NCBI GenBank assembly: GCA_013824245.1
Contig: PNNN01000058.1
Span: forward strand, 1 to 63,987
From: Chlorobiaceae bacterium
Lineage (GTDB): Bacteria; Bacteroidota; Ignavibacteria; UBA10030; SZUA-254
Length of the DNA: 63,987 bases
Direction: 5' to 3'
This document shows, piece by piece, positions 1 to 63,987 of the stretch. The notes beneath the pieces were generated by a model, which was not told the origin of the DNA, searched no databases, and worked only from the letters and a program-made list of their open reading frames with translations. Numbering within the stretch: the first letter of the stretch is position 1; each line of letters opens with the position of its first letter. The translations under genes were made by a program, and so were the position numbers.

Positions 1-51
1 ACAGTATAGCACTTTAATCACAACACCACATCGTCTGGACTGCCTATCCAT

Positions 52-75
52 CACCAGACAGGAGTCTGGTGTTTT
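52..75 (+). terminator. Hairpin with short T run, possible terminator
   Basis: An 8-bp stem CACCAGAC / GTCTGGTG with a four-base loop is followed by TTTT on the + strand. It lies just beyond the stop of the minus-strand M64 peptidase gene, so it could end a + strand transcript entering from the left. The T run is short, so the call is weak. Confidence 0.35.
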
Positions 76-81
76 AACGGC

Positions 82-1506
82 TTAATAAAAATCAATTACT
101 CGGTTGATTGCCGCAGTGCAAACCGGATCGAAACCGACTAAACTAAGAGAGAACATACGGCAATCTGATGCCGGGCGATACATTCCTTTCGATATATAGC
201 CAGCCCCCTCGAAAGCTCCGACCTTCTTTGCATATTTTGTTTCTTTTAAAATTTTCTGCTCAGCTTCATAAAGCGGTTTCCGTTTTTCGTAATAATCGGG
301 TGCAAGACGATCAAGTTTGCCGCGAACTCTCCCCAAGCTATCATATTGATCTTTCTCCCACGGTGTTGGAAGAGGTGTAGCCTTCTCTACTAAATCTTTC
401 CACTTCAAATTATTTTTATCATTAAGCGCTGTAAGATTCGGCTCCCATGGCTCTACATTCTTTTGATACATATCGTTATACGATGTTTGCGAACTGTAAT
501 ATTCATCACCAAGCCCGCCGAAAGAATGACCGAACTCATGCACATAAACATAATCCATTTGCCAATCCATCTCCGGTGCATCACCGCGCGTGTAGGTTGT
601 AGTGTAAAGATTGTATATCCCCCCGCCACCGTAGCGATTATCATTCACTAAAATTGTTACATAATCATAAGGAGCGCCGCTGCAGATATCCCTGAGTGCT
701 TTGTTTTCTTCAGTCAGCACATATCTTGTTGAACCAAATGTATTGTACATAGTTCCAAGGGCTGTACTCTTCCAGATATTTATATCCGGTTTATCGATGC
801 CGGAATCAGGAGAAATAACTTCGATAGTCCAAACATTGAAATCTTTCTTTCTTTCCTTAAACGGACTTGTTGAGAACATCACCTCATTAAAATGCTTTGC
901 ATCTTTTCTGAATTTTTCAATATCCTCTTTGCGGTATCCATCTCCGACGATGACTATATCAACTTTCTCGTGAGGATTGCCGTTTTCCATTAATGATGTT
1001 ACTTTGAATGGTTTCGGTTTCAACTCAATGTTGACCTGAGTAGGATCGTTCGGGTCAACAATGGCAGAGAATATTTCGTGAAAATTCATATTCTTATCAC
1101 GTCTGCATATTACAACCTGAATTTTATTTTTTGGATAAGGAAGTCGAACCGATTCATGGAATGTTCTGAATACACCCGCGAGGGCTTCATCGGTTGTTTG
1201 CCACTCTTGGAATATAGAAGAATAGCCGCGCGAATAAATCATCGATGCAGAAGCAAGATCATATATCCTAAATTGATATTCACCTAGATTCAAAACGTCG
1301 ATCAGATTGTTCACACTGCCTGCCCATATCCCTTCAGCAAACACTTTGTCTAAGGATATCGATTCAGTGCCTTTCGTTCCGGTATGATAATAATCTATTC
1401 TCATCGTCTTATCGATAAAATATTTATCGAATGTTTGAGCGAAGAGATTTATTGTAACGATAGATGTAAGTAAGACTGTGATTAAGATAAGTCTACGGAC
1501 ATTCAT
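82..1506 (-). CDS. Secreted M64-family zinc metallopeptidase
   Basis: The 474-residue protein starts with a signal peptide (hydrophobic residues about 6-20, ending in FAQ), so it should act outside the cytoplasm. The zinc motif HEFGH lies at residues 323-327 and is followed by GGLGDEY. This HExxHxxGxxxD pattern is typical of peptidase family M64 (IgA peptidase-like), in which the two His and the Asp bind zinc and the Glu is catalytic. The upstream segment KVDIVIVGDGY (181-191) also fits the family. A good ribosome site, AAAGGAG, precedes the ATG at 1506. The gene follows a 46-residue membrane peptide and a PspC gene on the same strand, probably one transcript. No sorting domain is visible at the C terminus. 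Confidence 0.88.
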   Translation of the reverse strand: MNVRRLILITVLLTSIVTINLFAQTFDKYFIDKTMRIDYYHTGTKGTESISLDKVFAEGIWAGSVNNLIDVLNLGEYQFRIYDLASASMIYSRGYSSIFQEWQTTDEALAGVFRTFHESVRLPYPKNKIQVVICRRDKNMNFHEIFSAIVDPNDPTQVNIELKPKPFKVTSLMENGNPHEKVDIVIVGDGYRKEDIEKFRKDAKHFNEVMFSTSPFKERKKDFNVWTIEVISPDSGIDKPDINIWKSTALGTMYNTFGSTRYVLTEENKALRDICSGAPYDYVTILVNDNRYGGGGIYNLYTTTYTRGDAPEMDWQMDYVYVHEFGHSFGGLGDEYYSSQTSYNDMYQKNVEPWEPNLTALNDKNNLKWKDLVEKATPLPTPWEKDQYDSLGRVRGKLDRLAPDYYEKRKPLYEAEQKILKETKYAKKVGAFEGAGYISKGMYRPASDCRMFSLSLVGFDPVCTAAINRVIDFY

Positions 1507-1519
1507 GATTTGAACTCCT

Positions 1520-1660
1520 TTAAAAATAATGGATAAATACGTAGGTGAGTAAAATTAAAATAGTAACAATAAAAATAAAAGCAATAACTTTAGAAAAAAA
1601 CCAAAGGATTTTAAGAGGAAGCCAGATAGGAAGAAATATAATTTTTAGAATCGTTTTCAC
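1520..1660 (-). CDS. Small hydrophobic membrane peptide (46 aa)
   Basis: A short frame starting with GTG at 1660 and ending in TAA at 1520-1522 encodes 46 residues that begin MKTILKIIF and end YVFIHYF. It is almost entirely hydrophobic, with one or two membrane segments and a positively charged N terminus. It fills the gap between the PspC stop (1667) and the M64 gene start (1506), and its stop codon abuts the M64 ribosome site. The tight fit between two co-oriented genes supports a real gene. The ribosome site is weak and the function is unknown. Confidence 0.5.
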   Translation of the reverse strand: MKTILKIIFLPIWLPLKILWFFSKVIAFIFIVTILILLTYVFIHYF

Positions 1661-1666
1661 TCGATG

Positions 1667-1882
1667 CTATTCCCATTCCGGATTGCGTTGAGGTTCAGAA
1701 CCCTCGGGTACAATCCACCAGGCAAGGATGTATCCGATTAAAAATGGGAAAAGCCCTGTCACAAGCGCAATAACAACAGTTGCAAGTCGTACCAATGTTG
1801 GATCGGCATCGATCATCTCTCCAATGCCGCCGCAAACACCGGCTATCTTTCTATTTGTAGTGGAACGGTAAAGTTTTTTCAT
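1667..1882 (-). CDS. PspC domain protein
   Basis: The 71-residue protein begins MKKLYRSTTNRKIAGVCGG and has the PspC-domain layout: a basic N-terminal motif with AGVCGG, then IDADPTLVRL, a hydrophobic membrane segment (residues about 35-58) and WWIVPEG. PspC proteins are inner-membrane proteins linked to the envelope stress (phage shock) response. A longer in-frame version could start at a GTG at 1906, but the ATG at 1882 gives the usual PspC N terminus. It probably leads a small operon with the downstream membrane peptide and M64 peptidase. No pspA-like gene is visible in the window. Confidence 0.85.
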   Translation of the reverse strand: MKKLYRSTTNRKIAGVCGGIGEMIDADPTLVRLATVVIALVTGLFPFLIGYILAWWIVPEGSEPQRNPEWE

Positions 1883-2037
1883 GGCTGGTTTTGCAAAATG
1901 AATCACAATAATATAATAACAATCTTACTATATTCAAATCGCATTGTTTTAAAATTTTTTGTATCTTATGGGCAATCAAATATGAAAATAATTTCAGATT
2001 ATCAACTCTCATACTCCCATATAAAAGATTAACCACT

Positions 2038-3285
2038 ATGAATATACTTGTATTGAATTGCGGCTCATCATCAGTTAAATTCCAGCTTATTGAAACCGAT
2101 ATCGATCTAATCGAAGAAAATGCCGATAAACGACTTGCAAGCGGCGTACTCGAACGGGTGATTGGACAAGCCCTTATAAGCGTGGATGTAGACGGACAAC
2201 CAAAACTAAAATCTGCCGAACCTCTGCGCGATCACCGGGCAGGCATCGATTGGATTATTAAATGGATTACATCTCCCGACTCAAAAATAAAAAATATAAA
2301 ATCACTCGCAGATATACATGCTGTTGGACACCGTGTTGTGCATGGAGGCGAGCGTTTTACAATGTCGGTGCTGATCAATGACGATGTAATTAGTGAAATC
2401 GAGGACAACATCGAGCTTGCGCCATTACACAACCCTGCCAATCTAAAAGGCATACAAAGTGCAAGAGAACTTATGGGTTCAAATATTCCGCAGGTTGCAG
2501 TTTTTGATACCTCGTTCCATTCAACCATGCCTGAATCTTCATATCTCTATGCCATACCTTATCAGCTATACCGAAGACATAAGATTCGCAGATATGGTTT
2601 CCACGGAACATCTCACCGTTATGTTTCATACCGTTACCGAACCATCGTTGGGAAAAAATTAGAAGATACCAATGTGATAACAATTCATCTCGGCAACGGT
2701 TGTTCGGCATGTGCTATTAAAAACGGTGAATCGTTCGATACATCGATGGGCTTCACACCACTAGAAGGACTTGTTATGGGAACACGCGGCGGCGATATGG
2801 ATCCTTCTATCATAGAATTTATCCGCAACAAAGAAGGCATGACCGTACGCGAGATCGACACAATGCTTAACAAACAATCGGGGTTGCTCGGTTTGTCGGG
2901 ATTGACAAATGATATGCGAGATTTAATCGCAGAAGAACAGGAGAATAACGACAGACGCGCACATTTAGCGATAGAGATATTTGTTCAGCGAGTGAAAAAA
3001 TATATCGGCGCTTATCTTGTTGAAATGGGTGGAGCCGAATCAATCATATTCACAGGTGGAATCGGAGAGAACAGCGCAATCATCCGCGAGCGAATTTGCC
3101 ATGGTTTAGAATTTCTCGGTTTAAATATCGATAAAGAGAAAAACGACTCGACGGTTGGGGGCAAAGAAGGAGAAATCTCGAATCCGAAATCGAAACTGAA
3201 AGCATTTGTAATTCCCACGAACGAAGAATTATTGATTGCGCGCGACACAGTACGCACCGTAAAAAATGTGCCGAGGAGATGGTGA
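2038..3285 (+). CDS. ackA: Acetate kinase
   Basis: The 415-residue enzyme interconverts acetyl phosphate plus ADP with acetate plus ATP in the cytoplasm. The N-terminal phosphate loop NCGSSSVKF is at residues 7-15, HRVVHGG with the substrate-binding Arg at 98-104, the catalytic Asp in FDTSF at 157, and GFHGTSH at 187-193. ADP-binding loops HLGNG and GGIGEN follow. The length is close to the usual 400. It stands alone on the + strand, with no phosphotransacetylase gene next to it. The start ATG is the first codon of a canonical N terminus (MNILVLNCGSSS). Confidence 0.97.
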   Translation: MNILVLNCGSSSVKFQLIETDIDLIEENADKRLASGVLERVIGQALISVDVDGQPKLKSAEPLRDHRAGIDWIIKWITSPDSKIKNIKSLADIHAVGHRVVHGGERFTMSVLINDDVISEIEDNIELAPLHNPANLKGIQSARELMGSNIPQVAVFDTSFHSTMPESSYLYAIPYQLYRRHKIRRYGFHGTSHRYVSYRYRTIVGKKLEDTNVITIHLGNGCSACAIKNGESFDTSMGFTPLEGLVMGTRGGDMDPSIIEFIRNKEGMTVREIDTMLNKQSGLLGLSGLTNDMRDLIAEEQENNDRRAHLAIEIFVQRVKKYIGAYLVEMGGAESIIFTGGIGENSAIIRERICHGLEFLGLNIDKEKNDSTVGGKEGEISNPKSKLKAFVIPTNEELLIARDTVRTVKNVPRRW

Positions 3286-3424
3286 TCCTTAATAATTCAA
3301 AATGAAAAATTAAAAAATTAAAATGATGCCTAAACCTTGAATAGTGAGAGTTGAATTAACTGTTCTTTGTTTTGGTTATTGCTCTTTGCCCTTGGCTGTT
3401 AGCTGCACGACATGGGCAAATATT

Positions 3425-5845
3425 TTATTTCAAAATTATCTTTCCCACCTGATTTGCTTTTACCCAATATCCTCTGCCGGCATATAAACTGTCGGCAAGG
3501 AAATATGATCTGGCAAATCCAAAATATGGCGACGTAATAATACCATCAGGCATTACACTTATATTCACGACACTGATCGTATTGAGCGTGGTTCCTACAA
3601 GATTCCATCCTTCATGAAGATCTACTGTATCAACAGGAGGCGGAAAGCCCTGATGAAATACCGTTGCTGTATCGGGGAATTTTAACCAGTATCCTATTGT
3701 AGGAATCAAAGTGTCTTTAGCTATGTACCCCAGACTTCCATCGTACATAAACGCTGGACCATACGCCGATGGGAATAAAATTTCACGTCGGGTATCAGCC
3801 GCGTTCATTGGGATTGAGACAATATTCCATCCTTTATTAACCGATGAAGTTGCCTGATAACCGGTGCCGCTTACTGATATTTGATCGGGTGACGTGGGTG
3901 CGTTATGATAGAAATACAATTTCCCCGTCCGGGTTCCAATTACCGATGGTGTAAATGTAATATAAAACTTTTGATTAGCTTGTGGCAGTATCGTTGCACC
4001 GGAAGGGAGTACTGAATAATCTGGATTATCTGAAAGAACAGAATTGATATCCAATGTTGTCAAACCGGTATTATAAACTATAACACTATCGACTTTATTA
4101 AAATTTACCAGAACTTTTTGAAAGTTTTTCGATATCGGTGAGACCGTGAAAGTTTTAAGGGAATCTTTCGTTTTCAAAATCCAATTCCCCGGATCGAATT
4201 GGATTGATATTGGTTGGTGGGAAACATCAAGTTCAAAAGTTTGGGCTTGTAGATTATTGAATATCACAACAGTTGTATCCCATCCGGTAGCATAAACTTT
4301 AATATCTATCGGCATGGTGAAATAAACCGGGTTGGTTGTTCCGGTTGTTTGCGTTACTCCAAGTGTAATTTTGTATCCTGTTGCCGATGGTTCCGATGTC
4401 CATCCGTAACTGTAACGCGGATATCTTGTTCCATAAATCCATTCATTGAAAAAATAACTCAAATCCATCCCCGATTCCGTTTCGAATACACTTTTTAAAT
4501 CGGGTGTTGATGCAGTGCCGTACTTAAATCTTGGATCGTTCGAATAGTTATACATTGCGCGGAAGAAAGCGCTATCGCCAACAACATGCCGCAGCATATG
4601 CAGAACAGTTGCGCCCTTAGCATATACCAGACTATATCCGAACATACTTCCGACACTTCCGGTATCAGCAAGATATAAAGCGGCTGTCGTCCACATTGCG
4701 CTGTTCATCTCGCTGATCATCGTACTTTGATACGATGCGAAACCATATTTCTTTTCGTTATAAAGCGCTTCGCAGTAAGTTGCAAAACCCTCATTAAGCC
4801 ATAAATCGGGCCAGGTACGGCAAGTGATCATATCGCCGAACCACTGGTGGGCTAATTCATGAATTACAAGACCTTCGCTGAAACCGCCCAAATATGTCAT
4901 TGTCTGGTGTTCCATACCTCCTCCCCACCCAAATTGGGCATGTCCGTATTTTTCATTTATAAACGGGTATAGACCAAACATATCCGAAAATATTTGCAAC
5001 CCCGTAACGGCAACCGGCAAACTGCTTACAGCGGAAGAAAGATTTTCAGGCAATACATAATTTAAAACTTCCATCGAGTCTGTTGGAGTGTATTTGAACC
5101 AATTTGAGAATTGAGCATAGTTCGTCAACGCTATGGAAATTAAATATGATGAAATTGGATAATTAGTTTTCCAATGATGGGTGGCAGTTCCATCTCCATT
5201 ATTTATTACTGAAAGAAGTTTGCCGTTCGATCCAACTTTATAAGTAACATCTGTTGTAACAAAAATATCTGCCGAATCTGCCTTATCGCTCGGATGATCG
5301 TTGCAGGGCCACCAATCTTTAGCGCCGTATGGTTCACTTAAAGTCCAAACCCAGGGGACTGTTAAGTGAGAAGAAAATTCAAAACTGCCGAATCCGCTGC
5401 TTCCGGGAACACCCTGATAATAAACCTCCGCTTCTATCATTTCTCCGGTATTATAAGTTCGGTCTAATGTGATGTCGAAAAAAGATGGATACTGTATACG
5501 CGACGTTTTAACACCACCGACGAAAACAGAATCGACGGTAAGAGCGTTCATCAAATCAAGTGAGATGGTTGATAATCCATTCTCCCGACAAATCGCTTTC
5601 ATTGAAACTTGCCCCCGCAGATATTGGGGAGATGTTGTGATAGTCAAATTCATGCCATAATAAGTAACATCAATCGCAGAAGTAGACATTGTTTTTGTGG
5701 GTTCTTGAAGAAAGAGAGTTTGGTAGCGACTCTTCTCACGAAGGAATAAATCCTTTTTTTCTAAAGGAATTTTTTCATCCTGTGAGAAAATAGGTGTAAG
5801 AAAGACAATGCTAAATATGACAAGATTAAAAATGCGGGTTTTCAT
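3425..5845 (-). CDS. Secreted M1-family aminopeptidase with C-terminal repeat domains
   Basis: The 806-residue protein has an N-terminal signal peptide (residues about 1-21). The gluzincin domain carries GGGMEH (308-313, the counterpart of GAMEN) and HELAH (329-333) with the third zinc ligand Glu352 in NEGFA, as expected for M1 aminopeptidases that remove N-terminal residues from peptides. After about residue 560 comes an ASH-like beta domain (ISKNFQKVLVNF...GTGYQ), then two repeats with the motif GWN(I/L)V followed by GYWLKF or GYWVK. Similar GWN...GYW repeats occur in the secreted protein at 31293-33611. It is probably exported or attached to the surface. No standard YPNPFNP sorting signal is present. 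Confidence 0.9.
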   Translation of the reverse strand: MKTRIFNLVIFSIVFLTPIFSQDEKIPLEKKDLFLREKSRYQTLFLQEPTKTMSTSAIDVTYYGMNLTITTSPQYLRGQVSMKAICRENGLSTISLDLMNALTVDSVFVGGVKTSRIQYPSFFDITLDRTYNTGEMIEAEVYYQGVPGSSGFGSFEFSSHLTVPWVWTLSEPYGAKDWWPCNDHPSDKADSADIFVTTDVTYKVGSNGKLLSVINNGDGTATHHWKTNYPISSYLISIALTNYAQFSNWFKYTPTDSMEVLNYVLPENLSSAVSSLPVAVTGLQIFSDMFGLYPFINEKYGHAQFGWGGGMEHQTMTYLGGFSEGLVIHELAHQWFGDMITCRTWPDLWLNEGFATYCEALYNEKKYGFASYQSTMISEMNSAMWTTAALYLADTGSVGSMFGYSLVYAKGATVLHMLRHVVGDSAFFRAMYNYSNDPRFKYGTASTPDLKSVFETESGMDLSYFFNEWIYGTRYPRYSYGWTSEPSATGYKITLGVTQTTGTTNPVYFTMPIDIKVYATGWDTTVVIFNNLQAQTFELDVSHQPISIQFDPGNWILKTKDSLKTFTVSPISKNFQKVLVNFNKVDSVIVYNTGLTTLDINSVLSDNPDYSVLPSGATILPQANQKFYITFTPSVIGTRTGKLYFYHNAPTSPDQISVSGTGYQATSSVNKGWNIVSIPMNAADTRREILFPSAYGPAFMYDGSLGYIAKDTLIPTIGYWLKFPDTATVFHQGFPPPVDTVDLHEGWNLVGTTLNTISVVNISVMPDGIITSPYFGFARSYFLADSLYAGRGYWVKANQVGKIILK

Positions 5846-5937
5846 ACTATCTCATTTGATAATTTATCGGGATTGTTGTTACAAACAATTTAATAATGAT
5901 AAGATAGAAAACCAAACGGGTTGATTTTGAGGGAAGA

Positions 5938-6864
5938 TTATCCTGCTTTTAAAGCTTCAGCACCGCTTACAATCTCTAATAATTCCTTTGTAATAGACGA
6001 TTGTCGCGCTTTATTGTAAGATAATTGGAGTGCCTTTATCATATCGGTTGCGTTGGTTGTTGCATTATCCATTGCAGCCATGCGCGCACCCTGTTCAGCG
6101 GCGTTCGATTCTAAAAGTGCATGCCACATTTGAAAATTCAGATGCTTTGGAATAAGTGATAAAATGATTGCTTCACTCGATGGCTCGAAGATATAATTTA
6201 ACACAGATTTCTGATTGGGAATTCCCGCTTTCATTGAAGCATCGGTAGTGATGCCAGCTTTCTGACCAGTGGGAAGAGATTGGATGGGAAGTACTTGCTC
6301 GGTCGCAATGCGTTGTTGAGCAATTGATTTGAATTCGTTGTAAATGATTTCAACTTTATCATATTCGCCTGCCACGAATCCGCGGACAACCTCATCGATT
6401 ATGGTTTGAGCGTGAGAAAAGTTCAGAGATCCATAAATGCCGATATACTTATTAGCAATTTTGTAATTATTCTTACCAAAATAATCGGCGGCTTTACGTC
6501 CGACACAGATAATATTTACTTTACCGTCTTTATGCAGTTTGTCATAAGTGGTGTATATTTGCTGTACCGCGGTGCGGATAATATTCGCATTGAAAGCTCC
6601 GCACAGTCCGCGATCTGCCGTTACAACAATTAATGCAACCGATTCAACTTCTCTTCTTTCAAAAAGCGGATGAACGGTAGGATCGGATATGCCGCTTAGC
6701 TTATGAAGAAGTTCTTGCATTTTACGCGCATAAGGTCGGGCGGCTATAACCGCTTCTTGAGCGCGGCGGAGTTTTGCCGCAGCAACCATCTTCATGGCTT
6801 TTGTTATTTTTTGTGTATTTTTCACGCCGCTTATTCGGCGGCGTATCTCGCGCAGTGTTGCCAT
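5938..6864 (-). CDS. atpG: ATP synthase subunit gamma
   Basis: The 308-residue central-stalk subunit of F1 couples rotation to catalysis in alpha3beta3. The conserved N-terminal coil (IRRRISGVKNTQKITKAM, residues 7-24) and C-terminal coil (MAAMDNATTNATDMI) are intact, with TADRGLCGAFN at 82-92. It is longer than typical bacterial gamma (about 285-290) because of an insert around residues 196-217 that includes KAGI twice. The insert lies in a loop just before the conserved YIFEPS strand. The gene is last in the visible atp operon and starts 3 bp after atpA stops. Beta and epsilon are absent, as in Chlorobi and Bacteroidetes where they sit in a separate operon. Confidence 0.97.
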   Translation of the reverse strand: MATLREIRRRISGVKNTQKITKAMKMVAAAKLRRAQEAVIAARPYARKMQELLHKLSGISDPTVHPLFERREVESVALIVVTADRGLCGAFNANIIRTAVQQIYTTYDKLHKDGKVNIICVGRKAADYFGKNNYKIANKYIGIYGSLNFSHAQTIIDEVVRGFVAGEYDKVEIIYNEFKSIAQQRIATEQVLPIQSLPTGQKAGITTDASMKAGIPNQKSVLNYIFEPSSEAIILSLIPKHLNFQMWHALLESNAAEQGARMAAMDNATTNATDMIKALQLSYNKARQSSITKELLEIVSGAEALKAG

Positions 6865-6867
6865 CTT

Positions 6868-8415
6868 TTAAGATATTTTAAAAGCTTTTGAAAATTCTTT
6901 TAATATTTCATGAAGTTTCTTCTGAACCTCATCGGCAAGGTCTTTAGTCTCTGCAATTTTATTCAAAATGTCTCGATGTTTTATTTCCATCATCTCAAGA
7001 AATTCTTTTTCGAACCGTTGAAGATGAACAAGCGGGATCTCATCAAGATAACCGTTCGTACCCGCAAAGATACTGACCACCTGTTTCTCGACAGGCATCG
7101 GGACAAATTGACCCTGCTTCAATAATTCTACAAGCCGCGAACCGCGACGAAGTTGCTGTTGTGTTGCTTTATCGAGATCGGACCCAAACTTGGCAAATGC
7201 TTCCAACTCGCGATACTGTGCTAAATCAAGGCGCAATCTTCCGGCAACCTTCTTCATAGCTTTGATCTGAGCGTTGCCACCGACGCGGGAGACAGATATA
7301 CCGACGTTAATAGCAGGACGAACACCTGAGTTGAATAAATTTGGTTCAAGATAAATTTGACCATCGGTTATTGAGATTACGTTTGTTGGAATATATGCCG
7401 ATACGTCGCCAGCTTGAGTTTCGATTACTGGCAGAGCGGTTAAACTTCCGCCGCCTAATTCATCACTTAGTTTCGACGCACGTTCAAGCAAACGTGAATG
7501 GAGATAAAACACATCGCCCGGATACGCTTCACGTCCCGGAGGTCGTCTGAGCAATAACGATACCTGCCGGTATGCCTGTGCGTGCTTCGATAAATCGTCG
7601 TAAATAACAAGCGCGTGCCTGCCGCTGTCGCGGAAAAATTCACCTAACGTTGCTCCTGAATATGGAGCAATAAATTGGAGAGGAGAAGGATCACTTGCCG
7701 TTGCACAAATGACGGTTGTATAATCCATCGCACCTGCCTCATGCAATTTCGCAACGACTTGAGCTACGGTCGAACCCTTCTGACCAATTGCAACGTAGAT
7801 ACAATACATCGGCTTTACACCAAGCCGTTTTGCTTCTTCCGAATGTGAATATTTTTGATTGATGATTGCATCGATCGCAATTGCAGTTTTTCCTGTTTGG
7901 CGGTCTCCGATAATTAACTCGCGCTGTCCTCTGCCTATCGGTATCATAGCGTCGACTGCTTTTAAACCGGTTTGCAGCGGTTCTTTCACTGGCTGGCGTT
8001 GAATAACACCTAAAGCTTTCCGTTCGATAGGAGAATATTTTTCCGTTTTGATAGGACCACGTTCATCAATTGGTTGTCCCAATGGATTTATTACCCTGCC
8101 GAGCATTTGTTCGCCAACTTGCATCGAAGCAACACGTCCGGTTCGTTTAACGGTATCGCCTTCTTTGATCATTGTGCTTTCGCCGAAGAGAATGCAACCG
8201 ACGTTATCTTCTTCGAGGTTTAGAACCATTCCGAACACACCATGCGGGAATTCTACAAGCTCACTCGCCATAACTTTTGTGAGGCCGTAGACACGGGCTA
8301 TTCCGTCTCCTACCTGAAGAACGGTGCCTACATCGTATATATCCACTTCATTTTCAAAACCGGAAAGTTGTTTCCGCAATATTGCCGAAACTTCATCGGG
8401 TCTAACTTCTGCCAT
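6868..8415 (-). CDS. atpA: ATP synthase subunit alpha
   Basis: The 515-residue F1 alpha subunit has the non-catalytic nucleotide site. The P-loop GDRQTGKT is at residues 170-177, and the family signature containing [14 protein letters not shown] is in the C-terminal half. The length matches the family. It lies between atpH (25 bp upstream) and atpG (3 bp downstream) in the usual F1 order delta-alpha-gamma, all on the minus strand. Nothing looks broken. Confidence 0.98.
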
Positions 8416-8440
8416 TCAAATTTCCTTTTGATAGAATAAT

Positions 8441-8986
8441 TTATATTGTTCCTTCCGCGAATCGTTTTCGCAGAAGATCTAATTGATGCTGAACACTCGC
8501 ATCCCAAACTGTGTCATAATACTGCACCTTGAATCCGCCTCGAATCGTTTGATCGATTTCGTATTTCACTTTTACCTTCATCTTGGTAACAAACCCAAGT
8601 TGCCGCACGAGATGATCTTGCTGACTGCTTGAAAAAGGAATGGCGGTTTTTACATTCACGTTCAGTATGCCTAACTTCACATCGCGAAGCCGGTTGAATT
8701 CGTGAATAATTTCTGCAAGTATACCCTCGCGATTTTTTTTCACGAGAAGGATGACGAATTTCATCGTCACCTCACTCACTTTATCCTTTAACAACTCGGC
8801 AAATACACGTCTCTTTTTATCCGAGCTTAAAACGGGATTTTTCAAAAAAAGTGAAAAGTCATGTGAAGATTGAAGAATAGAATCGAGCAATTCAAAATCC
8901 CGAAATATCGTATCAAGATTTTTCATCTCGGTTCCAAGGTCAATCATTGCTTTGGCGTAACGCTGTGCGGTTCGTACTTTGCTCAT
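8441..8986 (-). CDS. atpH: ATP synthase subunit delta
   Basis: The 181-residue delta (OSCP) subunit links the top of F1 to the peripheral stalk. The N-terminal helical bundle starts RTAQRYAKAMIDLG, and the C-terminal signature (KVKYEIDQTIRGGFKVQYYDTVWDASVQ) has the typical GG-F pattern. The gene starts 2 bp after the stop of atpF, indicating coupled translation, and precedes atpA. Confidence 0.95.
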   Translation of the reverse strand: MSKVRTAQRYAKAMIDLGTEMKNLDTIFRDFELLDSILQSSHDFSLFLKNPVLSSDKKRRVFAELLKDKVSEVTMKFVILLVKKNREGILAEIIHEFNRLRDVKLGILNVNVKTAIPFSSSQQDHLVRQLGFVTKMKVKVKYEIDQTIRGGFKVQYYDTVWDASVQHQLDLLRKRFAEGTI

Positions 8987-8988
8987 GA

Positions 8989-9474
8989 TTAGTTCTTCGG
9001 TAATCCTTTAAGGTACGAATCAACCAACTTACGTTGTTTATTTTCATCTAACGTTTCATCGAGAATTTTCCCCGCCGCTACAATGGCAAGATTTGCAACT
9101 TCGCCGCGGAGCGAAATAAGCGCGGCATCTTTATCGCGCTCAATTTCCTGTTTTGCCATCTCGATCATTTTTCGGGATTGCTGGTTCGCTTTCTCGATTA
9201 TTTCTTCTTTTAATTTCTCTGCGAGAGCGCGGTTTTCATTTAGAATCCGTCGTCCATCTTGCTCGGCGCGTTCCAATTGCTTGCGGTTTTCTTCAAGCAA
9301 TCGCTCCGATTCCTGCTTCGCATTTTCGGCACGCTCAATCGAGCTTCGCACAGTTTCTTCTCTCTTGTGCAAACTTTCAAGTAGCGGTTTCCACGCGAAC
9401 TTCTTGAGAATTATCAGAAGAAGTACAAATGTTATAATCGTCCAGATGATTAATCCGGGATTCGGGTTCAGCAT
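8989..9474 (-). CDS. atpF: ATP synthase subunit b
   Basis: The 161-residue peripheral-stalk subunit has one N-terminal membrane helix (residues about 7-26) followed by a long charged helix rich in Glu, Lys, Arg and Gln that dimerises as a coiled coil. NPNPGLIIWTIITFVLL is a typical b-subunit start. It sits between atpE and atpH. Only one b gene is present, so the stalk is probably a homodimer. Confidence 0.96.
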   Translation of the reverse strand: MLNPNPGLIIWTIITFVLLLIILKKFAWKPLLESLHKREETVRSSIERAENAKQESERLLEENRKQLERAEQDGRRILNENRALAEKLKEEIIEKANQQSRKMIEMAKQEIERDKDAALISLRGEVANLAIVAAGKILDETLDENKQRKLVDSYLKGLPKN

Positions 9475-9486
9475 AAAATATTTCCG

Positions 9487-9714
9487 TTATTTTGTAGCAA
9501 GAATTATGCAGATCGCCAATGCGAAAAACGTTGCGCCTTCAATAAGGGCTGCGGCAATCAACATAGATGTTCTAACCTGACCTGCGACTTCAGGTTGACG
9601 ACCTGATGCATCCATCGCTGCTGCTGCAAGTTTACCGATACCTAAACCTGCGCCAATCACTGTAATGCCGGCACCAATTCCTGCTGCAAGATATCCTAAT
9701 GCGTTTGCTTCCAT
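9487..9714 (-). CDS. atpE: ATP synthase subunit c
   Basis: The 75-residue hairpin of two membrane helices forms the rotating c ring. The ion-carrying carboxylate is Glu59 in AALIEGATFF and the polar loop is RQPE at 39-42. The residue after Glu59 is Gly, and the Gln/Ser-Thr pattern seen in sodium-type rings is absent, so proton coupling is most likely (inference). A ribosome site AGGAG precedes the ATG. Confidence 0.97.
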   Translation of the reverse strand: MEANALGYLAAGIGAGITVIGAGLGIGKLAAAAMDASGRQPEVAGQVRTSMLIAAALIEGATFFALAICIILATK

Positions 9715-9762
9715 TTTTTTCTCCTGTATTAATAATGAGTTGATTAAAAAAAACTTTTACCG

Positions 9763-10674
9763 TTAATGATGTTCACTTTCGTCATGAGCCGCCTGCATTC
9801 CAAGCCCCATAAAGAGTGATGTTAGCATTGTAAAAATATACGCTTGTAAAAATGCGACAAATAACTCGAGCATATTTATGCCAAGCACAAAAATTATCGG
9901 TACCGGTGCAATGATCCAAGATTGAAAAATAAATATCAATCCAATCAAAGAAACTATAACAATATGCCCGCCAATCATATTTGCAAAAAGACGAACCATG
10001 AGCGCGAATGGTTTTGTGAATAAACCTAAAACCTCAATCGGAATCATGATGGGCCAGAGCATCCAATGAACGCCACCGGTAAGGTGTTTAAGGTAGCTCC
10101 CTACTCCCTGTGCTCGGATCGCCGATACCTGAATCATGATAAATGCGATGATAGCCAGCCCGCCCGTTACACTGATATTGCCGGTTGCGGTTGCTCCGTA
10201 TGGAACCAAGCCGCTCAAATTCATAATCAGTATAAAGAAAAAAGTTGTTAATAAATATGGCAGATATTTAATTCCACCCGGACCCATATTAGGAATTGCG
10301 ACTTCATCCCGAATAAAAAGAATAAACACTTCTACAAAATTCCCGAAACCTTTCGGCACTCGATTTTTCTTATTCTTTCGAGCGGCAACAACAGCGAGAA
10401 CGATGAGCAGGAGTGCCGCCAACCATAGGAATACCACATGCTTCGTGATCGACATATCGAACGTCATACTTCCAATATGAATCGGCGCGAAATGCGGCAG
10501 TTCTATCTTACCAAGAAAAGGAAGCTCCAATTCGTTTGAATCATAAACGTGATGAAGCAATCCCGTAAAAAGATTTCCGCCTTCTTCAGCATGATCGCCG
10601 TGTTGAACGGCAGCATGAACGGTATCTTGCAACGTTTGTTGAATTGTTACAGTATCTGGAGTGTTAAAATTCAC
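9763..10674 (-). CDS. atpB: ATP synthase subunit a
   Basis: The 303-residue stator channel subunit of Fo has five to six membrane helices. The essential Arg lies in ALMVRLFANMIGGH and the last helices carry FVAFLQAYIFTMLTSLF. An unusually long, His- and acid-rich N-terminal stretch of about 75 residues precedes the first membrane helix, as is common in this phylum. The start codon is GTG, placed a few bases after the stop of the atpI-like gene, and no clear ribosome site is visible, so translation is probably coupled. Confidence 0.95.
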   Translation of the reverse strand: MNFNTPDTVTIQQTLQDTVHAAVQHGDHAEEGGNLFTGLLHHVYDSNELELPFLGKIELPHFAPIHIGSMTFDMSITKHVVFLWLAALLLIVLAVVAARKNKKNRVPKGFGNFVEVFILFIRDEVAIPNMGPGGIKYLPYLLTTFFFILIMNLSGLVPYGATATGNISVTGGLAIIAFIMIQVSAIRAQGVGSYLKHLTGGVHWMLWPIMIPIEVLGLFTKPFALMVRLFANMIGGHIVIVSLIGLIFIFQSWIIAPVPIIFVLGINMLELFVAFLQAYIFTMLTSLFMGLGMQAAHDESEHH

Positions 10675-10680
10675 TAATTA

Positions 10681-11070
10681 TTAATTCTGTTGTTTGATTT
10701 CTACTTTTCTCTGAATGTATAATACTTCTAAAACCAAAAATACCATATAAAAAATTCCCATCGAGCCAACGAGCGCTAAAACGGGAAGCGAAAATATCTT
10801 TATTAAAATCACAAGCAATATCGATAAAAAAACTAAACGCAATCCCATACCGCCTATCACATATTTAAAAAAAGTTGTCGTTGATTTTCCTATCGAATAC
10901 TCGATCGCCGCATAACCTATCATTACGTTCACGGTGGCTAACAACATACCTACGATAATCGCCTTGACAGTCATCGCATTCCAAACCATAATCAAATGAT
11001 ATCCGCCGATCATTAAAATTATTACGATAGCAATAGCTATCTGGCGCGGAAACGACCAATCGATTTTCAT
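10681..11070 (-). CDS. AtpI-like ATP synthase accessory membrane protein
   Basis: The 129-residue protein has four predicted membrane helices (roughly residues 8-26, 32-52, 68-88, 91-118) and a short basic tail. Its place between the AtpZ-like gene and atpB, and its topology, match the ATP synthase subunit I family, which helps c-ring assembly. Sequence identity to AtpI is not obvious by eye, so the family call rests mainly on context and topology. Confidence 0.7.
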   Translation of the reverse strand: MKIDWSFPRQIAIAIVIILMIGGYHLIMVWNAMTVKAIIVGMLLATVNVMIGYAAIEYSIGKSTTTFFKYVIGGMGLRLVFLSILLVILIKIFSLPVLALVGSMGIFYMVFLVLEVLYIQRKVEIKQQN

Positions 11071-11073
11071 CTA

Positions 11074-11334
11074 TTATTTTTTACTCTTCTTATCGAGACG
11101 ATTGACAATCTTAATAAAATTAAAAAGCCCGGCTCCTATACCGAAGAATATTCCAACAAGCATGAGCCAAGGTTTTGTATTGAGGGTATCATCTGCCCAG
11201 CGACCTAAAAAATACATAAGAACAACGCTCGCCGCAAGCTGGATACCGGAACCGAACAATGGTCCCGCTTTTCTCATCGCCCGGAAGTATGATGAATTTT
11301 CTTTTTCGTCCCGGTCGATGTCAGGTCCGCTCAT
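11074..11334 (-). CDS. AtpZ/AtpI family protein
   Basis: The 86-residue protein has a charged N terminus, then two membrane helices separated by a short loop (GIQLAASVVLMYFLGRWADDTLNTKPW ... GIFFGIGAGLFNF). This is the AtpZ/AtpI small-protein family found at the head of many atp operons and implicated in ion supply or ring assembly. It starts 13 bp after the bactofilin stop and ends 3 bp before the next gene. Confidence 0.85.
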   Translation of the reverse strand: MSGPDIDRDEKENSSYFRAMRKAGPLFGSGIQLAASVVLMYFLGRWADDTLNTKPWLMLVGIFFGIGAGLFNFIKIVNRLDKKSKK

Positions 11335-11347
11335 AAAACTATGAACG

Positions 11348-11746
11348 TTATTCAGCCCGTCGCGATTCTGTTTTCAGCTCAACTAAGTTCGGCATCGACT
11401 TTGCTTCACTCATGGTGCATTTACCGTCGAACATCGCTCCTTCATCAATCACGAGCTTTGCTGCGCGGATATCACCTTTAACGATCGCTTTCGATTCAAA
11501 AACCAATTTTTCCTGCGCAACAACTATTCCTTTTATCTTCCCGCCAATTGTGATACTCTTAGCGGTAATATTTCCGTCAACATCGCCAGTACTGCCTATT
11601 GCGATATTCTGTGCAGCGTTTACTTCGCCGACGATTCTTCCATCGATGCGAATACTACCGGGAGTGCGGAGTTTGCCTTCAACAACTGTTCCCGCAGCAA
11701 TCAAGTTCAATTCTGTCCCAGTTTCAGGTTTTAGAGCCATAGACAC
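11348..11746 (-). CDS. Bactofilin family cytoskeletal protein
   Basis: The 132-residue protein has the bactofilin core: a right-handed beta-helix of short hydrophobic repeats starting ELNLIAAGTVVEGKLRTPGSIRIDGRIVGEV and ending VIDEGAMFDGKC. Bactofilins polymerise without nucleotide and often position peptidoglycan enzymes. The gene directly follows an M23 peptidase gene (8 bp apart), a pairing known from other bacteria, which suggests the peptidase is its client. Confidence 0.9.
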   Translation of the reverse strand: MSMALKPETGTELNLIAAGTVVEGKLRTPGSIRIDGRIVGEVNAAQNIAIGSTGDVDGNITAKSITIGGKIKGIVVAQEKLVFESKAIVKGDIRAAKLVIDEGAMFDGKCTMSEAKSMPNLVELKTESRRAE

Positions 11747-11753
11747 TCCTTTT

Positions 11754-12662
11754 TTATTTAATGCTTAATAAATATTTAGCCGGGTTTTGTACAACACCAT
11801 TTATCCATAATTCAAAATGCAAATGCGGTCCGCTGCTACGCTCGCCGGTATTCCCGAGCAAAGCAATCATCTCGCCGCGACGAACTCTTTCTCCAATCGT
11901 CTTTATCAAAGAATAGTTATGCTTGTACACACTCAGGAATCCGCCTTCATGCGCAATCATCATTACAAATCCATCCTCATTGGTCCAATTCGAGAAAACC
12001 ACCGTGCCACTTGCCGCTGCCACAATAGGTGTTTTTGCTCTGCCTGCAAAATCAATTCCGTAATGTAACTGAAGCGGGTCAAACTCTCGCGCAATATAAC
12101 CGTTTACAGGCATCATCAAAGGTAATTGAGATGTAACATCTCTGTTAACTCCGCTTCTCATAGGCATCATCTCAATGCCAAGCGTTTGCTGATTTATTGG
12201 CACCGCATTTTCCTGTTCCATCGGCGCCACATACGATGTGTCTTCCGGATTGAGACGAAATTTTTCTGCCAGAGAAAATGAATCGGACGGAAGATTCAAC
12301 AATCGCACACTATCTTCCGCTCCTATCTTTTCTCCTAATACATTTCGAAGCCGTATATTGTAGTCACGCAAAATCGACATCTCACGCATTAACGATTGAA
12401 GTTGCTTCTGCACATCTAACAATTGTCGATTATATTTTTTTGCAATTGCCGATTGTGAGATCGGGAGTTGTGCACCAATTGGAGTATAAATTATTATCGC
12501 CAAAATTCCTGCTAAAAAAATGACAATTGTAGAGATAACAACCACCACTAATCCGGAACGGGTGATCGAAAAGTTACGGGTCTTCTCCGATTTTACATCA
12601 GGCACTATTACGAACGTGTACCTGCGTTTTTCCTTTCTTTCTCGAACATTTTCTGATGCCAT
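11754..12662 (-). CDS. M23-family (LytM) peptidase, membrane anchored
   Basis: The 302-residue protein has a basic cytoplasmic N terminus, one membrane helix (residues about 33-56), a coiled-coil stretch (about 70-110) and a C-terminal M23 domain. The zinc motifs are intact: HYGIDFAG and HLHFELW, with an additional His in MIAHEGGF. It probably cuts peptidoglycan cross-links in the periplasm or regulates an enzyme that does. It heads the bactofilin-atp gene run. The intact ligands argue for an active peptidase. Confidence 0.9.
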   Translation of the reverse strand: MASENVRERKEKRRYTFVIVPDVKSEKTRNFSITRSGLVVVVISTIVIFLAGILAIIIYTPIGAQLPISQSAIAKKYNRQLLDVQKQLQSLMREMSILRDYNIRLRNVLGEKIGAEDSVRLLNLPSDSFSLAEKFRLNPEDTSYVAPMEQENAVPINQQTLGIEMMPMRSGVNRDVTSQLPLMMPVNGYIAREFDPLQLHYGIDFAGRAKTPIVAAASGTVVFSNWTNEDGFVMMIAHEGGFLSVYKHNYSLIKTIGERVRRGEMIALLGNTGERSSGPHLHFELWINGVVQNPAKYLLSIK

Positions 12663-12739
12663 TATTTTGGGCTTAGACCTTAAAAACGGTTAAAATATAA
12701 CGAATATTTGCCATAATGTCAAAAATATTTTTAAAATAA

Positions 12740-14005
12740 TTAATAAAGAAGATATTTAGACCTTATTTTTAGATATTGATCGATTTGGTTATCGAAAATT
12801 TTAAATGAATTTTGATCTATCTTGCCCTTCTCCAATAAATCACTTACCAATTCGTCTCCTATCAAACGACTGAAAAGGCCCTTCTTGAGAATGAATGATT
12901 TCGGATAAAGTTTCCGAATTGCATCAATCATCATCAATCCGGTTATCACAGGCTTGAACACTTTACGATCTGTGATTTGGATATAAACTCCCCGACATAA
13001 TTTTTTATTAAATTTTGGATTCGATCCGGTCGCTGTATCTCCTTGAGGTGTAAATTCAACTGCCGAGAATTTCACACCCGGTAACTTCAGCGAATTAAGT
13101 CTCTTCACAATTTTAACGTTATTAAGTTTCGGCGCGCCAATGTATTCAAACGGTTTCGATGTACCACGACCTTCAGATATATTTGTTGCTTCAAATAAAC
13201 AACTTCCGGGATAGACAGTTGCGGTTTGCAGAGTTTTCATGTTCGGTGATGGTGATATCCACGGCAACCCTGTTTCATCGTACCACATCGAACGCTTCCA
13301 TCCTTCCATCGGAATAACCGTGAGATCAACCGATGATGGATTAAGATAACCTTCGCCTATCATCATCTTCGCAATCTCACCGATAGTCAAACCGTGGCGG
13401 ACAGGAATTGGAGTCATTCCTAAAAATGAAATCAACATTAAATCTAACGGCGGTCCTTCGATGTCGGTTCCGTTTATTGGATTTGGTCGATCAAGAACAA
13501 TAAATTTTTTGTTATTCTCCGCCGCAGCAATCATGCAATACGCCATTGTGCTTGCATAAGTGTAAAACCTTGCACCCACATCCTGCATATCGAAAATTAG
13601 CAGATCGACATCATGAAGCATTTTTTCATCTGGTTTTTTGGACCCGCCATAAAGCGAATGAATGGTTAATCCCGTGCGGTTATCTTTTCCAGATAAAATC
13701 TTTTCACCGGCTGGTTTGTCTCCACGTATTCCGTGTTCCGGCGCGAACAGCGATTTTACATCGACACCAAGCGCTAAAAGAGTATCGACGAGGTGAGTTC
13801 CATCCGGCAATACCGATGTTTGGTTACAAATAATGCCGATACGTTTACCTTTAAGCGAATCGAGATGTTTCTCCAATAAAATTTCAGCGCCAAGTCGAAC
13901 ACGCTGACTGAATGAAGCTGTTGACATCAAGAATAAAAAGAAAAACATCAGCGCGAGATTTCGACTCAGGTGGTAATAGGAGTACCGCGAGTTGAATTTC
14001 TTCAT
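12740..14005 (-). CDS. NamZ-like exo-beta-N-acetylmuramidase (DUF1343)
   Basis: The protein (421 residues from the chosen start) has a signal peptide (hydrophobic stretch FFFLFLMSTASFSQ) and the DUF1343 core: GKRIGIICNQTS, LFAPEHGIRGD, LIFDMQDVGARFYTY and FIVLDRPNPING. Founding members of this family are exo-lytic N-acetylmuramidases that recycle peptidoglycan. I chose the ATG at 14005 because it overlaps the Nudix stop as ATGA and gives a clean signal peptide; an in-frame upstream start at 14059 would place 18 extra residues inside the Nudix gene. Confidence 0.88.
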   Translation of the reverse strand: MKKFNSRYSYYHLSRNLALMFFFLFLMSTASFSQRVRLGAEILLEKHLDSLKGKRIGIICNQTSVLPDGTHLVDTLLALGVDVKSLFAPEHGIRGDKPAGEKILSGKDNRTGLTIHSLYGGSKKPDEKMLHDVDLLIFDMQDVGARFYTYASTMAYCMIAAAENNKKFIVLDRPNPINGTDIEGPPLDLMLISFLGMTPIPVRHGLTIGEIAKMMIGEGYLNPSSVDLTVIPMEGWKRSMWYDETGLPWISPSPNMKTLQTATVYPGSCLFEATNISEGRGTSKPFEYIGAPKLNNVKIVKRLNSLKLPGVKFSAVEFTPQGDTATGSNPKFNKKLCRGVYIQITDRKVFKPVITGLMMIDAIRKLYPKSFILKKGLFSRLIGDELVSDLLEKGKIDQNSFKIFDNQIDQYLKIRSKYLLY

Positions 14006-14541
14006 TTTAAAAAATTCTTTCTCACAATCATCCAAGCCGCTAATGTCATGCCGTCCCAAATTTCACCAGTTTCTATTTTTTGTTCAAATTCAGAAGGAGA
14101 AATAATAATCTTTTCAAACTCTTCAGTTTCATCTGGGACTGAAGTTACGGAAATCAAATTACGGGCAATGAATATTTTGCACATCTCATCTGTTACGCCG
14201 TTGTAAGGATTAAATTCTCCGGCAAACGAAAGCTCGCCCGCAGCATAACCGGTTTCTTCCGCAAGTTCTAACTTCGCTGTTTCTTCAAATGTGGAACCAT
14301 CTTTTACACTGCCACATGCAAACTCTATGCTTTCTCTTTCGGCAAGATAGCGATACTGTTTTACAACAATAAGCTTTCCACTTTCGAGCACCGGTATGAG
14401 CATACTCGATCCGTTCGTGTGCACAAAATGATACTCGCCTGTTTTTCCTGAAGGAAGTATTACCTCGTCCTTACGATAACTCCACCATTGATTTTTCGTT
14501 TCGGATAGCTGACGTTTCTTTTTCCACTCGCGGAGAGACAT
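14002..14541 (-). CDS. Nudix hydrolase with a variant Nudix box
   Basis: The 179-residue protein resembles ADP-sugar pyrophosphatases of the Nudix superfamily (QYRYLAERESIEFACGSVKDG...). The Nudix box GX5EX7REUXEEXGU appears as GSVKDGSTFEETAKLELAEE followed by TGY. The metal-binding EE pair and Gly are kept, but the Glu at box position 7 is Ser and the Arg at position 15 is Leu. Activity may therefore be altered. It overlaps the NamZ-like gene by four bases and follows the LOG-family gene by about 27 bp. Confidence 0.82.
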   Translation of the reverse strand: MSLREWKKKRQLSETKNQWWSYRKDEVILPSGKTGEYHFVHTNGSSMLIPVLESGKLIVVKQYRYLAERESIEFACGSVKDGSTFEETAKLELAEETGYAAGELSFAGEFNPYNGVTDEMCKIFIARNLISVTSVPDETEEFEKIIISPSEFEQKIETGEIWDGMTLAAWMIVRKNFLK

Positions 14542-14568
14542 GTAATTGATTTACGTTGTAGATTATGA

Positions 14569-15276
14569 TTAGAAATTGGGACCGTGTTCTTCTTTTTTGT
14601 AGAAACGTTTTACGGTTGCAACTGCCTGTTTCGGATCGTCGGTGATTGTGAAAAGATCAAAATCACTTTTCGAAATCATTCCGTCAACTAAAACTCGCTC
14701 TCTCAACCAAGCGATAAGTCCCTTCCAATAATCCGTGCCCATCAAAACAATTGGGAATGGATGTATTTTTTTTGTCTGGATAAGAGTTATAGATTCAAAA
14801 AATTCATCGAACGTGCCGAAGCCGCCCGGCATAACAATAAATCCCTGCGCGTATTTAACGAACATAACTTTACGAACGTAAAAATGCCGGAACGTTATAA
14901 GTTTATCCGCATCGATATAAGGATTCGCGTTTTGTTCGAAAGGAAGATCGATGTTTATCCCTACTGAAACTCCGGCGGCTTCACGCGCGCCGCGGTTTGC
15001 CGCTTCCATAATACCGGGACCGCCGCCCGAAATTATTCCGTAACCCGCATGAACAAATTCCTTTGCAACAGATTTGGCAAGACGGTAATAATGATTTCCC
15101 TGCTCAACCCTTGCAGATCCGAATATTGATACACATGGACCTAACTTACCGAGCGTTGAAAAACCCTCAACAAACTCCGACATAATCCTGAAGACACGCC
15201 AAACATCTTGCTGGGTTTTTAGGACAAGATCAAGTTGAGCATCTACTAATATTTCTCTTTCAGTTCGTGGAACCAT
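14569..15276 (-). CDS. LOG family protein (TIGR00730 type)
   Basis: The 235-residue Rossmann-fold protein carries the two family motifs SGGGPGIMEAANRGA and PGGFGTFDEF (the PGGxGTxxE signature). Members include cytokinin riboside 5'-monophosphate phosphoribohydrolases and related nucleotide hydrolases. The real substrate here is unknown. It begins the three-gene run with the Nudix and NamZ-like genes. Confidence 0.88.
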   Translation of the reverse strand: MVPRTEREILVDAQLDLVLKTQQDVWRVFRIMSEFVEGFSTLGKLGPCVSIFGSARVEQGNHYYRLAKSVAKEFVHAGYGIISGGGPGIMEAANRGAREAAGVSVGINIDLPFEQNANPYIDADKLITFRHFYVRKVMFVKYAQGFIVMPGGFGTFDEFFESITLIQTKKIHPFPIVLMGTDYWKGLIAWLRERVLVDGMISKSDFDLFTITDDPKQAVATVKRFYKKEEHGPNF

Positions 15277-15445
15277 CGTTCATTCTCCATTTCAAAATAT
15301 TTTTAATATATAATATTTTTGAGTGGAATTCAAAGATGGCCGTTTAATACGATGGTTGGGAGGGAGCTTCGCTGCCAACCAGAAATTAGGTGAAGTTCAT
15401 TACTCAAGTTTCACGCTGACCCTCTCCCTATAGAGCTAACTTGCC

Positions 15446-15496
15446 AAACCTCCGGTATCTGACCGTGAAAAACTTTAGAAGATACCGGAGGTTTTT
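15446..15496 (+). terminator. Strong hairpin with T run between divergent genes
   Basis: A perfect 15-bp stem (AAACCTCCGGTATCT at 15446-15460 and its complement at 15480-15494) has a 19-base loop and continues into a T-rich tract on the + strand. It lies in the 344-bp gap between the minus-strand LOG gene and the + strand barrel gene, where no + strand gene ends. It may insulate the next promoter or end an unseen leader RNA. A weaker hairpin (GGTTGG...CCAACC) lies near 15354-15380. Confidence 0.6.
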
Positions 15497-15525
15497 CTTT
15501 GATAACCTTGCGGAGGTTTCTTGAC

Positions 15526-15554
15526 TTGACATTGTACCAAACGTTTGATAATTT
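15526..15554 (+). promoter_or_regulatory. Promoter TTGACA-N17-TAATTT
   Basis: TTGACA at 15526-15531 and TAATTT at 15549-15554 are separated by 17 bp, about 66 bp before the start codon of the barrel protein gene. The element is close to the E. coli sigma-70 consensus rather than the Bacteroides consensus. The recombinase gene at 54439 has a promoter with the same two hexamers and spacing. Confidence 0.6.
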
Positions 15555-15620
15555 ACACAGAATCATTAAACAATTACATAGTTTGCAGGATAATCTACTC
15601 ATCAGCACATAAGAACTAAC

Positions 15621-16256
15621 ATGAAAACTCAAATTCTAAAATTCATCTGCATAATTATTCTTGCTTCAACTTGTACCCAAGCACAATTCATCAAAGGTTA
15701 CGGTTTCAAAGTTGGGGCTGTTTCGGCAACTCAAACCTGGAATTACAATATAGATATTCACCGCGATATGGAAAACCGGTGGGGCATAGACGCAGGAGTA
15801 TACGTCGAACTTCTAGATCTCCCGTACATTAGCATACTCGGAGAATTACACTACATCCAAAAAGGATTCATGGAAGAAATTCCCATTACTACAATGGACC
15901 AACCAGAGGGAACAGGAAGATATTTAGTATCCAAACCAAGAGTCGATTATCTATCTCTGCCATTGCTGGCAAAAATCCGCTACAACGTAGAAACAGTTTC
16001 ACCATATATCCTGATTGGACCAAGGTTTGACTTTTTAATTGGTAAAGAGCCGGATGGCTATGAAATAATATATAACAAGTTTAAGAAAAACGATATGGGG
16101 ATTTCGGTCGGAGTTGGAATTGAAATTCCTACAAGTACAATTCAGGCAGTTTTGTTCGAATTCAAATATAGTCCCACATTCAATAACTCATACAGCAATG
16201 ATATTCTTACTATCAAGAATCAATCGTTTGAACTATTGGTTGGAATAAAATTATGA
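15621..16256 (+). CDS. Outer-membrane beta-barrel protein (PorT-like fold)
   Basis: The 211-residue protein has a signal peptide ending in TQAQ (residues about 1-21) followed by alternating hydrophobic strands typical of an eight-stranded barrel: GYGFKVGAVSATQTW, YISILGELHYIQKGF, YLSLPLLAKIRYN, YILIGPRFDFLIG and a C-terminal strand SFELLVGIKL. This matches the outer membrane protein beta-barrel family common in Bacteroidota. It stands alone behind its own promoter. The exact role is unknown. Confidence 0.8.
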   Translation: MKTQILKFICIIILASTCTQAQFIKGYGFKVGAVSATQTWNYNIDIHRDMENRWGIDAGVYVELLDLPYISILGELHYIQKGFMEEIPITTMDQPEGTGRYLVSKPRVDYLSLPLLAKIRYNVETVSPYILIGPRFDFLIGKEPDGYEIIYNKFKKNDMGISVGVGIEIPTSTIQAVLFEFKYSPTFNNSYSNDILTIKNQSFELLVGIKL

Positions 16257-16343
16257 TTCGCTAAGAGATCATCACCAACACCGCGATACTAAGATTGCAG
16301 CATTAGTGCCATGAAATGGTTCATGCCACCGGTGTGAACTCTT

Positions 16344-16661
16344 CTACTTTTTCTCCGTCGTACTTAACGATCCTGAGCTGCTCGAATCGGTTTTTGCAGG
16401 AGGTTTTGCTTCCGTTTTGGTTTCTGCCGGCTTTTCCGAACTTGATTCTGTCTTCGGTTTATTCTCGGTAGGTAATTTTCCTTTGTAATCGGTAATGTAA
16501 AATCCGCTTCCCTTGAATACGAGTCCGGCACCGCCGCCCATCATACGGGCAAGCGCGGGCTTACCGCAAAACGGACAAACCACGAGCCGCTCATCAGATA
16601 TTCTTTGCAGTTCTTCGAACTCTTCTTTACACGATTTACATTTATAATGGTATGTTGGCAT
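16344..16661 (-). CDS. FmdB-family zinc ribbon protein
   Basis: The 105-residue protein starts MPTYHYKCKSCKEEFEELQ and has two CxxC knuckles (CKSC and CPFC) forming a zinc ribbon, then GSGFYITDYKG, all typical of the FmdB/regulatory-protein family. The last 40 residues are a low-complexity tail rich in Lys, Glu, Ser, Thr and Pro. Function in this family is poorly defined; a regulatory role is usually assumed. Confidence 0.85.
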   Translation of the reverse strand: MPTYHYKCKSCKEEFEELQRISDERLVVCPFCGKPALARMMGGGAGLVFKGSGFYITDYKGKLPTENKPKTESSSEKPAETKTEAKPPAKTDSSSSGSLSTTEKK

Positions 16662-16683
16662 TTATTTTCTGTTTATAATTTAA

Positions 16684-16782
16684 ACCGTTGAAACGGTTAG
16701 ATAAAATCATTGTTTTGATTAACCCACGACTTAAGTCGTGGGCTACTAATATTAAAAGAGGAGAACAAACTGTTTCAACAGT
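16684..16782. repeat. Cluster of three palindromes, REP-like
   Basis: Three short palindromes lie close together in the 369-bp gap between the FmdB-like gene and the sigma-54 regulator gene: AACCGTT-GA-AACGGTT at 16684-16699, the perfect 20-bp palindrome CCCACGACTTAAGTCGTGGG at 16723-16742, and AACTGTT-TC-AACAGTT near 16767-16782. The grouping resembles REP-type intergenic elements mobilised by IS200/IS605-like transposases. No gene is visible in the rest of the gap (16783-17030). Confidence 0.55.
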
Positions 16783-17030
16783 TTCAGAATTCCACGAAAA
16801 TAATCTTGCGGATGTTTCTCTGTATCAATATACTCAGATATCACAATACATACAAAATTTTACTTCAATTAAGGTTTATCTTTCTTTCTAATCAAATCTT
16901 TAGGAATAGATTGTCGGGAATACTTTTTCGATTTTACTGCAAACTTGTCGCTTCTTTCACGCGGCGCTACAATCGGCTTTTGTCTGTTCGAGATTCATTT
17001 CATATAACATCTCCAATATTTCCCGTCATA

Positions 17031-18404
17031 TTATTTTTCATCTTCATCTGGCGGCGAATTGCTGTCGCGCTCTAAACCGTATTTCTTTATTTTTGTGTAG
17101 AGATGACTCCGTTCCATCTCCATCGCCTCGGCAGTTTTAGAAACGTTCCAGTTGTGAAGTTTCAATTGATGTTTGATGAACATTGCCTCGGCACGATCTT
17201 TAAAATCCTGAAACGATTCGCTCGATTGCACAATCGTATCAACCGTTTCTTTCGGAGTGAACGAGAGAAGTTCAAGCTCTGCCAAATCTATGGAAGCGCC
17301 GGAAGACATTATGATTATCCGCTCAACAATATTGCGTAACTCTCTTACATTCCCCTGCCACTCATAACTTTTTAGCGACTCCATTGCTCTCGGTGTAATT
17401 TTCTTCGGCGCGATGCCGTTCCGCAAACATGTTTCTTCAATAAAAGCATTCACGAGAATCGGAATATCTTCGCGTCGTTCCCGAAGCGGCGGCACTGATA
17501 TCGGTATAACATTCAGTCGATGATACAAATCTTCCCGGAATGTTCCTTTCTTAATTTCATCGGCAAGCGATTTATTTGTTGCCGCTATAACCCGGACATC
17601 GACCGCGATAAGTTTATTTCCGCCAACACGTTCGATCTTTCCTTCCTCCAACGCGCGCAATACTTTTGCCTGAGCCGCATGGCTCATATCTCCGATCTCA
17701 TCGAGAAATAATGTACCGCCGTCTGCCTGCTCAAATTTTCCTATCCGCTGATTTGTTGCGCCTGTGAACGAACCCCGTTCATGACCGAACAATTCCGATT
17801 CAATCAACTCGGCAGGTATTGCCGCACAGTTTACTTCAACAAGCGGCATATTGCTTCGCTTGCTGGAGCGGTGAAGCGCCTTGGCAACCAACTCTTTTCC
17901 GCTTCCGCTTTCACCAGTGATCAGAACGCGCGCTTCGGTATTACCGACACGTTTTATAATTTCTAAAATCTCATTCATCTTCGAGCTGGAACCGAGTATA
18001 GTTTCTTTATCGCGTATCTTCTTCACTTCAACATGGAGGTTCCTCTTCTCTATCGCGTTGCGAAGCGTAATAAAAAGTTTGTCTCTATCGAGGGGTTTAG
18101 GGAGATAATCGAAAGCGCCGGATTTAACCGCCTCGACTGCGGTTTCAAGCGTTCCATGTCCCGATATAATTATAACCGGAATATCGGAATTAATTTTGCG
18201 CAACTCTTTTAAAGTTTCCATGCCATCCATCCCGCCCGGCATTTTTATATCGAGTAAGACAGCATCGGGAAGATTTTGTTTGAATTCCTCAATCCCTTTT
18301 AGTCCGTTCTCGGCGAATATGACAGAATATTTTTCATACTCGAGTATCATCTTCAAAGAATCGCGGACGCTTTTTTCATCATCAATAGCGAGAATAGTTT
18401 TCAT
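17031..18404 (-). CDS. Sigma-54-dependent response regulator (NtrC family)
   Basis: The 457-residue regulator has three domains. A receiver has DD at 8-9 and the phosphate-accepting Asp at 52. The AAA+ ATPase has Walker A GESGSGKE, the sigma-54 contact loop GSFTGA and DGGTLFLDEIG. A Fis-type helix-turn-helix follows at the C terminus (WNVSKTAEAMEMERSHLYTKIKKYGL). It should activate sigma-54 promoters after phosphorylation. No partner histidine kinase is adjacent, so the input is unknown. Confidence 0.95.
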   Translation of the reverse strand: MKTILAIDDEKSVRDSLKMILEYEKYSVIFAENGLKGIEEFKQNLPDAVLLDIKMPGGMDGMETLKELRKINSDIPVIIISGHGTLETAVEAVKSGAFDYLPKPLDRDKLFITLRNAIEKRNLHVEVKKIRDKETILGSSSKMNEILEIIKRVGNTEARVLITGESGSGKELVAKALHRSSKRSNMPLVEVNCAAIPAELIESELFGHERGSFTGATNQRIGKFEQADGGTLFLDEIGDMSHAAQAKVLRALEEGKIERVGGNKLIAVDVRVIAATNKSLADEIKKGTFREDLYHRLNVIPISVPPLRERREDIPILVNAFIEETCLRNGIAPKKITPRAMESLKSYEWQGNVRELRNIVERIIIMSSGASIDLAELELLSFTPKETVDTIVQSSESFQDFKDRAEAMFIKHQLKLHNWNVSKTAEAMEMERSHLYTKIKKYGLERDSNSPPDEDEK

Positions 18405-18454
18405 TCAAATCTCCGTGAAAATCAGTAAATCTAAATTGGAATATTTTTGAGTCG

Positions 18455-19150
18455 TCATTTAATATTAAGAAAATAATCAGAAGGAAGCACAAATTTATTC
18501 TGAATCAAAGCCAATCCGAAATTTTGTCCGTGCCGGTTTGCCCTCATATCACGTTCATCAAGCGCACCATCAACAATGATCGCATCTTCACCGACTTCGA
18601 TTGAGCGTGACAATTCCTCGGCAGGCGACTTCGATTCAAAAATGAATGTCAGGAATGCCGATCCGAAGAAATGCTGAAGTTTATCTCGATCACCGATTTT
18701 ATTTTTTGGTGAATCGGCATATAAATATCTCGGCAGATTTGCCACACGTGCCTTAAACTCTTCCTCCGATTCATTTGTTAGCGGAAAATATAAAGCGAAT
18801 ACTGGAACTTTCAATCCAACAAGTCGGTGATCGAAACATGCGAGAGTAGATATCAGCAAGGATATAGCAGTATTGTTATTTGTTAACTTCATCGCCTGAA
18901 TATAAATGGCATCTACAGATTGTAAGTCGCTGAACTGACGGCGGATATCCGAAATAATATTACTTCGGACAAATGATTTTAATTCGATTCCATTCTGGAT
19001 AAATATCGGAGGAAAATATGAATAAATAAAGCTCGCGTCATCGGTTGAATCGATACGAAAATATTTTTCAAGAGAATCGATCCCGGTTTGCTGAGAGAAA
19101 AGAGATTGATTCATCAATAAAAATAATAATGCCAGATGTCCAAACCACAT
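18455..19150 (-). CDS. Secreted protein with a VanZ/DUF2279-like signature
   Basis: The 231-residue protein has a signal peptide (residues about 1-19). The C-terminal part contains DKLQHFFGSAF and DERDMRANRHGQNFG, which resembles the D-K-x2-H-F ... D-x(4)-AN-x2-G-x2-FG pattern seen in VanZ-like and DUF2279 proteins, but without their membrane helices. It starts 3 bp after the carboxyltransferase stop, so it is likely co-transcribed with that gene. I do not recognise a function. Confidence 0.65.
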   Translation of the reverse strand: MWFGHLALLFLLMNQSLFSQQTGIDSLEKYFRIDSTDDASFIYSYFPPIFIQNGIELKSFVRSNIISDIRRQFSDLQSVDAIYIQAMKLTNNNTAISLLISTLACFDHRLVGLKVPVFALYFPLTNESEEEFKARVANLPRYLYADSPKNKIGDRDKLQHFFGSAFLTFIFESKSPAEELSRSIEVGEDAIIVDGALDERDMRANRHGQNFGLALIQNKFVLPSDYFLNIK

Positions 19151-19153
19151 CGA

Positions 19154-20809
19154 TCACACCTGAATAACACCCGGATTAAATTTTGGCATGTGAGGATTAT
19201 TGGTAGCGATACCGATAGAGCGTGATATGATAGTTCTTATCTCGATAGGATCAATAATACCATCAACCCATAGGCGTGCCGCCGCATAAAGGGGATCAAG
19301 CTCGGTATAATAACGATCGGAAATTTCTTTGAGCATTTTGTCTTTGTCTTCTTTTGAAATTTCTTTTCCCTTTGCATTCATTTGCTGTATCTTAATACTC
19401 AGCAATGTTTCGCTTGCTTGTTTCCCGCCCATAACAGCTATCTGCGCGGTTGGCAGTGCAAAAATAAATCTCGGATCGTAAGATTTTCCGCACATAGCGT
19501 AATTGCCCGCACCGTAACTGTTGCCTATGATAAAAGTTATTTTCGGAACAGTGCTGTTTGCGACTGCATTCACCATCTTCGCTCCATCTTTGATAATGCC
19601 GCCTTGCTCAGCGCGTGTTCCAACCATGAATCCTGTTACATCTTGTAAAAAAACAAGTGGAATATGTTTTTGATTGCAATTCAAAATGAACCGCGTGGCT
19701 TTATCAGCGCTGTCGCTGTAGATAACGCCGCCTACCTGCATCTCTCCTTTTTTTGTTTTAACTACAGCGCGTTGGTTTGCCACTATTCCCACTGCCCAGC
19801 CATCGATGCGGGCATAAGCTGTAACTAAAGTTTTTCCGTAGTCAGCTTTGTATTCATCGTACTCTCCCGCGTCAACGATACGCGCTAAAAGCTGTTTAGT
19901 ATCGTACGGCTTTGTTCGGTCGTCGGGAATGATTCCGTAAATTTCATTCTGTTCAAAAGCCGGAGGTTTTGATTCAACACGATCAAATTCTGCTTTTGCT
20001 GTTGCGCCAAATTTAGAGATCAGACTTCGGATGGTTTCAAGACATACATCGTCGTTGGGCATTTTATAATCTGTAACACCGCTTACCTCGCAGTGCATCG
20101 ATGCACCGCCTAATTCCTCAAGGTCGGCATCTTCTCCGATAGCGGCTTTCACTAAATAAGGTCCTGCGAGAAAAACAGATCCGGTTTTATCCACAATCAA
20201 AGCTTCATCGCTCATTATCGGAAGGTATGCGCCGCCGGCAACGCACGGTCCCATGATTGCAGCAATCTGCGGTATTCCCATCGATGACATGACTGCATTA
20301 TTTCTGAATATCCTTCCGAAGTGTTCTTTATCCGGAAATATTTCACTCTGAAGCGGTAAAAATACTCCGGCAGAATCTACGAGATAAACTATCGGCAATC
20401 TATTTTCGATTGAAATTTCCTGAGCGCGAAGATTTTTTTTGCATGTTATCGGAAACCACGCCCCTGCTTTTACGGTTGCATCGTTGGCAACTATCACCAC
20501 ATCGCGATTATGAATTTTACCTATTCCAAAAATTGTACCTGAAGAAGGTGCGCCGCCGTATTCCTCATACATTCCGTACGCGGTAAACAGTCCGATTTCA
20601 AGAAAATGACTCCCCGGATCGATCAGTTTCGCTATACGTTCACGAGCGTGAAGTTTTCCTTTCTTATGAAGTTTTTCAATTGCTTCTTCACCACCACCTT
20701 TTTTTATAACATCACTCTTCGCTTTCAAAACCCGAAGCATATTTTTCAAATTATCTTCGTACCGGTTGAAGTTAAGATCTTTTTTTACATCATTGCCGAA
20801 TTTAGCCAT
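19154..20809 (-). CDS. Acyl-CoA carboxylase carboxyltransferase subunit (MCC/PCC beta type)
   Basis: The 551-residue biotin-dependent carboxyltransferase has N- and C-terminal crotonase-like halves. Landmarks are KLHARERIAKLIDPGS, GGAYLPIMSDE, LGGASMHCEVSGVTDY and GNSYGAGNYAMCG. The GGAYLPIMSDE and SGVTDY motifs are closest to 3-methylcrotonyl-CoA carboxylase beta, though a propionyl-CoA role cannot be excluded. It sits 5 bp behind an acyl-CoA dehydrogenase gene, which fits branched-chain amino acid catabolism. No biotin-carrier subunit is in the window. Confidence 0.9.
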   Translation of the reverse strand: MAKFGNDVKKDLNFNRYEDNLKNMLRVLKAKSDVIKKGGGEEAIEKLHKKGKLHARERIAKLIDPGSHFLEIGLFTAYGMYEEYGGAPSSGTIFGIGKIHNRDVVIVANDATVKAGAWFPITCKKNLRAQEISIENRLPIVYLVDSAGVFLPLQSEIFPDKEHFGRIFRNNAVMSSMGIPQIAAIMGPCVAGGAYLPIMSDEALIVDKTGSVFLAGPYLVKAAIGEDADLEELGGASMHCEVSGVTDYKMPNDDVCLETIRSLISKFGATAKAEFDRVESKPPAFEQNEIYGIIPDDRTKPYDTKQLLARIVDAGEYDEYKADYGKTLVTAYARIDGWAVGIVANQRAVVKTKKGEMQVGGVIYSDSADKATRFILNCNQKHIPLVFLQDVTGFMVGTRAEQGGIIKDGAKMVNAVANSTVPKITFIIGNSYGAGNYAMCGKSYDPRFIFALPTAQIAVMGGKQASETLLSIKIQQMNAKGKEISKEDKDKMLKEISDRYYTELDPLYAAARLWVDGIIDPIEIRTIISRSIGIATNNPHMPKFNPGVIQV

Positions 20810-20814
20810 CTACT

Positions 20815-21993
20815 TCATTCCTTCCCGAGCAGTTCACGCGCAATAACGAGCTTTTGTATTTCCGATGTACCTTCACCGATCGTTACAAGCTTCACGTCGC
20901 GATAAAATTTTTCGACAGGAAAATCTTTTATAAATCCATAACCGCCGTGTATTTGAACAGCTTCGTTGGTTGCCATTACCGCCACTTCACTTGCATAATA
21001 TTTCGCCATCGAAGATTCGATAACAACTTCTTTACCCTGATCTTTCAAAAATCCAGCACGGTAGGTCAGTAAACGGGCCGCTTCTAGTTGCGTTGCTATA
21101 TCGGCTAACTTCCATTGAATCGCCTGGAAATCTCCGATAGCTCTGCCGAACTGTTTCCGTTCTTTAGAATATTTCAAACTCGCATCAAGGGCGCCTTGTG
21201 CGATACCGAGAGCCAAAGCCGCGATGCTGATACGTCCGCCATCTAAAACCGAAAGCGCTTGATGAAATCCTTTGCCTTCTTCACCGAGAAGATTTTCTGC
21301 AGGAACTCGGCAATCATCAAAAGTCAGCGCCGCGGTATCGGAACTTCGCATTCCCAATTTATTTTCTTTCTTAGATACGATAAATCCGGGTGAGTTATTT
21401 TCGACAATGAAAGCGGAAATTCCTTTCTTCCCTTTAGATTTATCCGTAAGCGCTGTAACTACGGTTGTTGAACCAACGCTTCCGTGAGTTATAAAATTTT
21501 TACTCCCGTTCAAAATGTAATGCTTGCCATTCCGAGTTGCAGTAGAAAGCATACCGCCTGCATCGCTGCCGCTCGTCGGTTCGGTGAGCGCCCAAGCACC
21601 GATCTTCTTTCCAGAGACTAGGTCAGGAAGATATTTCTTTTTCTGCGCATCATTTCCGAACAAGAAGATATGATTTGAGCACAGACTGTTATGAGCGGCG
21701 ATTGTTAAACCGACGGAAGGATCGACGCGGGATATTTCTTCGATTATCGTAATATACTCCATGTAACCAAATCCGGCACCGCCATATTCTTCAGGGAAAA
21801 TAACGCCCATAAAACCAAGCTCGCCTAATTTTTTTACGATGTCATGATGGAATTCTTGAGACTCATCGTATTTCATGATTACCGGTTTGATTTCTTTTTC
21901 GGCGAAGTCGTGCGCCACATTTTGCACCATCTTCATATTTTCAGTAAACGAATACGAAAGTGTTTCACCCGAACTCATGTTTTGCTCGCTCAT
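20815..21993 (-). CDS. Acyl-CoA dehydrogenase
   Basis: The 392-residue flavoenzyme oxidises acyl-CoA at the alpha-beta bond. It shows the FAD-binding segment [13 protein letters not shown], the strand [11 protein letters not shown], and [20 protein letters not shown] near the C terminus. The catalytic base is expected at the Glu in IGEGTSEIQ, as in short- and medium-chain enzymes. It is co-oriented with the carboxyltransferase gene, so a branched-chain or short acyl substrate is likely. Confidence 0.93.
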
Positions 21994-22052
21994 TAATTGA
22001 TCCTTTAATATTGTGCGTATAATTTAGGAGGATTTTGTTAGAATAGCAATGT

Positions 22053-22997
22053 CTATTTCTTGTAATATTTTAAAAGATATTCAGCTACATCAAAAGGTGT
22101 TTCTTTGAATGCGATTACATCTTCTATTTTTTGATGAAGTATTTTATTTCTTTCTTCGTTCCAAAATTCAATCCGTAACTGCTCACCGATTAACTCACGG
22201 ATCCGCTCGATGATACGATCTGCTCGTTTATGTCCGAGAAGCTTTGAATTGGTCAAGTATGCTGAATGCTCGGATATTTTATTTGCAACTTCAACAATTC
22301 CTCTTCCTTCATTTGCAGTGGTTTGAATAACATCAGGCGTCCATCCATCATGTTTGGGCTTAAAGTTCAGAACCATTTTAATCGACATAACCGCTTGTTC
22401 GGCTCCCGCCCGATCCGATTTATTTAAAACAAAAAAATCGGCAATCTCCATTAAGCCGGCTTTCATCGCCTGAATTGAGTCGCCCGATTCAGGCACCAGC
22501 ACAACAATAGTGGTATCAGATGCTCTCGCAATATCAAGTTCCGATTGACCAACACCCACAGTTTCTAAAAGTATTATATCGCATCCCGACGCATCAAGAA
22601 CATCAGCCGCTTCTTTCGCTTTTTTACTGAGTCCACCTAAACTTCCGCGCGATGCCATGCTTCGAATAAACACTCCCTCGTCCAATTCAACGTCTGTCAT
22701 TCTTACACGATCTCCCAACAACGCTCCGCCTGTGAACGGACTGGTTGGGTCAACGGCAATAATTCCGACACGCTTGTTCTCACTCCGATAATATTTTGCC
22801 AGCTTATTCGTGATCGTACTTTTACCCGCGCCGGGTGGACCTGTGATTCCGACTCTGTAGGCATTGCCGGTGTTTGGATAAATCGATTTTAGAAGAGTAA
22901 GAGATCCGGGATGTTCATTCTCGACCATTGAAATAGCTCGGGCAATTGCCACCCGATCTCCTTTCAATATTTTTTCTATGTACGAATGATTCATCAT
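22053..22997 (-). CDS. meaB: MeaB/ArgK-type GTPase (methylmalonyl-CoA mutase chaperone)
   Basis: The 314-residue G3E-type GTPase carries Walker A GPPGAGKST, the ETVGVGQSE switch segment and NKSD for guanine binding. MeaB protects and reloads adenosylcobalamin-dependent methylmalonyl-CoA mutase. No mutase gene is in the window, but the neighbouring acyl-CoA genes fit propionate metabolism. It overlaps the upstream epimerase gene by four bases (ATGA). Confidence 0.92.
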   Translation of the reverse strand: MMNHSYIEKILKGDRVAIARAISMVENEHPGSLTLLKSIYPNTGNAYRVGITGPPGAGKSTITNKLAKYYRSENKRVGIIAVDPTSPFTGGALLGDRVRMTDVELDEGVFIRSMASRGSLGGLSKKAKEAADVLDASGCDIILLETVGVGQSELDIARASDTTIVVLVPESGDSIQAMKAGLMEIADFFVLNKSDRAGAEQAVMSIKMVLNFKPKHDGWTPDVIQTTANEGRGIVEVANKISEHSAYLTNSKLLGHKRADRIIERIRELIGEQLRIEFWNEERNKILHQKIEDVIAFKETPFDVAEYLLKYYKK

Positions 22998-23923
22998 TTT
23001 CCAAAAATTTTATCGCGAAAGAATGCAACAGTTATTTTTAATCCATCTTCCACCGAGACATTTGGTTTCCAACCAAGAACTGTATTAATCTTTTTATTAT
23101 CGAGAACGCTGCGAAGTTGTTCTCCCTTCTTCGCCTCACCGTGTATTTCTTCACTCTTAGCTCCCGCAAATTCTTTTATATATCGGGCGAGAGTATTCAC
23201 ATCGGTTTCGATTCCGGTTCCAACGTTAAAAATATCAGATTTATCATAACCAAGCGCGAGCATATTTGCACGCACAACATCGCCTACAAACGTATAATCT
23301 CTCGTTTGTTTTCCATCCCCGTTGATGATTGGTTGTTTGCCGCTAAGCATCTTATTGGAAAAGATAGCAACAACACCTGCTTCGCCGTGAGGATTTTGCC
23401 GTGGTCCATAAACATTAGCGTACCGCAGACAAATATAATGCAATCCGAACACCGCGTTGTAATAAAACAGATATTTTTCCACTGCTAATTTTGCGATGCC
23501 GTATGGTGAAAGTGGTCTTACCGGATGTTTTTCATCGGCAGGGAAATAATCCTGCTCACCGTATATTGCGCCTCCGGTTGAAGCGAAGATGAATTTATTT
23601 ACGCCAAACTTTTTACAGTTTTCGAGAAGGTTAAGAGTTCCGATAATATTTACCGACGCATCGAAGCCGGGATCCTCAACCGATTTGCGGACATCCATTT
23701 GAGCGGCATGATGGATTACAACATCGAACTTGTGGAAATCGAAAAGCTGGTCAATTGTTTCATCGCGGATATCCATCTGAACAAAAACGGCTTTTTCGTT
23801 TACGTTCTCAATTTCACCGGATGATAAATCATCTACGATTACAACTGAATTGCCTGCTTCGATGCAAGCATCTGCCACATGCGAACCGATAAATCCCGCG
23901 CCGCCTGTTATTAATATTTTCAA
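22994..23923 (-). CDS. NAD-dependent sugar epimerase (extended SDR, GalE-like)
   Basis: The 309-residue protein has the NAD motif GGAGFIGSH at 7-15 and the SDR catalytic pair in SPYGIAKLAVEKY (YxxxK). ASTGGAIYGE and RYANVYGPRQNPHGEAGVVAIF are typical of UDP-glucose/UDP-galactose epimerases. It probably supplies nucleotide sugars for envelope polysaccharides. The precise substrate cannot be read from sequence. Confidence 0.9.
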   Translation of the reverse strand: MKILITGGAGFIGSHVADACIEAGNSVVIVDDLSSGEIENVNEKAVFVQMDIRDETIDQLFDFHKFDVVIHHAAQMDVRKSVEDPGFDASVNIIGTLNLLENCKKFGVNKFIFASTGGAIYGEQDYFPADEKHPVRPLSPYGIAKLAVEKYLFYYNAVFGLHYICLRYANVYGPRQNPHGEAGVVAIFSNKMLSGKQPIINGDGKQTRDYTFVGDVVRANMLALGYDKSDIFNVGTGIETDVNTLARYIKEFAGAKSEEIHGEAKKGEQLRSVLDNKKINTVLGWKPNVSVEDGLKITVAFFRDKIFGK

Positions 23924-23988
23924 ACTTTCTCCTTCATATGATCTAAATTATACATTCACTGCAATCAGATTAGATATTATGTCTAAAA

Positions 23989-25284
23989 TTAAAAAGAAAT
24001 ATTTTTTAAACGATCTAAACCTTTTTTCCCGATATCGCTTCGGTAATAGGCAGAATCGAACGTAATTTTTTCAACTGCGCGATACGTCCTGTCTATTGTT
24101 TCTTCAAGTGTATTTCCGAGCGCGGTAACACCAAGCACCCGTCCGCCCGCAGTAACAATCTTATCTTTAGTATACTTCGTTCCTGCGTGAAAAACAATAA
24201 CATTTTTCATCACCGATACCTGATCCAATCCGAAAATCGGTTTGTCGGTTTGATAATCGTCGGGATATCCACCTGAAGCGATTATTACGGTAACAGCGCT
24301 TTTATTTATAATATTTATTTTTGATTGTTCGAGCTTTCCTTCAATCAAATCGATCATCAAAGATATTAAATCTGTTTCTACCAATGGAAGAACAACTTGA
24401 GTTTCCGGATCACCTAAACGACAATTAAATTCAATTACTTTTGGTCCTGTTTGTGTTATTATGAGTCCCACATATAGACAACCTTTGTACTCTCTTCCTT
24501 CGAGCGTCATTCCTTTCAATGTCGGAGATATTATTTTATCGCACACCTCGGTCAATAATTCATCAGTCATTATCGGTGCCGGTGCGTAAGCTCCCATACC
24601 ACCTGTATTTTTACCTTTATCACCGTCAAAAATCCTTTTATGATCTTGAGCAGAAGGCAACAAAACAAAATTCTTGCCGTCGCAGATTGCAAAGACCGAA
24701 GCTTCCTCTCCTTCCAAATATTCTTCAATAACTACTTGTCTGCCGGCATCTCCGAAAAGCTTTTGATTGAACATCGTATCAAGAGATTCCAGAGCATCTT
24801 CTTTAGTTTCGCAAACTGCAACGCCCTTCCCCGCAGCTAATCCGTCTGCTTTAACGACTATCGGGGTTGGAATTTCATTGATGTATCGCTGAGCATCGTA
24901 TTGTTCCGAGATTGTGAATGTGCGAAATTCTGCAGTCGGTATCTGATATTTTTTCAGAAAATGTTTGGCAAACACTTTACTTCCCTCTAGTTCCGCCGCT
25001 CTCGCTGTTGGACCGAATATCTTCAATCCGTTCTTCTCGAAGAGATCAACTATCCCCGCTGTTAATGGCTGTTCAGGTCCTACCACGGTTAAGTCGATTT
25101 TATTTTCAATCGAAAATTTTAATAGAGCATCGAGATCATCTGCTTTGATTGGAACAATTTCTGCCAAAGAAGATATACCTGCATTACCGGGAGCGCAAAA
25201 TATTTTTTCGATATTGGGAGATTGCCGAATCTTCCAAACCAATGCGTGTTCACGCCCACCGGAACCGATTACCAGGACTTTCAT
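23989..25284 (-). CDS. purD: Phosphoribosylamine-glycine ligase
   Basis: The 431-residue ATP-grasp enzyme joins glycine to phosphoribosylamine in purine synthesis. It begins MKVLVIGSGGREHALVWKI and includes VVKADGLAAGKGV, GKNTGGMGAYAPAP and EFNCRLGDPETQ, all hallmark PurD segments. It overlaps the following glycosyltransferase gene region by four bases (the glycosyltransferase stops at 25281). No other purine genes except guaB are nearby. Confidence 0.97.
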   Translation of the reverse strand: MKVLVIGSGGREHALVWKIRQSPNIEKIFCAPGNAGISSLAEIVPIKADDLDALLKFSIENKIDLTVVGPEQPLTAGIVDLFEKNGLKIFGPTARAAELEGSKVFAKHFLKKYQIPTAEFRTFTISEQYDAQRYINEIPTPIVVKADGLAAGKGVAVCETKEDALESLDTMFNQKLFGDAGRQVVIEEYLEGEEASVFAICDGKNFVLLPSAQDHKRIFDGDKGKNTGGMGAYAPAPIMTDELLTEVCDKIISPTLKGMTLEGREYKGCLYVGLIITQTGPKVIEFNCRLGDPETQVVLPLVETDLISLMIDLIEGKLEQSKINIINKSAVTVIIASGGYPDDYQTDKPIFGLDQVSVMKNVIVFHAGTKYTKDKIVTAGGRVLGVTALGNTLEETIDRTYRAVEKITFDSAYYRSDIGKKGLDRLKNISF

Positions 25285-26570
25285 TCGGTCACCAAAAATC
25301 CAAAAATTTTAGAAAGTTCGTTCGTCAACTCAACACGGTTATATTTATCCACAATTTCTTTTTGAGGAGTAATAAAGTTTTTCGATTTATACATTTCAAA
25401 TAATTGCATCAACGCAGTTTGTATTTTATCAACATCGTCCGGCGGGACAATTACTGAGCCGCCTGCTTCTTTGAGTGTTTGACTCACAAATCCATCCGGG
25501 ACACAACCTAAAACAGGTTTCATCAAGCCAAGATATTCGTAGAGTTTACCGGGGGACTGAGTGTCATTATTCAAAGTCAGCCAAAGTACATCCGCAACTT
25601 TCAAATGATGGATGCAATGGGTGTGGTCAAGATAACCGGTAGTTACCACATTACCTTCAAGTCCGTATTTGTGTATCATCTTCACAAATTCATCTTGAAG
25701 TGCGCCTATTAAATAAAGCTCGATCTGACTTTTCAATTCCGGTTTTGATTGAAATAAATTTCTCATCGCCTCAAACATATATTTAGGCGTGCGGTCGGCA
25801 TAGAATACTCCCGCATGAGCGATTCGCATCCGATTCGATTTATCTATATGTATTTTCGGATCGGTTGTGAAATCTGCCGGATCATACCCGTGCGATAAAA
25901 TTGTTACGTCGCTGTAATCTAAAAATTTATACCGTTTGATTATCAATTCTTTTGTCCGACGGTTTGTGACCAGAATACGAGAACTGACGCGGAGCGCTTT
26001 CTTCTCCAATTTATAATTGAACAATTTATGCAACGGTGTTGGATAATGTTTGTACGGATAATCGTGCCACGGATCGCGGTAATCGATCACCAGAGGTTTT
26101 TTATATTTTTTATGAAGCTCCGTTCCAATGATGAAATCTGTAAAAGGCGGAGCTGTTGCATAAATAACATCAAAATTTTTCTTTGCGAACAATTCATCGG
26201 CTTTCTTTAACGCTTGTCTCTTCCATCCGATTTTATTATCCGGTATAAAAAAGAAGTCGCTGAGATATGAAAATATTTTCCGCCACATTTCCGACGGCAT
26301 CTTCACAACCCCTTTTTTACGGAACAACCGGTTGGGATCGAGTGAGCCGACTCTCTCTATATCTACATGATTCGGATGTAGCTCATCGAGCAATGTATAA
26401 TCTTGGGCGTAATATCCTGTTGGAGTAACGGTCAAAACAGTGGGCTGCCAACCGAATTGAGGAAGATATTTCACAAATTTCAGTGTGCGTTGCACGCCGC
26501 TTAAACCCATCGGCGGGAAATAATAAGCAATAACAAGTACGTTTCTTAATTTTAAAGGAGAGTTTGTCAC
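25281..26570 (-). CDS. Glycosyltransferase (GT4-like)
   Basis: The 429-residue protein has the GT-B layout: an N-terminal domain starting NVLVIAYYFPPMGLSGVQRTLKFVKYLP, which is typical of GT4-like acceptor domains, and a C-terminal domain with GVFYADRTPKY, TGYLDHTHCIHHLKVADVLWL and PGKLYEYLGLMKPVLGCVP, where the Glu of YEYLG is the expected nucleotide-sugar contact. It probably builds a surface glycan or lipid-linked sugar. Confidence 0.88.
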   Translation of the reverse strand: MTNSPLKLRNVLVIAYYFPPMGLSGVQRTLKFVKYLPQFGWQPTVLTVTPTGYYAQDYTLLDELHPNHVDIERVGSLDPNRLFRKKGVVKMPSEMWRKIFSYLSDFFFIPDNKIGWKRQALKKADELFAKKNFDVIYATAPPFTDFIIGTELHKKYKKPLVIDYRDPWHDYPYKHYPTPLHKLFNYKLEKKALRVSSRILVTNRRTKELIIKRYKFLDYSDVTILSHGYDPADFTTDPKIHIDKSNRMRIAHAGVFYADRTPKYMFEAMRNLFQSKPELKSQIELYLIGALQDEFVKMIHKYGLEGNVVTTGYLDHTHCIHHLKVADVLWLTLNNDTQSPGKLYEYLGLMKPVLGCVPDGFVSQTLKEAGGSVIVPPDDVDKIQTALMQLFEMYKSKNFITPQKEIVDKYNRVELTNELSKIFGFLVTE

Positions 26571-26581
26571 AGATCTTTTAG

Positions 26582-27670
26582 TTATAAGATTATTAATTCT
26601 TTAGGAGATTTATTTAGAATTTCAGGATAGCCGTTCATGATAACAATATCGTCTTCGATTCGAACACCGCCGAAATCGGGTATATAAATTCCCGGTTCTA
26701 TTGTTACTACATTTCCGGATTGAAGTACGGCTTTGCTTAGAACAGATAGACGAGGTTGTTCATGAATTTGCAGACCGATCCCGTGTCCCAGCGAATGCCT
26801 GAAATATTTTCCAAATCCATTTTTAGTGATATGATTGCGAGCGATCTGATCTATTTCTTTTGCCGATCTTCCGCTTATCGCAGATTCTATCGCTATCATT
26901 TGTGCATCAAGCACAACCCGGTATATTTTTTTCGCTTTGGTTGGAAGAGTTCCTATACCCACAGTTCTCGTCATATCGCAGTGATAACCCGAATAAATCG
27001 AACCAAAATCTAAAGTAACCAGATCACCTTTTTTGATTTTATTATCCGATGCTAACCCGTGAGGCAATGCGCTTCTTTGGCCGCTTGCAATTATAGATGG
27101 AAAAGCGTCACCTTCGGCTCCGTGCATTTTGTGCCGATATGAAATCTCGGCGGCGATATCTAATTCGCTCACCCCCGGTTTAAGGAGTTGCAAAATCTCG
27201 TTGAACACCCGATCTGTAATTTCAGCCGCACGTTTAATGGCGGCAATCTCGGTCTCATCTTTCCGGATTGCAATCCGCTCGATAGTATCCGCTTTCGGTA
27301 AGAATATAGTTTTAGGAAACATCTTTTTCAATCGCTTAAATTGAGAAAAGACCAAAGTATTTCCGTCAAAGCCAATGCGCATTTGCGGGCGCAGCAGTTT
27401 CGTATCTCTTAAAGCTTCAAATAGATCTTGTGAGGTTATATAAATTTTCCAACCATGAGCTTGATTTCGAATCTGAGTGGCATACCTTCCATCGGTGATA
27501 ATATAAGCGCCCGATCGTGTGACCAACGCGAGTCCGCTTGAACCGGAAAAACCGGTGATGTATCGCAGATGCGGTTGGAAGGTGATCAGAAATGAATCGA
27601 TATTCATCGATGAGATAATTTCCCGAAGAGAATGAAGGCGCTTCTTTAGAAATACAAATTCCTGTTTCAT
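26582..27670 (-). CDS. Xaa-Pro aminopeptidase (M24B)
   Basis: The 362-residue cytosolic peptidase removes N-terminal residues before proline. After a creatinase-like N-terminal domain, the pita-bread domain holds the five metal ligands: two Asp in DFGSIYSGYHCDMTRTVG, His in HSLGHGIGL, Glu in IEPGIYIP and Glu in VRIEDD. It lies 30 bp downstream of guaB on the same strand. No signal peptide is visible. Confidence 0.93.
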   Translation of the reverse strand: MKQEFVFLKKRLHSLREIISSMNIDSFLITFQPHLRYITGFSGSSGLALVTRSGAYIITDGRYATQIRNQAHGWKIYITSQDLFEALRDTKLLRPQMRIGFDGNTLVFSQFKRLKKMFPKTIFLPKADTIERIAIRKDETEIAAIKRAAEITDRVFNEILQLLKPGVSELDIAAEISYRHKMHGAEGDAFPSIIASGQRSALPHGLASDNKIKKGDLVTLDFGSIYSGYHCDMTRTVGIGTLPTKAKKIYRVVLDAQMIAIESAISGRSAKEIDQIARNHITKNGFGKYFRHSLGHGIGLQIHEQPRLSVLSKAVLQSGNVVTIEPGIYIPDFGGVRIEDDIVIMNGYPEILNKSPKELIIL

Positions 27671-27699
27671 GAAAATTAGCGGTGGTAGTTTATGCTTAT

Positions 27700-29184
<1,485 letters not shown>

Positions 29185-29290
29185 TCATTAGTCATTTGTC
29201 AGTGGTCATTTGTTCTTTGTTGCTGGTTCTTTGTCTATAAATCTTAATACTTAATACTCACATACTCAACTACTCACATACTCAACTCAA

Positions 29291-30460
29291 TCAAACGAAC
29301 GCTTGTATTCCCGTAATATCCTGGCCCACAATCAACGTGTGCATTTCGTGTGTACCTTCGTACGTTTTTACAGATTCAAGATTTGCCATGTGGCGCATAA
29401 CCGGATATTCATCGAGTATTCCGTTCGCGCCTAAAATCTCTCGCGCCATACGGGCAATCTCAAGAGCCATTTGAACATTATTTCTTTTTGCCAGCGATAC
29501 CTGCGGAAATCGGAGTGTCAGCTTATCCTTCAATCTACCGAGTTGCAGACAAAGAAGCTGTGCTTTTGTTATTTCCGCGACCATGAAAACAAGTTTTTCC
29601 TGCGTCATCTGAAACGAAGCGATTGGTTTACCGAATTGAATACGCGTTTTGGAATATTCGAGTGCAGTATTATAAGTCGCCATTGCAGATCCTATCGCAC
29701 CCCATGCGATCCCGTAACGTGCCTGATTAAGACACATGAGCGGAGATTTTAGTCCATCTGTTTTGGGAAAAATGTTTTCTTTTGGAATTTGGACATCCTG
29801 GAAAATCAACTCCGATGTAACCGAAGCACGGAGAGAATGTTTTCCAATCATCTCAGGCGCGGAAAATCCCTGTGTACCTTTTTCAACTAAAAAACCATGG
29901 ACTATCCCGTTCAGCTTCGCCCAAACAACTGCAACATCGGCAATTGTTCCATTGGTGATCCACATCTTGGCGCCGTTCAAAAGATAATGGTCGCCTTTAT
30001 CCTGCGCGGTTGTGATCATACCTCCCGGGTTCGATCCATAATCAGGTTCAGTTAATCCAAAGCAACCGACACTTTCGCCGGATGCCAATTTGGGAAGCCA
30101 ATAATCTTTTTGTTTTTCGGAACCGAAGGTATAAATCGGATACATAACAAGAGCGCTTTGCACCGAGGCAAAACTGCGTATGCCGCTGTCGCCCCGCTCT
30201 AATTCCTGCATCACTAAACCGTAGGCAACATTATTCATCTCCGCGCAGCCATACTTTGCGGGGAGAGTTGATCCGAACATGCCAAGATCAGCCATTTTTG
30301 GAATGAGATCCATAGGGAATGTTCCGATCCGATAATTTTTTTCGATTATGGGAAGAATCTGTTCTTCGGTAAATTCGCGCACCGTATTACGAACGAGGAC
30401 TTCTTCCTCAGTTAGTAACCCGTCGATTTCATAATAGTCCAGACCAGAAAATTTTGTCAT
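29291..30460 (-). CDS. Glutaryl-CoA dehydrogenase-like acyl-CoA dehydrogenase
   Basis: The 389-residue flavoprotein resembles the glutaryl-CoA dehydrogenase branch: RSFASVQSALVMYPIYTFGSEKQK, GCFGLTEPDYGSNPGGM, QNARYG-like LNQARYGIAWGAIG and the catalytic Glu in YEGTHEMHTLIVG. That branch oxidises and decarboxylates glutaryl-CoA in lysine and aromatic degradation. It is clearly distinct from the dehydrogenase at 20815-21993. It stands alone on the minus strand. Confidence 0.88.
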   Translation of the reverse strand: MTKFSGLDYYEIDGLLTEEEVLVRNTVREFTEEQILPIIEKNYRIGTFPMDLIPKMADLGMFGSTLPAKYGCAEMNNVAYGLVMQELERGDSGIRSFASVQSALVMYPIYTFGSEKQKDYWLPKLASGESVGCFGLTEPDYGSNPGGMITTAQDKGDHYLLNGAKMWITNGTIADVAVVWAKLNGIVHGFLVEKGTQGFSAPEMIGKHSLRASVTSELIFQDVQIPKENIFPKTDGLKSPLMCLNQARYGIAWGAIGSAMATYNTALEYSKTRIQFGKPIASFQMTQEKLVFMVAEITKAQLLCLQLGRLKDKLTLRFPQVSLAKRNNVQMALEIARMAREILGANGILDEYPVMRHMANLESVKTYEGTHEMHTLIVGQDITGIQAFV

Positions 30461-30595
30461 GGGAGGAACTTTCAGTAAAAAGTTATAAGGAAATCGAGAC
30501 AGCCCCGATGATTATGAATTGCTTGAAAATTACGAAAAATTTGAAGGAAAGGCAAACATTGTTATTTAATTTGGGATACAATAGAAATCAACATA

Positions 30596-31279
30596 CTATT
30601 TCATTAGTATAATCTTCCTCCTATCAACTGCATGATAACCGGATTGATTAGTGATCGATAATTGGTAGATATAGACTCCGCTGGCGTTACCTTCTGCGTT
30701 CCATACCTTCTCGTGGTATCCGGCAGGTAAATCATCCTCGATTAGCGTTGTGATTTCTTGTCCTAATAGGTTAAAAATATTCAGCTTTACTCTTCCGTCC
30801 TGCGGTAATTGGAAACCAATAGTGGTTGTTGGATTGAAAGGATTGGGATAGTTTTGATACAATTCAAATTCTTCCGGTTGCATGATTGAAATTTTTATTT
30901 CCTTCCTCCATAAATTTCCATCTGCCATAACGATATTGAATGATAGTATCTGCTCTTCTTTGACAGGTGCTTGCTTATCGACTGAAAAATTAAATTGTAT
31001 CGATTTCTCCTCACCGTTTCTTAATTCAGATATGATTTGCTTGTTTGGAGATAGATGTATCCACTCTGGCAATTCACTCGGTTCGATTGAAAGATTAGAG
31101 ATGGGACGTAATGAACCATTTTCAACCGAGAGATTTATGCTGTTACTTTTCGATAAATATGGAACTTGATATATTTTATCGGGGTCACTATTCCTTATCT
31201 CTTGTTGAGAATAAATATTAACGGCAAATACAAGTGATGCAAATAGTAGTCGAGTAAAACTGACATAACGAATCTTCAT
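30596..31279 (-). CDS. Secreted protein with type IX sorting domain
   Basis: The 227-residue protein has a signal peptide ending in IYSQ and a C-terminal type A sorting domain with YQNYPNPFNPTTTIGFQLP, NLLGQEI and a final RRKIILMK. The middle part (about 100 residues) is a beta-rich domain I do not recognise. Such proteins cross the outer membrane by the type IX system, which then removes the tail. It is last in a run of three secreted-protein genes. Confidence 0.85.
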   Translation of the reverse strand: MKIRYVSFTRLLFASLVFAVNIYSQQEIRNSDPDKIYQVPYLSKSNSINLSVENGSLRPISNLSIEPSELPEWIHLSPNKQIISELRNGEEKSIQFNFSVDKQAPVKEEQILSFNIVMADGNLWRKEIKISIMQPEEFELYQNYPNPFNPTTTIGFQLPQDGRVKLNIFNLLGQEITTLIEDDLPAGYHEKVWNAEGNASGVYIYQLSITNQSGYHAVDRRKIILMK

Positions 31280-31292
31280 AACTATCTTCCTT

Positions 31293-33611
31293 TCAATTCG
31301 TTTCGCATGGCAATGACGCCTGAGCTTCGATGTAAATTAAATTATCAGATGCAAAATCAATGTTATAATTCCCTGAACCGTTTAGTTGAATTCTTTTCTG
31401 ATTTTTCTTCTGATCGATTAACCAGTACTGTACTTTATTACCGTATTGTACTTTCCATTGCAAAGTAATCGGAAGTACAACATCCTTTATTTTGATCGGA
31501 ATCTTCACGACAGATTTGTTAGGGGGAATTACCTCTATAAATTTCCCTGATTTGAATCTCGCATGAAACGCACCCTTGGGAGTTTCAGGTGGTAAATCAT
31601 AATCGGGATGACCTAAATGCAATCCACGTCCACCATTGTGGACAAAAAGATTCTGCCTGTTACCGTTGGCGTCAATTATTGTGAATTCATCTAATACCGC
31701 CGTTGATGTAATAGGTAAACACGGATCGGATGACGGCGCATTTTGCGTTGTGAATGAGCGAGCGCTTGACCATGCGCTTGTTCCATTATTGTTCGATGCA
31801 TTCACCCTCCAGTAATAAATTGTGCTATATGATAATGCAGTAACTTGTTTTGATGTTGCCGTGATAGCTGCATTATCAAAAACAAGAGTTGAGAAACCGG
31901 AATTATTTGCGACTTGCAGTCGATATGAAGTTGCACCCGTCGATGAATTCCAGCTCAATGTCGGTGATGTTGAAATATTTGTAGCACCGTTCGCAGGTGA
32001 AGCAAGAATGGGGGTGGGTGGTGCATTCGCCGGACTTTGTGTTGTAAAACTGCGTTTATCAGACCAGTAGCTGGAACCATTACCATTGTAAGCTTTTACA
32101 CGCCAATAATATTTTGTATTATTTAGTAATGGTCCAACTTGGTATGACATAGTTACAATGTTCTCTTGATCTAATTCAACAAAATAAAAATTCGAATCGG
32201 TTGCAACTTGCAAACGGTAGGTTTCAGCAGTTTCAACAGCATACCATGCTAACGTTGGTGAGATCGATTGTCCCGTTGCACCATTTGCTGGTGATTGAAG
32301 AACAGGTTTCGATGGTGAATCCGGCGCAGGAGGCGGCTCAACAACATTCAGCGATCCCTGCTGCAATGTGTCTATTCCTAAAATTAACGTACCATTATCA
32401 CTGACTTTTATCCAATACCCTTTCCCCGGTTCAATTGTATCCGACACCAAATAAGTACTTCCATTGTAAGCAAAGTAACTTGACGAAGTGCTTACTCCAC
32501 AAATTTTTGTAATAGGTATTGGCTGAGAAACCGAGCCAATCAAATTCCAACCGGCAGATACAGCAACATGGGTTGTATCGATCTTCAAACCGGTGTAATT
32601 GATATTTTTAACGGATGGATATTTAATCCAGTAACCGATTCCACAGCTTAGAGTATCCTTCACTATGTATGCACCATTATAAGCAAAGGCAGGTGTACTT
32701 GCTTCAGGATAAATGTTAGATTTTAGTGGATCTGAGAACTCAACCGGTACGCTTACCATATTCCAACCGGTTAATAATTGATCTGATACAGTGATAGTTG
32801 GCAAGTGACTTTTTAAATATTCTGTATTGTAACGGATCAATGCATACGCTTCACTTGTGAGCACGATACCGCTATCATTTTGTACATTTGCTAAAACGGC
32901 ATCGAGTGTTAAATGGGCAGCACGACCACTGTTACGTTGGAATTGTGCTCGAGCCGAATCAAAAAATGTTGTGTACTTATTTGCTGCGGGTTGGTTTGTT
33001 ATCCAGACAAGTGTGCGTGATTGGTTTATGTACGACTTGATCGTGTCGATGAAGTTGAGACCGTTAAAGGGGGATGGTGGATCTGCAGGAGCGATGGTTT
33101 TTCCTTTGAAACTATTTTCAAAAATATCGTCTCCATATGTGATATCAGGAGTATTTCCATATTCGAACTCTGGTTCAGGAAAATGACCTACAATATAAAA
33201 AGTAAAGATTGCTGGAAGAGCAGTACTAAAATACTTAAAACCAGAAAGATTGCTACCTGGATAGATATCTACTAAAGAATCACGAGAAAACCACATAATA
33301 GATTTTCGATACTCAGCGCGACCTGCTCTCCACATCTGAGGACTATTAATATTTAATATTAACGCATCGAAATCAAGGAAAAAACTTTCTGCACTTTGTT
33401 GACTATTTGAATTATTTAATAATTGATAATTAAATAAATAACCATCCGTTGTTTTTAATACGTTATTTTTTACTGTTACTGTTAGATTAGCAGCAGAAGG
33501 AAATGTGTAAATCCATAATGTATCTTCTTGTGCAATTAATTTACTTGTTAAAAATATCAATGAAAATAATACTATACTAATATTGGCTATTTTTATTTTC
33601 AGATTTTCCAT
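31293..33611 (-). CDS. Large secreted protein with FN3-like repeats
   Basis: The 772-residue protein has a signal peptide (residues about 1-27). The N-terminal third is unrecognised. The middle has two GWN(M/L) ... GYWIK repeats, and then two tandem fibronectin-III-like domains that share a GAT-x-(I/Q)S-(T/I)SPTLxW start and a YYWRVxAxNxxGxSxWS end. The C-terminal 130 residues form a separate domain with no YPNPFNP sorting signal. It is flanked by two other secreted-protein genes 2-13 bp away, so the three are probably co-transcribed. A surface or adhesive role is an inference. Confidence 0.75.
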   Translation of the reverse strand: MENLKIKIANISIVLFSLIFLTSKLIAQEDTLWIYTFPSAANLTVTVKNNVLKTTDGYLFNYQLLNNSNSQQSAESFFLDFDALILNINSPQMWRAGRAEYRKSIMWFSRDSLVDIYPGSNLSGFKYFSTALPAIFTFYIVGHFPEPEFEYGNTPDITYGDDIFENSFKGKTIAPADPPSPFNGLNFIDTIKSYINQSRTLVWITNQPAANKYTTFFDSARAQFQRNSGRAAHLTLDAVLANVQNDSGIVLTSEAYALIRYNTEYLKSHLPTITVSDQLLTGWNMVSVPVEFSDPLKSNIYPEASTPAFAYNGAYIVKDTLSCGIGYWIKYPSVKNINYTGLKIDTTHVAVSAGWNLIGSVSQPIPITKICGVSTSSSYFAYNGSTYLVSDTIEPGKGYWIKVSDNGTLILGIDTLQQGSLNVVEPPPAPDSPSKPVLQSPANGATGQSISPTLAWYAVETAETYRLQVATDSNFYFVELDQENIVTMSYQVGPLLNNTKYYWRVKAYNGNGSSYWSDKRSFTTQSPANAPPTPILASPANGATNISTSPTLSWNSSTGATSYRLQVANNSGFSTLVFDNAAITATSKQVTALSYSTIYYWRVNASNNNGTSAWSSARSFTTQNAPSSDPCLPITSTAVLDEFTIIDANGNRQNLFVHNGGRGLHLGHPDYDLPPETPKGAFHARFKSGKFIEVIPPNKSVVKIPIKIKDVVLPITLQWKVQYGNKVQYWLIDQKKNQKRIQLNGSGNYNIDFASDNLIYIEAQASLPCETN

Positions 33612-33613
33612 AT

Positions 33614-35065
33614 CTATTTCTCCTTTACAAAAATATGATAATGTGGTGGATCTGTCTCATATTTTGGCCTGATTAGTGTTTTTTCCCAAACAACACTTTC
33701 TAAATCTCTTTTAACTACATCAACACAATTATTATTTATATTTAAAGCTTTTATTCCAATATCGGCATTTATGCCTATCCTATGTTGACTATGACTACCG
33801 CTCCAATTATTCCCAAAATCAAATCTTCCTCCAAATTTTAAACTCATATCATTTATGCGCAATCTGATTCCAGGGTATAATGAATCATAAGTTGTAGCAA
33901 TTTTGGGTATAGCTTCAATCAGGTTTTGTGTGCCATAGTGATTATTATAATGTTTAGAAGTAGAAGTATTGCAGGGGTCAAAATCATCTGGTGCACCTAT
34001 CAAAACATATTTATTACCTATGGGTATGGAATACAACGAATCAACTTTAATTTTTATTCTTAACGTATCGTAACTTGTCGTATCGCTTAACAACTTGGCT
34101 TTTATTTTTTCGATCCCTCCAAACTGGGAAGCAAAATATCTAAATTTCAATACACCTGTAGAATCTGTTTTTCTTATAAATGTACTTACAGTATCATATC
34201 CTGTCGCAGGTGGTAATTTGGCAATATGATATTTTCCCATTGGTCTGTTGCCATTATGCGAATGACCTCCGCTATCAGCAATTGCAGCAGTGTCAACTTT
34301 CACCCAAACATTCTTCATCACCGAATCACCAAACGTCGCCTTTAACTCAAGGTCTACCCAATTTTTTCGACTAAGATTATCATTATAATTAGGAATTGTC
34401 GGACAGATGCTATCGAATGCAGGTTTAGTAAATTTTAAAACAGTATCAGCTACACCTACAAAAATGTTTAATATTTCTTCTTGACAAGTGTATGGTGCAT
34501 GAAAAGTAACATCCCATCCATATTGAGTTGTATCAGTACTGTAAATGCCTAAGGTGTCCAGCACACCATCTTCAGGATGCAAATCTGTTATGTAAGCAAT
34601 AACTACTGTATCTCCCCTTTGAACAGGAACTGCTGAAAAAGGTGTATAAGGAAAAGAAATAGAATAATAATATCTTAAAGTTTGAACACCGTAACAATTC
34701 CAGTAGTTAGAATATGTATTGTTAAAACGTGGAACAACAAAATCGGTTAAAACTGTATCGCCGTTTCTAATATCTAAATATAAATGGCTATTAAATGGTA
34801 TCGGGCTTTTATCCCTCTCTGCAAACGAATGCCATATTTGTAATACACCTCTTTTCTTCATTACAAAACCAGAGATATCACTGCTTAATAAAAGAAGCTT
34901 TACGCTTTCTTTATTATCTTTAACAATCTTAGATTTTGGGTTGAGAGTAATTTTTTCCCGAATCGTCACCTGTGCAACAAGCGCTGCCGAAGAAAATAAA
35001 ATTAGGAAAGAAAGTAAGAGTTTCCGTTTACAACTGTGTAGAATAGATAAAAGAATCATCGCCAA
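33614..35065 (-). CDS. Secreted protein of unknown function
   Basis: The 483-residue protein has a signal peptide with hydrophobic residues about 16-31 ending in ALVAQ. The body is rich in Thr, Asp and Ser with predicted beta strands. It contains HSHNGNRPMGKYH and, near the C terminus, a His-rich stretch HSQHRIGINADIG and PPHYHIF. I recognise no catalytic motif or sorting domain. It is probably the first gene of the operon with the two following secreted proteins. Confidence 0.65.
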   Translation of the reverse strand: MAMILLSILHSCKRKLLLSFLILFSSAALVAQVTIREKITLNPKSKIVKDNKESVKLLLLSSDISGFVMKKRGVLQIWHSFAERDKSPIPFNSHLYLDIRNGDTVLTDFVVPRFNNTYSNYWNCYGVQTLRYYYSISFPYTPFSAVPVQRGDTVVIAYITDLHPEDGVLDTLGIYSTDTTQYGWDVTFHAPYTCQEEILNIFVGVADTVLKFTKPAFDSICPTIPNYNDNLSRKNWVDLELKATFGDSVMKNVWVKVDTAAIADSGGHSHNGNRPMGKYHIAKLPPATGYDTVSTFIRKTDSTGVLKFRYFASQFGGIEKIKAKLLSDTTSYDTLRIKIKVDSLYSIPIGNKYVLIGAPDDFDPCNTSTSKHYNNHYGTQNLIEAIPKIATTYDSLYPGIRLRINDMSLKFGGRFDFGNNWSGSHSQHRIGINADIGIKALNINNNCVDVVKRDLESVVWEKTLIRPKYETDPPHYHIFVKEK

Positions 35066-35203
35066 ATTCCCCGATTATGAATGCCCAAATTATCTAAGTT
35101 ATTATGTCAAGAAGATACAATAATATTTCCCATCTGTCAAGTATTATGTTGAATTTTAGAAAATAAATATCCCTTTATGGAAATAAAGCAACTATAGCAG
35201 GAA

Positions 35204-36544
35204 TCACTCCGCCTTTATCCCGTACTCTTTGATTTTAAGGTACAAACCCTTTTCACTGATGCCAAGCGCCTCGGCGGTTTTTTTCCTATTCCCGTTGTAC
35301 ATCTTTAAAACTTTTTCAATGTGCTGTTGTTCTAACGAAGTTATGGAAAGTGAATCAGTCATCGCTTCAATCTGCCGGTCTGCTAATGATAAGTCTTTTG
35401 CTTCAATCAATTGATTGGGTGAAAGTATTATGGTCCCTTCAATTACGTGCTCTAACTCGCGTATGTTCCCGTGCCAATCATATACCATTAAAACTTTTAA
35501 TGCATCTTCAGTTAATCTTTTGGGTTCTTTCGATTTGGATTTTTTCTTCAGGAAGTGTTCAACAAGAAGAGGAATGTCTTCGCGATGCTCGCGCAATGAA
35601 GGCATTTTTATTGTTATCACGTTCAATCGATAGAGCAAGTCTTCGCGAAACCGCCCGGCGCGGGATTCTTCCTGAAGATTTTTATTTGTAGCAGAAAGAA
35701 CTCTCACATCTACGCGCAACTCATTCGTGCCGCCAACTCTTCTGAAATCACCCGTCTCCAGAAAACGAAGAAGTTTAGGTTGAATTATCGGACTTATATC
35801 GCCTACTTCATCAAGAAAAAGTGTACCGCCGTTTGCAACTTCTACCAATCCCGGTTTAGCAGTATAAGCATTTGTGAACGCGCCCTTCTCATGACCGAAA
35901 AGTTCACTTTCTAATAATGTGTCGGGGATAGAAGAACAGTTAACAGGTACAAATGGTCTATCGGCGCGCGGACTTGCACGATGAATAAGATTAGCAATTA
36001 ATTCTTTTCCTGTTCCGCTTGGACCGGTTATAAGAACAATTGAATCGCTTTGCGCAATTTTTGTGGCGGTCTCGATGATATGCTTCATCACCTCGCTCGA
36101 TCCGATAATTTCGGTTGTTCCTGCTTTACGCGAAAGTTCGGTTTGAAGCAGCTTATTATCGATAGAAAGTTTCTTACGTTCAATCGCACGTTCAATAGTC
36201 TGCTCAACCTGATCTATATCGTACGGTTTACCCAGAACTTCGTAAGCGCCAAGTTTTGTTGTTTCAACCGCCATCTTGATATCTGCATACTGGGATAAAA
36301 TAATTACGTGCGTGGAGGGAGAATTTTCCTGAATGAATTTAAGAACCTCTCTGCCATCAACGCGCGGCATCTTCATGTCGAGCAGCACGACATCGTAGAG
36401 AGATTTTTGAATAAGATTGATGGCTTCAACACCGTCGAATGCTAGGTCTACTTCGTAACCACCTGCATCCTGCAACTCCTCCTTCAACAACGTTATCAGC
36501 GCTACTTCATCATCAACGATAAGAATTTTATACCGCTGAGCCAT
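35204..36544 (-). CDS. Sigma-54-type response regulator with altered GAFTGA loop
   Basis: The 446-residue NtrC-family regulator has a receiver (phosphate-accepting Asp at 56), an AAA+ domain with Walker A GPSGTGKE at 174-181, and a Fis-type helix-turn-helix (NRKKTAEALGISEKGLYLKIKEYG). The sigma-54 contact loop reads GAFTNA at 221-226, so the second Gly of GAFTGA is Asn. The Thr needed for sigma-54 contact is kept. It starts 16 bp after the stop of a receiver-only gene, forming a pair. Confidence 0.93.
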   Translation of the reverse strand: MAQRYKILIVDDEVALITLLKEELQDAGGYEVDLAFDGVEAINLIQKSLYDVVLLDMKMPRVDGREVLKFIQENSPSTHVIILSQYADIKMAVETTKLGAYEVLGKPYDIDQVEQTIERAIERKKLSIDNKLLQTELSRKAGTTEIIGSSEVMKHIIETATKIAQSDSIVLITGPSGTGKELIANLIHRASPRADRPFVPVNCSSIPDTLLESELFGHEKGAFTNAYTAKPGLVEVANGGTLFLDEVGDISPIIQPKLLRFLETGDFRRVGGTNELRVDVRVLSATNKNLQEESRAGRFREDLLYRLNVITIKMPSLREHREDIPLLVEHFLKKKSKSKEPKRLTEDALKVLMVYDWHGNIRELEHVIEGTIILSPNQLIEAKDLSLADRQIEAMTDSLSITSLEQQHIEKVLKMYNGNRKKTAEALGISEKGLYLKIKEYGIKAE

Positions 36545-36559
36545 TTGTAGATTTTAGTA

Positions 36560-36928
36560 TTATTCTGTCAATACCCGCTCGATCGTTGTCAGAAGATCAA
36601 CAAGATCGTACGGTTTACTAACAAAGTCTTCGGCTCCATGTTTTTTAGATTCGATTGCGTTCTTCAGATCGGCAAACCCGGTAAGCATAATAACTTTTAC
36701 GGTGGGTAAATTCTTTTTGATGAACTTTAAAACTTCGAAGCCATCAACTTTGGGCATTTTGATATCGAGCAGCACCAGATTGAATCTCTTATTCTGAACT
36801 ATCGATATCGCATCATCTCCATCCGATGCTGTATCAACCTCATAACCCGCATTAACAAGTTCGCTGCTCAATACGGTACGGAGAGCTTCCTCATCATCGA
36901 CAACTAAGATGCGACTTTTTTCTGCCAT
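36560..36928 (-). CDS. Single-domain response regulator (CheY-like)
   Basis: The 122-residue receiver has DD at 11-12 and the phosphate-accepting Asp at 55 in LLDIKMP, plus the conserved Lys in VSKPYDL. No output domain is present, so it probably passes phosphate on or binds a partner protein. I chose the ATG at 36928 because AAAGG lies just upstream and the sequence before it is not receiver-like. It is paired with the regulator at 35204-36544. Confidence 0.9.
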   Translation of the reverse strand: MAEKSRILVVDDEEALRTVLSSELVNAGYEVDTASDGDDAISIVQNKRFNLVLLDIKMPKVDGFEVLKFIKKNLPTVKVIMLTGFADLKNAIESKKHGAEDFVSKPYDLVDLLTTIERVLTE

Positions 36929-37302
36929 AGTGAAACCTTTATAATTTAGAGATAAATTTAGAAGTATACTTCTTTTTAGTGAAAGGCAAATTAACGAAAA
37001 CAAACAAAAAAAGCAAGAGGCAAAGTTCTATATCACACTTTGAATCACAATTATTGAATGTCATTCCTGCTCGTTGAGACATTGGGAAGCATGATGCGCT
37101 GAATTTTTACAGATCAAATACAGATAAGAAGTTCATAACGCTTCCATCGTTTTCTTTCTTTTTCTTAAAATTATGAAGATTTTCGACATGAGAATAGAAT
37201 TTAATTAGTGCAAGCGAAGATGGAGCGAAGAGTATTTGAATCTCAGACCGGGGTAACCCTTATGTTGATTTCGGGCTTTGAAATGTGCAAGAAAAATATT
37301 AG
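36929..37302. other. Intergenic gap with no recognisable feature
   Basis: The 374 bp between the receiver gene and the tRNA hold no open frame with coding character and no clear hairpin. The part next to 36928 must contain the promoter of the receiver gene, but I see no convincing hexamers. Confidence 0.5.
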
Positions 37303-37377
37303 TCGGGATGCCGGGATTTGAACCCGGGACCTCCTGCGCCCAAGGCAGGCGCGCTAGCCGGGCTGCGCTACATCCCG
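37303..37377 (-). tRNA. tRNA-Pro (anticodon UGG)
   Basis: Read on the minus strand, the acceptor stem CGGGATG pairs with CATCCCG. The anticodon stem CCTGC/GCAGG holds the loop CTTGGGC with anticodon TGG, and the T arm contains GGTTCAAATCC. The 3' CCA is not encoded and the discriminator base is A. All arms of the cloverleaf are present. Confidence 0.95.
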
Positions 37378-37500
37378 ATTGAGATTCGGTTTTAATATAG
37401 GAAACTTTTCTTTTATTTGCAATCTTGCTTTTTTCATGATTTCTCCACTTATTGATATACATCTCCCAAATAATTTTTTAAGAGAAGATTTTTTACAAGA

Positions 37501-39687
37501 ATGACTTTTTTAAATCCCCTTTTCCTTATCGGATTGGTTGCCGCCGTTGTTCCCATCATTATTCACTTTCTTAATCTGCGCAAACTTAAAATTATTGAAT
37601 TCAGTACTCTTTCGTTTTTGAAGGAACTTCAACAAACAAAAATCAAGCGGCTTAAACTAAAACAGATTCTTTTGCTGATTATCCGCACTCTGATTATTAT
37701 TTTTATCGTACTTGCATTTGCCCGACCTGCAATGCGAAGTTATTTCTTAGGAACAATTGGAACCAACGCGCATTCAACAATCATCATCATACTCGATGAT
37801 TCATTCAGCATGGCGCGAAGAGATGCGAATGGTGAACTATTTGCACAAGCAAAACAATCGGCGCTCAGTATCATGAATATTATTAAGGATGGAGATGAAA
37901 CATATTTCTTGAGACTTTCGGAGCTTCCCAGTGCCACCGTTGAAACAGCAACCCACGATATAAAACTTCTTCGAACATACATCGATGAAAGTAAAATTTC
38001 AAACATAACCCGCCCTATTGATGACGCCATCCGATTATCAGCAAGATTTTTGTCGCAATCCAATAATGCGAATAAAGAGATTTATATTATTTCTGATAAT
38101 CAAAACACGCTCTACACTCATTCAAATTTTAAAGAACAACTATCGCTCAGCGGTATTGGCGCCAGAATAATAATAGTGCCGATTGGTGCGGCAGAAATTA
38201 TCAACACGGCGGTCGATAGCGTAGAAATTGCGAGCACTATATTCGAGACCGCCAAACCAATATTGATTCGAGCGTCGATTACAAATTTTAATGGGCATTC
38301 GATTCCTAATGTTCTCGCGAGTGTTTATCTCGATGGCAAACGAGTCGCTCAAAAAAATCTTTCTCTCGACGGATACGGGACAACTAAAACTGAGTTTTCC
38401 GTTCTTCCCAAGAAAAGTGGTTTTAACAATGGATATATTCAGATCGAAGATGATGCATTAACCCAAGACAACGTCCGCTATTTTTCTTTTTACATTCCCG
38501 AAGTATTGGATGTAACTTTCATTGCAAATACAGAAAATGAGATTCGTCTTCCTCAACTTGCACTTGCATCAACAATTCCGGGTAATACAAATCGTTCAAT
38601 ATCCACGAAGTTTTTGTCAAACAATCGATTGTCAGCAACCGATTTCTCGCGAACCGAGGCAATAATTTGCACAGACCTTCAAATATTTTCTGAACAGCAA
38701 TTGCTCCGATTAAAAGATTTCGTTGCCGACGGCGGCGGGTTGATAATATTTCCTAATGATAAGCTTGATATTGCCGGTTACAATAAAACAATTGGCATGC
38801 TTCTAAATATTTCTCCAGCCGCGAATGTAATCGGTTCTAAAAACGCTCTGGTGAATCTGACATTCAACAAAATCGATTATGATCATCCATTGTTTAAGGG
38901 AATGTTCGAGAACAATGAGAATAAATCTAAGGATCGAAAAATTGAATCGCCTTCAATTTATAAAACGATAATCTTCAAACCGAATGCCACCGCGAGAACT
39001 ATTATTACACTCTCAGACAACTCTCCCTTCCTTATGCAATATTCCATTGGTCGAGGTAAAATATTTCTATTTTCGGTATCGCCATCGTTGGATTGGTCGG
39101 ATTTCCCCATAAAAGGAATTTTTGCCCCGCTGCTGCATCGCACAACTCTTTTTGCATCATCCTCACACCAGCAGATACCAAACTTCATAACAGGTGACCA
39201 ACCGATTGTCGGGATAAAATATTTTCCAAAAGATTCTTCCAATTCCGAGCGTGGAATGAGTTATCGTCTCTTACTTCCCGACGGTGTACAAGAACCTCTG
39301 AAACCATCTTCAGTAACAGCGGAGAGCAAAAACGTATCACATGAAATAAAATTCATGATCAGAAAGGTCGATATCCCGGGCAATTACCAGATTTTTTCCG
39401 ATAGGATTTGCTTGAATACATTTCCTGTGAATATTAATAGTTCCGAATCGGACACCCGTACGATAAAACAGGATAACTTGCAAAAATATTTTTCACAATT
39501 CGGCACAGAACCGTTAATACTCGGTAATGTTGATAAACCGGCGGAAAGATACAGTCAGATTCTTGAAGCGCGCTTTGGTTCCGAGTTATGGAAACATTTT
39601 ATAATCATTGCATTACTTCTAACCATCACCGAGATGATTATCGCCCGCGATAATCGTAAATCGATTGCACAGATTGAGAAATATTGA
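37501..39687 (+). CDS. BatA-like membrane protein with vWA domain
   Basis: The 728-residue protein starts with the aerotolerance-regulator N-terminal region (MTFLNPLFLIGLVAAVVPIIIHFLNLRK... with two membrane helices, residues about 5-25 and 57-77). It is followed by a von Willebrand A domain whose metal site begins DDSFSM (DxSxS). The C-terminal half looks like a glutamine-amidotransferase-like fold with VADGGGLIIFPN and ends with a membrane helix. Such proteins are typical of Bacteroidota and often work with MoxR ATPases, none of which is visible here. Its TGA stop overlaps the hflX ATG. Confidence 0.85.
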   Translation: MTFLNPLFLIGLVAAVVPIIIHFLNLRKLKIIEFSTLSFLKELQQTKIKRLKLKQILLLIIRTLIIIFIVLAFARPAMRSYFLGTIGTNAHSTIIIILDDSFSMARRDANGELFAQAKQSALSIMNIIKDGDETYFLRLSELPSATVETATHDIKLLRTYIDESKISNITRPIDDAIRLSARFLSQSNNANKEIYIISDNQNTLYTHSNFKEQLSLSGIGARIIIVPIGAAEIINTAVDSVEIASTIFETAKPILIRASITNFNGHSIPNVLASVYLDGKRVAQKNLSLDGYGTTKTEFSVLPKKSGFNNGYIQIEDDALTQDNVRYFSFYIPEVLDVTFIANTENEIRLPQLALASTIPGNTNRSISTKFLSNNRLSATDFSRTEAIICTDLQIFSEQQLLRLKDFVADGGGLIIFPNDKLDIAGYNKTIGMLLNISPAANVIGSKNALVNLTFNKIDYDHPLFKGMFENNENKSKDRKIESPSIYKTIIFKPNATARTIITLSDNSPFLMQYSIGRGKIFLFSVSPSLDWSDFPIKGIFAPLLHRTTLFASSSHQQIPNFITGDQPIVGIKYFPKDSSNSERGMSYRLLLPDGVQEPLKPSSVTAESKNVSHEIKFMIRKVDIPGNYQIFSDRICLNTFPVNINSSESDTRTIKQDNLQKYFSQFGTEPLILGNVDKPAERYSQILEARFGSELWKHFIIIALLLTITEMIIARDNRKSIAQIEKY

Positions 39688-40994
39688 TGAGCTTAAAAAA
39701 ATTAGTTGAAACCGCCCGTGAAGAAAAAGGAATTGCTGTAGGAATTATTCCAAAAAATCTCAAGAAAGAAATAGTTACAGAACATCTAGATGAACTGATC
39801 TTGCTTGCCGACACCGCTGGGATCAACATTGTAGTAAAAATAACACAAGAGAGAGAAAGGATAGATTCCGCGACATATATCGGTTCGGGAAAAGTAGATG
39901 AAATCAGTCGTTATGTTGAAGAGAATAAAATTGATTCGGTGATATTCGATGACGATCTATCGCCGGTGCAGGTACGAAATCTTGAGAAGATCATCAAATG
40001 TAAAATACTCGACCGGAGCGGTATTATTCTCGACATCTTTGCAAAAAGAGCAAAGACAAAAGAGGCAATGACACAAGTTGAATTAGCGCAACTTCAATAT
40101 CTCCTTCCCCGCCTTACCCGGCAATGGACGCATCTATCGAAACAATACGGAGGAGTAGGAACAAAAGGTCCCGGTGAAACTCAGATTGAAACGGATCGAA
40201 GAGCAATTCGCACACGCATAAGTCATTTGAAACAAAAATTAGTTGTGATTTCAAATGAGCGGGAAGTACAGAGGAAGGGGCGCGAAGAACATACCCGGAT
40301 AGCGCTTGTTGGCTATACTAATGCCGGCAAATCCACCATATTAAAATTGTTATCAGGTGCAGATGTTCTGGTGGAGGATCGACTTTTTGCAACACTCGAC
40401 ACGACAGTCAGAAAAGTTGAACTAACACCAAAAATCTCGGTACTTCTCTCAGATACAGTCGGATTCATAAGGAAATTACCCGCACATCTTATCGCCTCGT
40501 TTAAAAGCACTTTAGCAGAAACAATCGAAGCCGACATTTTATTACATGTAATCGATACATCGCATTCACAATGTGAAGATCAGATAGAGGTTGTTAACGA
40601 AACTCTTTCCAATCTGGGTATAACAGATCGACCGATGATTTATGTATTCAATAAAATCGACAAATTGCCTGATCGAACAATCATCAACGATTTTGCGAGA
40701 CAATATTCACCTTCAATTTTCATTTCGGCACAGCGCGGTATCAACATATCCGGATTGAAAAATGCTATCCTCAAATTGCTTCACGACAATTTTGAAGAGT
40801 ACAAGTTAACGCTTGAACACCATAATTACGGTATAATTGCAAAACTTCATGAAATTGCTGAAATTAAAAAAACGAGTTATATCGAAAATAAAATTACAAT
40901 CGTATTCCGGATAGCTAAAAAAAATATGGATCGGTTTCATTCGTTGATGAACAGGAATCATATCGAAGTTAAACCGGTAATGAATTTAAAATAA
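39687..40994 (+). CDS. hflX: Ribosome-associated GTPase HflX
   Basis: The 435-residue GTPase splits stalled or hibernating ribosomes. The N-terminal HflX domain holds YIGSGKVDEI, the linker KQYGGVGTKGPGETQIETDRR is diagnostic, and the G domain has GYTNAGKST and DTVGFIRKLP. The ATG at 39687 shares its A with the stop of the upstream gene (TGATG), so translation is coupled. An in-frame TTG one codon earlier is less likely. Confidence 0.95.
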   Translation: MSLKKLVETAREEKGIAVGIIPKNLKKEIVTEHLDELILLADTAGINIVVKITQERERIDSATYIGSGKVDEISRYVEENKIDSVIFDDDLSPVQVRNLEKIIKCKILDRSGIILDIFAKRAKTKEAMTQVELAQLQYLLPRLTRQWTHLSKQYGGVGTKGPGETQIETDRRAIRTRISHLKQKLVVISNEREVQRKGREEHTRIALVGYTNAGKSTILKLLSGADVLVEDRLFATLDTTVRKVELTPKISVLLSDTVGFIRKLPAHLIASFKSTLAETIEADILLHVIDTSHSQCEDQIEVVNETLSNLGITDRPMIYVFNKIDKLPDRTIINDFARQYSPSIFISAQRGINISGLKNAILKLLHDNFEEYKLTLEHHNYGIIAKLHEIAEIKKTSYIENKITIVFRIAKKNMDRFHSLMNRNHIEVKPVMNLK

Positions 40995-41017
40995 CAATAG
41001 ATAAAAGGTAGAACTAC

Positions 41018-41797
41018 ATGCTTCAGGTGGCAATCGAAGCCGCGATGAGCGCGGGTAAATTTTTAAAGCAAAACATCGGGAAATTTAAATCTGTTCAACA
41101 GAAAGATGGTCAGGACAGAAACCTTGTTACAGAGATTGATAAAAAATCGGAAGAGCTTATTATAAAAATTATCTCCTCTCATTTTCCTTCACATGATATT
41201 TTAGCAGAAGAAAGCGGGCATGACAGAGGAAAGCCATCTGAATACCGATGGATAATCGATCCGTTAGACGGTACAACTAACTTCACGCATGGTTTGCCAA
41301 TTTTTTGTGTTTCAATCGGTGTTGAATTTAAGGGAGAAATGATCGCAGGTGTTATATACGATCCGAATACGAATGAATTATTCACATCAGAAAAAGGGAG
41401 CGGCGCTTTCTTGAATGGGAAACGAATTCATGTTTCCCAAGTGGATAATATCGGCGAAAGCATTCTTGTAACCGGATTTCCATACAACATAATCGAAAAT
41501 CCCGATCATGCAGTTGATCACTTTGTAAATTTCCTGATGAAAGCACAGGCAGTAAGGCGCTTAGGTTCTGCCGCACTTGATCTTGCTTATCTGGCTTCTG
41601 GTAGATTTGATGGTTTTTGGGAAGTGGCTCTTCAACCGTGGGATATGGCTGCTGGTGTACTTCTGCTTCAGGAAGCAGGCGGAGTAATAACAAATTTTTC
41701 CGGCACAAAATTCAATCTGTATGAGAAACAACTATTAGCAAGCAATGGTACAATTCACAATCAAATGTTGGATGTGATAAAGTCGGTGAGTAAGTAA
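41018..41797 (+). CDS. suhB: Inositol monophosphatase family protein (SuhB-like)
   Basis: The 259-residue magnesium-dependent phosphatase has the two family motifs WIIDPLDGTTNFTHGLP and WDMAAGVLLLQEAGG, plus EESG for the third metal ligand. It can act on inositol phosphates and may also play the SuhB role in rRNA transcription (inference). It closes a + strand run with the vWA gene and hflX. Confidence 0.92.
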   Translation: MLQVAIEAAMSAGKFLKQNIGKFKSVQQKDGQDRNLVTEIDKKSEELIIKIISSHFPSHDILAEESGHDRGKPSEYRWIIDPLDGTTNFTHGLPIFCVSIGVEFKGEMIAGVIYDPNTNELFTSEKGSGAFLNGKRIHVSQVDNIGESILVTGFPYNIIENPDHAVDHFVNFLMKAQAVRRLGSAALDLAYLASGRFDGFWEVALQPWDMAAGVLLLQEAGGVITNFSGTKFNLYEKQLLASNGTIHNQMLDVIKSVSK

Positions 41798-41810
41798 ATC
41801 TATAACGCAA

Positions 41811-41831
41811 TAAGGGACCTCCCGTCCCTTA
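41811..41831 (+). terminator. Short hairpin after the phosphatase gene
   Basis: An 8-bp stem TAAGGGAC / GTCCCTTA with a 5-base loop lies 13 bp after the phosphatase stop. No T run follows, so it may be a processing or weak termination structure between convergent genes. Confidence 0.35.
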
Positions 41832-41904
41832 CTACGTAACTTCAGCCCCCATTGGCTTGCCGCCCGGTGTTGGTTCCGCTTGCTTGCCCTTCCATCTTTT
41901 TAAT

Positions 41905-42270
41905 TCATTCCAGTACCGATTGTAATCGGGTGAGCACTTGTGGGATTTCATCAAATTCCCCTGAATCATCCAACACGAGATTAGCACCTGCATCGATGAG
42001 CATCAATTTATATAATGGGATAGAATTAGATATCATTATGATGATCATTGGTACATATTGTTTTATCTGTGAAAGTATTTTAAAACCACGTTCTTTGAGT
42101 ATTTTCAATGAAAGAATTAACACATCAATTTTTTTTGTACTTAACGCTTCAATCGTATTATCAATTGAAGTTGCATATTCTATATTTGGGACAGTCTTGC
42201 CATTTGAAACTATCCTCGCTATTCTATCTTGAACTAATCCTGATTTCTCTGCTATTAATAATTGCATCAT
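41905..42270 (-). CDS. Degenerate receiver-domain protein (pseudo-receiver)
   Basis: The 121-residue protein has the size and strand-helix pattern of a CheY-like receiver (MMQLLIAEKSG ... KIDVLILSLKI ... PMIIIMISNSIP ... AGANLVLDDS). The phosphate-accepting Asp is replaced by Ser at position 54, and the acidic pair at 8-9 is Glu-Lys, so it should not be phosphorylated in the usual way. A strong ribosome site AGGAGAGGA precedes the ATG. It follows a NarL-type regulator and kinase, so it may tune that pair. Confidence 0.75.
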   Translation of the reverse strand: MMQLLIAEKSGLVQDRIARIVSNGKTVPNIEYATSIDNTIEALSTKKIDVLILSLKILKERGFKILSQIKQYVPMIIIMISNSIPLYKLMLIDAGANLVLDDSGEFDEIPQVLTRLQSVLE

Positions 42271-42442
42271 TCCTCTCCTATAAATAATAAAAAGTTATAA
42301 CTAAACTCATAACTTTTACAAGTTAGTGATTAAAGGATCGATTAATTGTGGTAAGGGGTAAGAATGATTTGTGGTACATCTACATTTTAATTTGTAACGA
42401 ATTATACTACAAACCAATAACAAAGTACAGATTTATCCTCTG

Positions 42443-43075
42443 CTATTCGATGAGTGAATGACTGCGAGCGTATGAAATTAATTCTGCGTTTGATTGAAGA
42501 TTTAATTTTTCCATGAGGCGAGAACGGTATGTGCTGACCGTATTCACACTTAAAAATAATTTTTCTGCAATTTCAGAGATGGTACAACCGGCAGCAATCA
42601 AATGGAAGATCTGATATTCACGGTCGGAGAGGCGCTCGTGTGGAAATTTTTCACCCGAAGATTCAACCTGTATCGCTAATTGTTCAGCAAGTTTTGGGGT
42701 GATATATCTGCCACCTTCAGCAATTTTTCTAATTGCCTTCACCAAATTTTCAGGCGCATCCTCTTTGGTTAAATAACCTGCCGCGCCTGCCTTGATTAAC
42801 CGAACTCCATACCGTTCTTCCGGGTACATGCTTAAAACTAAAATCGGTAGTTTAGGTTTTTGCTTTTTTAACTCTTTAATTACGTCGATTCCGCTCAAAC
42901 CGGGCATGGAAAAATCCATGACCACAACATGAACATCGTACTGCTGAACCCGGTCAAGTATTTCTTGTCCGTTCGAAGCTTCGCACACCACTTGAATTCC
43001 GGTTTCTTCTTGAAGTGTTTTTTTTAATCCTTCACGAATGAGCGGATGATCATCGGCAATAAGTAATTTAATCAT
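42443..43075 (-). CDS. NarL/FixJ-type response regulator
   Basis: The 210-residue regulator has an intact receiver (DD at 8-9, Asp54 in VVMDFSMPG, Lys in YLTKEDAP) and a C-terminal LuxR-type helix-turn-helix (LSDREYQIFHLIAAGCTISEIAEKL). It starts 20 bp after the histidine kinase stop and is almost certainly its partner. It should bind DNA after phosphorylation. Confidence 0.95.
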   Translation of the reverse strand: MIKLLIADDHPLIREGLKKTLQEETGIQVVCEASNGQEILDRVQQYDVHVVVMDFSMPGLSGIDVIKELKKQKPKLPILVLSMYPEERYGVRLIKAGAAGYLTKEDAPENLVKAIRKIAEGGRYITPKLAEQLAIQVESSGEKFPHERLSDREYQIFHLIAAGCTISEIAEKLFLSVNTVSTYRSRLMEKLNLQSNAELISYARSHSLIE

Positions 43076-43095
43076 TCATTGTTCCTATAAATTTT

Positions 43096-43953
43096 TCATG
43101 ATGAAGTACCGATCGTATTTAATGGGACACAAACCTTTACAGTTGTTCCTTTGCCTGCGATGCCGGAAACTTCTACCGCTCCGCCAAATACTTGCGCACG
43201 CTCGCGCATGCCCAGCAAACCGAGAGATTTAGAACCGGTGGCTTCCTGTTGGGTTATACCTTTTCCATTATCTGAAACGAGAAGTATTAGTTCACTATCA
43301 AATAAATCAATTGTTACGTCAACTCGGGTTGCCCCAGAATGCCGGGCTACATTTGTCAGAGTTTCCTGAAATATTCTAAACAAAGCTGTTGCGCGATCAG
43401 TATCGAGCAAAATGAATTCCTTCGGAGAATTAAACTTAGATAATATTTTTGTTCTCTGCTGGAATAGCTCTGTTTCCCACTCTATTGCTTCACGGAGACC
43501 AAGCTCGTCTAAAATTTCAGGGCGCAATTGTGTGGCAATACGCCGCACCGACTGGATAGTTGAGTCTGCCAACCCCGACATTGTTTGCAACGATTGTATC
43601 GCTTCATTGGAAAATGTATTTTCACTATGCGATTTGATTTTTTTACTCAGCAACGCAATATCCATTTTCATCACTGTAAGCAACTGACCCAACTCATCGT
43701 GAATTTCGCGCGCTATTCTGGTCCGCTCCTCCTCCCGCACAGATTGTAGATGAATTGCGAGCGTTCTTAATTGATCTCGAGACTCTTCTATCATTTTCTG
43801 ATTCTCTTCAAGGATTCTCATTTTTTCCTTCTGAGTATCGATATATCTTTTCTGATGAAAAAGAACCATGCCAACAAAAATGCCAGCTAAGACAAGTAAG
43901 GCAGATGATCCAATAATCAATGCAATCCAGATCTCTGAGCCTGATTCTGACAC
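43096..43953 (-). CDS. Sensor histidine kinase (HisKA_3 type)
   Basis: The 285-residue kinase has one membrane helix (residues about 8-32), a short coiled coil, a HisKA_3 dimerisation domain with the phospho-accepting His85 in AREIHDELGQ, and an HATPase domain with NVARHSGAT, SDNGKGI and GLLGMRERA. No extracellular sensing domain is present; the sensing may be done by the membrane protein encoded just upstream, whose gene overlaps this one by 37 bp. Confidence 0.93.
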   Translation of the reverse strand: MSESGSEIWIALIIGSSALLVLAGIFVGMVLFHQKRYIDTQKEKMRILEENQKMIEESRDQLRTLAIHLQSVREEERTRIAREIHDELGQLLTVMKMDIALLSKKIKSHSENTFSNEAIQSLQTMSGLADSTIQSVRRIATQLRPEILDELGLREAIEWETELFQQRTKILSKFNSPKEFILLDTDRATALFRIFQETLTNVARHSGATRVDVTIDLFDSELILLVSDNGKGITQQEATGSKSLGLLGMRERAQVFGGAVEVSGIAGKGTTVKVCVPLNTIGTSS

Positions 43954-44543
43954 AGGATACCTCCAGCATACAAAAAATTAGATATTATATTCACATCAAA
44001 ATTTAGTAATGACCATACAAGACGATATATATGCATTGGCTGAATAGCCAACGTATTACTTAAAGCGAACAATAGAAGTGTGCTCATAGAGTATAATAAA
44101 ATTGCGAACACTATCCAGAATCTTGAATCACTCAAAAGTGACATCACACTATTTTTACTCAATTCGAATAGTGTATATGCACCTATGCCGATCAAAACAA
44201 CAGACTCGATTGATCTACTGTGACTGGGAAATTTTGTCAGACCTTCGAGGAGCCAACTATTGACAATTGAAATAATAATGAATATTGGGATACTAAACAG
44301 AAGAACTTTTTGAATCAAACGGTTCTTTTGTAGATAGGAAAAAAATATAACTAACAATATATATTCGACCGGAATATAAAAATGTAATATCCATAAATTA
44401 TTTATTCCCTTCAATACAAAAAATGTTACGGAGATTTCAACAACAAATACAAAAGCTATATAGAAGACAAGAATTCTAATTTCTCTCGTTAACGAACCAT
44501 AATAATACAGCCCTAAAAAAAGAGGAACAATACTAGAAAACAC
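43917..44543 (-). CDS. Multi-pass membrane protein, possible sensor partner
   Basis: The 208-residue protein is highly hydrophobic with about six membrane helices and a short basic C-terminal tail. I do not recognise a family by motif. Its 3' end overlaps the kinase gene by 37 bp, so the two are translated together, and it may supply the membrane input the kinase lacks. It lies directly downstream of the two paralogous small-protein genes. Confidence 0.7.
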   Translation of the reverse strand: MFSSIVPLFLGLYYYGSLTREIRILVFYIAFVFVVEISVTFFVLKGINNLWILHFYIPVEYILLVIFFSYLQKNRLIQKVLLFSIPIFIIISIVNSWLLEGLTKFPSHSRSIESVVLIGIGAYTLFELSKNSVMSLLSDSRFWIVFAILLYSMSTLLLFALSNTLAIQPMHIYRLVWSLLNFDVNIISNFLYAGGILCQNQAQRSGLH

Positions 44544-44579
44544 ACTTAAGTATAAATCAAAATTACTGATAATTTCCTC

Positions 44580-44894
44580 TTAGGTGTTAAGAGAATTTGA
44601 AATACTGCATATGGGAGGACAGAATGGACTTATCTCCAAAATAATTCCGTTTGTCATATCATTTCCATCTCCATCAACACCAACTAAAACAATTGTCGGG
44701 TTTCCTTTATCATCCAGTGCGTAGTAATAGCGCAAAGCTACACATCCTGGCTGGTCGAGAAGTTTTTGGACATATTCTTTCCAGAACAGTCCACCCTTAA
44801 TTGCACCGATTTCTGCTTGTTCTCTGTATTTACCTGTTAATTTACTCGCTTCAACGGGCGAAATTATCTGATTGTATTTGGGAGGTAATGCCAT
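44580..44894 (-). CDS. Small protein, paralogue of the 44988-45413 product
   Basis: The 104-residue protein has no signal peptide. It shares nearly its whole length with the neighbouring protein: REQA, AIKGxLFWKEY, QKLLDQPxCVAxRYYYA, LVGVxxDGND and TNGxILE, then a CPPxCS motif near the C terminus. The N-terminal part begins LPPKYNQIISP. The family is unknown to me. A ribosome site (AAAGGAG) lies upstream. The tandem arrangement implies duplication. Confidence 0.7.
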   Translation of the reverse strand: MALPPKYNQIISPVEASKLTGKYREQAEIGAIKGGLFWKEYVQKLLDQPGCVALRYYYALDDKGNPTIVLVGVDGDGNDMTNGIILEISPFCPPICSISNSLNT

Positions 44895-44987
44895 ATAAAC
44901 TCCTTTACTATTATTTTCATTATTAATAATTAAGCGGGATACAAATTGCAGAACTCGTATGTATCCCGCAAGAACTCATAATAGATG

Positions 44988-45413
44988 CTAATTACCAACA
45001 GCAACTTCTATATTCGATGTCAAAGGATTTTGTGTCGAGCAAAATGGTGGACATGGTAGGCCAACTTCCAATATAGTTCCATTCGTGATATCATTTCCGT
45101 CCGAATTAACACCAACAAGGACTAAAGTGTTTTTACCATCTTCAATTGCATAGTAATAACGCATAGCGACGCAATCAGGTTGGTCAAGAAGTTTTTGAAT
45201 ATATTCCTTCCAGAACAAACTACCTTTAATTGCATCCGGTCCTGCCTGTTCTCGAAAAGCATGTGTCATTCTGCTCCCATCTTTAAGTGAAATTAAATGA
45301 CTATGTTTAGGCGGTAGAGACGATCCCTCTTTTGCATTAATTATTTGCAGAAAAAAAGCGACGACTACTACTATCACTAATAGAAGAATCCCAATTTTAT
45401 GATAGCGTTTCAT
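44988..45413 (-). CDS. Small membrane-anchored protein, paralogue of the 44580-44894 product
   Basis: The 141-residue protein has an N-terminal membrane anchor or uncleaved signal (residues about 7-25) that its paralogue lacks, then the same core: LPPKHSHLIS, AIKGSLFWKEY, QKLLDQPDCVAMRYYYA, LVGVNSDGND and CPPFCS. It is followed on the same strand by the second copy, a membrane protein, a histidine kinase, a regulator and a pseudo-receiver. A role as signal or surface partner for that two-component system is only a guess from position. Confidence 0.7.
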   Translation of the reverse strand: MKRYHKIGILLLVIVVVVAFFLQIINAKEGSSLPPKHSHLISLKDGSRMTHAFREQAGPDAIKGSLFWKEYIQKLLDQPDCVAMRYYYAIEDGKNTLVLVGVNSDGNDITNGTILEVGLPCPPFCSTQNPLTSNIEVAVGN

Positions 45414-45565
45414 GATTTAACTCCTTTAATAATTGTTAATAAATAAGTTATTTAATATGAAGTCTCCCATTTTATTATCCATTAGCCAAAAAATAAGTAA
45501 TATCATGCTAATAAATCCTTTCAAGCAAAAAGTTTCTACCAATTTAACGAGAATTATTTTATTAT

Positions 45566-46903
45566 TCAACCACAACCATACCAGGGATGAACACCCTGTT
45601 CATCGACCAACGAATGAATAATTTTATTAGGAATAATTTGTTCAGCAGAGATAAATATAGATTTTTTCAAACGTTCGATTGAAGTTCTTAGATCATCAGA
45701 TTTATCCGTATACACCACAGCTAAATTTTCACCGACCGAAATTTTATCTCCTACTTTCTTGTTGAAAATTATACCTGCCTTCAAATCTATCTCATCATCA
45801 ACTTTCATTCTGCCCGCTCCAAGCATTATGCTCACAAATCCCACCTCTAATGCGTCGATATTTTTAATATACCCATCCATTTCAGATTTAATTTCAACAA
45901 TATGTTTGCTTTTGGGATATTTCGATACATCTTCAAGATAACTGACGTCGCCGCCTTGTATTGCAACGAGTTCTTTAAATTTATTCCACGCTTTACCATT
46001 CTGAATTGTTTCTTTACATTTCTCAATTCCTTCTTCAATCGATTTTGCCTTACCACCTAACATAACCATTGCGCCACTTAGAATGTATGTAACTTCCATC
46101 AAATCCGGAATATCTTTCCCCTTCAAACAATCTAAACACTCAACCGTCTCTAACCAATTTCCCACTGCGAATCCGAGAGGTTGATCCATACCGGTAATAA
46201 AACCGATCACTTTTTTCCCGAATTGAGTTCCAACGCCTATCAAAGCTTTGGCAAGTTCAACGGCATCAGCTTCGTTTTGCATGAAAGCACCTCTGCCAAC
46301 TTTCACATCCAAGACCAAAGCATCAATACCTTCTGCCAATTTCTTGCTCATTATGCTTCCGGCAATCAGCGGAATGCTTTCAACTGTGGCAGTTACATCC
46401 CTAAGTGCGTACATTCGCTTGTCTGCCGGCGCAATTTCGTTAGTTTGTCCGATCAAGACAAGTCCGGTCTTGCGAATCACTTCTTCATATTCTTTAAGAG
46501 ATAAATTAGTTCGAAAGCCGGGTATTGATTCAAGTTTATCAAGAGTTCCGCCGGTATGTCCTAATCCCCTGCCCGAGATCATTGGCACAGGCACGCCGCA
46601 AGCGGCGACCATTGGGGCAAGTATCAGTGATACTTTATCTCCGACTCCACCCGTAGAATGTTTATCAACTTTAATTCCAGGCACTTTCGATAAATCGACT
46701 ACAACGCCGGAACGCAGCATCACTTCCGTTAGAATGGCAGTCTCTTCAAAATCCATCTTCTGGAAATAAACCGACATTAGAAAAGCCGACATTTGATAAT
46801 CGGCAACTCTGCCATTAAGATAACCATTAATTAGGGTTTCAATTTCTTCCCTGTTAAGTTTTTCCCCGCTTCGTTTCTTCCGGATTATTTCTATCGGATT
46901 CAT
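45566..46903 (-). CDS. Pyrimidine-nucleoside/thymidine phosphorylase
   Basis: The 445-residue enzyme cleaves pyrimidine nucleosides with phosphate. It starts IEIIRKKRSGEKLNREEIETLINGY, has the phosphate loop KHSTGGVGDKVSL and the signature SGRGLGHTGGTLDKLESIPG. The C-terminal domain with LGAGRMKVDDEID is complete. Which pyrimidines it prefers cannot be read from sequence. It precedes nothing obviously linked; a Nudix gene lies upstream on the same strand. Confidence 0.94.
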   Translation of the reverse strand: MNPIEIIRKKRSGEKLNREEIETLINGYLNGRVADYQMSAFLMSVYFQKMDFEETAILTEVMLRSGVVVDLSKVPGIKVDKHSTGGVGDKVSLILAPMVAACGVPVPMISGRGLGHTGGTLDKLESIPGFRTNLSLKEYEEVIRKTGLVLIGQTNEIAPADKRMYALRDVTATVESIPLIAGSIMSKKLAEGIDALVLDVKVGRGAFMQNEADAVELAKALIGVGTQFGKKVIGFITGMDQPLGFAVGNWLETVECLDCLKGKDIPDLMEVTYILSGAMVMLGGKAKSIEEGIEKCKETIQNGKAWNKFKELVAIQGGDVSYLEDVSKYPKSKHIVEIKSEMDGYIKNIDALEVGFVSIMLGAGRMKVDDEIDLKAGIIFNKKVGDKISVGENLAVVYTDKSDDLRTSIERLKKSIFISAEQIIPNKIIHSLVDEQGVHPWYGCG

Positions 46904-46937
46904 TTTTAGATTTTAGATTTTAGATCTGAGATTTGAG

Positions 46938-47495
46938 TTATGAGTTATGGTTCATATTGTTTTTTAAGATTCGTTCACCGATCATGATACCGCAAATTGT
47001 TTTTCCGTCGACAATTTCTAATCGTTCAATCATTGATAACGCTTCTTGCAATGGAATAACTTTCATTGTCATAGTTTCTTCGCCGGCTTCAAGTTTACGT
47101 CCACCGGGCGCTTCCTTCAATTTTGTTGCAAGATAAATATGAAGAAGTTCACTGCAAAAACCGGGAGTGGTGTAGATCGATGTCAATTTTTTCCAACCGT
47201 CAGCTAAGTAACCGGTTTCTTCTTCCAACTCTCTCTTCGCGCACATGAGCGGATCTTCATCGCGGTTCAATTTGCCTGCCGGTAACTCCCAAATAAATTT
47301 ATCGAGAGGATAACGATGCTGATTGATAAGAAGAATCCGATTGTCGGGAAATGCCGCAAGTATCACCGATCCGCCGGGATGTTCGGCAACTTCACGAATA
47401 GTTGGATCACCGTTTAGGTATTCGACCTCATCAACAATCGTAGTGAACACTCTGCCTTCGTAAACTTTATTTCTTTTTATCAGTTTGTATTTCAT
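46938..47495 (-). CDS. Nudix hydrolase (ADP-ribose pyrophosphatase type)
   Basis: The 185-residue enzyme has a perfect Nudix box: GKLNRDEDPLMCAKRELEEE then TGY. The upstream ELPAGKL and the downstream ELLHIYLATKL match ADP-ribose pyrophosphatases. It likely removes toxic ADP-ribose in the cytoplasm. Its start overlaps the MscS gene by 29 bp. Confidence 0.92.
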   Translation of the reverse strand: MKYKLIKRNKVYEGRVFTTIVDEVEYLNGDPTIREVAEHPGGSVILAAFPDNRILLINQHRYPLDKFIWELPAGKLNRDEDPLMCAKRELEEETGYLADGWKKLTSIYTTPGFCSELLHIYLATKLKEAPGGRKLEAGEETMTMKVIPLQEALSMIERLEIVDGKTICGIMIGERILKNNMNHNS

Positions 47496-48555
47496 CTAAT
47501 TCCTGTGTATAAACAACTCGTTTTGGCAAAGGTATTTCTATTCCGGCTTTTGCGAATTCTTTATAAATTTGTTCACGCAACGATGTTTCGATCTCAAATT
47601 TTTTATCGAAGTGTGATGTCCTTGCCGATAAGCGAAGCAGTACACCCGACTCTGCAAATTCCATAAAAAATACGAAAGGAGCAGGATCAGAAATTATATC
47701 GATATTATCACCTGCTAATTTTAAAAGAATAGCTCGAGCATTTTCTATATCAGTTCCATAAGCAACCTTCACTTCTATCAGCACCCGAATCGAATCTTCG
47801 GGGAAGGAATAATTGATCAATCGGTTTTTGACCAATTCACTATTCGGAACTACAACAAGATTGTTGTCATAATTTAAAATGTGCGTGCTTCTTAATCCGA
47901 TTTGAGTTACATCCCCTTCTTCTCCGGAGGGTAACTTAATTCTGTCTCCAACTCTGAACGGCTGATCAATTAAAATTACGAAACCGGCAATCATGTTAGC
48001 AACTGTTTCCTGTGCAGCTAAGGCAACTGCAAGGGAGCCAACGCCAAGCGAGAGAAGCAAGCTACCGATGTTCACACCGAAATGGTCGAGTATAATCATG
48101 AAGGCGATGAGAAAGAGAACAAGATCAACGACCTTCTTCATCATTGGCGCAATTGTTGCGGTTATGTTACTGTGTGTTTTTTGAGATACTTCGTCTGTAT
48201 ACCATTCGAATGTTGTTTCAATTATTCTACTGACTAAGCGAGCAATCACGAAAACAAGAAATAAATAGAGACCGACTTCGAGATAATCGACGATGTGATT
48301 ATATGTGATATCTCCGGCTTCAAGTCCACCCCTTATTATTTTTAATCCAATATAGAAACCGATAATCGCGCTAATTGTGATAACCTTGGGTCGTATAACC
48401 TGAAGGATACGATCATCAAGAGTAGTTTTTGTGGCAGAGAAAATCCTTTTAAAAACCGTTGAGAGTATCCATTTTACTAATTGACCCACAATCAATGATA
48501 TTAAGAGTACAGTGAGTGCCGCAACGAATTTTTGCATCAGCGGATGTTCAATCAT
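47467..48555 (-). CDS. MscS-family small-conductance mechanosensitive channel
   Basis: The 362-residue protein has N-terminal membrane helices followed by the pore-lining helix and beta domain of MscS: LLLSLGVGSLAVALAAQETVANMIAGFVILIDQPFRVGDRIKL and GDVTQIGLRSTHILNYDNNLVVVPNS. It releases solutes upon hypo-osmotic shock. The C-terminal domain is short. Its end overlaps the next Nudix gene by 29 bp. Confidence 0.93.
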   Translation of the reverse strand: MIEHPLMQKFVAALTVLLISLIVGQLVKWILSTVFKRIFSATKTTLDDRILQVIRPKVITISAIIGFYIGLKIIRGGLEAGDITYNHIVDYLEVGLYLFLVFVIARLVSRIIETTFEWYTDEVSQKTHSNITATIAPMMKKVVDLVLFLIAFMIILDHFGVNIGSLLLSLGVGSLAVALAAQETVANMIAGFVILIDQPFRVGDRIKLPSGEEGDVTQIGLRSTHILNYDNNLVVVPNSELVKNRLINYSFPEDSIRVLIEVKVAYGTDIENARAILLKLAGDNIDIISDPAPFVFFMEFAESGVLLRLSARTSHFDKKFEIETSLREQIYKEFAKAGIEIPLPKRVVYTQELDEIQTDKKK

Positions 48556-48570
48556 AATTGTATTTCCAAT

Positions 48571-49143
48571 TTATTTATTACCTCTGCTTCCGGGTTTATC
48601 TATTGGAACCCCGTTCGCACACAACGGACATTCAAGCGGCTGGTATGTGATTACATCTACGGCAAGCGTTGCATAAAAATTCGGGAAATTCACTTTTCCG
48701 CCGCTTCTATCTATAATAGTACCCACACCGACTACTTTGCCGCCTCGACTTTCAACAATATCTATCACTTCCTTAGCAGATCCGCCTGTAGTTGTAACAT
48801 CTTCGCATACAAGAATATTTTCATTTTTTTGTATTTCAAAACCACGACGCAACTGCAAAGATCCATCTTTTCTTTCTGCGAACATCGTTCGCACTCCAAG
48901 CTGCCTTCCAACTTCCTGTCCAACTATAATCCCGCCAATTGCTGGGGATATTACAACATCCACATTGGAATCCTTAAATCTTGCAGCAATCATATTGCAT
49001 AGTGCTTCCATGTTGCGCGGATATTGAAGCGCCTTCGCACACTGAAAATATTGCCGGCTGTGCAATCCGGATGTTAGCTGAAAATGCCCTTCGAGCAATG
49101 CATCTGTTTCGATAAAGATATTTAATATTTGGTCTTTAGTCAT
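48571..49143 (-). CDS. pyrE: Orotate phosphoribosyltransferase
   Basis: The 190-residue enzyme makes OMP from orotate and PRPP. The PRPP loop is LVCEDVTTTGGS; FQCAKALQYP and SPAIGGIIVGQEVGRQLG are typical of the longer PyrE form. It lies 15 bp behind the deformylase-like gene. No other pyrimidine synthesis genes are adjacent. Confidence 0.93.
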   Translation of the reverse strand: MTKDQILNIFIETDALLEGHFQLTSGLHSRQYFQCAKALQYPRNMEALCNMIAARFKDSNVDVVISPAIGGIIVGQEVGRQLGVRTMFAERKDGSLQLRRGFEIQKNENILVCEDVTTTGGSAKEVIDIVESRGGKVVGVGTIIDRSGGKVNFPNFYATLAVDVITYQPLECPLCANGVPIDKPGSRGNK

Positions 49144-49158
49144 CTAATGATCCTTAGA

Positions 49159-49689
49159 TTAAAAAGGATGTGGTGATACGTTTCGGATTGAATGATATTT
49201 TTGATATTCTGTTTTCAAGATAATATGTTTTGAATCTACCGCGTGATCAATGGCGAGAATGCCGTCGAGATGATCGATTTCGTGCTGAAGTAATTCAGAT
49301 AACGATCCGTTGGCAGAAATGATTTGCTCGTCCTGATTAACATCGCGGTAGCGCACTTTTATTTCTTTGTTACGTTTCACTTTCACCATGATATCCGGGA
49401 AAGAAAAACAATCGTCCCACAATATCATCATCTCGTTTGATGATTCTATAATTTCGGGATTTATTAATGCTATCGGTTTTTCAACATCGATGAAAATAAT
49501 TCTTGAAGGAACTCCAATTTGCGGAGCGGATATCCCTCTTCCAAAACCATTTTGCTTGCGGAAATCATTCAACGTATCCTGTAGATCGTTCACGGTTTGG
49601 TGAACATCCGCATTTTTAAAATTATCTACGCGATCAGATTTTTGCCTAAGAGACGGATTACCGAGGAGCAATATTTCTTTAACAGCCAT
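49159..49689 (-). CDS. Peptide deformylase-like protein with divergent motif II
   Basis: The 176-residue protein has motif I as GRGISAPQIG (50-59) and motif III as HEIDH (136-140) with both zinc-binding His and the catalytic Glu. Motif II, normally EGCLS, reads DDCFS with the zinc-binding Cys at 94. It could still be an active deformylase or a divergent paralogue with another substrate; no second def gene is in the window to compare. It is followed by pyrE on the same strand. Confidence 0.8.
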   Translation of the reverse strand: MAVKEILLLGNPSLRQKSDRVDNFKNADVHQTVNDLQDTLNDFRKQNGFGRGISAPQIGVPSRIIFIDVEKPIALINPEIIESSNEMMILWDDCFSFPDIMVKVKRNKEIKVRYRDVNQDEQIISANGSLSELLQHEIDHLDGILAIDHAVDSKHIILKTEYQKYHSIRNVSPHPF

Positions 49690-49707
49690 AATTATAATAT
49701 AGAGATT

Positions 49708-50526
49708 TTAGAAGAAACCTTCGGCACGGCGAACTCTTCCTAACTTCTGTCCTAAAAATCTTTCACCGATTTCGGTGAACTTATGCGGTATGTCGCTCAC
49801 GAAAAACTGCACATTTGCCTTTAGCGTGCTGGGATTGCGTAATTTATTTTCGTCTAATATTTTTTCAACATCGAACGCAGTTGCTTCGCCCGAATCGATC
49901 AAAGTTATTTTATCATCGAATACTTTGCTAATCACTTTTTCCAATATCGGGTAATGCGTACAACCGAGAACGAGTGTATCAATTTTTTGCAATCGAAGCG
50001 GGAACAAATATTCTTTCGCAATAATTTCGGTTGCAGGATGATCGATCCAACCTTCTTCGGCAAGCGGAACAAACAACGGGCACGCCTGCCCAACAACAGT
50101 TACCGAGGAATCAAACTGACGGATCGCGATTGTATAGGCGTTGCTGGCGATGGTGCCGACCGTTCCAATAACACCGACACGTTTCTTATTCGATCTCTCT
50201 ACAGCCGCTTTCGCACCGGGAACGATAACACCCACAACCGGAACGCGAGCATGTTTCTGGACAACCTCCAATGCGACGGATGAAACGGTATTACATGCAA
50301 CTACAATCATCTTCACATTATGTGTCATTAAGAAATCTGTGTCCTGAGCGGCGTATTCTTTCACAACCTGCGGAGATTTAGGTCCGTACGGCACACGCGC
50401 CGTATCGCCGAAGTAAACAATATTCTCGTGAGGTAATTGCCTCATCAGCGAACGAACCACAGTTAGACCGCCGATTCCAGAATCGAATACGCCTATTGGT
50501 TTAGATTGGTTTCCTTTTGTGATCAT
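49708..50526 (-). CDS. murI: Glutamate racemase
   Basis: The 272-residue enzyme (from the chosen start) makes D-glutamate for peptidoglycan. The N-terminal motif is PIGVFDSGIGGLTV, and the two catalytic Cys are in VVACNTVSS and LVLGCTHYP. I chose the ATG at 50526 because racemases normally begin a few residues before IGVFDSG; an in-frame start at 50616 would add 30 residues with no family match. Confidence 0.92.
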   Translation of the reverse strand: MITKGNQSKPIGVFDSGIGGLTVVRSLMRQLPHENIVYFGDTARVPYGPKSPQVVKEYAAQDTDFLMTHNVKMIVVACNTVSSVALEVVQKHARVPVVGVIVPGAKAAVERSNKKRVGVIGTVGTIASNAYTIAIRQFDSSVTVVGQACPLFVPLAEEGWIDHPATEIIAKEYLFPLRLQKIDTLVLGCTHYPILEKVISKVFDDKITLIDSGEATAFDVEKILDENKLRNPSTLKANVQFFVSDIPHKFTEIGERFLGQKLGRVRRAEGFF

Positions 50527-50726
50527 ATTATTGAAAATATATGAAATGAAGTGTGGATTAACAAACTTTCGCTTTAAACATTTTACTATTTCTAATCGGT
50601 TATATTTGAGTTTCATTGAAACTTTTTATATCTTTCTTTTCACAATTTCACCCCTTCATTCTGGGGATTGTGTTACCACGATAATTATATCATAAAATCA
50701 CCATTAATTTAAATGGAGTTAAAGTT

Positions 50727-51725
50727 ATGAAATCATTTCTGCTCATTACAGTTGCATTTCTCTTCCTTTTTACGAGTTGCGGTAAGAAAGCCGAACCGGT
50801 TAAAGTTGGAGAATTGAACGAATATAAAGACCCTGCTTTCGGTTTCAAGATAAAGTATCTGAAAGAATGGAAAAATTTTGGCGAAGCCGGAAAAGCAATT
50901 TTTACCAAGACTCAAGAGGTTGTTAATAAATTCCTCGATCCCCGAACCGGTGAAGAGGGCGCTCAAATAACTGTTCAGGTTATTAAATATGCCGGCTCAA
51001 CTGCCGAGGATGTAATTCAACTAGGGAAAGAAGAGTTGACGCAAACATGGCAGAACATTCAGATCGCTCCCGATGAAAAAATAAATGTTGCCGGTAAAGA
51101 AGCTGTAAAAATTGCATACGGAATTCCGGTTACTTCAAAAAAACAAATATCCGGTTACGATATTTATGTTGCAGGCGATACCGCAATGTACAAATTGATA
51201 TGTTTAGGTTACGGCGATCAATATGAAGCACATGCCGAAGTTTTTTCTACCATGATTAATTCCTTCGAACTGCCTATTATAGTCGCAAAGAAATCGGATC
51301 AATGGTCACCGTCGGGAAATATGGAAACATATAAATCCGACTTCTTCACAATACTTTATCCTGATAATCTTGAATTCAATACTGTAAAGAAAGCGGCAAA
51401 GGATGATTTTGCTATGGAGATGCGCGCTGACCGGCTCGATTGTACAATCCGCATAGATGTTTTCGGCGCACAAAAGCTTACTGTTGATAAAGTTTGGGAA
51501 CAAAATAAGGGCAGGTATACTTCAAAAGCAATCGGAAAAATTCAGATTGACGGTCAGGATACATACTGGGCAGATTACTCTCCACGAAAAGAAATCAGCA
51601 GCCGGGTTTATTTTGTTGTGAAGAATGATAAGGTGATCCGAACTACAATCAATTATTTTTCAGCACAGAAAGATGTTTACTTCCCCACATTCGAGAATAT
51701 GGTGAAGTCTTTAAAACTTAAATAA
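50727..51725 (+). CDS. Lipoprotein with two PsbP-like halves
   Basis: The 332-residue protein has a lipoprotein signal (hydrophobic residues 4-14, lipobox FTSC with Cys18). Two similar halves follow, each beginning with a segment like FGFKIKYLKEWKNFG or FFTILYPDNLEF, as in PsbP/MOG1-like domains. It is probably anchored in the periplasm or outer membrane. Ribosome site GGAGT lies before the ATG. A YbjQ-family gene follows 12 bp downstream. Function unknown. Confidence 0.78.
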   Translation: MKSFLLITVAFLFLFTSCGKKAEPVKVGELNEYKDPAFGFKIKYLKEWKNFGEAGKAIFTKTQEVVNKFLDPRTGEEGAQITVQVIKYAGSTAEDVIQLGKEELTQTWQNIQIAPDEKINVAGKEAVKIAYGIPVTSKKQISGYDIYVAGDTAMYKLICLGYGDQYEAHAEVFSTMINSFELPIIVAKKSDQWSPSGNMETYKSDFFTILYPDNLEFNTVKKAAKDDFAMEMRADRLDCTIRIDVFGAQKLTVDKVWEQNKGRYTSKAIGKIQIDGQDTYWADYSPRKEISSRVYFVVKNDKVIRTTINYFSAQKDVYFPTFENMVKSLKLK

Positions 51726-51737
51726 GGAATCATATAT

Positions 51738-52067
51738 ATGGATCATGCGCTTATTACAACAGCGTTCCAATTAGACGGCTACCGTTTTGTTAAGCAGTTG
51801 GGATTGGTGCGCGGTATAACAGTGAGATCGAGGTCTTTGATCGGTAACATTGGCGCCGGAATTCAAATATTATTCGGCGGCAATATTTCATTGTATCAGG
51901 AATTATGTGAGAAAGCCCGTGAGGAAGCATACGAAATTATGATGCTTCATGCCGACCAGATGGGCGCGAATGCAATCATCGGTATGAGATACGATGCAAA
52001 CGAAGTAGCCGCAGGCGTTACCGAAGTTCTTGCATACGGAACTGCCGTTGTTGTAGAGAAGGTGTGA
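51738..52067 (+). CDS. YbjQ/UPF0145 family protein
   Basis: The 109-residue protein matches the YbjQ family: GYRFVKQLGLVRGITVRSRS, GGNISLYQELCEKAREEAYEIMMLHADQMGANAIIGMRYD and EVLAYGTAVVVE. Members form pentamers and have been suggested to bind metals. It lies in a + strand run with the lipoprotein and the oxidoreductase genes. Confidence 0.9.
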   Translation: MDHALITTAFQLDGYRFVKQLGLVRGITVRSRSLIGNIGAGIQILFGGNISLYQELCEKAREEAYEIMMLHADQMGANAIIGMRYDANEVAAGVTEVLAYGTAVVVEKV

Positions 52068-52101
52068 TAATTATAAATTTATAATTTAACGAGAATAGAA
52101 A

Positions 52102-53808
52102 ATGGATATAAAAAACAAAACCGTATTAGTGCTTGGCGGCGCAGGGCTAGTGGGCATGGCGATTTGCAGAAAATTAGTTGAACATAATCCCAAACGGATT
52201 ATTGTTACATCTATATTGCAGCACGAAGCCGAAGAAGCGGTTGCCACACTTCAGAAAGAATTTTCTAAACTTCCGAAGAAATATTTTCAACCTTGGTGGG
52301 GAAATATTTTCGTCAGACATTCACTGAAAGATACAAACCGCGAAGATATCATCAACGATCCGAAAACAAGGAATCAACTGATTGATGATATTCTAAGTGA
52401 GCTAACTGAAGATGTTTTAAAAAGATCGACAATAAATACGCTTTTAAAATCATCTAAACCGGATATCATTATCGATTGCATTAACTCTGCAACAGCAATT
52501 GCTTATCAGGATATTTTTACGGGAGCACGAAAAGTCATTCAGCAGTTAAAATCTGCTAAGGCAAAAAATACAACAGCAGACCTGATAGAAACAACCGAAC
52601 GCCTGCTTGCCACACTTTATATTCCACAGCTTATCCGCCACATCCAGCTCTTATACCGTTCTATGCACGATTTCGGAACAATCATCTATTTAAAGATTGG
52701 GACAAGCGGAACAGGCGGTATGGGATTGAACATACCATATACACACAGCGAAGAACGTCCGTCAAGCGTTCTTCTCAGCAAATCATCTGTTGCCGGCGCA
52801 CACACACTTCTGCTCTTCCTTATGGGCAGAACCCCCGATGCGCCGATAACAAAAGAGATAAAGCCAACAGCGGCAATAGCATGGAAACGGGTTGGATATG
52901 GCGAGATAAAAAAACGCGGCAAACCGATTGAGTTAGTAGATTGCCCTCCCGATGGTATAAAATTGAGCGGCAAACTTCAGATCGCGATGAAGAACGCCGC
53001 AACTCCAACAGGCAAAACGCTGAAATCTGTTTTCATCGACACAGGCGAAAACGGATTATTTTCGCGCGGCGAATTTGAAGCTATTACAACTCCGGGACAA
53101 ATGGAATTTGTTACTCCAGAAGAGATTGCTGAAGATACAATTTATGAAATCAAAGGCGGAAATACGGGACACGATATAATTAACGCACTCGATAACGCAA
53201 CTCTTGGACCTACATATCGCGCCGGTTATCTTTTCCACAACGCAAAGAATCAAATCAAAGAATTGGAAAAGAAACACAAAGTGGATAGCGTAGCATTCGA
53301 GATGTTAGGTCCACCCCGTTTATCAAAATTACTGTACGAAGGATATCTTTTAAAGCTCGCTTGCACAAATGTTAGAACGGTTTTAAAAACTAATCCGGCA
53401 GAACTTTCAAAAAAGATAAAGAAGATAATAGAAACCAACGGCACGCTTCGGTCACAGATAATTTCGATTGGGATACCGATATTGATGCCCGATGGAAAAT
53501 CTTTACTGCGCGGGAATCAGATTAAAATCCCGCCGTTCACAGGCGAGAACGAACTTCCAATTACACCAAAGAGCGTAAATCTTTGGGCGCACGATGGCTG
53601 GGTAGATTTGCGTGTTGAGAATATGAAGCGGTGGAAATCGCGTTTCGAAGATATTTTGAAGCGAGTGAAAGATATACCCGAAACAGATTCAAGTTCACGC
53701 TTCCTTAACACCAAGAAGTATTGGGATAATTTTGAAGAAATAGATCCCGGGAAACTTGCCGGATGGATATTCAGTTATGAAGAAAAAGGAATGCGGATGA
53801 AAGCATAA
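52102..53808 (+). CDS. Rossmann-fold NAD(P)-binding protein of unknown function
   Basis: The 568-residue protein has an N-terminal nucleotide-binding motif VLVLGGAGLVGMAI (residues 9-22) like extended SDR proteins, then a large region with IIIDCINSATAIAYQDIF and a conserved-looking GTSGTGGMGLNIPYTHSEERPS. I see no YxxxK pair in the expected place, so catalysis is uncertain. It is the last gene before a strong terminator and the integron region. Confidence 0.7.
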   Translation: MDIKNKTVLVLGGAGLVGMAICRKLVEHNPKRIIVTSILQHEAEEAVATLQKEFSKLPKKYFQPWWGNIFVRHSLKDTNREDIINDPKTRNQLIDDILSELTEDVLKRSTINTLLKSSKPDIIIDCINSATAIAYQDIFTGARKVIQQLKSAKAKNTTADLIETTERLLATLYIPQLIRHIQLLYRSMHDFGTIIYLKIGTSGTGGMGLNIPYTHSEERPSSVLLSKSSVAGAHTLLLFLMGRTPDAPITKEIKPTAAIAWKRVGYGEIKKRGKPIELVDCPPDGIKLSGKLQIAMKNAATPTGKTLKSVFIDTGENGLFSRGEFEAITTPGQMEFVTPEEIAEDTIYEIKGGNTGHDIINALDNATLGPTYRAGYLFHNAKNQIKELEKKHKVDSVAFEMLGPPRLSKLLYEGYLLKLACTNVRTVLKTNPAELSKKIKKIIETNGTLRSQIISIGIPILMPDGKSLLRGNQIKIPPFTGENELPITPKSVNLWAHDGWVDLRVENMKRWKSRFEDILKRVKDIPETDSSSRFLNTKKYWDNFEEIDPGKLAGWIFSYEEKGMRMKA

Positions 53809-53841
53809 CCGTGATTTTCATGATTGAAGGATTACCATGAT

Positions 53842-53875
53842 AAAAAAGCCCCGAAAATTTTCGGGGCTTTTTTTT
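53842..53875 (+). terminator. Rho-independent terminator
   Basis: A GC-rich stem GCCCCGAAAA / TTTTCGGGGC is flanked by six A and eight T, about 35 bp after the oxidoreductase stop. The A and T tracts make it able to work in both directions. It marks the boundary between the core genome and the integron region. Confidence 0.92.
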
Positions 53876-53893
53876 GTTTGTGCAAATTTTTGC

Positions 53894-54165
53894 CCCAGAC
53901 CCAGGAGGGGGTTTTAACCAAAAGCTAATGCGCCTCTGGTGCACACACTCCCGACCTAATTGAAAAACATGTTGCTTATTCGGTCGGGACTGACTAAAAC
54001 GTTCTCTCGATATATTCCGTCTCGACATTCGTCGTGACGGGACACTCGAGAACCTGCATGTGTAGCTGGTTTTCACGCCTGCACGCCGATGCTCGAAAAG
54101 CTTAGGTGTGCCTGCCGCAAGCATGGCGGGCAGGCGAGAAAACAAACTTATTAGTCAGCCCCTCC
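53894..54165. repeat. Highly structured intergenic element with nested inverted repeats
   Basis: An outer stem CTGACTAA (53990-53997) / TTAGTCAG (54151-54158) encloses at least three further hairpins: GTTCTC...GAGAAC with inner CCGTC...GACGG, and a GCCTGCC...GGCGGGCAGGC arm near 54111-54136. A separate stem CCCGACC/GGTCGGG precedes it (53951-53988). No coding frame looks real here. It could be a structured RNA, a mobile-element remnant or a recombination site. Confidence 0.55.
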
Positions 54166-54291
54166 CAACATGAAAGGATAACTTCTGAAATGCCTGCGAA
54201 TAATACAGTAATAACAAATATTCGGTGATATTACTCCAATTTGTGATTTTTAAAAAAAATGAAAATGTCAAGTAGAAAGATGATTTTTTTC

Positions 54292-54320
54292 TTGACAATG
54301 AACGGGATGTTTCATAATTT
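54292..54320 (+). promoter_or_regulatory. Promoter of the recombinase gene
   Basis: TTGACA (54292-54297) and TAATTT (54315-54320) are 17 bp apart, about 118 bp upstream of the recombinase ATG. This is the same hexamer pair and spacing as at 15526-15554. The leader between promoter and gene has no strong ribosome site. Confidence 0.65.
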
Positions 54321-54438
54321 AAACATCAAGAAGATATGGGTTGATAAAAAGAGAGAACTCACGCGTAGTGGAAGTTGATATTGGGATAATTAGAGTGCGT
54401 GGGTATGATGATGAGCTTGCGAATACGAATTTACAGAG

Positions 54439-55380
54439 ATGTTAGAAGTTAAATCTATAAAAATTATTAATCCTGTCCCGAAATTTTTCGAGACGGTTCG
54501 CCATGAGATGCGGCTAAGAAACTACTCGAACAAAACGATAAAAGCATACATCAGTTGTTTGCGTTCTTTTGTAAAATATTTTTCACCGAAGCATCCACGG
54601 AATCTAACTGAAGATGATATTAAAAAATATCTTCTGCATTTATTGATGGTTGAGAAAAGGTCAGCGAGTTCTGTAAATCAAGTATTTAACGCGCTCAGGT
54701 TTTTGTATGTAGAATTATACAAGATGTCGTACATCATCGGTAAACTTCCGCGACCGATGAAAGAGAAAAAATTACCCGATGTTTTAAACGAGGGCGAAGT
54801 GCTGAGAATATTCGGAATTGTGACGAATCTGAAACACCGGACGATGTTGATGCTTGCATATGCAAGCGGATTGCGGGTTAGCGAATTGGTACGATTGCGA
54901 ATAGAAGATATCGACGGTCAGCGGAACCTCATTCATATTCGTGATGCAAAAGGAAAGAAGGATCGTTATACTGTATTCCCACAATCATTGCGTGCACAAC
55001 TTATAACATACTGGAAAACGTATAAACTCGGTACACGCGGATGGTTGTTCCCCGGAGAAAAACTGGATAAGCACTTAGCTGTGCGTAGCATTCAGTCGGT
55101 ATTGACGCGAGCGATCCGGGCAAGCGGTATTACGAAGCCGGTTTCGATGCATTCGTTACGGCATTCGTTTGCCACGCATCTGCTTGAGCACGGAACAGAT
55201 TTGAGATATATACAAGCATTACTTGGACACCAGAGTGTGCGGACGACGGAAGTGTATACACACATAAGCGCCAAAGGGCTTGGACAGTTACGAAGCCCAC
55301 TTGATTTTCTGAAGATGAAAGACGAACATATTTTACCAGGCAAAACTCAGAAACTGCTTAAATCTGGTAATAAACAATGA
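54439..55380 (+). CDS. Tyrosine recombinase, IntI-like but lacking the IntI-specific insertion
   Basis: The 313-residue recombinase has an N-terminal SAM-like core-binding domain (residues about 15-95, RLRNYSNKTIKAYISCLRSF) and a catalytic domain with Arg146, Lys171, His238, Arg241, His264 and the nucleophile Tyr273. Several features recall integron integrases: the RLRNYS start, RHSFATHLLE and the ending LGQLRSPLDF. The extra helix that IntI proteins carry between patches II and III is absent: PQSLRAQLITYWKTYKLGTR runs directly to GWLFPGEK and then MHSLRH. It is co-directional with the array, which begins 41 bp after its stop. It may be the array's integrase or a Xer/phage-type enzyme that only neighbours it. 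Confidence 0.88.
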   Translation: MLEVKSIKIINPVPKFFETVRHEMRLRNYSNKTIKAYISCLRSFVKYFSPKHPRNLTEDDIKKYLLHLLMVEKRSASSVNQVFNALRFLYVELYKMSYIIGKLPRPMKEKKLPDVLNEGEVLRIFGIVTNLKHRTMLMLAYASGLRVSELVRLRIEDIDGQRNLIHIRDAKGKKDRYTVFPQSLRAQLITYWKTYKLGTRGWLFPGEKLDKHLAVRSIQSVLTRAIRASGITKPVSMHSLRHSFATHLLEHGTDLRYIQALLGHQSVRTTEVYTHISAKGLGQLRSPLDFLKMKDEHILPGKTQKLLKSGNKQ

Positions 55381-55397
55381 AACTAAAAAAAATAAAA

Positions 55398-55428
55398 ACG
55401 CAATATTGCGTAATTCCCGATGTTAGTT
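55398..55428 (+). other. Candidate attI site
   Basis: The 41 bp between the recombinase stop and the first cassette core (GTTAGTT at 55422-55428) contain a perfect 14-bp palindrome ACGCAATATTGCGT at 55398-55411. A site at this place must serve as attachment point for the first cassette if the array is active. No second core-type site is obvious. Confidence 0.5.
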
Positions 55429-55456
55429 GCCATTGCCCATAATAGAGCGAAGAAAG

Positions 55457-55966
55457 ATGAACGAATTGAACATTGGAACATCGGGAGTCATTCGGCCAAT
55501 CAATGGTGAATCGAAGTTTTCGTTTTCACTCAAGAACCTTCGGTTGATAACTCTTCAAGATTGGCCACCATATGATCCAACTCCAGTAGGTTGGTATCAA
55601 GCGGAAAAGGAAATGAATAAACACTGGGATTTATTGTCATCGATTCCTATATGGTGCCCTTATCCGGTTCAGGCTTACTGTGTCGGTGCTGCCCAAGCTC
55701 CAAGCCTCGTTGATGCGCTCTCACGCAGTGGTGGAGTCATCAGTTCATTATTGCAAGACAGCATTGATGAATACCTTAAGGTTCACGTTCGATATTTTCT
55801 GTTTCCACTCGCTGAACCCATGTATCAAGACCAGGCGGTCGGTCAACTCATCTGTGAAACACTCCCCGATTCTGAACGTGGCGAGGTCAGAGCATGGGTG
55901 GATGCTCTGCACCCCAACGAGCTCTCGGAAACCAATCGGCGTGATATCAAGAATGCTCTAGTTTAG
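55457..55966 (+). CDS. Cassette 1 ORF 1, unknown protein
   Basis: The 169-residue protein begins MNELNIGTSGVIRPING and is preceded by GCGAAGAAAG. An in-frame TTG start at 55427 is less likely because it would lie inside the cassette core. It is acidic with many Trp and Pro in the N-terminal half (LQDWPPYDPTPVGWYQAEKE) and a helical C-terminal half. No motif is recognised. Confidence 0.7.
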   Translation: MNELNIGTSGVIRPINGESKFSFSLKNLRLITLQDWPPYDPTPVGWYQAEKEMNKHWDLLSSIPIWCPYPVQAYCVGAAQAPSLVDALSRSGGVISSLLQDSIDEYLKVHVRYFLFPLAEPMYQDQAVGQLICETLPDSERGEVRAWVDALHPNELSETNRRDIKNALV

Positions 55967-56025
55967 AATATGCAATCAAAGTTAAACTCATTCAAAAACA
56001 AATCTCACTGAGAAAGGATTCAGTC

Positions 56026-56235
56026 ATGTCGAATCAAGAGACCACAATGTTGTACTGCAAGGCGCCAGGATGCAGCCAGAAAAGAGCTGAAGGTGATACC
56101 AGTTGGGGTCCGACACTGATGTACAGATGCACTAATTGCGGCGACACGTATTGCAGCGACCATGCCGCACACGGTCGACGGAATTTCCCGTGTCCATCTT
56201 GCGGTCAACCTGCTCTAAGAGATATCAACAAGTAA
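56026..56235 (+). CDS. Cassette 1 ORF 2, zinc-binding small protein
   Basis: The 69-residue protein has cysteine pairs CKAPGC, CTNC and CPSC, plus C and H residues in TYCSDHAAHG, enough for two zinc knuckles like those of AN1-type or B-box fingers. It may bind protein or nucleic acid. Ribosome site AGAAAGGA lies before the ATG. It is followed 18 bp later by another Cys-rich gene. Confidence 0.7.
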   Translation: MSNQETTMLYCKAPGCSQKRAEGDTSWGPTLMYRCTNCGDTYCSDHAAHGRRNFPCPSCGQPALRDINK

Positions 56236-56253
56236 ATCGAAAGGAGACTTTTA

Positions 56254-56508
56254 ATGCCAAACCACAAATCCGAAGGACAATGCCCATCGTGCGGGAAGAC
56301 CATCATTCTTGGTACCTGCACGCATATGAAGAAAAGTCTTTTCGGCGGCGAAAAGCCATGCGGTTCCAAGGGGTTCGAATGGAAAGAAAGCAATTTGGTC
56401 TGCGTTGGCTGCAACACGATTTTTTCTAAAGTGAATTGTCCTGAATGTAAGAATGATGTTTCGGTTAAGATTTTCGAGCCGAAAAGATTCAGGGACGTTT
56501 TCAAATAA
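56254..56508 (+). CDS. Cassette 1 ORF 3, double zinc-ribbon protein
   Basis: The 84-residue protein has three CxxC pairs: CPSCGKT at the start, CVGC in the middle and CPEC near the end, typical of paired zinc ribbons. Ribosome site AAAGGAGA lies upstream. The middle part contains FGGEKPCGSKGFEWK. Function unknown; it probably forms a set with the flanking Cys-rich proteins. Confidence 0.7.
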   Translation: MPNHKSEGQCPSCGKTIILGTCTHMKKSLFGGEKPCGSKGFEWKESNLVCVGCNTIFSKVNCPECKNDVSVKIFEPKRFRDVFK

Positions 56509-56531
56509 TAACACGGTGAAAGGAACGAAAT

Positions 56532-56681
56532 ATGTCGAAGAAAGTCTGTCCAGTGTGTGATGGCACTGGAAAGTGTCCAACGTGTCACGGGCACGGCGGC
56601 GGGTTCAGTTACGTTTGCAAAACCTGTCATGACACAAAGAAATGCCCTCGATGCAAAGGCGAAGGCGTTGTTCACAATTAG
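56532..56681 (+). CDS. Cassette 1 ORF 4, DnaJ-type CxxCxGxG zinc finger protein (49 aa)
   Basis: This short frame, ATG at 56532 and TAG at 56679-56681, encodes 49 residues starting MSKKVCPVCDGTG. Four CxxC pairs (CPVC, CPTC, CKTC, CPRC) occur, three of them followed by G or H spacings as in the DnaJ central zinc domain (CDGTGKC, CHGHGGG, CKGEGVV). AAAGGAACGAAAT precedes the ATG. It ends 13 bp before the start of the attC1 arm. The three Cys-rich genes in one cassette suggest a shared function. Confidence 0.65.
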   Translation: MSKKVCPVCDGTGKCPTCHGHGGGFSYVCKTCHDTKKCPRCKGEGVVHN

Positions 56682-56696
56682 GATTTGGGCAACGGC

Positions 56697-56829
56697 AACT
56701 AACACCGACAAAGCACGACGTTCGCTCTATCATAATGTATTATTGTGCTCACTCAATTGTTTTTGGCACGAATGAATTGGTCGTTTGATAGTGCCAAAAA
56801 CAAATGCGTGCTTTGCGGAAACGTTAACT
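56697..56829 (+). repeat. attC1
   Basis: Core boxes AACTAAC (56697-56703) and GTTAACT (56823-56829) flank L boxes CAAAGCACG / CGTGCTTTG; an extra A interrupts the left L arm (CCGACAAAG against CTTTGCGG). The centre holds a perfect 13-bp inner hairpin TTGTTTTTGGCAC / GTGCCAAAAACAA (56757-56769, 56791-56803). Confidence 0.88.
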
Positions 56830-57910
56830 GCAATTGCCCATTTATGATCAGAGAATACTTTGCCTAGGACTGAACTACTGTGATATATTGTTGTTTCATT
56901 TTGTACTTTTTATTCACTATCTATCTTCGATATTATTGTATGTAAAATTTTAACGACCGTCAAAGAATTGGATCACAGTATGAATTATGCGTACACCTTT
57001 AATTTTAATAAACTTAAATAAACGAAATGCTTTTAAAAATTCATTAACTAAACAAATATACAAGAAAGGAAAAACAATGATCAGAATAAGTACAATTTGT
57101 TTTATCGCCCTCATGCTCCTTATAGTTGTAGGGGATTTATTATCACAGTACAATATCACCACAGGAGGAACGATAGGTGGGGCCGGTGTAATAGTGGGAA
57201 TCGGAAATATGGACAGTGATACTGATTCAGAAATAATAGTTGTTGAATGGTCAACTGACTATTACGTTTATGTCTTTTCTGGTGCAACAGGAATACTCAA
57301 ATACAAATCCCCCGCTTTTAATGGCATATATTTATCAACCGTATATTTTTCTAGCTCTACCGGTTACTCACAAAGCGCAAATATGCCTAGTAGTCTCCAA
57401 GACGTTGACAACGATGGTAAGTCTGAATTCTGTTTTGTTGGCAAATATTCTGGTGAAAGTTCTAAATTGTACATACTACAAAGCTCCGATGGGACATCTG
57501 TTTATGAAACAAAACAATTCCCTATACAGTCACAAGTATCCCAGAATTATCCAAATCCTTTCAATCCTTCCACAACAATCGAATACTCTACACCAATTAA
57601 GACCGAAGTACAAGTAAATATATTCAATGAAATAGGGCAATTAGTACGTAACCTGTACAACGGAGTAGTTGAATCAGGGAATTATAGTTTGAGTTGGGAT
57701 GGAAAAGATAATAATGGTCTCTCTCTCAGTAGCGGTATTTATTTCTATCAAGTGACAGTTGGTGAAGATGCACAGACAAAAAAAATGATCTTACTAAAAT
57801 AAGCGGGCAACTGCAGTTAACAAGGCAAAAAACGTAAAATGAAAAAATATTTCGCTCACGATAAATTTGTTTATAAGAGTTCACTCCATATTTTCGTTTT
57901 TTGCCAAAAC
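56823..57910 (+). mobile_element. Cassette 2 (secreted type IX sorted protein)
   Basis: It starts GTTAACTGCAATTGCCC; the end (57805-57821) is its inverted complement over 17 positions with one mismatch at position 11. The 250 bp between the start core and the gene hold no other frame. It ends in attC2. Confidence 0.85.
57077..57802 (+). CDS. Secreted protein with type IX sorting domain (cassette 2)
   Basis: The 241-residue protein has a signal peptide (residues about 2-22, ending LLSQ). The N-terminal body contains NMDSDTDSEIIVVEW and QDVDNDGKSEFCFVG, which resemble FG-GAP/VCBS calcium-binding repeats. The C-terminal sorting domain reads SQNYPNPFNPSTTIEYSTP ... NEIGQLVRNL ... GKDNNG ... KKMILLK. 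Start chosen at 57077 because AAAGGAAAAACA precedes it; a longer frame from 56987 lacks a ribosome site. A cassette encoding a type IX cargo only makes sense in a host with that secretion system. Confidence 0.8.
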   Translation: MIRISTICFIALMLLIVVGDLLSQYNITTGGTIGGAGVIVGIGNMDSDTDSEIIVVEWSTDYYVYVFSGATGILKYKSPAFNGIYLSTVYFSSSTGYSQSANMPSSLQDVDNDGKSEFCFVGKYSGESSKLYILQSSDGTSVYETKQFPIQSQVSQNYPNPFNPSTTIEYSTPIKTEVQVNIFNEIGQLVRNLYNGVVESGNYSLSWDGKDNNGLSLSSGIYFYQVTVGEDAQTKKMILLK

Positions 57911-57917
57911 GTTAGCC
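57815..57917 (+). repeat. attC2
   Basis: Core boxes AGTTAAC (57815-57821) and GTTAGCC (57911-57917) flank L boxes GGCAAAAAACG / CGTTTTTTGCC, perfectly complementary, with asymmetric spacers (2 nt left, 5 nt right). Confidence 0.9.
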
Positions 57918-58732
57918 AAAATTGCAGATACAATTATATTCGTTTTGTGGCGCATGGCTTAGTCTTTAGAACGAAGTCGCCACCAGATTCTGATTCTGTT
58001 TCCAAATAGTATAATAAAATAAGCCAACATCGTGCCCACACACACAAATAATGGTAGTACCATCATATAGAAAGCAAATGTGTTATGTTTGATTTGAAAT
58101 TCGATCCAGTTATATATGTCTCTTTGGGTGCTATCCTTGGAATCGCTGGTTTGAAACTGTTTGAATTCCTTTTTAGTCTGTATAGAGATAATAGACAAGA
58201 ATACCGTACTTCCTATGCAAAGTTTGCCGAGTCTTTCTCTTCGTTCCTTCAGCAGTTGGAGATGGGTCCAGCCACCCTCAATCTTCTTATTGTCGAAGAT
58301 TTCCCGAAACATGATTTGGCTCGGCGAGATTTTGAACGATACCTCTCTCGTCGCACCAAAGGACGATTTTATCGTAAATGGTTGGAATACGAAGAAAAGT
58401 ATTATCAGGTAAAGCAACTTGGTATCATGGGTATGGCGGTTGCTCTTGCTCCACCCGGATTTGATCTTCGGACATCTCGACCAACACCCGAAGATATGAT
58501 TCAATGGGAATTCGACAGAAAAAAAGAACTTCGTGGCATCATTCACGAATTGCTTGAGATAGTAGAACCATAGTGCAAACTTCGCTGAGTTAAAAACATG
58601 CGCCACAAAACTTTTGATTATAGAACTGCAACTTCGTCTAACACGGCAAAGTACGCCGTTGACACTAAATGCCTCTCTCACTTTACATGGTTCTATTTTA
58701 TGTTCGTTCGTCATTTCGTACTTTGCCGATTC
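57911..58732 (+). mobile_element. Cassette 3 (162-aa protein, two-block terminal repeat)
   Basis: Start GTTAGCCAAAATTGCAG pairs with the end (58626-58642) over 17 positions with mismatches at 6, 8 and 11. A second block, positions 32-46 (57942-57956, GTTTTGTGGCGCATG), pairs perfectly and in the same register with 58597-58611. Confidence 0.85.
58085..58573 (+). CDS. Membrane-anchored cassette 3 protein of unknown function
   Basis: The 162-residue protein has one N-terminal membrane segment (residues about 9-31) and a charged, helical cytoplasmic part: YRTSYAKFAESFSSFLQQLE, EDFPKHDLARRDFERYL, RTKGRFYRKWLEYEEKY and ELRGIIHELLEIVEP. The even spread of Lys, Arg and Glu and the gene's fit inside the cassette favour this frame over the antisense frame at 57959-58837, which would cross attC3. 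No function is recognised. Confidence 0.75.
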   Translation: MFDLKFDPVIYVSLGAILGIAGLKLFEFLFSLYRDNRQEYRTSYAKFAESFSSFLQQLEMGPATLNLLIVEDFPKHDLARRDFERYLSRRTKGRFYRKWLEYEEKYYQVKQLGIMGMAVALAPPGFDLRTSRPTPEDMIQWEFDRKKELRGIIHELLEIVEP

Positions 58733-58739
58733 GTTATAA
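58636..58739 (+). repeat. attC3
   Basis: Core boxes GTCTAAC (58636-58642) and GTTATAA (58733-58739) flank L boxes CGGCAAAGTACG / CGTACTTTGCCG, perfectly complementary. Confidence 0.88.
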
Positions 58740-59132
58740 GTCATTGTGGCGTTCACAGTCAGGGTGTTTATAACGTGTCGCTTGGTTTTAAAAATTATGT
58801 TTCGTACAATTTTACATGGGATTATGGTTTTGTTCATTCTATTTGGTTTTTATTGGTATTGATGTATTCGCACTTTGATGGTTTTCGTTAATTAGAGGAA
58901 AGTGATTTTGGTTTTACAATATTTTTTCCCAAGAAATTAAAAGAATGGTCAGTGAGTATTTACTACTTCCAGTTTATTACCTTACGCCACAACGAACTTA
59001 TAACACGTAAAATAACGACACTCGATGTTTAACGATTTTAAAACAAACGCTTCGCTTAATAGTTCAATGCCGCTGCTCACAATAATAAATTCTATTTCGA
59101 GTTCGCAGCAGCATTGCGTTATTTTACGAAGC
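58733..59132 (+). mobile_element. Cassette 4 (no long gene)
   Basis: Start GTTATAAGTCATTGTGGCGT pairs with the end (58984-59004) with one bulged A (58995) and the position-11 A/C mismatch. In 400 bp no frame of normal size exists. The best candidate is a 21-codon frame from ATG 58797 encoding a hydrophobic peptide (MFRTILHGIMVLF...) without a ribosome site. The cassette may carry a peptide, a promoter or an RNA. Confidence 0.75.
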
Positions 59133-59139
59133 GTTATGC
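58998..59139 (+). repeat. attC4
   Basis: Core boxes TTATAAC (58998-59004) and GTTATGC (59133-59139) flank L boxes CGTAAAATAACG / CGTTATTTTACG. An inner hairpin pairs CAATGCCGCTGC (59065-59076) with GCAGCAGCATTG (59105-59116), one mismatch. Confidence 0.88.
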
Positions 59140-59947
59140 GCCATGCGCAAGGTTCCTTTTAAAATATAAATAACATTAATTAACATTAAGAAAATACCCA
59201 TGCCATTCTTGCCTGCTATTTGTACGAACCCACAATGTGGTCTGGTATTCGAGTCGCCCATAGATATGAAGGGTACTGGTAATATATTCATTAATTTCCA
59301 ATATGGAATTTGTCCCAAATGCCAGATGGCTGGCAGAATTCCCGACGGAGAATATAGTGGCTTGGGTGATAAATTATTTGCAATATTCTTTAACATCTCA
59401 GATTTATCAATTCTTAAAAATTATATTACTTTTTTATCAGACCAGTTACGTTCTGGTAGTTCGCCAGAAATAATTAAGACATCAATTAATACAAAATTTC
59501 CATTATTAAAATCTCTCTCTGATCTTATTCCTAAAACTCGTGCCGATGCTTATGCTTTCATTAGTATAATGATAATGCTAATAAGTTTGGCACTTGATTG
59601 TTCCGATAAACTAAAAACTAAAGAACCACCCATCCAAGTTAAACAAGATATAATTAATCAATCTTTTCAAAATTTTTACATTTCGGGTGATTCTGTAAAT
59701 GTCTATGTTCAGTCAGAGCACCATACAACATCGCCAAACAAATAAGTATGGCAACTTGAAGAACTATGGGTAGTATTTGCATAAACATATTTTTATTCCT
59801 TATAAAATTTATATTTTAAAAACAATTAAACAGATTAACTTGCGCACGGGCGCATAACAAGGCAAAAACTGTAAAATGAAAAATTGCTACACTCATATTA
59901 AATTTGTCTGTCATAATTCGTTCCGCAATTTCAGTTTTTGCCAACAC
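59133..59947 (+). mobile_element. Cassette 5 (zinc-ribbon protein)
   Basis: Start GTTATGCGCCATGCGCAAGG pairs with the end (59839-59858), with one bulged G and the position-11 A/C mismatch. It ends in attC5. Confidence 0.85.
59200..59745 (+). CDS. Cassette 5 protein with N-terminal zinc ribbon and membrane segment
   Basis: The 181-residue protein starts with a probable four-Cys zinc ribbon (C8 and C13 in CTNPQC, then CPKC near residue 38). A helical middle part (NISDLSILKNYITFL...) is followed by a hydrophobic segment AYAFISIMIMLISLAL (about 117-132) and a C-terminal tail with QNFYISGDSVNVYVQ. I do not recognise the family. It could be anchored in the inner membrane. Confidence 0.72.
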   Translation: MPFLPAICTNPQCGLVFESPIDMKGTGNIFINFQYGICPKCQMAGRIPDGEYSGLGDKLFAIFFNISDLSILKNYITFLSDQLRSGSSPEIIKTSINTKFPLLKSLSDLIPKTRADAYAFISIMIMLISLALDCSDKLKTKEPPIQVKQDIINQSFQNFYISGDSVNVYVQSEHHTTSPNK

Positions 59948-59954
59948 GTTAGGC
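59852..59954 (+). repeat. attC5
   Basis: Core boxes GCATAAC (59852-59858) and GTTAGGC (59948-59954) flank L boxes GGCAAAAACTG / CAGTTTTTGCC. The left arm and adjacent loop closely resemble attC2 (AACAAGGCAAAAA...GTAAAATGAAAAA). Confidence 0.9.
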
Positions 59955-60591
59955 GGCATGGCCGCCCGCCGGGACTATCGGTGGTCGTAACGATTCCGGC
60001 CGCAAAGTCAAAACAAGTCTGCAATTATGTTCAGGTCCGGCAATGAACTCAAGAGATCCAAAACTTGTTGCGCTCCAATTCAATGAGTGCATTAACAACC
60101 AGGATCTGAACGGACTCGCTCTTCTCATGACCGACGATCATGCATTCATCGATCGCGAGGGGAAGGTCAGTCAACCCAAACAGACTATGGTTCAAGGCTG
60201 GAAACAGTTTTTCGAAATGTTCCCGAAGTACAGGAATACTTTCAATCGCATTCAATCCAAGGACAATCACGTCACCATTCTTGGCTACGCTTATTGGTCA
60301 GAAAAGGAGCCGTACGATCCAGTAATCTGGACTGCAACGATCGTCAACGATCTGGTACAAGAGTGGCGCGTTCATGTTGATACAGAAGCGAACAGAAAAC
60401 AATTCGATCTCCTTTGAACGTCGGCGGGCGGCCACGACCGCCTAACAAACGGCAACACGGCGCTCGCACCTTGGATAGGCGATGTTGAAACAATGTTTGG
60501 CTAAATGAAAAGTGCTCGCTCCATTGCTCGCCGCCAGAGCAATCGACGATCAGTTCGATGCTGGCGGCTCGCAACGGCGTGTTGCCTAAAC
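59948..60591 (+). mobile_element. Cassette 6 (SnoaL-like protein)
   Basis: The 644-bp cassette starts GTTAGGCGGCATGGCCGCC and pairs with its end (60422-60446) over 24 positions with one bulged A (60437) and the position-11 A/C mismatch. A near-identical but deleted copy is cassette 8. Confidence 0.88.
60043..60417 (+). CDS. SnoaL/NTF2-like protein (cassette 6)
   Basis: The 124-residue protein has the NTF2-like fold layout: an N-terminal helix (KLVALQFNECINNQDLNGLALLM), TDDHAFIDREGK, a central helix VQGWKQFFEMFPKYRNTFNRI and four strands ending VQEWRVHVDT. Asp/His residues in TDDHAF line the pocket in enzymes of this fold, but many members only bind ligands. No strong ribosome site precedes the ATG. 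The gene is deleted in cassette 8, where only MNSEIQNL and a stop remain. Confidence 0.8.
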   Translation: MNSRDPKLVALQFNECINNQDLNGLALLMTDDHAFIDREGKVSQPKQTMVQGWKQFFEMFPKYRNTFNRIQSKDNHVTILGYAYWSEKEPYDPVIWTATIVNDLVQEWRVHVDTEANRKQFDLL

Positions 60592-60598
60592 GTTATGC
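60440..60598 (+). repeat. attC6
   Basis: Core boxes GCCTAAC (60440-60446) and GTTATGC (60592-60598) flank L boxes GGCAACACG / CGTGTTGCC. An inner stem GCCGCCAG / CTGGCGGC lies in the centre. Confidence 0.88.
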
Positions 60599-61181
60599 GC
60601 AATATTACTATAATTTATGACTAACAAATATGGAATCCCAAGTGACGAATTGCTAAGAATTCGTGCTAGAGATAAAAACTGTGTGTATTGCCACAAAGAA
60701 ATGATTTTCCCCTTCATCCCAAAAAAACATAAAGATTGCGCAACTATCGAGCATTTAAATTTTGATGGACCATTTTACTGGGACGAAGATCTGCAAATAG
60801 AGGATGTTGTAATTTGTTGCGGGAGCTGTAATTCAAGTAGAGGTGCAAAGAAATTGTCAGAATGGTTTAGGACGAAATACTGTATTGCAAGAAATATTAA
60901 TGAAAATACTGTAGCTGACCCAGTCAAAGAATATTTAACACGCAAAAGAGAAAAGTGTTAACTCACATTAATTTGAAAGCCCCAATTAATACTGCGCATA
61001 ACAAGCGGCTTACACGTTCGCTTCCGCGCCAGCGGAAGCGTGAGTACTTAGACAGCAGTTTACGCGAACGCTGGCGCGTTCGCACATGGCGCTCTTTGAG
61101 ATATTAGTCTTGGTGGTAACGTAAGTTTAACTACCACCTATTCGGCGGTAGACTTCGCGCCATGTCGTGTAGCCGCGGCGC
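60592..61181 (+). mobile_element. Cassette 7 (HNH-type protein)
   Basis: Start GTTATGCGCAATATTA pairs with the end (60987-61002) over 16 positions with only the position-11 A/C mismatch. It ends in the long attC7. Confidence 0.86.
60617..60961 (+). CDS. HNH nuclease-like protein (cassette 7)
   Basis: The 114-residue protein has the zinc-supported HNH layout: CVYC at 22-25, the first His in ATIEHLNFDG, and CCGSCNSSRGAKKLSEW containing the second Cys pair and Asn. HNH domains nick or cut DNA and occur in phage, restriction and recombination proteins. The gene starts 25 bp after the cassette core with no ribosome site visible. It is not adjacent to any methylase, so a restriction role is not implied. 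Confidence 0.78.
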   Translation: MTNKYGIPSDELLRIRARDKNCVYCHKEMIFPFIPKKHKDCATIEHLNFDGPFYWDEDLQIEDVVICCGSCNSSRGAKKLSEWFRTKYCIARNINENTVADPVKEYLTRKREKC

Positions 61182-61188
61182 GTTAGGC
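60996..61188 (+). repeat. attC7 (193 nt, richly folded)
   Basis: Core boxes GCATAAC (60996-61002) and GTTAGGC (61182-61188) flank L boxes GCGGCTTACACG / CGTGTAGCCGC, with one extra T in the left arm. The centre contains three more palindromes, including CGCTTCCGC...GCGGAAGCG and GCGAACGC...GCGTTCGC. Confidence 0.85.
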
Positions 61189-61416
61189 GGCATGGCCGCC
61201 CGCCGGGACTATCGGTGGTCGTAACGATTCCGGCCGCAAAGTCAAAACAAGTCTGCAATTATGTTCAGGTCCGGCAATGAACTCAGAGATCCAAAACTTG
61301 TAGGCGATGTTGAAACAATGTTTGGCTAAATGAAAAGTGCTCGCTCCATTGCTCGCCGCCAGAGCAATCGACGATCAGTTCGATGCTGGCGGCTCGCAAC
61401 GGCGTGTTGCCTAAAC
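61182..61416 (+). mobile_element. Cassette 8, deleted copy of cassette 6
   Basis: The 235 bp match cassette 6 except for one missing A and a 408-bp deletion equivalent to 60069-60476. The deletion removed nearly all of the SnoaL-like gene and the whole left half of attC. The lengths agree exactly (644 - 409 = 235). The right half of attC remains next to GTTATGT. Confidence 0.9.
61249..61302 (+). pseudogene. Remnant of the SnoaL-like gene
   Basis: The start region of the cassette 6 gene is kept (ATG plus a few codons reading MNSEIQNL and then a stop). A one-base deletion shifts the frame and the rest is missing. It cannot encode a functional protein. Confidence 0.85.
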
Positions 61417-61423
61417 GTTATGT
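61395..61423 (+). repeat. attC8, right half only
   Basis: GGCGTGTTGCCTAAACGTTATGT is the right L and R box of attC6, with no left partner in this cassette. It cannot fold into a complete attC, so cassettes 8 and 9 would have to move together. Confidence 0.8.
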
Positions 61424-62210
61424 GCCATGCGGCATGTTATCGCATTATAATTAAAATTAAATAGGAGTGATGTTTTTATGTTGAAGTTTTTATTTGTTAT
61501 CTCAGCGTGCATTACGCTTTCATCATGCTCTTCGAGCCATTACGTGCAAAAGCAAGGTAATGAAATTACAGTTGCCCTTGATTCTTTAAATTGGTATCTG
61601 TCCTTTCCAGATGATGATTACGTAGTCGAAAAGGAACAGATTAGTTCTGATCACAAATCAGGTTATTTCCTATTTACCCACCATTCAAATTTTCCCATTG
61701 ATACGTTATTCACCGTATCTTTCTTTATCGAACCAATAAAAGGTTGTATTGATGCAAAATGTTGTCGTGATAAAGCGTGGGAAAAAGAAAAAACTAGATT
61801 GAAAAATCATACTGATGTTCAGCTATCGGAAATTGGCGAAGCTGCAACTTTTGAGTATACTCTACCTGATTATTTTAATTACAGAAGTATGAATGCACAT
61901 TTTTTCCATGAGGGTTATTGGATTGATATGCACATCTCAAGAATGTTATATGAAATCGGTTCGCAACAATCCTTTGTCAACTTGGTAAAATCTATTAAAT
62001 TATTACCGAAGGCAGATTTAATGAATACTGTAATTCGCTAAGTTCAGTAGTGCTTCATTCATATCCACCGCACGGCACATAACACGCATAAAAATGAATC
62101 AGAAAATTAACAAATTAAAATCTAACGTCTCGCTCTATGGAACATACCGCTTGCCACAAGAAAATATGTCTGTTTATAATGGCAAACGGTACGTCATTTT
62201 TATGCGAGAC
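61417..62210 (+). mobile_element. Cassette 9 (lipoprotein)
   Basis: Start GTTATGTGCCATGCGG pairs with the end (62068-62083) over 16 positions with only the position-11 A/C mismatch. It ends in attC9. Confidence 0.86.
61478..62041 (+). CDS. Cassette 9 lipoprotein of unknown function
   Basis: The 187-residue protein has a lipoprotein signal peptide with lipobox LSSC (Cys17). The mature part contains WYLSFPDDDYVV, FTHHSNFPIDTLFTVSFFIEP and a Cys-rich stretch CIDAKCC. Its C-terminal segment LVKSIKLLP resembles that of lipoproteins that keep a PsbP/DUF-type fold. It is probably membrane-anchored in the periplasm. AGGAG lies upstream of the ATG. Confidence 0.72.
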   Translation: MLKFLFVISACITLSSCSSSHYVQKQGNEITVALDSLNWYLSFPDDDYVVEKEQISSDHKSGYFLFTHHSNFPIDTLFTVSFFIEPIKGCIDAKCCRDKAWEKEKTRLKNHTDVQLSEIGEAATFEYTLPDYFNYRSMNAHFFHEGYWIDMHISRMLYEIGSQQSFVNLVKSIKLLPKADLMNTVIR

Positions 62211-62217
62211 GTTATAT
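62077..62217 (+). repeat. attC9
   Basis: Core boxes ACATAAC (62077-62083) and GTTATAT (62211-62217) flank L boxes CGCATAAAAATGA / TCATTTTTATGCG. The inner hairpin pairs TACCGcTTGCCA with TGGCAAaCGGTA. Confidence 0.88.
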
Positions 62218-63069
62218 GAAATGCGATTCTTGGAAAAAAGGTAGCATTGATTCCATGTGCAAAGCTTCTTTACTATTTTTCATAGTCATTAGCTTGAACA
62301 CTCAAGTTTATTCCCAGAGATACTTTGAATTCGGAAACAGGGTTTATCAAAGCGGCGAGAATTTTGTTGCTGTTACTTCAGATTCTGCTGAAATCTTGGT
62401 CATAGAAGCACAGCTTACTCTACCTGAGAGCCTGAGAGATAGACATATACATGGGATCCTTGCTCACGGGAATCCGGGTTATAATCTCACATGGCATTGG
62501 CATTTCATACCTAATCAATGGCGTGTCGTGGAGACTTCAGTTGAAGTTTGCGATGGACTGCCATCATGGATAGAGAGAGATACAGCTTTGTGGACAGATG
62601 GATGGATTTTCTGTCCATGGTCATCTTATCTACTGAGGGAAGTATCACCTAACAGCGTGATGGAAAGGGGTGAGATCCAATTATCTTCCCTGATCTATCC
62701 CAATCCAACCCAGGGAACATTCAGTGTCGATTTTTTAGACCCTTTGAATAGTCAGACGTCAATAACAATCTACAATATTCTCGGTCAGATGATCTACAGT
62801 AAGTCTTTCTTTGCGCCTTATCATGAGCAGATGCAAATCGACATTTCGAAACTACCAAGTGGGGTTTATTATTTACATGTAAAGTCCGGATATAAAATCC
62901 TGACACAAAAACTTCTCAAACAATGAACAAGAATCGCACTTCATATAACACCGAAAAAGCACGACACTCACTTTTTATGATAGAATATTATTGTGTTCGT
63001 TCAACAGTTTTGCTCACAGAAAATTTATCTATTTATAGTTCGCAAAACTGCTGCGTGCTTTTCGGAAAC
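62211..63069 (+). mobile_element. Cassette 10 (secreted type IX sorted protein)
   Basis: Start GTTATATGAAATGCGATTCT pairs with the end (62928-62949) over 22 positions with only the position-11 A/C mismatch, one of the longest terminal repeats in the array. Confidence 0.87.
62216..62926 (+). CDS. Secreted protein with type IX sorting domain (cassette 10)
   Basis: The 236-residue frame begins at an ATG inside the cassette core (GTTATATG). A second ATG at 62255 gives a cleaner signal peptide (CKASLLFFIVISLNTQVYSQ) and may be the true start. The body is beta-rich with several Trp. The C-terminal tail LIYPNPTQGTFSVDF ... ITIYNILGQMIYSK ... LPSGVYYLHVKSG is a type A sorting domain. It is the second cassette here that carries a type IX cargo. 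Confidence 0.8.
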   Translation: MKCDSWKKGSIDSMCKASLLFFIVISLNTQVYSQRYFEFGNRVYQSGENFVAVTSDSAEILVIEAQLTLPESLRDRHIHGILAHGNPGYNLTWHWHFIPNQWRVVETSVEVCDGLPSWIERDTALWTDGWIFCPWSSYLLREVSPNSVMERGEIQLSSLIYPNPTQGTFSVDFLDPLNSQTSITIYNILGQMIYSKSFFAPYHEQMQIDISKLPSGVYYLHVKSGYKILTQKLLKQ

Positions 63070-63076
63070 GTTATGC
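62943..63076 (+). repeat. attC10
   Basis: Core boxes ATATAAC (62943-62949) and GTTATGC (63070-63076) flank L boxes CCGAAAAAGCACG / CGTGCTTTTCGG, with one extra A in the left arm. The inner hairpin is CAGTTTTGC (63005-63013) / GCAAAACTG (63042-63050). Confidence 0.9.
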
Positions 63077-63108
63077 GAAAGCGGCACACGGAGAAAGGTG
63101 AGAGTTGA

Positions 63109-63825
63109 ATGAAGTCAAATCCGAAAGTAACTCAATTCCAACGAGACTGCTTTGCCAACTATCTACCTGACATTCAGAAGAAAGTCGGCGGTTTTCCAAA
63201 CCCATATTTGTATCCCGACGGTAATCCAATTCGGCCAGTCGTACCAGTCCAAACGACGCTCAACAAAATAATGTTGGTCGGTGCTTTTCCATCGGCTCGA
63301 TTTGAAAGAAGAAATGCTAAGCTCATACCCATTGGCGACAATCTCGCTCCTTTTGGACCCGAACATTATTTCGATGGATTTCAAGTCAGAGTCCAAGAAT
63401 CAACCGAGAGTCTGCACAAGAACTACTTCCCGCAACTTGGAATCGAGCGAAGCGACTTGTGGATCACCGACATCGTAAAGGTCTACCTGTATCCTGAGAA
63501 GCACCTCAAGAATTTTCCATCGTCTAGCTTCGTCGATACTCACACTCTATTTCCGGAGATTGCAGACGCAAGCCGAGATTGGTTTATTAGAGAACTCGAC
63601 GTATGCAATCCCAAGTTGATAATCACTCTCGGCGAGGTTGCCGCAAGGGTCGTCGCTCAAACGAAACCACTATTGGACGGCGTCATTCGAGACTTGTCCT
63701 ACGGAAACAAGCACAAGGTTGTGCATCTGGCTCATCCGGAAATTCGCCGTCGTAACAAGGACTGGGATCGACGCACTTCGACCCATCTGGGTAAGTTGGC
63801 AAAGCAGATCAAAAAGTACGTGTGA
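63109..63825 (+). CDS. Uracil-DNA-glycosylase superfamily-like protein (cassette 11)
   Basis: The 238-residue protein shows the order of motifs seen in the UDG fold: IMLVGAFPSARFERR in the position of the GEAPG loop, PFGPEHYFDGF, DLWITDIVKVY, PKLIITLGEVAARV and HLAHPEIRRR in place of the terminal HPS loop. Members remove uracil or other bases from DNA, or bind it. The exact catalytic residues cannot be matched by eye, so activity is open. AAAGGTGAGAG lies before the ATG. Confidence 0.75.
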   Translation: MKSNPKVTQFQRDCFANYLPDIQKKVGGFPNPYLYPDGNPIRPVVPVQTTLNKIMLVGAFPSARFERRNAKLIPIGDNLAPFGPEHYFDGFQVRVQESTESLHKNYFPQLGIERSDLWITDIVKVYLYPEKHLKNFPSSSFVDTHTLFPEIADASRDWFIRELDVCNPKLIITLGEVAARVVAQTKPLLDGVIRDLSYGNKHKVVHLAHPEIRRRNKDWDRRTSTHLGKLAKQIKKYV

Positions 63826-63839
63826 AGTGTGCCGCCTTC

Positions 63840-63987
63840 GCATAACACGGCAAACAACGACACTCGCTCATTTGATATGACAATGTTGAAGCTCAGCAAG
63901 AAAATCAGTTGTGCTCGTTCCACCGTTTTGCTCACGAGAAATTTGTCATTTGATAGTTCGCAAAACGGCGGCGTTGTTTGCCGAGAC
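63840..63987 (+). repeat. attC11 (right core missing at window end)
   Basis: The left core GCATAAC (63840-63846) and L boxes CGGCAAACAACG / CGTTGTTTGCCG are present. The inner hairpin is CCGTTTTGC (63923-63931) / GCAAAACGG (63960-63968), with loop sequence similar to attC10. The window ends at GAGAC, the usual spacer before GTT, so a further cassette should begin at the next base. Confidence 0.88.

What the first reader, a model, noticed from the sequence alone, without database searches (positions are those of the whole stretch)
55422..63846. Cassette ends are extended inverted repeats with an invariant A/C mismatch at position 11
For ten intact cassettes I paired the first bases (starting at the G of GTT) with the last bases (ending in AAC). 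Pairing runs for 16-23 positions, not just the 7-bp core. In all ten, position 11 from the G is A at the start and C at the end on the + strand: 55432/56693, 56833/57811, 57921/58632, 58743/58993, 59143/59847, 59958/60435, 60602/60992, 61427/62073, 62221/62939 and 63080/63836. Cassettes 4, 5 and 6 also have one extra base next to it. Because the flanking bases vary freely but co-vary with their partners, the mismatch seems to be kept on purpose. On the bottom strand the same pair is G.T, a wobble, so bottom-strand folding would be favoured. The long arms meet only when a cassette is circular, so they could mark the circle for integration or control which strand is used.
Basis: seen in the sequence. 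Interest (0 to 1): 0.95.

Follow-up and report, generated by a model that had tools for sequence, protein, structure and literature searches.

The report
Mismatch-marked gene-cassette ends, unusual integron
The ends of every gene cassette in this bacterial gene-collecting array can zip together with one fixed mismatch that favours one DNA strand, and the same mark occurs in hundreds of related arrays whose recombinase lacks a protein part thought essential for integrons, so it looks like a second, overlooked way of running an integron.

Summary
All ten cassettes have self-complementary ends (15-23 pairs), with A at start position 11 and C at the matching end position. It generalises: 83 of 88 cassettes from the same order pair over at least 11 positions (median 18), and 73 of those 83 carry the A/C. 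In distant members of the phylum, 82 of 85 do. Pairing with the neighbouring cassette is at background, so the stem exists only when a cassette's own two ends meet. Canonical integrons pair only about 3 bp past the 7-bp core, with no fixed mismatch. The mismatch is G.T on the bottom strand, which folds more stably (76 of 83).

The adjacent tyrosine recombinase lacks the I2 helix ("patch") considered necessary for integron recombination; its clade is sister to canonical IntI if Xer is the outgroup. These sites co-occur with this recombinase, not with canonical IntI. A second A/C, dyad-symmetric in the L arm, was found in the distant sites.

Best reading: the arm is the outer half-site of a folded attC read by an I2-less integrase, with the G.T wobble acting as strand/fold mark in place of I2 and extrahelical bases. 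Anatomy and conservation are shown; function is inferred. I found no published description in the open-access library.

The parts
54439..55380 (+). integrase gene: tyrosine recombinase of the I2-less (patchless) clade, 313 aa, same direction as the cassettes
   Evidence: TIGR02249 235.9 bits, below cut-off 265, split in two stretches; alignment gap at the I2 patch with catalytic R, K, HxxR, H, Y present; KDR-to-HxLRH spacing median 62 vs 103 in canonical IntI
55381..55421 (+). putative attI region between integrase stop and first cassette; holds inverted repeat ACGCAATATTGCGT at 55398-55411
   Evidence: first cassette starts 42 bp after the stop; similar block in relative L034
55422..55443 (+). 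cassette 1 start arm, A at 55432
56683..56703 (+). cassette 1 end arm, C at 56693
56823..56845 (+). cassette 2 start arm, A at 56833
57799..57821 (+). cassette 2 end arm, C at 57811
57911..57937 (+). cassette 3 start arm, A at 57921
58617..58642 (+). cassette 3 end arm, C at 58632
58733..58752 (+). cassette 4 start arm, A at 58743
58984..59004 (+). cassette 4 end arm, C at 58993, one extra base
59133..59151 (+). cassette 5 start arm, A at 59143
59839..59858 (+). cassette 5 end arm, C at 59847, one extra base
59948..59971 (+). cassette 6 start arm, A at 59958
60422..60446 (+). cassette 6 end arm, C at 60435, one extra base
60592..60607 (+). cassette 7 start arm, A at 60602
60987..61002 (+). cassette 7 end arm, C at 60992
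61417..61432 (+). cassette 8 start arm, A at 61427
62068..62083 (+). cassette 8 end arm, C at 62073
62211..62232 (+). cassette 9 start arm, A at 62221
62928..62949 (+). cassette 9 end arm, C at 62939
63070..63089 (+). cassette 10 start arm, A at 63080
63827..63846 (+). cassette 10 end arm, C at 63836
56697..56829 (+). attC 1 (R'' to R')
   Evidence: finder, covariance model R1
57815..57917 (+). attC 2
58636..58739 (+). attC 3
58998..59139 (+). attC 4
59852..59954 (+). attC 5
60440..60598 (+). attC 6
60996..61188 (+). attC 7
61182..61416 (+). deleted second copy of cassette 6 with its attC remnant; identity to the first copy starts 1 nt before GTT
62077..62217 (+). attC 8
62943..63076 (+). attC 9
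63840..63987 (+). attC 10, cut off by the contig end

Best explanation
This is the cassette array of an integron-type system whose tyrosine recombinase lacks the I2 helix. The long cassette ends are the outer (R) half-site of its folded attC. Shown by sequence: (1) start arm and end arm of one cassette are complementary over about 15-24 bp; (2) they do not pair with neighbours, so the complete stem forms only when a cassette's own ends meet, as in an excised circle or a looped-out single strand; (3) position 11 is A at the start and C at the end in nearly every cassette of the family, giving G.T on the bottom strand and A.C on the top; (4) distant sites carry a mirror A.C mismatch in the L arm, placed symmetrically about the spacer. 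Inferred: the integrase binds the folded bottom strand at two half-sites of roughly 11-15 bp and reads the G.T wobble about one helical turn from the cut (G^TT) in each. The wobble tells a folded bottom strand from the top strand and from ordinary duplex, the job done in canonical integrons by extrahelical bases and the I2 helix. The complete arm exists in the circle and not in the array, so it should favour capture of the circle, or pull excision forward.
For: Own-only pairing in 10/10 window cassettes, 83/88 order cassettes at 11 or more pairs and 85/92 distant cassettes at 10 or more. A/C in 73/83 and 82/85 of these, and in 29 of 46 candidate cassettes of IMG/VR contigs. Bottom strand more stable in 76/83 and 78/85; bottom outer stem -17.9 kcal/mol with own ends vs -6.7 with the array neighbour. 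In distant Bacteroidota the arm stops sharply at 15 bp, as a footprint would. L-arm A and C are invariant in the 17 aligned distant sites, and over 145 L arms A/G mismatches number 194 vs 3 G/A. Homologous cassettes with 32-55% identical proteins keep pairing after changes on both sides. The integrase lacks I2 and the sites co-occur with it, odds ratio 30-41 in the order and 11.8 in the phylum, p 6e-21, but not with canonical IntI. Identity of a duplicated cassette starts at GTT. Canonical controls lack the trait.
Against: No experiment: neither single-strand recombination nor circles are shown for this family. Outside position 11 the arm mismatches show only a weak strand bias in the order set (29 vs 17, p 0.10) and none in the distant set (4 vs 4). 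A frequent L-arm mismatch at -9 (T/C, 59 cases) goes the other way. In the window-type sites the L stem ends before -18, so the mirror mismatch is not formed there, although C at -18 and -15 is still common. Full-site folding in the window favours the bottom strand even with A11 changed to G in the energy model (3.7 vs 2.6 kcal/mol), so other asymmetries such as the 1 vs 4 nt spacer also select the strand.
Confidence: 0.66

Rival explanations
1. The recombinase reads duplex half-sites: A11 in the start arm and C11 in the end arm are two separate base contacts in double-stranded DNA, and the G.T in the fold is a by-product.
For: Positions 8 and 11 are conserved as sequence in each arm independently. 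No I2 is present, and I2 is linked to single-strand recombination (PMC7790495).
Against: Positions 12-19 co-vary only within a cassette, which duplex reading does not need. One enzyme reading two duplex arms of the same kind would be expected to want the same base, not A in one and G in the other.
Confidence: 0.17
2. The mismatch only breaks a long palindrome, protecting the array from hairpin nucleases or replication slippage; the arms serve fold stability.
For: Perfect inverted repeats of this length are unstable in general (established knowledge).
Against: Identity and orientation are fixed (A start, C end, same position), and the two arms are a gene apart in the array, so no perfect palindrome exists there. 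Canonical arrays of the same order can keep 13-17 perfect pairs without a mismatch.
Confidence: 0.07
3. The arms act in RNA: transcript ends of one cassette pair and protect or separate each cassette message.
For: Arms flank each gene and could pair in a transcript.
Against: The transcript carries the top-strand sequence, where the pair is the A.C mismatch and the stem is weaker. The distant set stops at 15 bp with a dyad-symmetric partner in the L arm, which fits a recombinase site.
Confidence: 0.04
4. Mutational origin: cassettes are born with perfect arms, and a fixed bottom-strand C is deaminated to T at position 11 while single-stranded.
For: The change C to T on the bottom strand gives exactly G to A at start position 11.
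Against: 97% A at start 11 in 64 cassettes, other C positions in the same arm unaffected, and the same mark across the phylum and in IMG/VR contigs need selection.
Confidence: 0.03
5. Only the ordinary extended R box of integron cassettes, nothing special.
For: Canonical cassettes pair for 9-11 positions (PMC2727003), and some canonical ones in this order reach 13-17.
Against: No fixed mismatch at position 11 in any canonical set; different integrase clade, spacer asymmetry and L stem.
Confidence: 0.03

Closest known systems
Canonical integrons (IntI1 class 1; chromosomal integrons of Vibrio, Shewanella and others)
   Same: RYYYAAC/GTTRRRY core boxes, palindromic attC, head-to-tail cassettes, integrase gene at one end; closest solved structure by sequence is VchIntIA (2a3v)
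   Different: integrase without I2 (KDR-HxLRH 62 vs 103 residues); R arm 14-24 vs 9-11 bp; fixed A.C at +11; L stem mostly uninterrupted (median 11 vs 6) and spacer 1/4 or 2/5 instead of about 3/3; in the ten loci looked at the array follows the integrase in the same direction
Reverse-oriented integrons (Treponema denticola)
   Same: integrase co-directional with the cassettes (own knowledge; term seen in search hits PMC4909258, PMC7691350, not read)
   Different: their sites and integrases were not compared here
XerCD with the folded single-stranded attP of phage CTXphi
   Same: a tyrosine recombinase without I2 recombines a hairpin of one strand (PMC7790495)
   Different: one phage site in host dif, not a cassette array; different recombinase clade

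Membership tests
integron (canonical, IntI-based) | integrase with the IntI-specific additional domain (I2 / patch III region) | tested here: not met
   alignment gap of about 29 residues at the patch; TIGR02249 below cut-off, split into two stretches; spacing 62 vs 103
integron (canonical, IntI-based) | attC sites with RYYYAAC and GTTRRRY boxes around a palindromic core | tested here: met
   nine complete sites plus one cut off in the window, 161 distinct in the order
integron (canonical, IntI-based) | extrahelical bases on one side of the L stem | tested here: inconclusive
   96 of 175 order sites have 10 or more uninterrupted L pairs vs 3 of 60 canonical; some sites, e.g. attC 1, have a one-base bulge
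integron (canonical, IntI-based) | head-to-tail array of mobile cassettes beside the integrase | tested here: met
   ten cassettes; a second, deleted copy of cassette 6 with identity starting at GTT; site and integrase co-occur
integron (canonical, IntI-based) | attI recombined as duplex | not testable with these tools
   a block shared with a relative lies between integrase and first cassette, not shown to recombine
integron (canonical, IntI-based) | integrase belongs to the IntI clade | tested here: not met
   patchless 26 rows and canonical IntI 15 rows are each one side of a branch (95/90 and 100/99); sister only if Xer is the outgroup
XerC/XerD housekeeping recombinase | falls with Xer in the tree | tested here: not met
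   nine Xer rows form their own group, 100/100
tyrosine recombinase superfamily | catalytic R, K, HxxR, H/W, Y | tested here: met
   invariant in the alignment; fold match to XerC-like 4a8e Z 21.9 (rmsd 8.4, 261 aligned) and 2a3v Z 20.4 (rmsd 7.1, 256 aligned) (AlphaFold model, mean pLDDT 78)

The most novel reading that the evidence does not exclude
A phylum-wide second branch of integrons, also seen in IMG/VR viral contigs, folds single-stranded attC and selects the bottom strand without I2 or extrahelical bases, using G.T wobbles placed symmetrically about one helical turn from the cut. Cassette recombination on folded DNA would then predate, or be independent of, I2.
Probability: 0.5. Interest if true: 0.93.

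Novelty: new variant of a known kind. Interest (0 to 1): 0.84.

Why it matters
The current account holds that integron integrases gained single-strand recombination by acquiring I2, and that I2 is necessary for cassette capture (PMC7790495); surveys use that domain to recognise IntI (PMC9024848, PMC9668308). Here about half of 395 sampled genomes of one phylum carry attC-like arrays (189) tied to an I2-less sister clade. IntegronFinder 2.0 reports one complete integron in Bacteroidetes proper, in Salinibacter ruber (PMC9024848). A large pool of mobile genes may therefore be uncounted. The fixed mismatch also gives a simple, testable rule for strand choice and supports the cassette circle, or an equivalent joined-end form, as a stage on which selection acts.

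Tried and rejected
Rfam on 50-64 kb: no match reached a gathering score; the weak ones are chance-level. Simple attC pattern in the genome: uninformative. Whole genome as file: not available. General bottom-strand bias of arm mismatches outside position 11: suggestive at first (15 vs 4), weakened with more data (29 vs 17, p 0.10) and absent in the distant set (4 vs 4), so not claimed. First tree had two wrong open reading frames with very long branches; rebuilt without them. The canonical attC finder is less sensitive than the one for this family, so canonical counts are small (30 cassettes). Model R1 in four genomes of other phyla: no match, which shows little. Papers searched for patchless integron integrases, Bacteroidota/Flavobacteria integrons and wobble or mismatch in attC: no description found, but the library is open-access only.
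Full report
WHAT WAS CHECKED. All twenty coordinates of the finding hold: A at every start position 11, C at every matching end position. Own-end alignment gives 15-23 pairs in each of the ten cassettes; every start matches its own end best, and 0 of 20,000 permutations of ends reach the own total. Cassettes 4-6 have one extra base in the end arm.

SETTING. The region is an integron-type array: integrase 54439-55380 (+), a 41-bp putative attI stretch, then cassettes separated by attC sites of 103-193 bp. A finder that uses only AAC/GTT boxes and an inner stem finds nine complete sites on the + strand and no other; the contig ends inside the tenth. A deleted second copy of cassette 6 lies at 61182-61416, and its identity with the first copy begins one base before GTT, which agrees with recombination at G^TT.

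GENERALITY IN THE SAME ORDER. Loci around related integrases and a covariance model of the attC core (model R1, positions up to 7 of each arm only) gave 88 cassettes. 83 have at least 11 paired positions and 82 at least 14, median 18. Own pairing at positions 12-16 is 73-82%; with the array neighbour it is 26-47%, much like shuffled ends (28-45%). At position 11 the two arms match in 5%. In 64 ungapped cassettes start 11 is A in 62 and the reverse-complemented end is G in 59; position 8 is G/G in nearly all. Most of the remaining cassettes have one extra base in the end arm and still show A/G.

GENERALITY IN THE PHYLUM. Sites near more distant integrases gave model R2. It matches in 189 of 395 genomes sampled across the phylum. 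In 92 cassettes from such arrays, 85 pair over at least 10 positions and 82 of these have A/G at 11. Here the arm ends sharply at position 15 (66% at 15, 24% at 16). The same pattern occurs in arrays beside I2-less integrases in IMG/VR contigs, 29 of 46 candidate cassettes, several of the rest being joins over a missed site or variants with an extra base. Some of those contigs exceed 200 kb; their viral status is the collection's label.

L ARM. In the 17 aligned distant sites the invariant inner columns include an A on the 5' side and a C on the 3' side of the L stem. With G of GTT as +1 the C lies mostly at -18, so the L and R mismatches are symmetric about -3.5, inside the spacer. Over 145 L arms, A/G mismatches number 194 against 3 G/A (87 of them at -18); a T/C mismatch at -9 (59) goes the other way. 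In window-type sites C at -18 and -15 is common (104 and 133 of 161), but the stem opens before -18.

STRANDS. With DNA parameters the outer stem is more stable on the bottom strand in 76 of 83 order cassettes (median 1.5 kcal/mol) and 78 of 85 distant ones (median 1.0); canonical cassettes show no bias (17 vs 11, median 0.1). The bottom outer stem averages -17.9 kcal/mol with own ends and -6.7 with the array neighbour. For the whole folded site in the window the bottom strand is favoured by 3.7 kcal/mol on average, and still by 2.6 if A11 is replaced by G in the energy model, so the mismatch is one of several asymmetries. The unequal spacer (1 vs 4, or 2 vs 5 nt) is another.

SELECTION. Cassettes with homologous but diverged genes (for instance 32-55% identical proteins) carry different arms that remain paired, with changes on both sides.

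CANONICAL CONTROLS. From 80 canonical integron loci, 30 cassettes with a perfect 7-bp core pair at 80, 63, 57 and 40% at positions 8-11 and then fall to near background. This agrees with the published 9-11 complementary positions (PMC2727003). Canonical integrons of the same order reach 9-17 pairs without a mismatch fixed at 11. So longer arms alone are not unique; the fixed mismatch is.

INTEGRASE. The protein keeps the tyrosine recombinase residues but lacks the I2 region; the KDR-HxLRH spacing is 62 residues against 103 in canonical IntI and 76 in Xer. Nearest solved structures are VchIntIA by sequence and archaeal Xer and VchIntIA by fold (moderate-confidence model). In a tree of 50 proteins the I2-less group, canonical IntI and Xer are each one side of a branch; with Xer as outgroup the first two are sisters. 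The tree does not say whether I2 was gained or lost. Sites of this kind associate with the I2-less integrase (odds ratio 30-41 within 60 genomes; 11.8, p 6e-21, within 395), not with canonical IntI. The window's genome shows no other integron integrase.

WHAT IS KNOWN. I2 docks extrahelical bases of attC, is necessary for cassette capture by IntI1, and is taken as the innovation that allowed single-strand recombination (PMC7790495; PMC3053210). Strand choice in canonical sites depends mainly on the first extrahelical base (PMC2727003). Surveys recognise IntI by the extra domain (PMC9024848, PMC9668308). I found no description of an I2-less integron branch or of a conserved mismatch in cassette ends; subscription papers were not searchable.

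MOST LIKELY WORKING. Shown: own-end complementarity, the invariant A/C, the mirror A/C in distant L arms, co-occurrence with an I2-less integrase. Inferred: the integrase binds the folded bottom strand, with two half-sites each ending around a G.T wobble near one helical turn from the cut; the wobble marks the correct strand and folded state; the complete outer arm exists only in the joined-end form and so favours the circle as substrate or excision as outcome.

LIMITS. Taxon names for the window's genome are not given by the tools; phylum Bacteroidota is inferred from the company of the hits (a Chryseobacterium plasmid carries a member of the clade) and from secretion motifs in cassette proteins. 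Cassettes from related arrays are not fully independent. About 6-8% of counted cassettes are probably joins across a missed site.

Noticed in passing
61182-61416: Deleted second copy of cassette 6 beside attC 7; identity begins one base before GTT, which marks the recombination point.
   Followed up: yes
56987-57802 and 62216-62926: Two cassette genes encode short proteins with a C-terminal motif like type IX secretion sorting signals (NPFNPSTTIEY, YPNPTQGTF). Cassette 2 has relatives of 36-45% identity in other arrays.
   Followed up: partly
L274-L310 (IMG/VR contigs): Contigs labelled viral, some over 200 kb, carry I2-less integrases with attC-like arrays on the opposite strand upstream of the integrase, with the same position-11 mark.
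   Followed up: partly
L228-L240: 13 of 60 relatives hold an I2-bearing integron integrase, and some genomes hold both kinds, a natural side-by-side comparison.
   Followed up: partly
L143 9749-17829: Chryseobacterium sp. SNU WT5 plasmid NZ_CP041688 carries an I2-less integrase followed by small genes and a group II intron reverse transcriptase.
   Followed up: no
55398-55411: Inverted repeat ACGCAATATTGCGT in the putative attI; L034 has the same repeat, and L047, L042 and L036 have other short inverted repeats at the same place.
   Followed up: partly
attC sites, e.g. 62943-63076: Besides the R and L stem the window-type attC has conserved inner blocks (GACGCTC, TCGCTCAATG, GTTCGC) that fold into two inner hairpins, more structure than a simple terminal loop.
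   Followed up: no
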